IMG/VR virus record: IMGVR_UViG_3300030329_000094
Span: 1-32,422 of that record
DNA: 32,422 bases
Source: a virus
Direction: 5' to 3' (one strand)
The translations under genes and the position numbers were made by a program. The stretch's first letter is position 1, and every line of letters begins with the position of its first letter. Under the pieces are notes generated by a model. It saw only the letters and a list, made by a program, of their open reading frames with translations, was not told the DNA's origin and did no database searches. Shown here piece after piece: positions 1-32,422 of this stretch.

Positions 1-1107
1 ACATTTAAGGAGAGAATGAATGTTATCGAAGATGATTTACAAAGTAAGTTCCCGCCTATCGTCCATGAAAGATACTCTGAGAAGACGGGCAGGAGACTTA
101 AGGACAAGGTGGAAACCTTTAATGTTGGCAGTAGGCAACAAATTGCGAAACGCCTGGGACAGCTTGGTGCGGTTTTTGGAAAAACTACTGACAAAGGTAA
201 TCCAATCGTGGACGAAGCTGTTCTAGCGAAGATTGACTTACCTGAAGCCAAGGCCGTGAGTGAGTACTTGATGCTACAAAAGAGGTACGCACAGGTCCAC
301 TCATGGCTTGACCACGTTAACGAAGACACAGGCAGGGTACACGGTAGGGTGATCAGTAACGGTGCAGTCACAGGACGTATGACACACCAGAACCCTAACA
401 TGGCACAGGTTCCTTCTAGCAATAGTCCTTACGGTAAAGAATGTAGAACCTGCTGGACTGTCCCTAGTGGTACTAAGCTGGTAGGGTTTGACGCTAGTGG
501 GCTGGAGTTACGTATGCTGGCTCACTACATGGACGACAAGGAGTTTACCAATGTCTTACTTAGAGAAGACGTTCATACCAGAAATCAAATGGCTGCGGGA
601 CTTGCAGACAGAGATCAGGCAAAAACTTTTATTTACGCTTTTCTCTATGGAGCAGGGGACGCAAAAATCGGTACTATTGTTGGAGGAAGTGCAAGAGACG
701 GTGCTAGACTTAAGGAAAGATTTCTTGGAAACACACCTGCTCTTGAGTCTTTACGAGAAAGAGTTGTACGAGCGTCTGGAAGAGGTTATATCAGAGGCCT
801 TGACGGTAGAAGACTTCATGTCAGATCAGGACACGCTGCACTGAACACCTTGTTACAGGCAGCCGGTGCAGTTGTTATGAAGAAAGCTCTGGTAATACTG
901 GACAAGTACGCAAAAGAATGGGAGCTGGACTACAAATTCATCGGTAACGTACATGACGAAGTACAGACGGAAGTACGTGAAGCCCATGCAGACAAGTTCG
1001 GTTGGCTGGGGGTTGAGTGCCTGAAGGCAGCAGGAATAGAGTTCGGGCTTCGTTGTCCTCTTGACGGTGAATATAAAATTGGCACAACGTGGGCAGAGAC
1101 ACACTAA
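1..1107 (+). CDS. polA: DNA polymerase I family A, C-terminal polymerase domain; begins at 31868 across the circular junction
   Basis: This is the catalytic part of a T7-type family A DNA polymerase. Motif A reads F-D-A-S-G-L-E-L-R (near 490-516). The O-helix motif B reads R-D-Q-A-K-T-F-I-Y-A-F-L-Y-G (codons about 610-651), and motif C reads V-H-D-E (near 950-961). The residue equivalent to E. coli Phe762 and T7 Tyr526 is tyrosine (codon 634-636). The joined protein is about 544 residues against 704 in T7. The stretch between the exonuclease and motif A is about 165 residues, much shorter than in T7, so the thioredoxin-binding loop appears absent (inference from length). An ATG at position 16 is internal, not the true start. 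The GIY-YIG gene follows 11 bases downstream. Confidence 0.95.
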   Translation, partial: TFKERMNVIEDDLQSKFPPIVHERYSEKTGRRLKDKVETFNVGSRQQIAKRLGQLGAVFGKTTDKGNPIVDEAVLAKIDLPEAKAVSEYLMLQKRYAQVHSWLDHVNEDTGRVHGRVISNGAVTGRMTHQNPNMAQVPSSNSPYGKECRTCWTVPSGTKLVGFDASGLELRMLAHYMDDKEFTNVLLREDVHTRNQMAAGLADRDQAKTFIYAFLYGAGDAKIGTIVGGSARDGARLKERFLGNTPALESLRERVVRASGRGYIRGLDGRRLHVRSGHAALNTLLQAAGAVVMKKALVILDKYAKEWELDYKFIGNVHDEVQTEVREAHADKFGWLGVECLKAAGIEFGLRCPLDGEYKIGTTWAETH

Positions 1108-1118
1108 GGAGATCAATA

Positions 1119-1586
1119 ATGAACTATAAAAGAGGCGAAGGTAAGTACTACAAAGACAATCCAGAAGCAGTTTGGAAAAGAGATCAGACTAAAATGTGGG
1201 TCAATGGGAAGTATATCTCTAAGTCCCATCCTTTACACAAACCAGGACGCTACAAGACGTTTGAAGCCGCTGCTTTTAGCAGTCTTGAGAAGTACGAAAG
1301 CAGCACAGAAGGTCAAGTGTACGTTATAACTAACCCGAACTTTCCTGAGTGGGTAAAGGTTGGTATGGCAGTAGACGCAAAAGACCGTCTGAACGGTTAT
1401 CAGACTTCTTCTCCTTTTAGGGACTACTCTTTGGCTGCGTCTTGGGACGTTACAGATCGTAGATCAGCGGAGTCTGAAGCACACGCTGCACTACAAAAGC
1501 TGTACGAAAGACGGTCTGAGTGGTTCAACTGCACAACGGAGCAAGCTAAAGAAATTGTTGAAGAAATAATAGAGAGCTATATATGA
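1119..1586 (+). CDS. GIY-YIG (T5orf172/MUG113-type) nuclease-like protein
   Basis: A 155-residue protein. The start is placed at 1119 because AAGGAG lies 8 bases upstream; an in-frame start at 1089 would overlap the polymerase and lacks a Shine-Dalgarno site. Residues about 65-138 look like the T5orf172 branch of the GIY-YIG fold: Q-V-Y-V-I-T-N-P, then W-V-K-V-G (79-82), a conserved-type R90 followed by Y-Q-T-S, and A-E-S-E-A-H with E118 as candidate metal ligand. The family contains homing-type and repair-type nucleases and many phage proteins of unknown role. Its place between polymerase and exonuclease suggests a role in DNA metabolism. It could also be a stand-alone homing endonuclease, but no interrupted target gene is visible. 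Confidence 0.75.
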   Translation: MNYKRGEGKYYKDNPEAVWKRDQTKMWVNGKYISKSHPLHKPGRYKTFEAAAFSSLEKYESSTEGQVYVITNPNFPEWVKVGMAVDAKDRLNGYQTSSPFRDYSLAASWDVTDRRSAESEAHAALQKLYERRSEWFNCTTEQAKEIVEEIIESYI

Positions 1587-2449
1587 AAAGCATACATACA
1601 TTAGTGAGTGACATATACAAACTGGTGGACACAAAAGAAGTCTCTGAAGACGTAGACATAGACGCTTGTATCGAACAGTTTGGTGAGAACGTCAAAGACC
1701 TTATGCGTCAGCAGTTCACAGAAAAGTACGACGACAGTAGAAAGCTCCGTATGTCCAACATAGGACGTAAAGACAGGTTTCTCTGGAACGTGTACAACGA
1801 CGCTGAGAAAGGAGAGGACATACTTCCTCATACGTACATTAAGTTCATGTACGGACACCTCATAGAAGAAATGCTTTTGTTCCTGGCTAGAGTAGCAGGA
1901 CACAAAGTAACCGACGAACAGAAAGCCTGTGAAGTAGAAGGAATCAAAGGCTCTATGGACTGCAAGATAGACGGAGTAGTGACTGACGTTAAGTCTGCTT
2001 CTACTTACGGTTTCAAGAAGTTCAGAGAAGGCTCTGTAGCCTATGATGATCCTTTCGGGTACGTAGCACAGATAAAAGGTTACGCAGCTTCTGAAGGTGA
2101 GACTAAGTACGGCTGGTTAGCGATGGACAAACAGAATGGACATCTGACTTACCTTATGTACGACGAGTCGGACACCCAAGCTCCTGTGAACAGCCTTATT
2201 TCTTACGACATGAAGGACAAGGTTAAACATATCAAGAAAGTTGTTAAACAAAAGACCCCTCCAGAGGTTTGTTACGAGGCTGTACCGGAAGGTAAAAGCG
2301 GTAACATGAAGCTGGCTGTGGGTTGTTCCTACTGTGCTTACAAGAAAACCTGCTGGCCCGGCCTCAGAGCTTTCCTGTACTCCACAGGTCCACGTTACTT
2401 AACAGAGGTAAAAAATGAGCCAAAGGTCCAGGAAGTTAAAGTTTCGTAG
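1583..2449 (+). CDS. PD-(D/E)XK exonuclease, Cas4/RecB-like, with probable Fe-S cluster
   Basis: A 288-residue nuclease of the RecB/Cas4 type. H92 (G-H-L-I-E-E), D126 (G-S-M-D), D135 and K137 (T-D-V-K-S) and Q163 with Y167 (Q-I-K-G-Y) form the expected motif order. C230 and a C-terminal C248-x2-C251-x5-C257 match the four-cysteine iron-sulphur pattern of Cas4 and AddB-type nucleases. From memory, cyanopodoviruses carry a similar protein annotated as exonuclease in the position of T7 gene 6. It likely degrades host DNA and processes replication ends, as T7 gp6 does. The ATG overlaps the previous stop (ATGA). The Fe-S assignment rests on cysteine spacing only. Confidence 0.85.
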   Translation: MKSIHTLVSDIYKLVDTKEVSEDVDIDACIEQFGENVKDLMRQQFTEKYDDSRKLRMSNIGRKDRFLWNVYNDAEKGEDILPHTYIKFMYGHLIEEMLLFLARVAGHKVTDEQKACEVEGIKGSMDCKIDGVVTDVKSASTYGFKKFREGSVAYDDPFGYVAQIKGYAASEGETKYGWLAMDKQNGHLTYLMYDESDTQAPVNSLISYDMKDKVKHIKKVVKQKTPPEVCYEAVPEGKSGNMKLAVGCSYCAYKKTCWPGLRAFLYSTGPRYLTEVKNEPKVQEVKVS

Positions 2450-2804
2450 TAATTTTGAACACACAGTTTCCAAAATACTAAAAGGATTTGCCTATGAACC
2501 TTTCATGGTTCCATATACTGTTTATCGTAAGTACTGTCCTGATTTTGTACACGCTCCTACAGGTACACTTGTTGAGTGTAAAGGATTTTTTAGAGAAGGA
2601 GACACTAAGAAATACACCAGTGTCAGAGACAGTTTACCTGAAGGACAGGAGCTTGTGTTTGTACTCATGAATCCAGAAAAGAAAGTAAGAAAAGGAGGTA
2701 AGTTAACTATGGCTAAGTGGTGCGAAAAAGAAAACATTCGTTGGTACTCAGTGGACACGTTGGAGGAGTTAATAGGCTATGTCACTAACAATGGAGGAGA
2801 TTAA
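2415..2804 (+). CDS. T7 endonuclease I-like Holliday-junction resolvase
   Basis: A 129-residue protein matching the T7 gp3 family. E15, D43 (C-P-D-F), E54 and K56 (V-E-C-K-G) reproduce the E-x(n)-P-D-x(n)-E-x-K catalytic layout of T7 endonuclease I (E20, D55, E65, K67). The following region, with W-C-E-K-E-N-I-R-W, resembles the conserved C-E-K-H-G-I-K part of T7 gp3. In T7 the enzyme cuts branched DNA and helps break down host DNA. The start overlaps the preceding gene by 35 bases and follows GAGG, which suggests translational coupling. The overlap of exonuclease and resolvase genes fits a joint DNA degradation and packaging-clearance module. Confidence 0.9.
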   Translation: MSQRSRKLKFRSNFEHTVSKILKGFAYEPFMVPYTVYRKYCPDFVHAPTGTLVECKGFFREGDTKKYTSVRDSLPEGQELVFVLMNPEKKVRKGGKLTMAKWCEKENIRWYSVDTLEELIGYVTNNGGD

Positions 2805-2964
2805 AGAACGTGTACTGAACACCTATGATTCTGACGACTTGTTAGAGGCTCTGGAGATTACCTCAGAAGAGTTACTGGACAGGTTTGAAGACAAATTTAT
2901 AAACAGACTGGACGACTTTGAAGAGGACGTAGTATATGAAGAGGAGGACGAAGATGAAACTTAA
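2779..2964 (+). CDS. small acidic protein of unknown function
   Basis: A 61-residue strongly acidic protein that ends in a run of D/E residues (last 15 residues almost all acidic). It overlaps the resolvase gene by 26 bases and the next gene by 11. GGAG lies upstream of the ATG. I do not recognise a family. An acidic tail of this kind can mimic DNA or bind basic partners, but nothing in the sequence proves this. The tight overlaps on both sides support it as a real gene of the replication operon. Confidence 0.65.
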   Translation: MSLTMEEIKERVLNTYDSDDLLEALEITSEELLDRFEDKFINRLDDFEEDVVYEEEDEDET

Positions 2965-3262
2965 CGACGAACCTAGCGAATCATGGGACAGAGCCTACAA
3001 CAGAGGTAAACCTAAAGAGTGGACCGAAGTGTTTGACGGTAAGTTAGCAGAAGACAACGTAAACCACCCACCTCACTACACTAAAGGTGACATTGAGTGT
3101 ATTGACGGGATCAAAGCAAGTATGTCTAATGCTGAATACCTTGGGTATCTTAAAGGGGCGGTGATGAAGTACTTGTGGCGTTATCAGTACAAGAACAAAC
3201 CAAAGGAAGACCTTAAGAAGTGTCTGTGGTACTTGCAAAGAATGATAGAGGAACAGGAGTAA
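2954..3262 (+). CDS. DUF3310 protein (T7 gp1.7-like region)
   Basis: A 102-residue protein. The start at 2954 is preferred because GAGGAGG ends 6 bases before it; the in-frame ATG at 2936 has no such site. The core N-H-P-P-H-Y-T-K-G-D-I-E-C-I-D-G-I, then Y-L-K-G-A-V-M-K-Y-L-W-R-Y and a C-terminal K-C-L-W-Y-L-Q are the hallmark of DUF3310. T7 gp1.7, a nucleoside monophosphate kinase linked to dideoxythymidine sensitivity, contains a domain of this kind. The gene sits just before the ribonucleotide reductase, so a nucleotide-related role is plausible, but the exact activity of this short form is unknown. Confidence 0.85.
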   Translation: MKLNDEPSESWDRAYNRGKPKEWTEVFDGKLAEDNVNHPPHYTKGDIECIDGIKASMSNAEYLGYLKGAVMKYLWRYQYKNKPKEDLKKCLWYLQRMIEEQE

Positions 3263-3483
3263 TGAACGTCATAAAAGGAAATTTTGGCGATAAAAAAGAA
3301 GTTTCTAAAGTGTTTGAATGTATTACAGACACAGAAAACCTGGAGGTGTACGACAAAGCTTTCTGTATCGTTAAGTCAAAAGATACATTAGTGGTGTCTA
3401 CCAATATGGACAACGAAGAATTGTACTTTCTGTTGGACCGGATAAAAATGTCAATACTAACACAAGGAGAATACGAAATATAA
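3262..3483 (+). CDS. hypothetical protein before RNR
   Basis: A 73-residue protein starting at an ATG that overlaps the DUF3310 stop (TAATG) and itself ending in the same kind of overlap with the RNR start. GGAACAGGAG lies just upstream. The composition is ordinary, with no membrane segment or cysteine motif. I do not recognise it. The tight coupling on both sides supports expression in the operon. Confidence 0.6.
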   Translation: MNVIKGNFGDKKEVSKVFECITDTENLEVYDKAFCIVKSKDTLVVSTNMDNEELYFLLDRIKMSILTQGEYEI

Positions 3484-5354
3484 TGGACGCTTACCAACAG
3501 TACATACATAAATCAAGGTACGCACGTTATTTACCAGAGGAGCAACGCAGGGAGTCCTGGTCTGAAACAGTAAACAGGTACTTGAACTTCTGGCAGGAAA
3601 AGGACTACATTACCAGCAAAGAAGCCAAGGACATTTACAAACAGATACATGACTTGCAAGTAATGCCCAGTATGAGAGCTTTAATGACTGCCGGTGCAGC
3701 GTTGGACAAAGACAACGTAGCCGGGTTCAACTGTTCTTACTTACCCATAGACCACCCGAAAGCGTTTGACGAAATGATGTACGTACTGATGTGTGGTACA
3801 GGAGTTGGTTTTAGCGTTGAACGTCAGTACATCAACAAACTTCCAGAGGTTGCAGAAAAATTATATGATACCGATACGGTTATACTCGTCGCTGACTCTA
3901 AGATTGGCTGGGCAAAATCATTCAGAGAACTTATTGCAATGTTGTATTCAGGCCAGATTCCAAAGTGGGACGTATCTGGAGTTCGTGCTTCAGGGCAACC
4001 CCTTAAAACCTTCGGTGGTAGAGCAAGTGGTCCTGAGCCTCTTGTCGATCTCTTCAAGTTCACCGTCGAGGTTTTTACAGGAGCTGCTGGAAGGAAACTT
4101 AGTTCCATCGAGTGTCACGACCTCTGCTGTAAAATTGCACAAATCGTCGTCGTTGGGGGAGTCAGAAGGTCTGCTCTCATCAGTCTCAGCAACCTTACTG
4201 ACGACAGAATCAGACGTTGTAAGTCAGGACAGTGGTGGGTAGATAATCCCCAACGTGGCCTGGCGAATAACTCTGCCTGTTACACAGAGAAACCGGACTT
4301 CGACTCTTTCCTGGACGAATGGAAAAGCCTTTACGAGTCCAGGTCAGGAGAAAGAGGCGTGTTCAGCAGGGTGGCTAGTCAGCAACAAGCGGCCAAGAAT
4401 GGACGTAGAGACCCTGACTACGAGTTCGGTACTAATCCGTGTTCAGAAATCATACTCAGACCTTACCAGTTCTGTAACCTGTCTGAAGTCGTTATCAGGG
4501 CAGGGGACACGTTACAGGGGTTACGTCTTAAGGTCAGAACTGCTGCTGTACTGGGTACGCTACAGGCCACCCTGACGGACTTCAGGTACTTAAGAAAAGT
4601 ATGGAAAGACAACACCGAAGAAGAAGCTTTACTTGGTGTATCATTAACAGGAATTATGGACCACCCAATACTTTCAGGGAGGACGGGACGTGCAGAACTA
4701 CAACACTGGCTTACACAACTTAAAGAAGAAGCTGTACAGACTAACAAGAAGTGGGCCAAGCGTCTTAAAATTAACGCTAGTACTGCTATTACTGCTGTTA
4801 AGCCAAGCGGCACTGTGAGTCAACTAGTGGACAGTGCGTCAGGGATACACCCAAGGTACTCAGAACAGTACATAAGAAGAGTCAGGGCAGACGCTAGAGA
4901 TCCCCTCTGTGGTGTCTTAGAAGCCGCAGGAGTCCCTGTAGAGGAAGACGTGATGTCTCCTACTACTAAAGTCTTTTCGTTCCCTGTACAGTCTCCTGAA
5001 GGGGCTGTGGTGGCTAACGACATGGGAGCTATGGAACAGCTATGTCTCTGGCAGACTTACCAGGACTACTGGTGTGAACACAAGCCCAGCATGACGTGTT
5101 ACTACAGAGACGACGAGTTCCTGCAAGTGGGGCAATGGTTGTACAACAACTTTGACAAGATAAGTGGCATAAGCTTCTTACCTTACTCAGAACATACGTA
5201 CCAGCAAGCCCCTTACGAACCTGTTGACAAAGAAGTTTACGACGAGCTAGTCAAGGAATTTCCGAAGGAGATAAACTGGAACGTCAACGAAGAGTCAGAC
5301 ATGACTGAAGGCTCACAGCAGTTAGCCTGTACTGGCAATAGTTGCGAGTTGTAA
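3483..5354 (+). CDS. nrdJ: adenosylcobalamin-dependent (class II) ribonucleoside-triphosphate reductase
   Basis: A 623-residue monomeric class II RNR that makes dNTPs using vitamin B12, without oxygen dependence. C84 (G-F-N-C-S-Y-L-P) and C331 (F-C-N-L-S-E) form the redox pair. N-P-C-S-E-I places the thiyl-radical cysteine at C320 and the catalytic glutamate at E322. The C-terminal C616-x4-C621 is the re-reducing pair seen in the Lactobacillus leichmannii enzyme. That enzyme has 739 residues, so the phage form is more than 100 shorter; I cannot say from sequence alone which segment is missing. It depends on host cobalamin. It sits before iscU with a 4-base gap. Class II RNRs are common in marine podoviruses. 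Confidence 0.95.
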   Translation: MDAYQQYIHKSRYARYLPEEQRRESWSETVNRYLNFWQEKDYITSKEAKDIYKQIHDLQVMPSMRALMTAGAALDKDNVAGFNCSYLPIDHPKAFDEMMYVLMCGTGVGFSVERQYINKLPEVAEKLYDTDTVILVADSKIGWAKSFRELIAMLYSGQIPKWDVSGVRASGQPLKTFGGRASGPEPLVDLFKFTVEVFTGAAGRKLSSIECHDLCCKIAQIVVVGGVRRSALISLSNLTDDRIRRCKSGQWWVDNPQRGLANNSACYTEKPDFDSFLDEWKSLYESRSGERGVFSRVASQQQAAKNGRRDPDYEFGTNPCSEIILRPYQFCNLSEVVIRAGDTLQGLRLKVRTAAVLGTLQATLTDFRYLRKVWKDNTEEEALLGVSLTGIMDHPILSGRTGRAELQHWLTQLKEEAVQTNKKWAKRLKINASTAITAVKPSGTVSQLVDSASGIHPRYSEQYIRRVRADARDPLCGVLEAAGVPVEEDVMSPTTKVFSFPVQSPEGAVVANDMGAMEQLCLWQTYQDYWCEHKPSMTCYYRDDEFLQVGQWLYNNFDKISGISFLPYSEHTYQQAPYEPVDKEVYDELVKEFPKEINWNVNEESDMTEGSQQLACTGNSCEL

Positions 5355-5358
5355 CGAC

Positions 5359-5739
5359 ATGGCTTACAGTGACAAAGTAATGGACCACTATGAAAACCCA
5401 CGGAACGTCGGTAAGATGGACTCAGACGACGAAAGCGTAGGCACAGGTATGGTAGGAGCACCGGCTTGCGGTGACGTTATGAGACTACAGATAAAGGTAG
5501 GAGCCAAGGGCATTATCGAAGACGCTAAGTTTAAGACTTACGGCTGCGGTAGTGCCATTGCGTCTAGTTCACTACTGACTGAGTGGGTTAAGGGCAGGAC
5601 TCTGGAGGAAGCTACGGAAATCAAGAACACAGAGATAGTAGAAGAACTGGCGTTGCCACCAGTGAAGATACACTGTTCTGTGTTAGCTGAAGACGCTATT
5701 AAGGCAGCTATAAAGGACTATTTAGACAAACAAGGTTAA
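5359..5739 (+). CDS. iscU: IscU iron-sulphur cluster scaffold protein
   Basis: A full-length 126-residue IscU, the scaffold on which IscS-derived sulphur and iron are built into [2Fe-2S]/[4Fe-4S] clusters before HscA/HscB-driven transfer. Every functional residue sits at its E. coli number: C37 and D39 (A-C-G-D), C63 (Y-G-C-G-S-A-I-A-S), the HscA recognition motif L-P-P-V-K at 99-103, then H105 and C106. The protein matches the gammaproteobacterial form almost throughout (comparison from memory), pointing to recent capture from a host. It is the last gene of the rightward arm, 4 bases after nrdJ, and its Shine-Dalgarno site is weak. No iscS, iscA, hscB or fdx is present, so it must plug into host machinery. 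Confidence 0.97.
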   Translation: MAYSDKVMDHYENPRNVGKMDSDDESVGTGMVGAPACGDVMRLQIKVGAKGIIEDAKFKTYGCGSAIASSSLLTEWVKGRTLEEATEIKNTEIVEELALPPVKIHCSVLAEDAIKAAIKDYLDKQG

Positions 5740-7455
5740 CTAAGGGGCTACAACAGCCTCTTCTTGTTTTTCTTGTCTAGCTTGGTCCATTAAATAAACA
5801 ATATAAGCTTTATCTGCTTTGAGTTCTTTTATAATGGTACTGTCTTTATATGTTTTAATCCCTTTGTTAATACCTGATAAGAGTTTAGCGTAAAACTTTA
5901 ATCTTGTTTTTTTATTACCAACAGTTAAAATAGTACCTAAAGTTGCAGCACTAACTCCTAATGCTCCTAAAGCCCCTGCCCCTCCTACAGTTGCTACAGC
6001 AGCCGAAGCAGGAACACTTATTGTAGCGTACAGAGCAAGAGGAGTGCTAGGTAAATTAGCCATTTTAGATATTCTTCCGTATAGTCTTTTAATTCTATTA
6101 TCAAGTTCTCCTGCTCTTTTAACACCTAAAGTATAACGAGCATTTAAAAGATGGTGCATACGGTCAAAAGATTCATCTATCATCTCTCTACCTGCTATTT
6201 GTTTCAATTTTTCATTTAAAATATTTCTTACGTAACGTCCAGCAGCACCTTTAGCATTTTCTACCGCAGGGTCTAAAACAGCTTTACCTGAAGACCCTGT
6301 TGCATTAACAAACTCATCAAACTCTCTTCTTGCTTTTAATAAGCCTAACGAGTCAGCTTTATTATTTTGCACAAAAGTTATAGCTTTATTCAAATACTCT
6401 TGTGCTTTTTTTTGTCCTTCACGAGTAAGCTGAAAAAATTCAGGGTCTTCTAAAAATTTTATTCTTATGTCTCCATCTAAAGTCGAAATAAAAGGCTCTA
6501 GTTCATATTTAGGGTTTCCTGATTGTTTTAAAAAAGTAATTAATTTATTATTTTCTTTATTTATTTCGTCAGTAATTACATTGTAAGATTTTACAAGAGT
6601 GTCGTTAGGATTAAAAGCATCAGTATCTGTTAAAACATCTATAGTTTTTTGTTCTTTTTTTGTAGGAATGTACTTTATTTTTCCTAAAATACCTCCTTGG
6701 TCTTCGTACCTCCCTAAGTATCCTTTTTCTCCTGGTTTTAGTACCCCATCTGGTCCAAGTATTTCTGAAGTCCTTTCTTTTTTTTCTTCACGAGTTATTT
6801 TTTTAAGCTTTTGGTTAGCTTTTTTGGCAGGACCAGCCATTTCAAACCTAGAGCTTGGGCTTATAACAGTAGCAATGTCTACTACACTTTCAAAAGTTTC
6901 CGCTTGTTCAGGGTTATTATCAGCCCACTTTGAATAAGTATCAAACCCAGAAGCCAATGCCTCAGAAGCTATACGAACCATTTTAGTGTCTTTAATTTCG
7001 TTCCATGTGTTTTCTAACCCTTCTTTTACTGCGTTAGGTATTAGTATACCTAGAGGATCAAAAACAAGTTCCGCACCTGTTCTAATAGCTTGAGAACCAA
7101 CTACTAACCCTTTTTTTATTCCCATAGGAGAGTCAATTTTATCTTCTCCTAGTATTCTTTCTGTTCTTTCAGCTACTTTTCCAGGGAATTCAGAAATAGT
7201 TTTAGATACAGCTTGTTCTACTTCTCTTGCTTTAGACTCATAAATTTGTTTATCTATATCTGACTGGCTTACACCAAACTCCATTTCTTCAAGACTAAGT
7301 TTAGGCTTAGGCTTAGGAGCATCAGGAATAGTTTGGTTTGGCCCTTCTGGAAACAATATAGCAGCTTTTTTAGACAAACTACGAGCCGAATCCATATCTC
7401 CAGCGTCTTTAGCCCTACGAATAGCACTCATGTACTCTTCTTTTGAATATGCCAT
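5740..7455 (-). CDS. large internal virion / ejection-type protein
   Basis: A 571-residue protein. The start at 7455 (M-A-Y-S-K-E-E-Y) is preferred over in-frame codons to 7521, which lie inside the preceding gene; the chosen ATG falls 1 base after that gene's stop. Residues 1-30 carry the A-I-R-R-A-K-D-A-G-D-M-D-S-A-R type helix common at the N-terminus of phage ejection and polyvalent virion proteins. The middle is charged and helical. About 475-512 is a hydrophobic, glycine- and alanine-rich segment that could cross a membrane. As the last gene of the late arm after the tail genes, an internal core protein delivered with DNA is plausible. The gene is visibly richer in A+T than the capsid and tail genes. 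Exact function is not recognised. Confidence 0.7.
   Translation of the reverse strand: MAYSKEEYMSAIRRAKDAGDMDSARSLSKKAAILFPEGPNQTIPDAPKPKPKLSLEEMEFGVSQSDIDKQIYESKAREVEQAVSKTISEFPGKVAERTERILGEDKIDSPMGIKKGLVVGSQAIRTGAELVFDPLGILIPNAVKEGLENTWNEIKDTKMVRIASEALASGFDTYSKWADNNPEQAETFESVVDIATVISPSSRFEMAGPAKKANQKLKKITREEKKERTSEILGPDGVLKPGEKGYLGRYEDQGGILGKIKYIPTKKEQKTIDVLTDTDAFNPNDTLVKSYNVITDEINKENNKLITFLKQSGNPKYELEPFISTLDGDIRIKFLEDPEFFQLTREGQKKAQEYLNKAITFVQNNKADSLGLLKARREFDEFVNATGSSGKAVLDPAVENAKGAAGRYVRNILNEKLKQIAGREMIDESFDRMHHLLNARYTLGVKRAGELDNRIKRLYGRISKMANLPSTPLALYATISVPASAAVATVGGAGALGALGVSAATLGTILTVGNKKTRLKFYAKLLSGINKGIKTYKDSTIIKELKADKAYIVYLMDQARQEKQEEAVVAP
5742..5771 (+). terminator. intrinsic terminator of the rightward arm
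   Basis: An 8-bp stem (5742-5749 with 5755-5762, one G-U pair) and a 5-base loop are followed by a T-rich tail (CTTGTTTTTC). It begins 3 bases after the iscU stop, inside the 3' end of the converging leftward gene. In the other direction there is no T tract, so it should act on rightward transcripts only. Confidence 0.7.
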
Positions 7456-7456
7456 T

Positions 7457-8713
7457 TTACCCGCCTGCGTTAAAAAAAGCTTCTTCTGCTTCAGTTGTAG
7501 AGAGTTGTTCAATAACATCAACTCTACGTATCAAAGGTTTTAACGAATCTCTATCTTTATCTCCACCTTCATAAAACCTATCCACTGTATCATTCCACTT
7601 ATTAACAACACCTGTTAAGTCTCTTTCTCTTATTGATAAAAGGTTTCGTAAAGTTTGAAGCTGTAACGTAGGGTCAGCACCAGCAATTAACTTTGCGTAC
7701 TCCCTGTCAGCGTCTGAAAGACCAGTACCAGAACCAAAATCTTTTATTTGTTCTGCAACAAGCTTACCAGCTTCAGCTATAAATGCTTCTTGATTAGTTA
7801 CTTTTGGGTCAAACTCTCGTCCTAATATCAACTCACCAAGTCTACGTATTTGTAGTTTAGCGTTAGCTCCTAAACCAGTGTCCATTCCTTCAATTCTACC
7901 TTGTTGTCTTTTTATAAGGAGTAAAAGACTACCTGCTTTTTCTGCTTTCTCTTTGAATTTTATAAATTCAGGAGCAATTTCGTCAGTAACTTCTTTTGTT
8001 AATAAACCATCAAAGTCTCCAAGTTCTTTTGTTAACTGAGGAGCTTCATTTACTAAATTTAATTCTGAAGGATCTACCCACTTTTTCCCTTCTGGGTCGT
8101 ATATTAAACCGTTGCTTTCGTTGTACACAGCTATTTCACCTGACTTATTAATCCAAGCTTTTGCGTTTCCTTCTTCTCCTTCTAGTATCTTAAAAAAAGT
8201 TTCGTTATTTGCGTCTTTTAAACCTAATATGTTAAACTCTTCTGGCCTTATGTTGCGTCTTTCAGCTATTGCTTTTTTTTGCGCGGTTGTTAATTCCTGT
8301 AACTTTGAGTATCGTTCTAGTCTTGCCTCTTTCATAACTTCGCTTAATTCTTCAGGATTAGTTATTTCTCGCACTATAGGTACTAAATCATTTAACCCCA
8401 TTGACTCAAGTAAAGTTAAAGCTTTTGCTTTTCTTGTTTTAAAAGAACTTTGTTGGTCTTCTGACAATTTAAGCTGTTGTGCTGCTGTAGCAACTTCAGC
8501 AGCCTTTGCTAAGTCACCTCTGGACTGATAGTACATAGCTAGTTTCGTTAGTCCTTCAGAGGTTTTTAAGTCAATCCCTGCTATTTCTTCTCTTTTTCTT
8601 TTGGCTTTCATAGCACTAGGAACACTACCAAGCGCAGTACCTAAGTTAAACAAACTTTGGGTCATAGCAGGTTGACCTAGATTGGACAAAAACTCTCTTG
8701 AAAATGTAGCCAT
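7457..8713 (-). CDS. internal virion protein, helical, unknown family
   Basis: A 418-residue, largely helical protein. Residues about 40-90 (K-T-S-E-G-L-T-K-L-A-M-Y-Y-Q-S-R-G-D-L) look like short helical, TPR-like hairpins, and the rest is rich in charged helices. GGAGG lies upstream of the ATG. It stands between two other candidate internal proteins at the end of the structural arm, where T7-like phages keep ejection proteins (gp14-gp16). It is AT-rich like its downstream neighbour and unlike the gene at 8726-9550. I do not recognise a specific family. Confidence 0.65.
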   Translation of the reverse strand: MATFSREFLSNLGQPAMTQSLFNLGTALGSVPSAMKAKRKREEIAGIDLKTSEGLTKLAMYYQSRGDLAKAAEVATAAQQLKLSEDQQSSFKTRKAKALTLLESMGLNDLVPIVREITNPEELSEVMKEARLERYSKLQELTTAQKKAIAERRNIRPEEFNILGLKDANNETFFKILEGEEGNAKAWINKSGEIAVYNESNGLIYDPEGKKWVDPSELNLVNEAPQLTKELGDFDGLLTKEVTDEIAPEFIKFKEKAEKAGSLLLLIKRQQGRIEGMDTGLGANAKLQIRRLGELILGREFDPKVTNQEAFIAEAGKLVAEQIKDFGSGTGLSDADREYAKLIAGADPTLQLQTLRNLLSIRERDLTGVVNKWNDTVDRFYEGGDKDRDSLKPLIRRVDVIEQLSTTEAEEAFFNAGG

Positions 8714-8725
8714 TATAAATCCTCC

Positions 8726-9550
8726 TTATTTACCAAATAGGCCGCCCAAGCTTGCTTCGGCAAGACTAGTGCCAAATCCTCCGGCAACATTAGCCTGAGC
8801 TAAAGCTGACTGCAGCAACGCCTCAAGTCCTGTTGCATAAGTTTCTCCGTACGCCCCTGCTTGTTGTGCCATTGCTTGTCTACGCTGTTCTGCCCCTGTC
8901 ATTCCTGGTTGTAACCCACTTAACAACTGTGCTTGTGGTACGTAACCAGAGGCCAACATACCTGTACCCAACTGTGCCTGTCGTTGTTGCTCCTGTCCTG
9001 CAAACTCCAACGCACTTAACATTGCTCTGTTCTTGGCTTCTTCCTGAGCTTGTGCTAACGCTAGTTGCTCAGGGGTTCCTCCAAACATGGACGTGCGTAC
9101 ACCTAGTCGTCCTTGGTTAGCCAGGCGTTGTTCTAATGCAAGACGCTGACGTTCTTCTTCAGGGGCTTGTGCTGCCCTCATGCGGTTGTATATGTCTTGC
9201 TCACGTTGAGCTGTGTCTGTCTCTGCTAGATCAAAAAACATACCCGCCCTACGTAGCTGTTCTTCCTGTAGGTTCTGTTCGTCAGGAGACGTTTGAATGT
9301 CATACGTCATTTGCCCTGTTTCGGGGTCTTGAGTCATACCAAACTGACCGCCTGTTGCTGTTGTGACGGTGTAGGGCTGAAACGCAAACCTTTCTTCTAG
9401 CTTGTCTGCTAAACTAGGTTCGCCGTCATAACCTTCAGACATACGTTGAAAAGCTTCTCTACCTACTTTACCTACGTCTTCGTACCCTTTAGCAGCTAAA
9501 GCTAGACCAGCAGCGGTCCCTGCTCCTCCTAATAGTTTTTCCCAGTCCAT
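8726..9550 (-). CDS. internal virion protein, Ala/Gln-rich
   Basis: A 274-residue protein with an N-terminal glycine/alanine-rich segment (about 7-22, L-G-G-A-G-T-A-A-G-L-A-L-A-A-K). A long central helix rich in A, Q, R and E follows, and the C-terminal tail is G/A-rich. Such composition is typical of small ejection proteins such as T7 gp14, which enter the outer membrane of the host. It is translationally coupled to a micro-ORF (TAATG overlap at 9548-9552), with GGAGGA before the start. Its base composition is richer in G+C than the next two genes. Confidence 0.65.
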   Translation of the reverse strand: MDWEKLLGGAGTAAGLALAAKGYEDVGKVGREAFQRMSEGYDGEPSLADKLEERFAFQPYTVTTATGGQFGMTQDPETGQMTYDIQTSPDEQNLQEEQLRRAGMFFDLAETDTAQREQDIYNRMRAAQAPEEERQRLALEQRLANQGRLGVRTSMFGGTPEQLALAQAQEEAKNRAMLSALEFAGQEQQRQAQLGTGMLASGYVPQAQLLSGLQPGMTGAEQRRQAMAQQAGAYGETYATGLEALLQSALAQANVAGGFGTSLAEASLGGLFGK

Positions 9551-9606
9551 TAGTACGTTCCTCCGCCAAGAGTACTTCTTGTTTTATATTTGTTGTACGT
9601 CATCAT
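9550..9606 (-). CDS. 18-codon micro-ORF linking two late genes
   Basis: An ATG at 9606 overlaps the stop of the tail nozzle gene (ATGA), and the 18-residue frame ends in a TAATG overlap with the next gene's start. It fills the intergenic gap exactly. It encodes M-M-T-Y-N-K-Y-K-T-R-S-T-L-G-G-G-T-Y, and its last codons contain the Shine-Dalgarno site of the downstream gene. It may be a real basic micropeptide or only a coupling device. Confidence 0.45.
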   Translation of the reverse strand: MMTYNKYKTRSTLGGGTY

Positions 9607-11153
9607 ATTGTTCTACCTACTGTTGCAAGCACGTTGATTTCCTGTAAAGATAATTCTTCTCCGTTTATGTCAGCTTCCATGTCAATAGATATACTACCGC
9701 CACTTCCGTTAGCGTTTACGCCTAAAGCCGACGTAATAAACTCTCCGGTTGAAAACTGTCCTATGTTGAATTCACTTTCGTTAAAAGAAGCTTTTGCCTG
9801 TGTTGGCAGAGCTATGTTTCTTGTTCCTGATTTTGATTTAAAATCATAAGACCACCTGAGAAAAATATCTGCTCCACTACCTCCCACAACAACCGGCCTG
9901 AGTTTTTTAAGAAATTTAAGTTTAGTTGTGTCTCCAAATGTCAACTCAGGGCTTGTATATTTAAAACGATAGGTAGAGGTGTTGTCTAAATAACCTGAAT
10001 AAAGACCAACCCCATGCAGACCACCTATTAACAAAGTTCCGTTGTCTTTACGTCCATAAGAAGTAAAGCCAGTACCGGGCCACCGTGTTACTCTGTACGA
10101 ACCGTCTTCAAGAGTACCACGAATATCAAAACAGTAAGTTGTGTCGTGTCCGGTAAACGTAAGTAAATAAAAGTTTTCTTCGGGAAAGTACACAGACCTG
10201 AAAAACTCTGTCTCTGAATTTAGTAAAGAAATAATGTCCTTTGTAATTGTAGAAGATAAGTCACTAATAGGCATGGACTTTTCCTGTATAGTCCTGCCAA
10301 AGCTTTTTAAACCCGTCTGAGACAAGAACAGAACGTCTTTACCTGTGTGCTGAACTGTGTCTCTGTCCACACAACCTACACCAGAAACTGTGTCTGCTAG
10401 GGTCATGGAAGCAGGTGCAGTAGCTCCTGAGTAAACTACAATACTACGTTTACCAAAAATTATCAGGTGGTTGTTGTGGGCAGCTAAGGCTACTATCTCG
10501 TCGTAGCCGTCAGGCCAGACTTTAGATACATCAAGAGAACCAGAACTACCTCCTGTCCATATATGCCCAGACAAAAGGTCTGACCAGTAAATAGTAGATT
10601 TGTCAGTACTGAAATCAGCAGTCCATAGTCTACCGTAAGCCGCTAGAACTTCATTTCCGTACATAGAAGAAGTTAAACCAGCAGCACTGTTGACTGAACT
10701 AAGTGTAACTACGTTGCTGTTAGCTCCTCCTGACGAGCCTGAAGCAACTGTGTTGTAAATAAGAGGCTGTACCCCACGTTGAAAAAAATAAGTACTGTCG
10801 TTAAAGTTTACCATCTTCCAGTTGTCAGCAGAAATAGAGTAACCACCAGGAGTTTCATCAGCTAACGTCGTTGTTCCGCTTAATATCTTGTTGTTACCCA
10901 CTGAAAATATCTTAGTGGTCCCTGCGTCATTTTTAAACTCTTTAACGGCTCTTACTTTACCTGAACCCAGTTGAGTTTTATTTGTTGTAGTGACATTGAG
11001 TCCTTTTCGTGCCGCTATACGCCCACGTCGGTCTATTATAGCGTTATCAGCTACTTCTGCAAAAGAAGGGTCTTGAGCAAGGGGCGAGTCTTCTGTATTG
11101 ATACCTTTGAACGCAGGAGCGACAAGGTTAATGCTGTTTAGTTTTTGTGCCAT
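9603..11153 (-). CDS. tail nozzle / tail tubular protein B-like
   Basis: A 516-residue protein. The N-terminus, with G-I-N-T-E-D-S-P-L-A then A-D-N-A-I-I-D-R-R-G-R-I-A-A-R-K-G (about 18-50), is the usual opening of podoviral tail nozzle proteins in marine phages. The remainder is beta-rich, consistent with a propeller-type nozzle. It follows the adaptor gene by 7 bases, matching the T7 order gp11-gp12. It should form the distal tail tube through which DNA leaves. GAGGA precedes the ATG. The role is assigned by pattern and order. Confidence 0.75.
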   Translation of the reverse strand: MAQKLNSINLVAPAFKGINTEDSPLAQDPSFAEVADNAIIDRRGRIAARKGLNVTTTNKTQLGSGKVRAVKEFKNDAGTTKIFSVGNNKILSGTTTLADETPGGYSISADNWKMVNFNDSTYFFQRGVQPLIYNTVASGSSGGANSNVVTLSSVNSAAGLTSSMYGNEVLAAYGRLWTADFSTDKSTIYWSDLLSGHIWTGGSSGSLDVSKVWPDGYDEIVALAAHNNHLIIFGKRSIVVYSGATAPASMTLADTVSGVGCVDRDTVQHTGKDVLFLSQTGLKSFGRTIQEKSMPISDLSSTITKDIISLLNSETEFFRSVYFPEENFYLLTFTGHDTTYCFDIRGTLEDGSYRVTRWPGTGFTSYGRKDNGTLLIGGLHGVGLYSGYLDNTSTYRFKYTSPELTFGDTTKLKFLKKLRPVVVGGSGADIFLRWSYDFKSKSGTRNIALPTQAKASFNESEFNIGQFSTGEFITSALGVNANGSGGSISIDMEADINGEELSLQEINVLATVGRTI

Positions 11154-11160
11154 CTATTCC

Positions 11161-11808
11161 TCAAGGCGTGTAAAAAATAGTTTCTTCTGGGTGTCTACCT
11201 GCATCATGTGCTATAGCGTCTGCTAAGTATCTATTAGCTATAGTAAAGTACTCAGCGGTTGAAGTACCGCCTGTTTCTCCACGCTCCCTTGAAGCAAGTG
11301 CTACCGCCAGTTGAATTACTGCGTTTTCAGGAACTGCTAGAGAATCTGAATCGTTCGTTAAAACAGAGTTACGAATAACACCGTCAAAACGTAAAGCATA
11401 AACTGCGTCTGGTTTTGGGTAAACGTCAATCGTCATGTCTCCGTTACCGTCTACCCCAGCATACGTATAGTATCTAGGTGATCCGGTAACAGGACTACCT
11501 AAATAAAGCTGTTCGTCAAACCAGTTGTTCGTCTGGTACTTCATCTCAAGATTGGACGTGTCGTTAAGTACATTCAGTTCTTTTATCTTGTCTCCGCTAT
11601 TAGTTAACGAATAGTTTATTGTGTCAGCCACAGTATTAAAAGCTAATGTTGTTCGTAGTGCTGACCAATCCCAAGCACTCTCAACTAAATCTTTAGCGTC
11701 ATTTACAATATCACCTATAAGTTTACTGTAGCTTGTTGCCTGAACCGTAGCTACCTCGTTTTCTCTTATTCTTCGTAGAACATTGTTTACTACGTTTATA
11801 TAAGTCAT
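11161..11808 (-). CDS. tail tubular protein A-like (head-tail adaptor)
   Basis: A 215-residue protein resembling T7 gp11. The N-terminus V-N-N-V-L-R-R-I-R-E-N-E and the later W-D-W-S-A-L-R are typical. The C-terminal part has A-V-I-Q-L-A-V-A-L-A-S-R-E-R-G-E and is helical. It likely forms the ring between portal and nozzle. Its ATG overlaps the stop of the preceding gene. Family and order agree, so the assignment is fairly secure. Confidence 0.82.
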   Translation of the reverse strand: MTYINVVNNVLRRIRENEVATVQATSYSKLIGDIVNDAKDLVESAWDWSALRTTLAFNTVADTINYSLTNSGDKIKELNVLNDTSNLEMKYQTNNWFDEQLYLGSPVTGSPRYYTYAGVDGNGDMTIDVYPKPDAVYALRFDGVIRNSVLTNDSDSLAVPENAVIQLAVALASRERGETGGTSTAEYFTIANRYLADAIAHDAGRHPEETIFYTP

Positions 11809-13607
11809 TAAACTATTCCTCTAAACAAACTGTCGTTTATTAAACGATTAAGCGCGACGTTGTAGTCTTTAAGTTGATACTGTACAGGCACAAAGTCAGA
11901 CAGACCGTAACCTAAATTATCCATGTAACCTGTACCGGTTTTTCTTCCACCACCTGTAAGCATGCCTCCACCACCACCACCAGTAAAAGGCTCGTCTTTT
12001 TTAACGTCGTCTGTACCAGAAGTAACAACACCGCCTGAAGAGTCCCTATCGTCTGTATCAAAGCTATCTCCAGACCCGTCTCCTCCGTCTGGCCCTGGCC
12101 TTCCTTCGTCGTCTTGCCCTGGTTCGACAGGACCACCGTCTGGCCTTGGTTCTCCTCCGTCTTGCCCTGGCTCTTCTCCGTCTTGCTCTTGTTTATACTG
12201 GTCACCAGTCCATACCCCGTCCGGCCCAGCTTCTTCTCCAGTAGAGGAGATATCGTCTCCGGGGACAGGTCCGTCTCCTTTCTGGCCTTCAGGCAAGTCC
12301 CTTCTCTCCGGATCGTGTCGGTCCCGTTCTTCTTCTCCAGTAACAGGAGGATCTTTATTTTCATCATCAGGAGGAGGTTCTTCTTGTGGCTGGCCGTCGT
12401 CTCCAGTACCGTCTGGTTCTCCTTCGTCTTCGCCTTCTCCAGCAGCAGGTGGAAAATACTTTGTTTTAGTTGTTTCTACAGCAGAGCCAATAACCCCACT
12501 AGCCAGTAACCAACCTAATAAACCTTCTTTACCGTCAGCACCGTCTAATAAACCACCAGCAGTTACCGCTACTCTACGTAAAATACTACCTGCTGCATCA
12601 ACGACGTTTACAAAAATGTTCCCGTCATTGTCCGTAAAAATATCCCCTATTTCTTCACCAGCTTCAAGAATACCGCTTATCGTGTTTTCAATACCTTCTT
12701 TTATCTGATTAGGTAGACTTTTTATTTTTTCTTTTATCTCGTTTATTTTATTTTTAGCTGCTTCAGTAATAACTATTTCACCATTATCTAAAATGTCAAC
12801 TTCTAAACCATTTCCTTGTATGTATTCAGGTAAACCGGGAATAGGTATAAGAACTCTTCCTCTTACTACGCCTCCTGCGTCCGGCTTAAAAACAACCCCA
12901 ACACCAGGTAAACGATTAAGAAAGTCGTCTAGCATTCTTTCTAGGTCAGCGTCTACTCCCGTGTCGTTTGGATTACCTCTTAACCACCAAGGTTCATTAT
13001 TTATTGGTTGGTCTTCTCCAGGCGGTAATGTTTCTCTACCTAGTACACTGTCCCATTCACCTTCTCCAAAACTTAAAGAACTATAGAGTTCTCCAATAGT
13101 GTTTTTATTTTTTTGTCTTGTTTCTTCGTTATTAAACCCTTCTAACGCAGAGGCTACAAAGGCTTGATTGTTAGATTCCGGGTCTACTTCTATTTCACCA
13201 GAGGGAACCTCTACCTCAAACCCTGTCTCATCGTCTGTCGTGTCTGCGTTAACATCTACTTCTTCTTCTTCTTCTGCTTCTCCTTCATCACCATCTTGAC
13301 TACTTTCGGTATCCTCCCTGCTTTCTTCATCTGTTTCTTCTTCTTCTTCTCCTTCTTCGTCCTCAGTGTCCTCTTGCGGAGAAGGCCCAGGCACTCCTAA
13401 TACAAGACAATATGGTCTACCTTGATAAGATTCTCTTCTAAAGCCCGGTGGACACGTACCGTCTGAATTTAGATCAACTACCGCTGGGCCTCCTATTTTT
13501 GTAACCCGAAAAAAAGTAGGAATCATTCTTAAAAGCATCTTTTGAAACCAATAAAAAGGCTCATCAAATATGCTTTTTGCAGGTGGATTACCAGTAAAAA
13601 GTCCCAT
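11808..13607 (-). CDS. large low-complexity acidic virion-associated protein
   Basis: A 599-residue protein. The start at 13607 overlaps the stop of the previous gene (TAATG), so upstream in-frame codons to 13643 are not used. An N-terminal region with C-P-P-G-F-R and a nearby Y-C-L-V is followed by a long acidic run of E and D (about 80-125). A more ordered, partly hydrophobic middle contains E-I-K-E-K-I-K-S-L-P. A second disordered block (about 395-535) is rich in G, P, D, E and Q. The last 50 residues end with a G-run and an ordered tail. I do not recognise a family. It lies between lysis-region and tail genes, so a virion-associated role is plausible but unproven. Confidence 0.7.
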   Translation of the reverse strand: MGLFTGNPPAKSIFDEPFYWFQKMLLRMIPTFFRVTKIGGPAVVDLNSDGTCPPGFRRESYQGRPYCLVLGVPGPSPQEDTEDEEGEEEEETDEESREDTESSQDGDEGEAEEEEEVDVNADTTDDETGFEVEVPSGEIEVDPESNNQAFVASALEGFNNEETRQKNKNTIGELYSSLSFGEGEWDSVLGRETLPPGEDQPINNEPWWLRGNPNDTGVDADLERMLDDFLNRLPGVGVVFKPDAGGVVRGRVLIPIPGLPEYIQGNGLEVDILDNGEIVITEAAKNKINEIKEKIKSLPNQIKEGIENTISGILEAGEEIGDIFTDNDGNIFVNVVDAAGSILRRVAVTAGGLLDGADGKEGLLGWLLASGVIGSAVETTKTKYFPPAAGEGEDEGEPDGTGDDGQPQEEPPPDDENKDPPVTGEEERDRHDPERRDLPEGQKGDGPVPGDDISSTGEEAGPDGVWTGDQYKQEQDGEEPGQDGGEPRPDGGPVEPGQDDEGRPGPDGGDGSGDSFDTDDRDSSGGVVTSGTDDVKKDEPFTGGGGGGMLTGGGRKTGTGYMDNLGYGLSDFVPVQYQLKDYNVALNRLINDSLFRGIV

Positions 13608-13828
13608 TATATAATCACCATTGTAATAACAGTAGCAGTACAACTAAGAGCCGTACCTATAACTAACCAGGCCAGCTTTTCCCAACGGGCAGCATGAGTG
13701 TCTGTAGCTCTCCTAAGCTCTCTAAGTTCTATAACTGACTCAGCCCAACGCTCCCCACATTCTTTTTCGTGTTTAGCTATTCGTTCTAAAGCTTCTAAAG
13801 CCATTTCTAACGCTTTATCAGTACCCAT
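13607..13828 (-). CDS. small membrane protein, XhlA/holin-like
   Basis: A 73-residue protein. The ATG at 13828 lies 1 base after the 3TM holin stop; the longer frame to 13885 would overlap the holin. Residues 1-45 form a charged helix and residues about 50-73 are one hydrophobic segment at the extreme C-terminus (L-A-W-L-V-I-G-T-A-L). This layout resembles haemolysin XhlA-type proteins that assist holins. It is placed in the lysis cluster. Confidence 0.65.
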   Translation of the reverse strand: MGTDKALEMALEALERIAKHEKECGERWAESVIELRELRRATDTHAARWEKLAWLVIGTALSCTATVITMVII

Positions 13829-13829
13829 A

Positions 13830-14210
13830 TTATTTCTTCTTGAGGCTAAGTAAACGATCAACTCCTTTAATACCAAAAGAAGCACTAATACAAATAAAAA
13901 GCAAGTACTGATAATAATCAGGAAGTTCGCCTAAAGCCTGGAAAGCGTACTTAGTTCTATCAATAATTGAAGGATCATTGACGATAATGCTGTACCCTAT
14001 CATAAAAATGGGTACGCTGAGTACCAAGGTCCAAAATTCGTCTTTCCAGCTATTAGCTGAAGCATCAGCCATTCTAGCTTCCCAGTCAGCGTTGTTCTGA
14101 ATAGTCTGCATTTGAGCTTCATGTTTTGCTTTAGATATTTCATTTCTATTTTTTATTATCTGTCCTGCTATATTAGCAACAGGAGAGATCAAAGAAGTCA
14201 ACCAGTTCAT
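13830..14210 (-). CDS. holin, 3TM gene-transfer-release type
   Basis: A 126-residue protein with an N-terminal amphipathic stretch (W-L-T-S-L-I-S-P-V), a charged helix (20-50) and two clear hydrophobic segments at about 58-77 and 98-118. The arrangement and W-K-D-E-F-W-T-L match the 'holin of 3TMs, gene-transfer release' family known from phages and gene transfer agents. It should permeabilise the inner membrane to release the endolysin. The M15 endolysin of this phage lies far away at 24.4-24.7 kb. Confidence 0.8.
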   Translation of the reverse strand: MNWLTSLISPVANIAGQIIKNRNEISKAKHEAQMQTIQNNADWEARMADASANSWKDEFWTLVLSVPIFMIGYSIIVNDPSIIDRTKYAFQALGELPDYYQYLLFICISASFGIKGVDRLLSLKKK

Positions 14211-14369
14211 CTATTCTTGCTCCATAGACCAGGTTTTGCTTGTGGTTCTTGCAACGTCTAATTCAGACAAATGTGTTTCAGGATCATATTCAGCTAGTCT
14301 TTTTTTCCTTTCTTCAGGAAAAGCTTGAAAGTACTCTTCAATTAAAATTATTGGTTCTACGCTGGTCAT
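14211..14369 (-). CDS. 52-residue hypothetical protein in lysis cluster
   Basis: A small frame from an ATG at 14369 to a TAG at 14213. The protein is acidic and helical (I-E-E-Y-F-Q-A-F-P-E-E-R-K-K-R-L). It ends directly before the holin start (stop and ATG adjacent) and overlaps the upstream gene by 32 bases. No family is recognised. The packing between neighbours supports it as real. Confidence 0.55.
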   Translation of the reverse strand: MTSVEPIILIEEYFQAFPEERKKRLAEYDPETHLSELDVARTTSKTWSMEQE

Positions 14370-14577
14370 AAAACACATTGCCTTTATTTACTATCTTCGG
14401 AATACAGTAAGAAGTTACCTTTTCTTGTCTGTAGTAGTTTCGACCTGACGCTAGTGTTTCTTGTTGTTCTATAGCTCTACTAAATTTGTTACACTGGTAT
14501 ATGTCACGAAAAAGCATAGAGTCATCACTAACTACATTATTGTCTACAACAACCACCAGTAAAAACGCCATTAGCAT
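14338..14577 (-). CDS. small conserved-type phage protein with N-terminal membrane segment
   Basis: A 79-residue protein with a short hydrophobic N-terminus (L-M-A-F-L-L-V-V-V-V) followed by a region with F-R-D-I-Y-Q-C-N-K-F-S and Y-C-I-P-K. Proteins of this layout, with 'F-R-d-i-x-x-C-N-x-F' and a later Y-C-x-P, are frequent near lysis genes of marine podoviruses and cyanophages (from memory). The two cysteines could form a disulphide outside the cytoplasm. The start may be at 14577 or the ATG two codons later. It overlaps the previous gene by 7 bases. Confidence 0.65.
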   Translation of the reverse strand: MLMAFLLVVVVDNNVVSDDSMLFRDIYQCNKFSRAIEQQETLASGRNYYRQEKVTSYCIPKIVNKGNVFYDQRRTNNFN

Positions 14578-15122
14578 TTATGTCTACCACATTTTCTAAT
14601 GTTCCGTTGTTTTTCTTTTGCCTGTTCTAGTCTTTGTTTTGCGGCATCGAGCCGTGATTCTGTGATGGCCCCATAGAGAAACCAACCTGCCCAACATAAA
14701 AACAATAAAGCAATAATAATAAAAGCAGCAGTGGCTCTTTCTTTCAGCCTACGATTTCTTTCTTTACGCTTCTTGTGTATGTCCTTCAGGTACTGTAAGT
14801 GATCTCTCTCTGACTCCTTTCGTATACGTTCAGCGTCCCTCCAGACATCTGACATACCAGCCATCATCAGATGGTCTTTAATTTTCCTTTCTATGTTCTT
14901 GATTTCCCTACGTTTTATAGAGAGATCCATAGCTTCTTTAGGAGTTAGAGGTCGTTTTAGTTTTTTCTTCTTCTCCCAGTTGTCTAGCTTCTGAGCAGTC
15001 GTACCAAACTTGCCAAGTAAAGCCGCAGCGTCCTGTGCGTTAGCTTTGCCTTCCTTAAATGTCGCTATTGTGCTGTTTATTGCACTAAGGGCACTAGTTA
15101 TCGCTGCCAGTTCAGCGAACAC
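14571..15122 (-). CDS. membrane protein with long helical N-terminus
   Basis: A 183-residue protein with a GTG start. Residues 1-125 are mainly helical and very basic in the middle (K-K-K-K-L-K-R-P). A single membrane segment lies at about 131-152 (A-A-F-I-I-I-A-L-L-F-L-C-W-A-G-W), and a basic C-terminus with two cysteines follows. Similar proteins occur near lysis genes in marine phages (from memory); the function is unknown. It may be spanin-like or a lysis regulator, but it lacks a recognisable spanin signature. Confidence 0.65.
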   Translation of the reverse strand: MFAELAAITSALSAINSTIATFKEGKANAQDAAALLGKFGTTAQKLDNWEKKKKLKRPLTPKEAMDLSIKRREIKNIERKIKDHLMMAGMSDVWRDAERIRKESERDHLQYLKDIHKKRKERNRRLKERATAAFIIIALLFLCWAGWFLYGAITESRLDAAKQRLEQAKEKQRNIRKCGRHKC

Positions 15123-15128
15123 GAGAAG

Positions 15129-15272
15129 TTACCCCAAAGATTTACTGGCTAACAAAAGTCCAACCAGAAAGGGATATAACCCGTAAACACTTATTTGTAT
15201 ACGATCAAGTTGTTTTTCGATGTCGTTGTACCGGACGTTACCTTCTTTTTTATGAGCTTTTAGTTTGTCCAT
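15129..15272 (-). CDS. 47-residue small membrane protein
   Basis: An ATG at 15272 opens a 47-codon frame ending at TAA (15129-15131). Residues 1-27 are charged and helical, and residues about 29-44 form one hydrophobic segment (V-Y-G-L-Y-P-F-L-V-G-L-L-L-A). It fills the gap between two genes and its layout resembles small XhlA-like or accessory holins. The family is not recognised. Confidence 0.5.
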   Translation of the reverse strand: MDKLKAHKKEGNVRYNDIEKQLDRIQISVYGLYPFLVGLLLASKSLG

Positions 15273-15273
15273 A

Positions 15274-15573
15274 TTAACCGAATCTGTACTCCGGTTCGCT
15301 AATCTGTTTCACGCCACGCTTGAATTCAGTCACTCTGTCGTTTGTAAAGATGCTTTCAGAAACACACGCTGTCATTACGTTGTCAAACCTTGTGCTTGTA
15401 ACGTCTACCACCCAATCACGATTGGTCATAAGTAAAGCAGTGTCTGCGATTATTTGTGTGTCGCTTCTGAAAAACGCACACATCTCTGTTTCGGTGAGAA
15501 GGTTAAGCCAAACACTCGCAGGGAATAATAATGTTCCCTGTTTCCCGCTTTCTTCAAATTTATAAAATTCCAT
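15274..15573 (-). CDS. hypothetical protein at end of tail fibre block
   Basis: A 99-residue protein. The ATG at 15573 (M-E-F-Y-K-F-E-E-S-G) with GGCGG upstream is preferred over the in-frame start at 15663, which lies well inside the upstream gene. It overlaps that gene's stop by 14 bases. It looks globular with no membrane segment. It follows three fibre-type genes, so it may be a fibre chaperone or attachment subunit, but no family is recognised. Confidence 0.6.
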   Translation of the reverse strand: MEFYKFEESGKQGTLLFPASVWLNLLTETEMCAFFRSDTQIIADTALLMTNRDWVVDVTSTRFDNVMTACVSESIFTNDRVTEFKRGVKQISEPEYRFG

Positions 15574-16534
15574 AGTAAACCGCCATTTCATCAAGATAGT
15601 TGTGCAGGTCTGTTTCCGAATAGATTGTTGGCCCCCATTCTTCTGAATACGCCCCAAAAACATAGGAGCTTCTCCAACGAAACGCTTTTATAGTGCTTGT
15701 GGCATTGTACATCGAAGTAGGGTTTTCAAAAATAGCCCTTGTAATACTGCGTCCGGTACTGGTGTTGGCTATGGACCCCACCCAAGGATGGCCTTGAGGA
15801 TTGCCACTTCTACCAGCAAATGGCCCACCATAAATATTGTTTGCAGTCGGTCCAATTGCTCCAAATATAAACGCGGCATTTGGTTGAGCATAATTTGTTC
15901 CAAGCAAAGAGGAATAACTTAAACTTCCGTCACTGGCAGAGATGGTGACGTTCACTCCTCTATTGGGAACTCCCGCTGCTGCATTTCCTCCTGCTGTATT
16001 ACTAAACGGAATAACAAAATTTCCAGAGCCGTCCCCACCTGCTCTATACATCGGCCCGGTTTCGTTATCCAGTATATAAAAATTTGAATAATCCATTGAA
16101 GCATTACCCAACTGAGCATTTCCTATCGCGGTAACTGAACCAGCCTTGTCCACCTTACTGAGGTAGATAGTGTCGGGACTAGTTCCTACGTCAACGGTCA
16201 CCATGTAAAGCATGTTGTCGGTAGAGTCCATGTACAGCCCTACCCAATGTTCAGCATTACTAGCTGCTTCTGCTACTGTCATCCCACTATTCCAGACACC
16301 GCTCGTAATAGCTGTGCCGTCTTCATCATAATAATGAATAGCAGCATTAGTTGCCTCAAGATTTATCTTAATAGAAGACTTTGAGTCGTCAGCGTTGGCA
16401 AACGGAGGTAAATAACAATCCCCGTCATCGTCAGAGTTATTTCCGTAAAAAGGAGTGAGACTCATATCTGGGGTAGGCCAGAGAGGTTTAGCTCTATTCT
16501 TACTCGTTACTATATTTGTAGTTAAGCCAGCCAT
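15560..16534 (-). CDS. putative tail fibre / receptor-binding protein
   Basis: A 324-residue beta-rich protein with many G, N, S and T residues and repeated short patterns such as W-V-G-L-Y-M-D-S-T-D and Y-R-A-G-G-D-G-S-G. It resembles propeller-like or fibre-tip receptor-binding domains. The ATG overlaps the stop of the preceding 102-residue gene. It lies downstream of the repeat-bearing fibre gene, a usual place for the distal fibre. Specificity cannot be read from the sequence. Confidence 0.55.
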   Translation of the reverse strand: MAGLTTNIVTSKNRAKPLWPTPDMSLTPFYGNNSDDDGDCYLPPFANADDSKSSIKINLEATNAAIHYYDEDGTAITSGVWNSGMTVAEAASNAEHWVGLYMDSTDNMLYMVTVDVGTSPDTIYLSKVDKAGSVTAIGNAQLGNASMDYSNFYILDNETGPMYRAGGDGSGNFVIPFSNTAGGNAAAGVPNRGVNVTISASDGSLSYSSLLGTNYAQPNAAFIFGAIGPTANNIYGGPFAGRSGNPQGHPWVGSIANTSTGRSITRAIFENPTSMYNATSTIKAFRWRSSYVFGAYSEEWGPTIYSETDLHNYLDEMAVYYGIL

Positions 16535-16842
16535 TATTCATCATGCCCCATCATTACCATATTTACGTTTGCGATTGTGGACCTGCCAATAACGTAGTCT
16601 GAAGCTCCACAAACAATCGGAGAGAAGGTCATGCTTTCGTTTACACCTATAAGCGTAGACTCAAGCAACTTCTGACTCGTATCAAAAGTTGCGGAAGAAT
16701 CTCCCACGCCTAACTGAATTTCAGCAGAGCTTGCTCCTCTGTTTAAAATATGAACAGTGTACGTTCCTCCAGAGGAACCTGCCTGTCCTATGTTAGCTGT
16801 CGTATTTGCCGACAGGTTTACTCCTGATATTTTAACTGCCAT
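16534..16842 (-). CDS. small beta-rich fibre-associated protein
   Basis: A 102-residue protein with a beta-sandwich-like composition (T-Y-T-V-H-I-L-N-R-G, A-E-I-Q-L-G-V-G-D, S-M-T-F-S-P-I). Both ends overlap neighbouring genes by TAATG. Proteins of this kind often form fibre connector or decoration subunits. No specific family is recognised. Confidence 0.55.
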   Translation of the reverse strand: MAVKISGVNLSANTTANIGQAGSSGGTYTVHILNRGASSAEIQLGVGDSSATFDTSQKLLESTLIGVNESMTFSPIVCGASDYVIGRSTIANVNMVMMGHDE

Positions 16843-17909
16843 TATAATTGTCCCATGAAGAATACTTTAGATGTAGAGATAGAAGAAACAGTAGCCCAGG
16901 AGGTTACGCCACTTCCGTCAGTTGTTAAAAATTGACCAGCATCTCCATCAGAAGATGGTAATGTTAGTGTAATATCTGCTGTAGAAGCAGGACCAATAAG
17001 AGTTACCTTATTTGTACCATTATCAGAGTCTTCATAAAACTCTATAAAACCAGCAGAAGTAGATCCGTTTTTTAACTGTAGCCCGGTATTAACAACAGGT
17101 GTAGTTAAAGTTTTATTTGTTAAGGTATCTGTTGTCGCTTTACCAACCAGAGTATCAGTTGCGGCGGGTAATGTTAAAGTAACATCAGAAGTTGCCGCAG
17201 GGCCAATAAGAGTTACCTTATTTGTACCGTTGTCTGAGTCTTCATAAAACTCGACGTACCCTGCCGAAGTTGCTCCGTTTTTTAGCAGTAAACCTGCGTT
17301 TATTATGGGAGAAGTAAATTCCGAACCAGGGGACGTTCCTGTTTGTGCTAAAACATAAGCTTTGATAGATTGTTGTGAGGCTAGAGACGTTGCACTATTA
17401 GAAGCCATATTGTCTTCGTCAAGAAACGAAGTAATTCCGTCTAAAATATTCAGTTCTGCTGTGCTGGACGTTACTCCATCTAGTATATTCAGTTCTGCTG
17501 TAGTAGACGTTACTCCATCTAAAATATTTAACTCTGCTGTAGTAGATGTTACTCCGTCTAAAATATTAAGTTCTGCCGTAGTAGACGTAACCCCGTCCAG
17601 TATATTTAACTCTGCTGTAGTAGACGTAACACCGTCAAGAATATTTAACTCTGATGTGTTGGACGTTACTCCGTCGAGAATATTAAGTTCAGCTACGGTA
17701 GACGTAAGTGCAGTTGTTCCGTCATTAAGCGTTCCGTAAGTTAATGTACCAGTAAAAGTAGGTCCAGCAGAATCTGCTTTAGTTGTTATAGCTGTTGCTA
17801 TATTATCAAATTCAGTTTCAAACTCCGAACCTTTAATAATTTTACCACTGTCACCAGACGGTAAACTATCCTTAGCTTCAAAGTCTGTTGTCTTTGTATA
17901 ATTCGACAT
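16842..17909 (-). CDS. tail fibre protein with tandem ELNILDGVTS repeats
   Basis: A 355-residue fibre protein. The N-terminus (Y-T-K-T-T-D-F-E-A-K-D-S-L-P-S-G) resembles the attachment segment of marine podoviral fibres. Seven 13-residue repeats with core E-L-N-I-L-D-G-V-T-S follow at about residues 70-160. A helical linker comes next, then two copies of a roughly 50-residue beta module containing E-F-Y-E-D-S-D-N-G-T-N-K-V-T-L-I-G-P. AAGG precedes the ATG. The repeats probably make a trimeric shaft whose length can vary by recombination. An intrinsic terminator lies between this gene and the major capsid gene, so the fibre block may be under-expressed or read through. Confidence 0.85.
   Translation of the reverse strand: MSNYTKTTDFEAKDSLPSGDSGKIIKGSEFETEFDNIATAITTKADSAGPTFTGTLTYGTLNDGTTALTSTVAELNILDGVTSNTSELNILDGVTSTTAELNILDGVTSTTAELNILDGVTSTTAELNILDGVTSTTAELNILDGVTSSTAELNILDGITSFLDEDNMASNSATSLASQQSIKAYVLAQTGTSPGSEFTSPIINAGLLLKNGATSAGYVEFYEDSDNGTNKVTLIGPAATSDVTLTLPAATDTLVGKATTDTLTNKTLTTPVVNTGLQLKNGSTSAGFIEFYEDSDNGTNKVTLIGPASTADITLTLPSSDGDAGQFLTTDGSGVTSWATVSSISTSKVFFMGQL
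17446..17710 (-). repeat. seven 39-bp tandem repeats in the tail fibre gene
   Basis: Seven copies of a 39-bp unit encode the E-L-N-I-L-D-G-V-T-S shaft repeat. Copies differ mainly at third codon positions, while the protein is nearly constant. This shows selection for the peptide and enough age for synonymous drift. The outermost copies vary most in protein sequence. Confidence 0.85.
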
Positions 17910-17924
17910 TAGCTAGATTACCTT

Positions 17925-17967
17925 AAGAAATAAAACAAAAACAAAGAGGGGCCGGTTAAGACCCCTC
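17925..17967 (-). terminator. intrinsic terminator after the major capsid gene
   Basis: On the minus strand, an 8-bp stem (17960-17967 with 17946-17953, GAGGGG against CCCCTC plus one U-G and one C-G pair) with a 6-base loop is followed by a T-rich tail (TTTGTTTTTGTTTTATTT). It lies 13 bases after the capsid stop. It should lower fibre and tail transcription relative to capsid. Confidence 0.88.
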
Positions 17968-17979
17968 CGTGAAAGTCCG

Positions 17980-18960
17980 TTACTCAGCAATAGCGAGAAC
18001 GAAACCAGCTTCAGGACGATACACCTGAACACCGTACAGGCAGTCAGCCGTGTACAGAGTAGACAGGTATTCCTGCTTGTACTGGGTTTGAGAGCGTACT
18101 GACTGTTGCTCTGCAAGGACAATAGCTTCCTTGTGGAAAAGCATAGCAGCACGTGTGTCGATAGACGACGCTGTGTTGTCACCTGCCGCTTCTATAGTCG
18201 CGCAGTTAGCAGAGACATAAACATCAACACCGTACAGATTACCGATAAGACCGGACTGAACCGCCTGACCTGTTACAAAGTCAGAAGATACATAACGATC
18301 AATACCCATAATTGTCTTACGTACAGAAGGAGGAATAACAAGTACACGATCTTCCATCGGTACATTGTTGTCGTCCAGCTTCTGAATCATGTCGCGGAAG
18401 AACGCATCAGAAAAGATGTCAGCAGCAACTGCCGTATCGTCTGTGTACTGAGTAGTCGTACCTCCGTCGTTAAAGAAACAGCCTGTGTGCTGGTAATCAG
18501 TAGGAGCTACTGAACCAGTATGCACAACTGCTCCACCGTCACCAAAACCAGTACCGCAAGAGTGTAGGTCAGTGTCTACTCTAACTGCGAGAGAATAACC
18601 AGCGTCTTCGGTGTAGAACTGACGGAGGCTACTAAGAGCCTGTACTTCAACAATGTCCTCGACCAGCCTTGAGTATTCAAAGTGTCGGTTAATGTCGATA
18701 GTCAGTTCACTTTCGGTGTTTGCAATAATAGTTACCGCTGTGTCGGCAGCTTTCGCATTTGCGTCACCGCGAGTAGGTTTAGGGATGTGTAGCTTGTCTC
18801 CTTTCTTGCCTGACATTGTTATCTTTTTGACAAGCGGAGCCATCTTCAGGTTTTTCTGGTAAGCAGCAATAATTTCGTCAGACCATATTTCAGGTACGAA
18901 AGTAGCCGCTTCTGTTAGTGCCGTGTTTCCACCAGCACCGGGATAAGTAGCTGTAGCCAT
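17980..18960 (-). CDS. major capsid protein
   Basis: A 326-residue protein following the scaffold gene, as expected for the capsid subunit. It shows the typical start P-E-I-W-S-D-E-I-I-A-A-Y-Q-K-N-L and the internal L-H-I-P-K-P-T-R-G and R-H-F-E-Y-S-R-L-V-E-D of marine podovirus capsid proteins with the HK97 fold. GGAG stands 8 bases before the ATG. The strong terminator directly after it fits high expression. Assignment is by pattern and order. Confidence 0.88.
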   Translation of the reverse strand: MATATYPGAGGNTALTEAATFVPEIWSDEIIAAYQKNLKMAPLVKKITMSGKKGDKLHIPKPTRGDANAKAADTAVTIIANTESELTIDINRHFEYSRLVEDIVEVQALSSLRQFYTEDAGYSLAVRVDTDLHSCGTGFGDGGAVVHTGSVAPTDYQHTGCFFNDGGTTTQYTDDTAVAADIFSDAFFRDMIQKLDDNNVPMEDRVLVIPPSVRKTIMGIDRYVSSDFVTGQAVQSGLIGNLYGVDVYVSANCATIEAAGDNTASSIDTRAAMLFHKEAIVLAEQQSVRSQTQYKQEYLSTLYTADCLYGVQVYRPEAGFVLAIAE

Positions 18961-18979
18961 TGGGTAATCTCCAAATTAG

Positions 18980-19795
18980 TTATTTAACTCGACCCTCTGA
19001 ATACGCCTTTAGAATTTCTTCTGATAAAGCCTGGTATCTGTCTGGGTCTGTTCTCATTAGTTTAATAATGTCGGCCCGACGATAAACTTTTCTACGAGAT
19101 GCTTCAGCACTACCCTGTGCGTTACCTGTGTTAGCTGCTTTAATCTGCTGTTTTCTCGCCTGTTTTTCAACGTGTGCGGTCTGTTCTGCTACTGTCTTGC
19201 GTTCTTTCCATAAAGAAAAAAGCTCGTCAGCAGCGTCAGCATTATAATGTTGGTCAGCTTCGACAAACAACTGAGTCCTAATTTTAGAAGCTTTAATCCA
19301 TTTTGCAAATTTATCGTCCTTAAGGATATCCTGCATGTCCGGATGTTTTTTCTGGAGTACTGCTAATGACGCTTGTTTCTTGTACTGCGTCGAGTACTCC
19401 TGTGCTTCTTTAATCTTAGGATGATTCTCAATAGCACGATTAACGGCTGCTTGAGGGTCCGTAAAATAATCTATATCGTCTTCAGGCTCAACGGTATTTT
19501 GTTGAGGTGCTGGTTGTTCTGTCTGACTAGTAATGTAGTCATCTACAACCTTACGAAGCTCTCCTACTTCTGAAGACTGACGACCTAAAAGCTTTTCAGC
19601 TTCCTGGTGCATCTGTACGACTTGTTCCAAGCTTTTGCCTTGGTACTTGTCCGGTAAAGTAGGTTCTTCTTGTGGAGGTTGCTCAACTTCTAAATTAAGG
19701 TCTAGTTGTTGAATCTCGTCTGCTTCGTTATCTAAAGTGTCTGTTTTTTCCTCGTCAGTTTCAGGAGACAGATCAACCATAGTTGCTCTTGACAT
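18980..19795 (-). CDS. scaffolding / head assembly protein
   Basis: A 271-residue acidic, helical protein. Residues 1-55 are rich in E and D. L-E-Q-V-V-Q-M-H-Q-E-A-E-K-L-L (about 55-75) is coiled-coil-like. The C-terminus is basic and helical (R-R-K-V-Y-R-R-A-D-I-I-K-L-M), as in scaffold proteins that bind capsid through a basic tail. GGAG precedes the ATG. It lies just before the major capsid gene, the usual position for the scaffold. Confidence 0.8.
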   Translation of the reverse strand: MSRATMVDLSPETDEEKTDTLDNEADEIQQLDLNLEVEQPPQEEPTLPDKYQGKSLEQVVQMHQEAEKLLGRQSSEVGELRKVVDDYITSQTEQPAPQQNTVEPEDDIDYFTDPQAAVNRAIENHPKIKEAQEYSTQYKKQASLAVLQKKHPDMQDILKDDKFAKWIKASKIRTQLFVEADQHYNADAADELFSLWKERKTVAEQTAHVEKQARKQQIKAANTGNAQGSAEASRRKVYRRADIIKLMRTDPDRYQALSEEILKAYSEGRVK

Positions 19796-19819
19796 AATTA
19801 AACTCCGTGATTTTAGTCA

Positions 19820-20044
19820 TTATGGAGATTGTGATTTTTTTCTACCTGCTTCTTCATGCTCTTTTAACCATTTCAGATGTCTACCAGGGAAGTCCCCACT
19901 AGACCCATCTAAAACAAAGAATGGGGCAGACAGCATTTTTGTAGCCGTAGATCCACAACTGCACCTACTAGTTGATTCACTACTTTTTACAAATTTTTCA
20001 AATATATGTCCTTCAGGACAACAAAAGTCATATACTTTAATCAT
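19820..20044 (-). CDS. FmdB-type zinc-ribbon protein
   Basis: A 74-residue protein with Y-D-F-C-C-P-E-G-H-I-F-E-K-F and R-C-S-C-G-S, the pattern of FmdB-like zinc ribbons. It overlaps the preceding gene by 8 bases and lies before the scaffold gene. Small FmdB-like proteins are frequent in tailed phages between portal and capsid; their role is unknown, and regulation of late genes is one idea without proof here. Confidence 0.7.
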   Translation of the reverse strand: MIKVYDFCCPEGHIFEKFVKSSESTSRCSCGSTATKMLSAPFFVLDGSSGDFPGRHLKWLKEHEEAGRKKSQSP

Positions 20045-20282
20045 CTTCTTTATTCTCCTCCGCTTGTTCTCTAGCTGCGTTAATAGTTGCTTCTATGTTG
20101 ATAACAGCACTAAATGCAGTAATTTGTCCTTTGCGGAAGAAAAGTTCTTCTAAGTCTTTAATGTTCTGGACGTTAGAAAGTGTTTTAATGTTGTTGGAAA
20201 GCTCTTCTAAGAGTTGTTTGAAACCACTATGATTAAATAATTCATTATAGTTATTAAAGTAAGTTTCAAGCTCAGGCTTCAT
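20037..20282 (-). CDS. small helical protein before the head block
   Basis: An 81-residue helical, acidic protein (F-K-Q-L-L-E-E-L-S-N-N-I; ends in E-D-D). A sigma-70-type promoter lies 28-56 bases upstream, so it is the first gene of an internal transcript running through scaffold and capsid. The family is not recognised. Confidence 0.6.
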   Translation of the reverse strand: MKPELETYFNNYNELFNHSGFKQLLEELSNNIKTLSNVQNIKDLEELFFRKGQITAFSAVINIEATINAAREQAEENKEDD

Positions 20283-20309
20283 AGTTTTCCTTAGTTGGAC
20301 TATAGTTAT

Positions 20310-20338
20310 AGTTTAACACATTTTACAGGAAAAGTCAA
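20310..20338 (-). promoter_or_regulatory. sigma-70 promoter for the head block
   Basis: On the minus strand, TTGACT (20333-20338), a 17-base spacer and TAAACT (20310-20315), with TGT directly before the -10 (extended -10). It lies in a real intergenic gap. The layout matches the promoter before the small terminase gene. Confidence 0.7.
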
Positions 20339-20361
20339 GCTTTTTCTTACCTTTTGTTTTA

Positions 20362-20625
20362 TTACCTGTACCCCATTCCTCTTGTGGCTTTTTTCTTCTT
20401 TGCTGGTTTCTTTTTCTTACTGGTTGTACGCAAATTATTGGTTTTATTATCTCCATAACGCATTGCTTTCTCCTTTGCTTTTGCAGATAGTTCACTCAAA
20501 TGAAATAGTTTCACAGAAGTTTTTCCATGTGTTTTGCCTGAGTGTAAGTCACCGTTGGGCATTTTATGGGTAGCACCTGTGTACAACGTACCATCACGTT
20601 TATAATGGTTAACGCCTTTAGCCAA
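20362..20625 (-). CDS. small basic protein after portal, TTG start
   Basis: An 87-residue basic protein starting with TTG. A near-perfect Shine-Dalgarno sequence (AGGAGGTGATC) ends close before it, which fixes the start. Residues about 8-35 contain Y-T-G-A-T-H-K-M-P-N-G-D-L-H-S-G, a pattern seen in small proteins next to podoviral portal genes (from memory). The C-terminal third is lysine-rich (K-K-K-K-P-A-K-K-K-K), suggesting nucleic-acid or capsid binding. Confidence 0.65.
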   Translation of the reverse strand: MAKGVNHYKRDGTLYTGATHKMPNGDLHSGKTHGKTSVKLFHLSELSAKAKEKAMRYGDNKTNNLRTTSKKKKPAKKKKATRGMGYR

Positions 20626-20675
20626 AGATCACCTCCTACGTACATCACTTTTTTACGTTCTGTTTGGGTTTAGGT

Positions 20676-22721
20676 TTAGACTTGATCAACCCCTGGACTT
20701 TCTGTTCCAACGCTTCTAAGCGGTCCCATCTGTCCTGGAAGTTCTTGTCTATTAGGCTGAGTAGTCTCTGTAGTTCGTTGTCCGTTAACATTTTCTTTAC
20801 CTTCTATTTCTCGTTTTTTAAGGAGAGTATTGGCAACTTTCATACGTCGCTCAAACTCTTTGTCTTCTGCATCACCTTCTTTCAAGTTTCTAGTGATAGC
20901 GTTTATACGATCAATTTCTAGCTCCTGTGGTACTGAGTTAGCTTCTACGGCTAGCTTAACTGCCCTGGCAGAAGATTCTTTAGCCTGTGCAGACAAAGCT
21001 GCTGTCTGGGACTGCTGGAACTCTAGCTGTGCTTGTTGTAAAGCCAGAGCCGCCTGTGCTTGTTCCGGACTAGGTTGTCCTGCTTGCTGCATTGCTGCTA
21101 TTAGTTCTTCACGGTTAGACAGGTTCATGTTGTCCACTATGGACTGTACTAATGTGCTGTACATAGGTGAATCCTGTTTCATCGTCTGTAACAACTGTAC
21201 AAGCTGTGTTACTTCGTACTCTCTAGCAATGATCCCTAAAGTACTACTGGAATTAAACTTGTAGTCAGAAACAGGGTAGTTCTCAGGGTCAAACTGCATA
21301 TAACGGTAGGCTGCTTTCTTGACAAAAGGTATCAGGAAAGACTGCTGGAAGTTAATTAGAGTTCGCTTGTGTCGTTTAATGATAGCACCTAACGACATGG
21401 AAATACCTGCTGCCGTTGCTTCACCGTTTACTGAACCAGCGATACCTGCTGAATCTACGGCTCCTGTTGCCTGTTGAACCATTTGCTGTAACGCTGCCGC
21501 CTGTGTAAAAGTAATCTGATTGACTGAACCAAAGTTAAACGGCTGTAAGACCTCTCTTGGGTCACCGCTGGTCAGTATCATCTTACCCGGACGTATCTCA
21601 GGTTTTGCTCCTCTGGGAAGCCTGGTTGCGTCTACTGCCAACATAGGATGCACTGTCAGACTCAGAGCGTCAATCCTAGCTCGTAACTCTGTGTCCAGAG
21701 CTTTCTGAGAGTTGTACCCTTTTTCACATACGCCACGTCCCCAGAATCTACCAGGTACTACGTCCCAGGGAAAGGCCACTACAGGACGGTCCTGCATCAT
21801 GTAAGGGTTGGCTTCAGCCTTGAGTAACACACCGCCGTTAGCAATGACTACAACAGCCTCCACGTACCTGGACAGGGTTTCTGCTTCTTCTTCTGTTTGT
21901 TCCAGTTCTTCGCCTTCTTCCTCCAGAGCCTCTTCTAAAAGCTCACGAGGAACCAAGCCGTAGTACTTTGTTAAACGTACCTTGTCGTCCTGGTACATAG
22001 TCAGATCCTGGTCTGGTTCCAGGTCTGTGTCAGGTGCTGCTGGCCCTACAAGAACGTCTTTGTAGACTCCTTGTTCTTGCAACAGTTCTACCTGATGTAG
22101 GCTTACGAACTCGTCAACAGCTACACCCATAGCGTCTTCAACGGAAGTAGCCACAGGGTCAATAAGAAAGTTCTGGGGCATGACAGGCTTTAGTTTAACT
22201 TTTAACCTGTCTGTTATACTAACACCGACTGCCTGTAAGTCACCACCCATTATAGGTTGGACAGCGGGAGCCATTTCTTTCATTTCTTCAATAACAATCT
22301 CACCGACACCAGTACCAAACACAGCAGCGTTAATCAGACATTCTGCAACTGCTTTACGAACTTTACAGTCTTCAAAGTCTTCGGTAAGCTTGTTGCGTAA
22401 AAACATCACGTCTGCTTTATTAGCGTCTCCCATATTGTCCGACACGTCAAACCACTTACCACGCCCGAAAGTAGCTTCTTCCAGTTCCGCTACGTTAGAC
22501 TCAACCGCTTGCTGTAGGGCAGGAGAGATAATTCTGGAGCGTTCTGAGGCTCTGTCGCTGTCTTCCGGGTCCCAGATGCCTCTCCACAGTCTGTAGTACT
22601 CGTCAAACCTGTAGGAGTAGTTAGACTCGTAATGGTCACGCCAGTCTTCACATTTAGTTATAACCCAGTCTTCAATAGACTCTTCTGCCATTAAGGGGTC
22701 TGCTTCGTATAGTTCACTCAT
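20676..22721 (-). CDS. portal protein
   Basis: A 681-residue protein of the size and position of a podoviral portal. An early region with W-R-D-H-Y-E-S-N-Y-S-Y-R-F-D-E-Y-Y and S-R-I-I-S-P-A-L-Q-Q-A-V-E is followed by E-A-T-F-G-R-G-K-W-F-D, typical of podoviral portals. The central region contains F-P-W-D-V-V-P-G-R-F-W-G-R-G. The C-terminal part (about 535-640) is a long Q/A-rich helix that probably forms the barrel. It follows terL and a small gene. It would form the 12-subunit vertex through which DNA is packaged. Confidence 0.88.
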   Translation of the reverse strand: MSELYEADPLMAEESIEDWVITKCEDWRDHYESNYSYRFDEYYRLWRGIWDPEDSDRASERSRIISPALQQAVESNVAELEEATFGRGKWFDVSDNMGDANKADVMFLRNKLTEDFEDCKVRKAVAECLINAAVFGTGVGEIVIEEMKEMAPAVQPIMGGDLQAVGVSITDRLKVKLKPVMPQNFLIDPVATSVEDAMGVAVDEFVSLHQVELLQEQGVYKDVLVGPAAPDTDLEPDQDLTMYQDDKVRLTKYYGLVPRELLEEALEEEGEELEQTEEEAETLSRYVEAVVVIANGGVLLKAEANPYMMQDRPVVAFPWDVVPGRFWGRGVCEKGYNSQKALDTELRARIDALSLTVHPMLAVDATRLPRGAKPEIRPGKMILTSGDPREVLQPFNFGSVNQITFTQAAALQQMVQQATGAVDSAGIAGSVNGEATAAGISMSLGAIIKRHKRTLINFQQSFLIPFVKKAAYRYMQFDPENYPVSDYKFNSSSTLGIIAREYEVTQLVQLLQTMKQDSPMYSTLVQSIVDNMNLSNREELIAAMQQAGQPSPEQAQAALALQQAQLEFQQSQTAALSAQAKESSARAVKLAVEANSVPQELEIDRINAITRNLKEGDAEDKEFERRMKVANTLLKKREIEGKENVNGQRTTETTQPNRQELPGQMGPLRSVGTESPGVDQV

Positions 22722-22724
22722 GGT

Positions 22725-23090
22725 TTATTCTACCGCCTCTATAAAAGTTTTAGCTTTGTTTGCTTTATCTGCTAAAGGATTAAAAGTTTCTAATGCAGTT
22801 CCTTTTTTATAACCATCTTTTGCATAGTTAATAGCTTTTTCTTTAGAAGACATTTCTAAAAAGTTTTTTGTTGTTTTTGCATTATCCATTGCTTCTTGAA
22901 CTGTTTTAAACTGTTTTAATGATTTTCCATCAAACTGAATTAAAGGAAAAACAATCCATTTACCTGTTTTTTCATCAATCTCAGCAGCCATACGATGAGT
23001 TGAAATAGAACCGTCTTTATTTTTTATGTATGGGTATTTTTTTGGGTTATTTATTCTATCAACAAACTCTGGTTGTTTTTTCTTTGTCAT
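22725..23090 (-). CDS. small AT-rich gene between terL and portal
   Basis: A 121-residue lysine-rich protein with Y-P-Y-I-K-N-K-D-G-S-I-S-T-H-R-M-A-A-E and Y-A-K-D-G-Y-K-K-G-T-A-L-E-T-F-N-P. The same pattern occurs, often as a domain of larger virion proteins, in many phages (from memory). Its ATG overlaps the terL stop. The gene is visibly richer in A+T than both neighbours, which suggests separate acquisition. Function unknown; a virion-associated role is plausible. Confidence 0.7.
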   Translation of the reverse strand: MTKKKQPEFVDRINNPKKYPYIKNKDGSISTHRMAAEIDEKTGKWIVFPLIQFDGKSLKQFKTVQEAMDNAKTTKNFLEMSSKEKAINYAKDGYKKGTALETFNPLADKANKAKTFIEAVE

Positions 23091-24352
23091 TAGTATCCTG
23101 CTACTACGTCTAGTATTTCGTGGTTGTCAATTTCGTAGTCATAATCATACGTTACGTTTGCAAGTTGATCTATGTAGGCCACAGCGTCAACCAGGTCGTC
23201 GTGTGTTAACGGGTCTGGAAACTGAAACAACTGGTCCAAGAACCTAGAGTTCCATTCTCCTTTGTTCAGGGTCACAAAACCGTTTTCAAAACGTCCCTGT
23301 AACGCCCACATCACCCTGTCGGTCTTTTTCTTGTTACCGTGTGTCAGTTCCTCGACTCTGAAGAACGTGCCGTACCGCTTCTGTAAGTCCGTTAGAGGAG
23401 ACATTACAGCTTGCTTTGCAATTCCTTTTTCGATTCCCAGGCTAACCGGTCTGTAGTCTCTAACTGCCTGAAATATTTTGGCTGCTGTCTCGTCAAGGCT
23501 CCATCTCCCGTAAATAATGTTAGTAATATACCAACCGTCGGTATTAACCTTGACAACAGCAATCGCCGTGTCGTCCAGTCTTGTGTTTTTTGTTCTTTTC
23601 TTGTTAACTTCCTCAAACCCCGCCAAGTCAACGGCAATATAGTAGTCTCCTCCTTCTGGTTCATTTTCAGAAAAGCGTACCCACTCTTCCTTAAACATTT
23701 CGGAGCCACGAGCTTCAAAGGAAGCCATGAACTCCTGACGAAACGCATAGCTGGACATAGATTTCTTGGCGATGTTTATTTCTTCAGGGTCTAACAACGG
23801 ATTGTCGTATGAGGTAAAGTGCCAAGTTCTGTAAGTTTCGTCTTCTCCTAATTCTCCGTACTTGTATAATTCATAAAAATGATTACGTCCCATAGGCGTA
23901 CCAATAAACATAGCACACCCTTTTTGGTCAGTTAAAGCAGGACGTAGTATCTGTTCAAACACGTCAGGCTTCATGTCTGCGTACTCGTCCAACACAAGAA
24001 ACTTCAAGCTAACACCACGCATTGTCTCAGGTCTGTCTGCACCTTTGAGACTTATTGTTGCTCCGTTCACCAGTTTTATCTGTAGGTTGTTTATGTGACT
24101 GCCTGAGATTACCGGGTGTCCTAGCTCCAGCAAGGTCTGCCACATAATGTCCCTGGCTTGTCCCTGTGTCGGTGCTACGTAAAACACATGGCCTTTGTCG
24201 GCCTGTAAAGCATTCACAATCAACATCCAGGCAGCCAGCCTAGACTTACCTGTACGTCTACCAGCAGCAACAATCTTAAACCTAGAGGTGTCTTCCCAGA
24301 CCTCTTGTTGCCAAGGCAGTAACTTTATGTTTAGTTCTGTGGCACTAGACAA
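23090..24352 (-). CDS. terL: terminase large subunit
   Basis: A 420-residue packaging motor. A Walker A-type A-A-G-R-R-T-G-K-S is at 29-37. Walker B with F-L-V-L-D-E-Y-A-D is at 118-126 (D122, E123), and F-I-G-T-P-M-G (near 148-154) serves as coupling motif. The nuclease half opens with Y-Y-I-A-V-D-L-A-G, and a late acidic H-D-D-L-V-D-A-V-A-Y is typical of the RNase H-like terminase nuclease. The length is short but within the family range. It is coupled to the endolysin gene upstream by a 3-base gap. Confidence 0.95.
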   Translation of the reverse strand: MSSATELNIKLLPWQQEVWEDTSRFKIVAAGRRTGKSRLAAWMLIVNALQADKGHVFYVAPTQGQARDIMWQTLLELGHPVISGSHINNLQIKLVNGATISLKGADRPETMRGVSLKFLVLDEYADMKPDVFEQILRPALTDQKGCAMFIGTPMGRNHFYELYKYGELGEDETYRTWHFTSYDNPLLDPEEINIAKKSMSSYAFRQEFMASFEARGSEMFKEEWVRFSENEPEGGDYYIAVDLAGFEEVNKKRTKNTRLDDTAIAVVKVNTDGWYITNIIYGRWSLDETAAKIFQAVRDYRPVSLGIEKGIAKQAVMSPLTDLQKRYGTFFRVEELTHGNKKKTDRVMWALQGRFENGFVTLNKGEWNSRFLDQLFQFPDPLTHDDLVDAVAYIDQLANVTYDYDYEIDNHEILDVVAGY

Positions 24353-24355
24353 AAC

Positions 24356-24706
24356 CTAGTACAACCAGACTACAGGTTTAGTGCCTCTTGTGTCTACATG
24401 GATAAAGTCTTTAGCCACACCAATTCCAGTAAAACCCAGATTTAAGGCTTCTTTAATACAACAGTACCTGTCAGCAGCATTTGTTATTTTTATGTCTGCC
24501 GCTATTCCCTGGGCGTGTGTACCCGGAACTTCTTTAGCAGCCTCTATGGGGTGTTTCGTGGGGTGTCTGTACCCGCTTGTTATTACAAAAGCAAAACCAC
24601 AGGCTAACCTAAGATTGTCCAGTTGTTGTAGAAAATCCTGTTCCATACGATTTTCTCCTGTAACCTGACAGTTAAACTCGTCTAACGAGAAGTGTTTAAG
24701 ATTCAT
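24356..24706 (-). CDS. peptidase M15-type endolysin
   Basis: A 116-residue zinc peptidase of the M15 (D-Ala-D-Ala carboxypeptidase / L-Ala-D-Glu endopeptidase) family. G-Y-R-H-P-T, then G-T-H-A-Q-G-I-A-A-D and a late F-I-H-V-D give the H...D...H zinc site. It has no signal peptide or membrane segment, so release needs the holin. It sits between terS and terL, overlapping terS by 11 bases. It likely cuts peptidoglycan stem peptides during lysis. Confidence 0.88.
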   Translation of the reverse strand: MNLKHFSLDEFNCQVTGENRMEQDFLQQLDNLRLACGFAFVITSGYRHPTKHPIEAAKEVPGTHAQGIAADIKITNAADRYCCIKEALNLGFTGIGVAKDFIHVDTRGTKPVVWLY

Positions 24707-25079
24707 TGATTACTTCTCCTTCGAGTACGTTGTTGTCACTTACGTCTACAGCACCAACACCAGAAATGTTGATTTGTATAGAGTTTCTACCTGCGTCTTT
24801 GATTATTTCTTTTTCAAAAGCACCCACAGGTAACATACGGTCCATTATCAGCTTCCAGGCAGAAGCCTGATTCTTATGTTCGTTGTCCAGGGCAGCGTCA
24901 AAAATTGTTTCCAGTACTTTCCTGGACTTAGGTGAAGCCAGCATCCGGGCTTTGTACTCATTGATAATAGCAGCGTCACCCTTTGGTCTGCCTACTTTAC
25001 CTTTGTTCCCTGGTTTTACAGCAGCAACTTCTGACTTCGGGGGTCTGCCACGACCTCTCTTTTTTATAGCTTCGGTCAT
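24696..25079 (-). CDS. terS: terminase small subunit
   Basis: A 127-residue basic-to-acidic protein at the head of the late arm. Two AT-hook-like motifs (R-G-R-P-P-K near 8-13 and V-G-R-P-K-G near 31-36) should bind the minor groove. A helical middle and an acidic C-terminus follow. Placement before the endolysin and terL supports the small terminase role: recognising phage DNA and loading TerL. A sigma-70 promoter begins 28 bases upstream. Confidence 0.75.
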   Translation of the reverse strand: MTEAIKKRGRGRPPKSEVAAVKPGNKGKVGRPKGDAAIINEYKARMLASPKSRKVLETIFDAALDNEHKNQASAWKLIMDRMLPVGAFEKEIIKDAGRNSIQINISGVGAVDVSDNNVLEGEVINES

Positions 25080-25106
25080 AACATATTGTCCCTTTGTTAT
25101 GCCAAT

Positions 25107-25135
25107 AGTATAACATAAGTCTACATAAAAGTCAA
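25107..25135 (-). promoter_or_regulatory. sigma-70 promoter of the late arm
   Basis: On the minus strand, TTGACT (25130-25135), a 17-base spacer and TATACT (25107-25112), with TGT before the -10 (extended -10). The predicted start is near 25100, leaving a leader of about 20 bases to terS with AAAGGGA as ribosome site. Confidence 0.8.
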
Positions 25136-25238
25136 GCTATTTATTTACTAAATGGCCCATAGGGTGTTTCTCGTGTAAAAACAAATGGTTACTTGTGTTT
25201 ATTTTGTGCCTAGTTTTCCTAATTTTAGCCTATTTTGT

Positions 25239-25252
25239 GTACCAGTGGGTAC
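25239..25252. repeat. perfect inverted repeat, possible operator
   Basis: GTACC-AGTG-GGTAC, with 5-bp perfect arms and a 4-base loop, in the control region between the leftward sigma-54 pair and the leftward sigma-70 promoter. It could be an operator or an RNA hairpin in the leader of sigma-54 transcripts. Confidence 0.4.
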
Positions 25253-25290
25253 TACAATATTAATAATAGTAAACCACGGCCCCCGCCCCA

Positions 25291-25307
25291 TGCAAAAATC
25301 ATGCCAA
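25291..25307 (-). promoter_or_regulatory. sigma-54 promoter element, leftward 1
   Basis: The minus strand reads TTGGCATGATTTTTGCA, matching the -24/-12 consensus YTGGCACG-N4-TTGCW with one change (C to T). It faces the terminase genes, about 210 bases before terS. Confidence 0.72.
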
Positions 25308-25317
25308 ACTTATGTTA

Positions 25318-25334
25318 TGCAAGAATCATGCCAA
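25318..25334 (-). promoter_or_regulatory. sigma-54 promoter element, leftward 2
   Basis: The minus strand reads TTGGCATGATTCTTGCA, 27 bases from leftward element 1 and differing from it by one base. GG and GC of the -24/-12 pair are intact with correct spacing. Confidence 0.72.
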
Positions 25335-25391
25335 GGTTGCGCCATTGGTTGCGATGATGATGCAACATTCGTTTAACTTATGGCCCCAAAG

Positions 25392-25408
25392 TTGGCACGA
25401 GTCTTGCA
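25392..25408 (+). promoter_or_regulatory. sigma-54 promoter element, rightward 1
   Basis: TTGGCACGAGTCTTGCA, a full match to the -24/-12 consensus with the required GG and GC and the right spacing. It lies at the end of repeat unit A. Confidence 0.78.
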
Positions 25409-25468
25409 TGGGAAGCACCATTGGCTGCGTTTATGGTGCAACATTTGTTAGGCTTATGGCTCCCAAAG

Positions 25469-25485
25469 TTGGCACGAGTTTTGCA
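25469..25485 (+). promoter_or_regulatory. sigma-54 promoter element, rightward 2
   Basis: TTGGCACGAGTTTTGCA, a full consensus match 77 bases after element 1, at the end of repeat unit B. The unit B inverted repeat lies 30-54 bases upstream. Confidence 0.78.
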
Positions 25486-25502
25486 TAAGGAGCCGTCTCA
25501 AG

Positions 25503-25519
25503 TTGGCACGAGTCTTGCA
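25503..25519 (+). promoter_or_regulatory. sigma-54 promoter element, rightward 3
   Basis: TTGGCACGAGTCTTGCA, identical to element 1 and 34 bases after element 2. Confidence 0.78.
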
Positions 25520-25537
25520 TGAGGTGACCTCCTAAAG

Positions 25538-25554
25538 TTGGCATGGGTTTTGCA
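25538..25554 (+). promoter_or_regulatory. sigma-54 promoter element, rightward 4
   Basis: TTGGCATGGGTTTTGCA, 35 bases after element 3. It differs from consensus by C to T in the -24 box; GG and GC are intact. Confidence 0.72.
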
Positions 25555-25574
25555 TGAGTCCTGGAATCGCAAAG

Positions 25575-25591
25575 TTGGCATGGGTTTTGCA
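25575..25591 (+). promoter_or_regulatory. sigma-54 promoter element, rightward 5
   Basis: TTGGCATGGGTTTTGCA, identical to element 4 and 37 bases after it. Confidence 0.72.
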
Positions 25592-25607
25592 TAGGTAGCT
25601 CCCAGAG

Positions 25608-25624
25608 TTGGCACGAGTTTTAAC
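25608..25624 (+). promoter_or_regulatory. degenerate sigma-54 element, rightward 6
   Basis: TTGGCACGAGTTTTAAC keeps a perfect -24 box, but the -12 GC is lost. It is 33 bases after element 5 and the last copy of the array, so probably inactive as a promoter. Confidence 0.5.
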
Positions 25625-25693
25625 AAGTGTGTGGGCCAATGTGGCAACCTATATAGTTACGAAAAAAAAAGTTAAAAAAAGTTGAATTAATTG

Positions 25694-25723
25694 TTGACAT
25701 AAGAAAAAAAAATAAATTAAGCT
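25694..25723 (+). promoter_or_regulatory. possible sigma-70 promoter of the rightward arm
   Basis: A perfect TTGACA (25694-25699) with an 18-base spacer to TAAGCT (25718-25723), preceded by A-tracts that could act as an UP element. The -10 is poor, so activity is uncertain. Confidence 0.4.
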
Positions 25724-25759
25724 ATGCACAAATACACAAACAAATAGAGAGAAGATATT

Positions 25760-26167
25760 ATGTTAGAAGCAATAAAATCATTTGAACAGAAAGATAATTT
25801 GAACCAAAAACACAGAAAAGATAATTACTTTCACAGGCAACTAGAAGCGATAGACACGGAAGGGAATTCGATCTTGACCCTTAGAACATATCACACAGGA
25901 AAAAGGGTATATGCCTGTCTATGGGTTAGCATCAGCCTTAACAATGGGGACATGGCCTACGGATCAGGTTGGGCTGGTGGCTATGGCTACTGTAAAGAGT
26001 CAACAGCCTGTGAAGAAGCATTGATGTCAGCAGGGATCGAACTGCAAAAAAGCATTGCAGGTAAGGGAATGGGCACGGTTCAAGAAGCTATTGAGGGAGT
26101 CGCTAGGGATCTATTGAAGCTCAAAGGCAACGGCAAATTTTTAACGCTAACCTACGCAAACGCATAA
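25760..26167 (+). CDS. first gene of the rightward arm, unknown function
   Basis: A 135-residue protein. The start has AGAGAGAAG upstream. A central G-S-G-W-A-G-G-Y-G-Y-C-K-E-S-T-A-C-E-E-A-L motif (about 68-90) and a following helix with S-A-G-I-E-L occur in hypothetical proteins of many phages and plasmids of Proteobacteria (from memory), without assigned role. Being the first gene after the sigma-54 array, it should be made early and strongly if the array is active. Host takeover or DNA-related function is only inference. Confidence 0.7.
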   Translation: MLEAIKSFEQKDNLNQKHRKDNYFHRQLEAIDTEGNSILTLRTYHTGKRVYACLWVSISLNNGDMAYGSGWAGGYGYCKESTACEEALMSAGIELQKSIAGKGMGTVQEAIEGVARDLLKLKGNGKFLTLTYANA

Positions 26168-26179
26168 GGGGAAACAAAA

Positions 26180-26407
26180 ATGAGGAACGTATCAAACGAA
26201 GAAGCAGACAAAATAGAGGAAATTATAGACTCTGTAGGACTGTCAAACTTCATTAGTGCATTGTCTGATATATGCGGAGAAAAAGCCGATCATATACGCT
26301 CAAATAGTCCAGCCGAAGACGATCTATATTTGTCTAGAATGTGGTTAAACTGTTATAATGTATTGAACACAACACAAGGAAAAATAATTAGATACTTAGG
26401 AGAGTAA
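26180..26407 (+). CDS. small hypothetical protein
   Basis: A 75-residue helical protein: a short acidic N-terminus, then S-N-F-I-S-A-L-S-D-I-C-G-E-K-A-D-H-I-R-S-N and a W-containing helix. A similar 'L-x-x-I-C-x-x-K-A-x-H-x-R-x-N' pattern occurs in small accessory proteins of proteobacterial phages and plasmids, often near the preceding family (from memory). GGGGAAA lies upstream. Function unknown. Confidence 0.65.
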   Translation: MRNVSNEEADKIEEIIDSVGLSNFISALSDICGEKADHIRSNSPAEDDLYLSRMWLNCYNVLNTTQGKIIRYLGE

Positions 26408-26411
26408 AAAC

Positions 26412-27230
26412 ATGGACAAACTAAACGTATTAAGTTGTTTCGACGGTATGTCTTGCGGTCAGATAGCGTTAGACCGATTGAGGATACCAGTTAATAAATA
26501 TTTTGCGTCTGAGATAGACAAATACGCAACTCAGACCACACAGAAAAATTTTCCTAATACTGTGCAACTAGGGTCGATAACAGATATTCCTAGTGAGTCA
26601 ACAATTAACGGCCACAAAATAGACCTATTGATCGGAGGGTCACCTTGTCAAGGGTTTTCATTTGCAGGTAAGCAGTTAAATTTTGATGATCCACGTTCAA
26701 AACTTTTCTTTGACTTTGTGCGACTAAAGAACAGTCTAAAGCCTAAATATTTTTTGCTTGAGAATGTCAAGATGAAGAAAGAATCGGAAGACATAATCAC
26801 CGAAATACTAGGAGTCGAACCAATCGAAATAAACAGCCGGCTAGTGTCGGCACAGAACCGAAAGAGATTATTTTGGACTAACATACCTTTTAGCGGTAAA
26901 CAGCCAGAAGACAAGCAAATACTGCTTAAGGACATCCTAGAAGACGACAGTGTGACCGATAGGGACAAAAGCCATTGTTTAGACGCTAACTACTTCAAAG
27001 GAGGAAATCTGAAGTCTTACTTCGAGAAAAACCGAAGACAGATAGTTTTTAATTGTGAGCCAAAATCTAATAGTCTACATTGGCGAAAACTAACGCCTTT
27101 AGAATGCGAAAGACTCCAGACAGTACCAGAAGGATACACAGAAGGAGTGTCCAACACGCAACGATACAGGATGCTAGGGAATGGCTGGACAGTGGACGTT
27201 ATTTGTCACATAATGGAGGGTCTAAAATAA
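26412..27230 (+). CDS. orphan DNA cytosine-C5 methyltransferase
   Basis: A 272-residue C5 methyltransferase. Motif I is S-C-F-D-G-M-S-C-G-Q (8-17, a variant of FxGxGG). The catalytic P-C-Q has C79, motif VI is E-N-V, motif VIII is Q-N-R-K-R-L-F-W, and a late R-K-L-T-P-L-E-C-E-R-L-Q and R-M-L-G-N-G-W give motifs IX and X. The target-recognition region is short. No restriction enzyme is near, so it probably protects phage DNA against host restriction or modifies host promoters. AGGAGAG precedes the ATG. It appears complete. Confidence 0.93.
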   Translation: MDKLNVLSCFDGMSCGQIALDRLRIPVNKYFASEIDKYATQTTQKNFPNTVQLGSITDIPSESTINGHKIDLLIGGSPCQGFSFAGKQLNFDDPRSKLFFDFVRLKNSLKPKYFLLENVKMKKESEDIITEILGVEPIEINSRLVSAQNRKRLFWTNIPFSGKQPEDKQILLKDILEDDSVTDRDKSHCLDANYFKGGNLKSYFEKNRRQIVFNCEPKSNSLHWRKLTPLECERLQTVPEGYTEGVSNTQRYRMLGNGWTVDVICHIMEGLK

Positions 27231-27439
27231 TGAGGTACGTATTTAGTGAAATACCAAACAACGAAGAAGGGCAAGAGCTTTTGAGACTGATGAAGAAGTA
27301 CTTAAACAAAAAAGACTATAAACTTAGAGCTAGGGGTCAATATCTTAAGGAAGGCAATGACTGGAAAAGGTACAGCCACGGTCAGCCGATAGAAAAAAGC
27401 AAATGTATACGTGTTTACATTGACACGAATAGGAGGTAA
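27230..27439 (+). CDS. small basic hypothetical protein
   Basis: A 69-residue basic protein whose ATG overlaps the methyltransferase stop (TAATG). It contains M-K-K-Y-L-N-K-K-D-Y-K-L-R-A-R-G-Q-Y and ends R-V-Y-I-D-T-N-R-R. No family is recognised. A longer frame from 27080 overlaps the methyltransferase and is not used. Confidence 0.6.
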   Translation: MRYVFSEIPNNEEGQELLRLMKKYLNKKDYKLRARGQYLKEGNDWKRYSHGQPIEKSKCIRVYIDTNRR

Positions 27440-27442
27440 TTA

Positions 27443-27700
27443 ATGGAAGAACGAATGGTGCATGATTTCTGGCTAAAGGACGGCACAGGCCAGTGTAAAC
27501 TAGATTTTTACCTCGTAACTGAGACAGGAGTGACGGCCCACGAAGAGGAGGTTTCTTGGCTGACAATCAAACCCATCCGGAAAAAAACACAGGACGACGA
27601 AGGAAACTGGTCGGACGAATGGGAAGAAGCAAGTCTTGACGACCCCGAACAACTTGAAACAGAGGATTTTGTCGAGCAATGGGAACAAACTAACTGGTAG
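27443..27700 (+). CDS. small acidic hypothetical protein
   Basis: An 85-residue acidic protein with a strong AGGAGG site 7 bases before the ATG. The C-terminal half is rich in D, E and W (E-W-E-E-A, E-Q-W-E-Q-T-N-W). The acidity is of the kind seen in DNA mimics and inhibitors of host DNA-binding proteins, but nothing else supports this. Confidence 0.6.
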   Translation: MEERMVHDFWLKDGTGQCKLDFYLVTETGVTAHEEEVSWLTIKPIRKKTQDDEGNWSDEWEEASLDDPEQLETEDFVEQWEQTNW

Positions 27701-27719
27701 AAATTAGGAGAGTGAACAA

Positions 27720-27965
27720 ATGATTCCAGCAGGTAAAAATGAGAAAGAAGCAAAACAATTTGCTAAAGAGTTCTCTATAAAAAACAAAGGGCAGTATATA
27801 ACTTTATTCGCAAACTTTGGTTTGTTTCTGAGCCATTCTAAAAGATTAAATGTATTTGCTCCTAGTGATTCATTGTTCGGAGTCTACTGGTTGAATGGTG
27901 TAGAAAAATCCTTTACCACTAAACAGAAAATCGCTGACGAACAAAACACACCAACACTAAATTAA
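27720..27965 (+). CDS. small hypothetical protein
   Basis: An 81-residue protein with mixed composition (F-A-K-E-F-S-I-K-N-K-G-Q-Y-I-T-L-F-A-N-F-G). Its start region, AGGAGAGTGAACAAATGAT, is repeated exactly before the gene at 27979. No family is recognised. Confidence 0.55.
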   Translation: MIPAGKNEKEAKQFAKEFSIKNKGQYITLFANFGLFLSHSKRLNVFAPSDSLFGVYWLNGVEKSFTTKQKIADEQNTPTLN

Positions 27966-27978
27966 GGAGAGTGAACAA

Positions 27979-28137
27979 ATGATATTTTTACACCAAAAAA
28001 AGGCATATACAGCCTTAAACGATCTAGTGGAACACCTAGAACAGACGAACGCATGTCTGGAAAGAATCTCGACCTTGATAAACGAAGGAAACCAAAACCA
28101 ACAAAAGGAGGAGGAAGCAGATGACAACCAAAGTTAG
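27979..28137 (+). CDS. 52-residue helical protein before thyX
   Basis: A frame with a good AAGGAGAG site, a helical first part (L-N-D-L-V-E-H-L-E-Q-T-N) and an acidic, Q-rich tail. Its 3' end overlaps thyX by 17 bases in another frame, and its last codons contain the thyX ribosome site. No family is recognised. Confidence 0.55.
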   Translation: MIFLHQKKAYTALNDLVEHLEQTNACLERISTLINEGNQNQQKEEEADDNQS

Positions 28138-28768
28138 CCTTGTGAGCTACACACGAGGCGCTAGAGGCGAATCTATGAAAGAGCTAGTGGAGTATTGCGC
28201 CAGAGTAAGTAACCCTCAGAATCAAAATAAGAGCGTCTCAGTGGGTAAACTGTGGAACTACCTACAAAAGCACAAGCACTGGTCTCCCTTCGAGATGGTC
28301 AATATCTGCCTCGAAATAAATACAAGTAGGGCTATAGGCCGTCAGTTGCTAAGGCACAGATCCTTTAGCTTTCAGGAGTTTAGCCAGCGGTACGCAGACC
28401 CAACGGACGATCTGGGCTTTAGTTTCCAAGAGGCTAGAACTCAAGACTTAAGCAATCGTCAAAACTCCAACAAAACAGAGGACAGAGGCTTAATGCAGTT
28501 CTGGGAGTCTGCACAAGCTAGAGTCAAGGACATAGCCTTGAGTGAATATATAAACGCCTTATCAAACGGCATCGCTAAAGAACAAGCTAGGGCATTATTA
28601 CCAGAGGGTTTAACCAATAGCCGTTTGTACATGAACGGAACCCTCAGATCTTGGTTACATTTTATCGAAGTTAGAACCGACGTTTCAGCACAGGAAGAAG
28701 TTAGACAACTAGCGGAAGAATGTAGTACAATCATAACAAACTTAATTGAAGGAGAAACAAACCCATGA
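28121..28768 (+). CDS. thyX: flavin-dependent thymidylate synthase
   Basis: A 215-residue ThyX that makes dTMP from dUMP using FAD, NADPH and methylene-tetrahydrofolate. The signature R-H-R-x7-S lies at 78-88 (R-H-R-S-F-S-F-Q-E-F-S). H-W-S-P-F-E at 53-58 and the late R-L-Y-M-N-G-T-L-R-S-W are the other usual family patches. The length is normal. AAGGAGGAGG stands upstream. With the class II RNR it gives the phage its own route to dTTP, typical of marine lytic phages. Confidence 0.95.
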   Translation: MTTKVSLVSYTRGARGESMKELVEYCARVSNPQNQNKSVSVGKLWNYLQKHKHWSPFEMVNICLEINTSRAIGRQLLRHRSFSFQEFSQRYADPTDDLGFSFQEARTQDLSNRQNSNKTEDRGLMQFWESAQARVKDIALSEYINALSNGIAKEQARALLPEGLTNSRLYMNGTLRSWLHFIEVRTDVSAQEEVRQLAEECSTIITNLIEGETNP

Positions 28769-28995
28769 AAAAAACTTTAGTCTATGCTTTAGCAGGACTC
28801 CTGTTGTGCACTCTCGTGAGCTGTGGGAGTCTTTCAACTGGGAAGGCCGCAGAAAGCACACAGCAAACAGAGAGACACCTAAAAAGAATGGTAAAAGTAT
28901 GTACCACTAGGCCAAATGGGAGCACATGTACCTACTTGAGAAGAGAAGAATTAAAGCAAATGCCACGTAACGTAATTATTAGGAGACCCTTATGA
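28765..28995 (+). CDS. small lipoprotein
   Basis: A 76-residue protein with a signal sequence (K2-K3, hydrophobic 5-18) and a lipobox L17-V-S-C20, so the mature lipoprotein has about 57 residues, basic and with two more cysteines. The ATG overlaps the thyX stop (ATGA). It could be an outer-membrane superinfection-exclusion protein or an o-spanin; its place in the early arm, away from the holin, favours the former. This is inference. Confidence 0.75.
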   Translation: MKKTLVYALAGLLLCTLVSCGSLSTGKAAESTQQTERHLKRMVKVCTTRPNGSTCTYLRREELKQMPRNVIIRRPL

Positions 28996-29174
28996 GATGT
29001 AGAGCTTGCAACGTCATCCTGGAAGACCATGAAGCGGTCAAGAAGGACCACAATGGAGAATATTTTGATATGTGCAATGTTTGCCTAAGTAGTGTCTTCC
29101 AGACTACTCTGGACGACAACTTGGACATACCAGTAAATATTTCAGTTGACCTATTGACAATTGAAGATTTTTAG
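28992..29174 (+). CDS. small zinc-binding protein
   Basis: A 60-residue protein. M-R-C-R-A-C (C3-x2-C6) and D-M-C-N-V-C (C28, C31) give a C2-C2 zinc ribbon. The C-terminal part is acidic. It overlaps the lipoprotein gene (ATGA). A strong promoter lies in its 3' end. Similar short zinc-ribbon proteins occur in many marine podoviruses (from memory); role unknown. Confidence 0.65.
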   Translation: MRCRACNVILEDHEAVKKDHNGEYFDMCNVCLSSVFQTTLDDNLDIPVNISVDLLTIEDF

Positions 29175-29182
29175 TGTATACT
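29154..29182 (+). promoter_or_regulatory. strong sigma-70 promoter for the replication block
   Basis: A perfect TTGACA (29154-29159), a 17-base spacer and TATACT (29177-29182). It begins in the last codons of the zinc-ribbon gene, and the predicted start is near 29189. Confidence 0.85.
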
Positions 29183-29188
29183 AAACTT

Positions 29189-29322
29189 ATGTAGTACTAA
29201 TGTTAACCATAGAGTGACTTTTGTAGTTATATATAATAATAACCTAAGTTAAACTTAGGTGACTAAATGGTTAAACTTTAGAAAACTAAAGACAACTATT
29301 GATTACAACTTAGGGGAAAACT
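29189..29322 (+). promoter_or_regulatory. structured 5' leader
   Basis: About 130 bases without a gene between the promoter and the 52-residue ORF. It holds CCTAAGT-TAA-ACTTAGG (29243-29259), CTTTAG-AAAA-CTAAAG (29276-29291) and a distant pair TTAACCAT (29203-29210) / ATGGTTAA (29267-29274). There is no T tract, so these are not plain terminators. They are candidate mRNA structures or operators. Confidence 0.55.
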
Positions 29323-29481
29323 ATGCACTTATTTTTGTGGGACAGACTAAGGTTTGACCAGAAGAGAATGCAGGACCAAAGAGAAAAACTGGAGGAACAG
29401 GAGAAGCTCATAGAGGAACAGAGGGCGCAAATCCAGAAACAAATGGAAGAAAATAACGAAGAAAAAGGGGTAACAGAATAA
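29323..29481 (+). CDS. 52-residue coiled-coil protein
   Basis: A frame from an ATG after GGGGAAAA. Almost the whole protein is one charged helix (Q-R-E-K-L-E-E-Q-E-K-L-I-E-E-Q-R-A-Q) with heptad-like spacing. It is the first gene of the transcript from the strong promoter. Stop and next start overlap (TAATG). No family is recognised; such helices can make dimers or bind partners. Confidence 0.6.
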   Translation: MHLFLWDRLRFDQKRMQDQREKLEEQEKLIEEQRAQIQKQMEENNEEKGVTE

Positions 29482-29699
29482 TGGACAAGGTATTTCAGCA
29501 AGTAACCATCATTATTTCATCTGACGACCTTGGTGGGGACCATGCCGTACCACCGGTAGACATTCTAGCTAGTGTGGTGAGAGAGTCACCCGACGTTGAC
29601 CTTGTTTCCATCGAAGAAATAAAAGACATGCAGTTGACCGCCCAAAGCAGCACAGGTTCCTTCAGGTCAACCAACTGGAACGACGTGGCGGTAAGATGA
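29481..29699 (+). CDS. small hypothetical protein
   Basis: A 72-residue acidic protein with I-I-I-S-S-D-D-L-G-G and V-P-P-V-D-I-L-A-S-V-V. The pattern has no cysteine or membrane segment. It overlaps both neighbours by start-stop coupling. No family is recognised. Confidence 0.55.
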   Translation: MDKVFQQVTIIISSDDLGGDHAVPPVDILASVVRESPDVDLVSIEEIKDMQLTAQSSTGSFRSTNWNDVAVR

Positions 29700-29770
29700 T
29701 GATGATGGAATTCTGTGTGGGCCTTCTAGTGGGCTACGTTTTCGCAAGAGTTTTAAACAGATTCACTTAA
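29696..29770 (+). CDS. 24-residue single-pass membrane micropeptide
   Basis: Four in-frame ATG codons in a row, starting at 29696 and overlapping the previous stop, open a 24-residue frame. Residues 5-17 are hydrophobic (E-F-C-V-G-L-L-V-G-Y-V-F-A), followed by R, N-R, a usual positive flank. The frame ends at TAA 29768-29770, just before the next promoter. The composition is non-random for a short frame, supporting a real micropeptide. Confidence 0.5.
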   Translation: MMMMEFCVGLLVGYVFARVLNRFT

Positions 29771-29784
29771 AAAGGAGAATAAAG

Positions 29785-29815
29785 TTGGACACAGGCTAAC
29801 GACCTATGGTATAAT
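29785..29815 (+). promoter_or_regulatory. sigma-70 promoter with extended -10 before SSB
   Basis: A TTGGAC-type -35 (29785-29790; TGGACA gives an 18-base spacer) and a perfect TATAAT (29810-29815) preceded by TGG, an extended -10. It drives the SSB, primase-helicase and polymerase genes. The predicted start is near 29822. Confidence 0.8.
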
Positions 29816-29820
29816 AATAG

Positions 29821-29834
29821 TATGCTTCGGCATA
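29821..29834 (+). promoter_or_regulatory. 5'-end hairpin with UUCG tetraloop
   Basis: TATGC-TTCG-GCATA is a perfect 5-bp stem closed by C-G with a UUCG loop, the most stable tetraloop. It starts at or next to the predicted transcript start, so it would sit at the very 5' end of the mRNA. Confidence 0.65.
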
Positions 29835-29866
29835 ACGCAAACTAACTTTAACGGAGATTGAATCCT

Positions 29867-30259
29867 ATGGCTGCATCACCAGCAAAAGTCCTAGAAGGGA
29901 CTGTGAATTTCTCAAACGTCACACAACACGACTTTTACCAAGGGCAGGACACAGGTGCTTTTAGCCTGACTTTAACCATGTCGGAGAACGACGCAAGTGA
30001 GCTTGCGGCAAGCGGTGTCAAGATAAAGGACTACCAAGGCAAGAAACAGCGTAAGTTCAAGAGCAAGTTTTCGGTCAAGAGGTTTGACGCTGACGGAAAC
30101 GAGTACGACGGAGAAATACCCTTTAACTCCAAAGTCCGTGTTAAGTTTCGCTTGGGTAATCCTCATCCTGTCCACGGTGTTTCAACTTACCTTGAAGCAG
30201 TAAAGGTAATCGAAGAGGCTGAAGCTTCGCAAGAAGACAGTGACTTCCAGTATGGCTAG
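29867..30259 (+). CDS. candidate single-stranded DNA-binding protein
   Basis: A 130-residue protein just before the primase-helicase. The ATG at 29867 is preferred: GGAG lies 10 bases upstream, whereas the in-frame TTG at 29858 is only 1 base from it. The protein looks like an OB-fold beta barrel (V-L-E-G-T-V-N-F-S-N-V, F-S-L-T-L-T-M, V-R-V-K-F-R-L). It ends in an acidic tail with a terminal aromatic residue (E-D-S-D-F-Q-Y-G), the hallmark of SSB and T7 gp2.5 tails that bind partner proteins. The fold is inferred, not proven. Confidence 0.7.
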   Translation: MAASPAKVLEGTVNFSNVTQHDFYQGQDTGAFSLTLTMSENDASELAASGVKIKDYQGKKQRKFKSKFSVKRFDADGNEYDGEIPFNSKVRVKFRLGNPHPVHGVSTYLEAVKVIEEAEASQEDSDFQYG

Positions 30260-31871
30260 GTTTACGGGTCACGAGAGTTGTCCGAAGTGTGGTTCTTCGG
30301 ACGCTCTAGCCACTTACGACGACGGAGGAGTTCACTGCTTCTCCGTCGGTTGTAACCATCACACAAACGGCACAGAAGGTATGACGACTACGACAACCAG
30401 AACAGAAAACACAGGTAACAACAAGCCTTTGAACATGGGTGGCACAGTCGCGTCCATTCCACAACGTAGGCTTTCAAAGGAGACTTGTGCGAAGTACGGG
30501 GTGACAGTGGAGTACTCTCCTTCAGGTGAGATCGTCAAACACTTTTACCCTTACTACAACCAAGACACCTTGGAAGTTACGTCTGCTAAAGTCAGGGACG
30601 TTAAGTCCAAAAACTTTTATTCCAACGGCTCAACCGCTAACGTGGGGTTCTTCGGTCAGAACACTTGTACAGCTAATCGCTACATCACAGTAACAGAAGG
30701 AGAGTTAGACGCTCTTGCTGTGTACGAGATGTTGGGCAAGAGGGCACAGGTAGTCTCTTTACGCACAGGGGCAGCCGGTGCAGTCAAGGAAATAAAAGAA
30801 CAGCTAGAGTTCCTTGAAAGCTACGAGACTGTCTTACTTTGTTTCGACAACGACAAAGCAGGTCAGGACGCTGTAGACGCTGTGAAAGACCTGTTCAGTC
30901 CCAGTAAGCTAAAGATCATCAAGCTCCCGTTGAAGGACGCTAGTGACATGCTCGTGGCTAACAAAGTCAAAGAGTTCACACAGGCATGGTGGAACGCCAA
31001 GGTTTACCAGCCCGACGGCATTGTCCCAGGCTTGGAAACTTGGGAAAGACTGGTAGAAAAAAGGAACGTAAAATCAGTACCTTATCCGTGGTCAGGCTTG
31101 AACCATTTAACAAGAGGTCACAGACCTTATGAACTCGTAACAATTACTAGCGGCTCTGGCATGGGTAAGTCCCAATTTATTCGTGAGCTTGAGTTTGATC
31201 TTCTCAATAGATGCGAAGGCAATATAGGAGTCCTTGCGCTGGAAGAAGACCTAGCAAGAACGACACTAGGCATCATGTCAGTGGCCGCTAACCGCCCTTT
31301 ACACTTGGAAGAAGACACACCAGTGGACCAGCTTAAGCCTTTCTGGGAGTCCACTCTAGGTACAGGCCGGTACTACTTGTTTGACCACTGGGGTTCTACC
31401 TCAACTGACAACCTGTTAGCCAGGGTCAGGTACATGGCTAAGTCTCTGGACTGCAAGTTCGTAGTGCTGGACCACTTGTCCATCGTCGTTTCTTCTCAGG
31501 AGTCAGGAGACGAAAGGAAAGCAATTGACGAGATCATGACAAAGCTCAGGACGCTCGTAGCGGAAACAGGGATAGCTCTGTTCCTCGTTTCCCACTTGAG
31601 GCGGTCACAGGGCAGGGCACACGAGGACGGAGCACAGATAAGCCTTGGTGAGCTTAGAGGGTCACAGGCTATCGCACAGTTGTCCGACATTGTGATAGGC
31701 ATGGAAAGGGACCAGCAACACGAGAACGAAGACATAAGGAACACCACGACAGTACGTGTCCTTAAGAATCGTTACACGGGAGAAACCGGACCCGCTTGCT
31801 GGCTACAGTACGACCGTGGTACGGGTAGACTGTCCGAAGTCGCTAACCCGCTTACAGGAGACGACTTTTGA
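30252..31871 (+). CDS. bifunctional primase-helicase (T7 gp4-like)
   Basis: A 539-residue protein with the full gp4 layout. An N-terminal zinc ribbon (C10, C13, C29, C34) is followed by a TOPRIM primase with T-E-G-E-L-D-A-L and C-F-D-N-D-K-A-G. The C-terminal DnaB-type helicase has Walker A S-G-S-G-M-G-K-S and a Walker B-like V-V-L-D-H-L-S-I, with a later S-H-L-R-R. The ATG at 30252 overlaps the SSB stop by 8 bases; upstream in-frame codons lie inside that gene. It unwinds DNA and lays primers for the polymerase that follows it. The length is close to T7 gp4. Confidence 0.95.
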   Translation: MARFTGHESCPKCGSSDALATYDDGGVHCFSVGCNHHTNGTEGMTTTTTRTENTGNNKPLNMGGTVASIPQRRLSKETCAKYGVTVEYSPSGEIVKHFYPYYNQDTLEVTSAKVRDVKSKNFYSNGSTANVGFFGQNTCTANRYITVTEGELDALAVYEMLGKRAQVVSLRTGAAGAVKEIKEQLEFLESYETVLLCFDNDKAGQDAVDAVKDLFSPSKLKIIKLPLKDASDMLVANKVKEFTQAWWNAKVYQPDGIVPGLETWERLVEKRNVKSVPYPWSGLNHLTRGHRPYELVTITSGSGMGKSQFIRELEFDLLNRCEGNIGVLALEEDLARTTLGIMSVAANRPLHLEEDTPVDQLKPFWESTLGTGRYYLFDHWGSTSTDNLLARVRYMAKSLDCKFVVLDHLSIVVSSQESGDERKAIDEIMTKLRTLVAETGIALFLVSHLRRSQGRAHEDGAQISLGELRGSQAIAQLSDIVIGMERDQQHENEDIRNTTTVRVLKNRYTGETGPACWLQYDRGTGRLSEVANPLTGDDF

Positions 31872-32422
31872 TTTATCTTGACTTAGAATCCGACGGCCTG
31901 GACCCCACACGTATCTGGTGTGTTGTGACAAGGGAAAACGGAGTAAACCAGATACACACTAGCCCAGAAACCCTCTCAGAAGCCCTCAGAAGCTCTGTGA
32001 GCGTAGTTGGACACAACTTGATAGGATACGACCTACCAGTGCTAAATCGTCTCTGGGGGCTTTCTGTTGAGTCTGAGAGGATTATTGATACGCTAGTGTT
32101 GTCACGTCTGGCTGACCCAAGCAAGTCCGGAGGACACTCCCTGAGGAACTGGGGTAATGAGTTAGGCTTTCCGAAAGGAGACCATAATGACTGGACCTGC
32201 CTGAGTGCAGACATGATCAAGTACTGCATACGTGACGTGGAACTTACCGAAGCAGTACACCAGAAGCTTATGAAGGACATGGCATGTTTTTCAACAGCTT
32301 CTGTAGACTTGGAACATCAGGTGCAGTTCATAACGAACCAACAGGAGAAAAACGGTTGGACTTTAAATCAACAATTAGCACATGAGTTGTGTGCTACATT
32401 TAAGGAGAGAATGAATGTTATC
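31868..32422 (+). CDS. polA: DNA polymerase I family A, N-terminal part (3'-5' exonuclease domain); continues at position 1
   Basis: This is the 5' part of the phage replicative DNA polymerase. The frame opens with a TTG overlapping the stop of the primase-helicase gene and encodes M-I-Y-L-D-L-E-S-D-G-L. D5 and E7 are the Exo I acidic pair. A later H-N-L-I-G-Y-D matches Exo II, and Y-C-I-R-D-V-E matches Exo III, so a proofreading exonuclease of the DnaQ fold is seen directly. The frame is open to the window end. The last 27 bases repeat positions 1-27 in the same phase, so the gene continues with the polymerase domain at the left edge, for about 544 residues in total. The TTG start is inferred from the overlap and from the position of the Exo I motif; no ATG lies upstream of that motif in frame. 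Confidence 0.93.
   Translation, partial: MIYLDLESDGLDPTRIWCVVTRENGVNQIHTSPETLSEALRSSVSVVGHNLIGYDLPVLNRLWGLSVESERIIDTLVLSRLADPSKSGGHSLRNWGNELGFPKGDHNDWTCLSADMIKYCIRDVELTEAVHQKLMKDMACFSTASVDLEHQVQFITNQQEKNGWTLNQQLAHELCATFKERMNVI

Follow-up and report, generated by a model that had tools for sequence, protein, structure and literature searches.

What does a cluster of sigma-54-type promoter sequences do in the genome of an uncultured phage: does it dock the RpoN polymerase of the host and start transcripts, does it serve replication, or does it do something else? The question was addressed for the window, by which we mean the whole stretch of 32,422 nucleotides that was analysed. The window represents a whole phage genome of about 32.4 kb as a circular map, its ends overlapping by 27 bp (positions 1-27 and 32396-32422). 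A DNA polymerase gene spans the junction of its ends, and the record is classed without end repeats.

Gene arms and the divergent control region

Two gene arms diverge at about 25.1-25.7 kb, in the single divergent control region of the window. The leftward arm contains a putative small terminase, an endolysin-like protein, the large terminase, the portal, the capsid, and the tail genes. The rightward arm encodes a methyltransferase, ThyX, an SSB-like (gp2.5-like) protein, a primase-helicase, a PolA-type DNA polymerase, a ribonucleotide reductase (RNR), and NifU. The original prediction had spoken of a lytic podovirus; this label is not established, the gene content merely resembling that of HMO-2011-type phages. 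The following features border the control region:

24696..25079, - strand: first leftward gene, putative small terminase (AT-hook match; small-terminase role suggested by position)
25107..25135, - strand: sigma-70-type promoter TTGACT-17-TATACT before the first leftward gene (10/12 consensus bases, TG before the -10 element)
25760..26167, + strand: first rightward gene, PHROG 7028 (a family without assigned function)

The sigma-70-type promoter is kept in relatives. Protein searches of the window found no phage RNA polymerase, and a T7-type search was also silent, as was its control. Neither Rfam nor tRNA searches gave a match in the window.

Further observations concern individual genes of the window. 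A NifU-like Fe-S scaffold gene (5359-5739) lies directly 3' of the ribonucleotide reductase gene, and a structural protein (16842-17909) is built with repeated TSTTAELNILDGV units. The DNA cytosine methyltransferase gene (26412-27230) has 74% nucleotide identity to Roseobacter phage CRP-9, which is the only strong DNA match to a cultured phage within 20.5-28.4 kb of the window.

Sigma-54-type sites on both strands

Seven perfect matches to the -24/-12 consensus TTGGCAYG-N4-TTGCA were found in the control region, five rightward and two leftward, compared with about 0.002 exact matches expected on both strands of the whole window:

25291..25307, - strand: leftward sigma-54-type site L1, TTGGCATGATTTTTGCA, 0 mismatches; identical in L008 and L260
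25318..25334, - strand: leftward sigma-54-type site L2, TTGGCATGATTCTTGCA, 0 mismatches; identical in L008 and L260
25392..25408, + strand: sigma-54-type site R1, TTGGCACGAGTCTTGCA, 0 mismatches to TTGGCAYG-N4-TTGCA
25469..25485, + strand: sigma-54-type site R2, TTGGCACGAGTTTTGCA, 0 mismatches
25503..25519, + strand: sigma-54-type site R3, TTGGCACGAGTCTTGCA, 0 mismatches; conserved in L097 and L260
25538..25554, + strand: sigma-54-type site R4, TTGGCATGGGTTTTGCA, 0 mismatches
25575..25591, + strand: sigma-54-type site R5, TTGGCATGGGTTTTGCA, 0 mismatches
25608..25624, + strand: sixth copy with the -12 element lost, TTGGCACGAGTTTTAAC; otherwise broken in L097 and L260

The five exact rightward copies of the original prediction (+ strand, starting at 25392, 25469, 25503, 25538, and 25575) were all recovered without mismatch, together with the sixth copy at 25608 that lacks its -12 element, and the start spacings of 77, 34, 35, 37, and 33 were reproduced. 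The near-constancy claimed for the spacer and the upstream bases was likewise seen: AAG before the motif is invariant, and N4 reads AGTC, AGTT, or GGTT. Growth of the array by duplication is supported, and the close relative L260 has one more unit of ~34 bp. The sixth site is decayed in the window, in L260 (TTAC for TTGC), and in L097 (GG to GA), each by a different change. The description of the array as rightward holds for the five sites but was incomplete, two perfect leftward sites having been missed. These leftward sites face the structural genes, the window array is divergent, and orientations alternate in relatives.

All seven perfect sites have GG at -24, GC at -12, and the exact TGGCAY-N5-TTGC spacing. 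The scan of both strands of the whole genome with the -24/-12 consensus, which had been suggested as a check, yielded no good site outside the array region. A candidate at 8759-8775 (-) was rejected as chance: with 2 mismatches, it deviates at two positions whose fixation in viral arrays is 94-98%, and it falls inside a coding frame.

Distribution of arrays in viruses and bacteria

IMG/VR was scanned with the criterion of three tandem copies of TGGCAY-N5-TTGC. Tandem arrays occurred in at least 120 stretches, compared with 2 for the reversed-motif control, and nearly all motif matches fell inside arrays when whole records were scanned. Together with the window, the viral loci among the matches listed form 49 groups at 50% protein identity linkage and 25 at 30%, which rules out the array as the mark of one phage family; the largest linkage group among the matches listed comprises 55 loci, the window included. 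Divergent gaps hold 36 of the 40 non-redundant arrays for which both flanks were classed, by crude gene calling. A comparison of the array region with INPHARED by DNA similarity gave chance matches only, no array was present in the 8 cultured phages scanned whole, and a query with the early genes found no close relatives.

Only 38 stretches matched in 84,980 bacterial and archaeal species genomes (GTDB). Simple repeats that lack the secondary consensus account for most of these, and only a small number appear genuine. Every bacterial genome with a genuine array encodes RpoN (7/7), which is weak evidence because roughly 80% of surveyed bacteria do so (PMC12316311). In Anaerolineales (Chloroflexota) MAGs, triple tandem sigma-54 sites lie directly upstream of rpoN (L226:5805-5901 and L246:1995-2076), which suggests autoregulation of rpoN through the array. 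Six sigma-54-type sites were also seen in a Methylococcaceae MAG (L233:5281-5484), in an element with an integrase and a D5/NrS-1-type primase that adjoins a phenylalanyl-tRNA synthetase gene and is possibly an array-carrying phage satellite. The remaining genuine-looking GTDB arrays probably include misbinned viral contigs.

Sequence signature and likely reader of the sites

Positions left free by the search were examined in 548 non-redundant viral array sites. They follow mrNrYTGGCACG-N4-TTGCW, which is the full sigma-54 consensus: a purine follows CAY in 98% of the sites, A or T follows TTGC in 94%, a pyrimidine precedes TGG in 81%, and purines are preferred at two upstream positions. This secondary consensus of the viral sites is missing from the tandem matches in bacterial genomes. 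A spacing of 5 dominates near viral arrays (651 cases). In one-mismatch sites near arrays, the change almost never falls on GG or the final TGC and is accepted at the first T, at C (to T), at A, and at the first T of TTGC. Tolerance of change at those positions is the known pattern of sigma-54 promoters. Between relatives, core bases change in 5/170 cases versus 53/427 for inter-site DNA (P=2e-4, pairs not independent), about four times less.

The consensus at free positions, the invariance of GG and GC, the fixed spacing, and the selection on core bases strongly support the sigma-54 identity that was originally proposed. The sequence evidence supports reading the sites as sigma-54-type, under selection, bidirectional, and present in many viral lineages. 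Among 12 array genomes that are complete or nearly so, no protein family is found in more than 6, and neither a sigma-54 DNA-binding domain nor a clear enhancer-binding activator was found in 40 array-carrying records. Because the array genomes share no protein family and show no phage sigma-54 or clear activator, a host factor is the likeliest reader, and the binder is most likely the host RpoN holoenzyme. The sole activator match above the cut-off, G031, was rejected as a MoxR/CobS-like AAA ATPase without GAFTGA.

Neighbouring elements and a possible origin

The sites are accompanied by the following elements of the control region:

25218..25256, - strand: conserved non-coding core GTAGTACCCACTGGTACACAAAATAGGCTAAAATTAGG, its columns around CACAAAA near-invariant across 10 relatives whose arrays differ
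25278..25289, - strand: G-tract, GGGGCGGGGGCC on the - strand, immediately downstream of the leftward sites; aligned in relatives
25339..25363, no strand: imperfect second dyad copy GCGCCAT-N11-ATGATGC, within the 72-nt repeat D2
25415..25439, no strand: perfect dyad GCACCAT-N11-ATGGTGC, arms 7/7 complementary; fully conserved in L260

The perfect dyad is a candidate site for an activator (enhancer) or another regulator. It is also readable as GCACC-N15-GGTGC, which is NtrC-like; the spacer of an NtrC site is N5. In L026 (3660-3830, - strand), another dyad, CACATGGGCCAACATGTG, follows sigma-54-type sites, together with TTGACA, and may be a lineage-specific regulator site. The core at 25218..25256 is a candidate origin core. 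The G-tract is present in relatives with sigma-54 arrays, with DnaA arrays, or with neither, and the unit of G-tract plus AT-rich core (window 25218-25289, CACAAAATAGG..AAAATTAGG) is kept in relatives whichever array they carry.

All members of the window's clade, defined by terminase relatedness, carry arrays (10/10). The array is not indispensable to the family, because many other terminase relatives with the same structural genes go without it. The terminase is identical between L015 and L016, and their DNA right of the slot agrees at 97%; the slot itself holds three sigma-54-type sites in L016 and ten DnaA boxes in L015. Many of the L015 boxes are 11 bp apart, and the last lies about 10 bp before the shared G-tract. 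Another six relatives carry 5-11 DnaA boxes at this position. Box arrays of this size (TTATNCACA), with many intervals of exactly 11 bp, were noted at L015:1590-1790 and in L014, L017, L020, L028, L033, and L035; beside the G-tract in close relatives of the window, such arrays look like an oriC-type phage origin.

No DnaA box was found in the 1.7-kb region of the window. Near sigma-54-type arrays, 19 DnaA boxes were counted in the window's family versus 0.8 expected, and 8 versus 1.3 in other lineages, the latter mostly from two arrays. No sampled locus with two or more sigma-54 sites has five or more DnaA boxes, which is a statement on small numbers. Strict exclusion between the two array types is not claimed; several DnaA-type loci keep one sigma-54-type site. 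The cumulative GC skew has its minimum at ~25 kb, at the slot, where gene direction is a confounder. In view of the DnaA-box arrays that relatives have in this slot, it was read as probably lying at or in a replication origin, and we put the chances at about even that the region is a phage replication origin besides being a divergent promoter region. The original prediction had named a replication element as the alternative that would overturn it. This alternative has real support in the DnaA-box array that occupies the slot of a sister phage, and it is compatible with a promoter reading, for instance if promoters activate the origin.

Proposed mechanism

The reading that we favour, with a probability of roughly 0.6, is that the region is a docking site for host sigma-54 and a bidirectional promoter array, with or without a role as origin. 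Judged from the sites themselves, it is highly probable that they are bound by the host sigma-54 polymerase and reasonably likely that they initiate transcripts during infection; a contribution of sigma-54 transcription to replication is doubtful. Host E-sigma54 would dock on the array as closed complexes, to be opened by an active host enhancer-binding ATPase, possibly from the conserved dyad at 25415-25439. Rightward transcripts would then run into the early/replication arm, and leftward transcripts would cross the G-tract and the core toward the structural arm. By analogy with the T7 primary origin, transcription through the core might help to open or prime the origin. Sigma-54 works only together with a signal-driven ATPase, so that the nitrogen, membrane-stress, or motility state of the host could be linked to infection. 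A shade more doubtful still is a wider proposal, according to which many uncultured phages would fire their origin with the host sigma-54 polymerase, a bidirectional sigma-54 promoter array and DnaA boxes would interchange in a plug-in origin slot, and replication and early transcription would be gated by host stress/nitrogen enhancer-binding proteins.

Several observations count against the sigma-54 promoter-array reading. A sigma-70 promoter is already present before the structural genes, no activator gene was detected in the phage, and the array is missing from many structural-gene relatives. The main observation that the reading leaves unexplained, which also counts against it, is the fixed tight geometry of the sites. 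In other lineages (L089-L207 arrays), neighbouring sites are separated by 32-36 bp when convergent and by 8-12 or 17-21 bp when divergent, and tandem neighbours are 25-29 or 36-43 bp apart. Convergent pairs often leave just 2-6 bp between their facing -12 elements. Such neighbours are tighter than independent promoters need and too close for simultaneous occupancy by polymerase, and we know of no promoter rule that explains the fixed convergent and divergent distances. This geometry might stem from cooperative assembly, from mutual exclusion, or from a function of the sites as an origin-binding array.

Alternative explanations

The regular convergent and divergent geometry would also suit origin iterons, that is, repeats that bind a phage or host replication initiator with a preference for a sigma-54-like sequence and whose job is not transcription. 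Such a function would agree with the DnaA-box arrays that fill the same slot in relatives, one of which has an identical terminase and 97% flank identity, with the excess of DnaA boxes around sigma-54-type arrays, both in the family of the window and in other lineages (19 vs 0.8 and 8 vs 1.3 expected, the latter mostly from two arrays), and with the position of the array next to the conserved G-tract and core, where the GC-skew minimum, confounded by gene direction, is found. However, the motif is asymmetric, carries the sigma-54 consensus at free positions, and has invariant GG and GC, and no phage protein is common to the array carriers; we consider the iteron explanation unlikely. A different role for bound polymerase is suggested by E-sigma54 itself, which is inactive when it binds DNA; in E. 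coli, the majority of its sites stay silent under any one condition (PMC4591121). E-sigma54 on the phage array could mostly stay closed and act as a sponge that titrates the host regulon, or as a roadblock that silences neighbouring promoters until a signal arrives. The failure to find a phage activator and the fact that some site geometries forbid simultaneous use of adjacent sites are in line with this. A sponge, however, has no need for a position at the divergent junction or for orientation toward both arms, and a roadblock effect was not found at intragenic sigma-54 sites (PMC4591121), so that sponge and roadblock together appear quite unlikely.

That the arrays are largely a virus phenomenon would fit recognition by a transcription factor that the phage encodes, sigma-54-like or of another kind. 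This is very improbable, given that the 40 array records contain no sigma-54 DNA-binding domain, from which search a very divergent binder could escape, and that the 12 array genomes have no protein family in common. The last alternative is chance or a functionless simple repeat, to which the difference in copy number between close relatives and the one decayed copy could point. It is refuted by the control scans, in agreement with the original claim that the array is not due to chance: 0.002 exact sites were expected, the reversed control gave 2 versus at least 120, core bases are conserved relative to inter-site DNA, and one consensus recurs across many unrelated lineages. The probability left to it is practically negligible.

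Significance and comparison with known systems

The recurrence of dense bidirectional arrays in dozens of viral groups suggests that environmental phages commonly make host sigma-54 their entry point, which had gone unnoticed; these phages may use the stress-linked sigma-54 polymerase for starting genes, for replication, or for both. The interchange of sigma-54 sites and DnaA boxes would amount to a natural experiment on the host functions that a phage origin requires; as a simple sequence marker, the motif may predict rpoN+ hosts of uncultured viruses. Text searches of the open-access literature, which include few subscription papers and preprints, turned up no account of phage arrays of sigma-54 promoters.

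Bacterial sigma-54 (RpoN) promoters have the same consensus as the viral array sites, including the secondary positions, the GG and GC pairs, and the spacing. They are normally single, and the 84,980 species genomes contain very few triple tandem arrays that are genuine. The oriC-type DnaA-box arrays of the relatives L014, L015, L017, L033, and L035 share the slot, the G-tract, and the core with the window; unlike these relatives, the window fills the slot with sigma-54-type sites and lacks DnaA boxes throughout the 1.7-kb region. The primary origin of T7 consists of tandem phage promoters followed by AT-rich DNA. The window is T7-like in its tandem promoter-type sites beside an AT-rich block and in its PolA-type polymerase, primase-helicase, and gp2.5-like SSB. 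No phage RNA polymerase was found in the window, and therefore the host polymerase would do the part of the T7 polymerase.

Among cultured phages, the HMO-2011 type (HMO-2011, HTVC115P, CRP-235) shares opposed early and structural arms, PolA, and RNR with the window. The window DNA polymerase is 56% identical to that of HTVC103P, whereas the portal is only ~23% identical to the HMO-2011-type group. Unlike the window, the records of HMO-2011, HTVC115P, and CRP-235 have no array (3/3). The terminase of the array-less Pelagibacter phage HTVC115P has 65% identity to its counterpart in the array group L166. SAR11, the host group of HTVC115P, reportedly has two sigma factors only and no sigma-54 (PMC13198564).

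Pseudomonas phage YuA (Yuavirus) is reported to be strictly dependent on host sigma-54, in a text that calls such use by phages rare (PMC5053324). The YuA record AM749441 resembles the window in that three promoters are annotated as '-24/-12 consensus', with high reporter activity. Unlike the sites of the window array, the YuA promoters are single, dispersed among structural genes, and without a link to an origin. The sequence TGGYAY-N5-TTGCW is absent from the YuA genome, which, in contrast to the window, has no array and no strong consensus. Sigma-54-dependent phage transcription has YuA as its precedent; what seems new is the form that it takes in dense bidirectional sigma-54 arrays at a probable origin, and a role of these arrays in the origin would be the most novel part.
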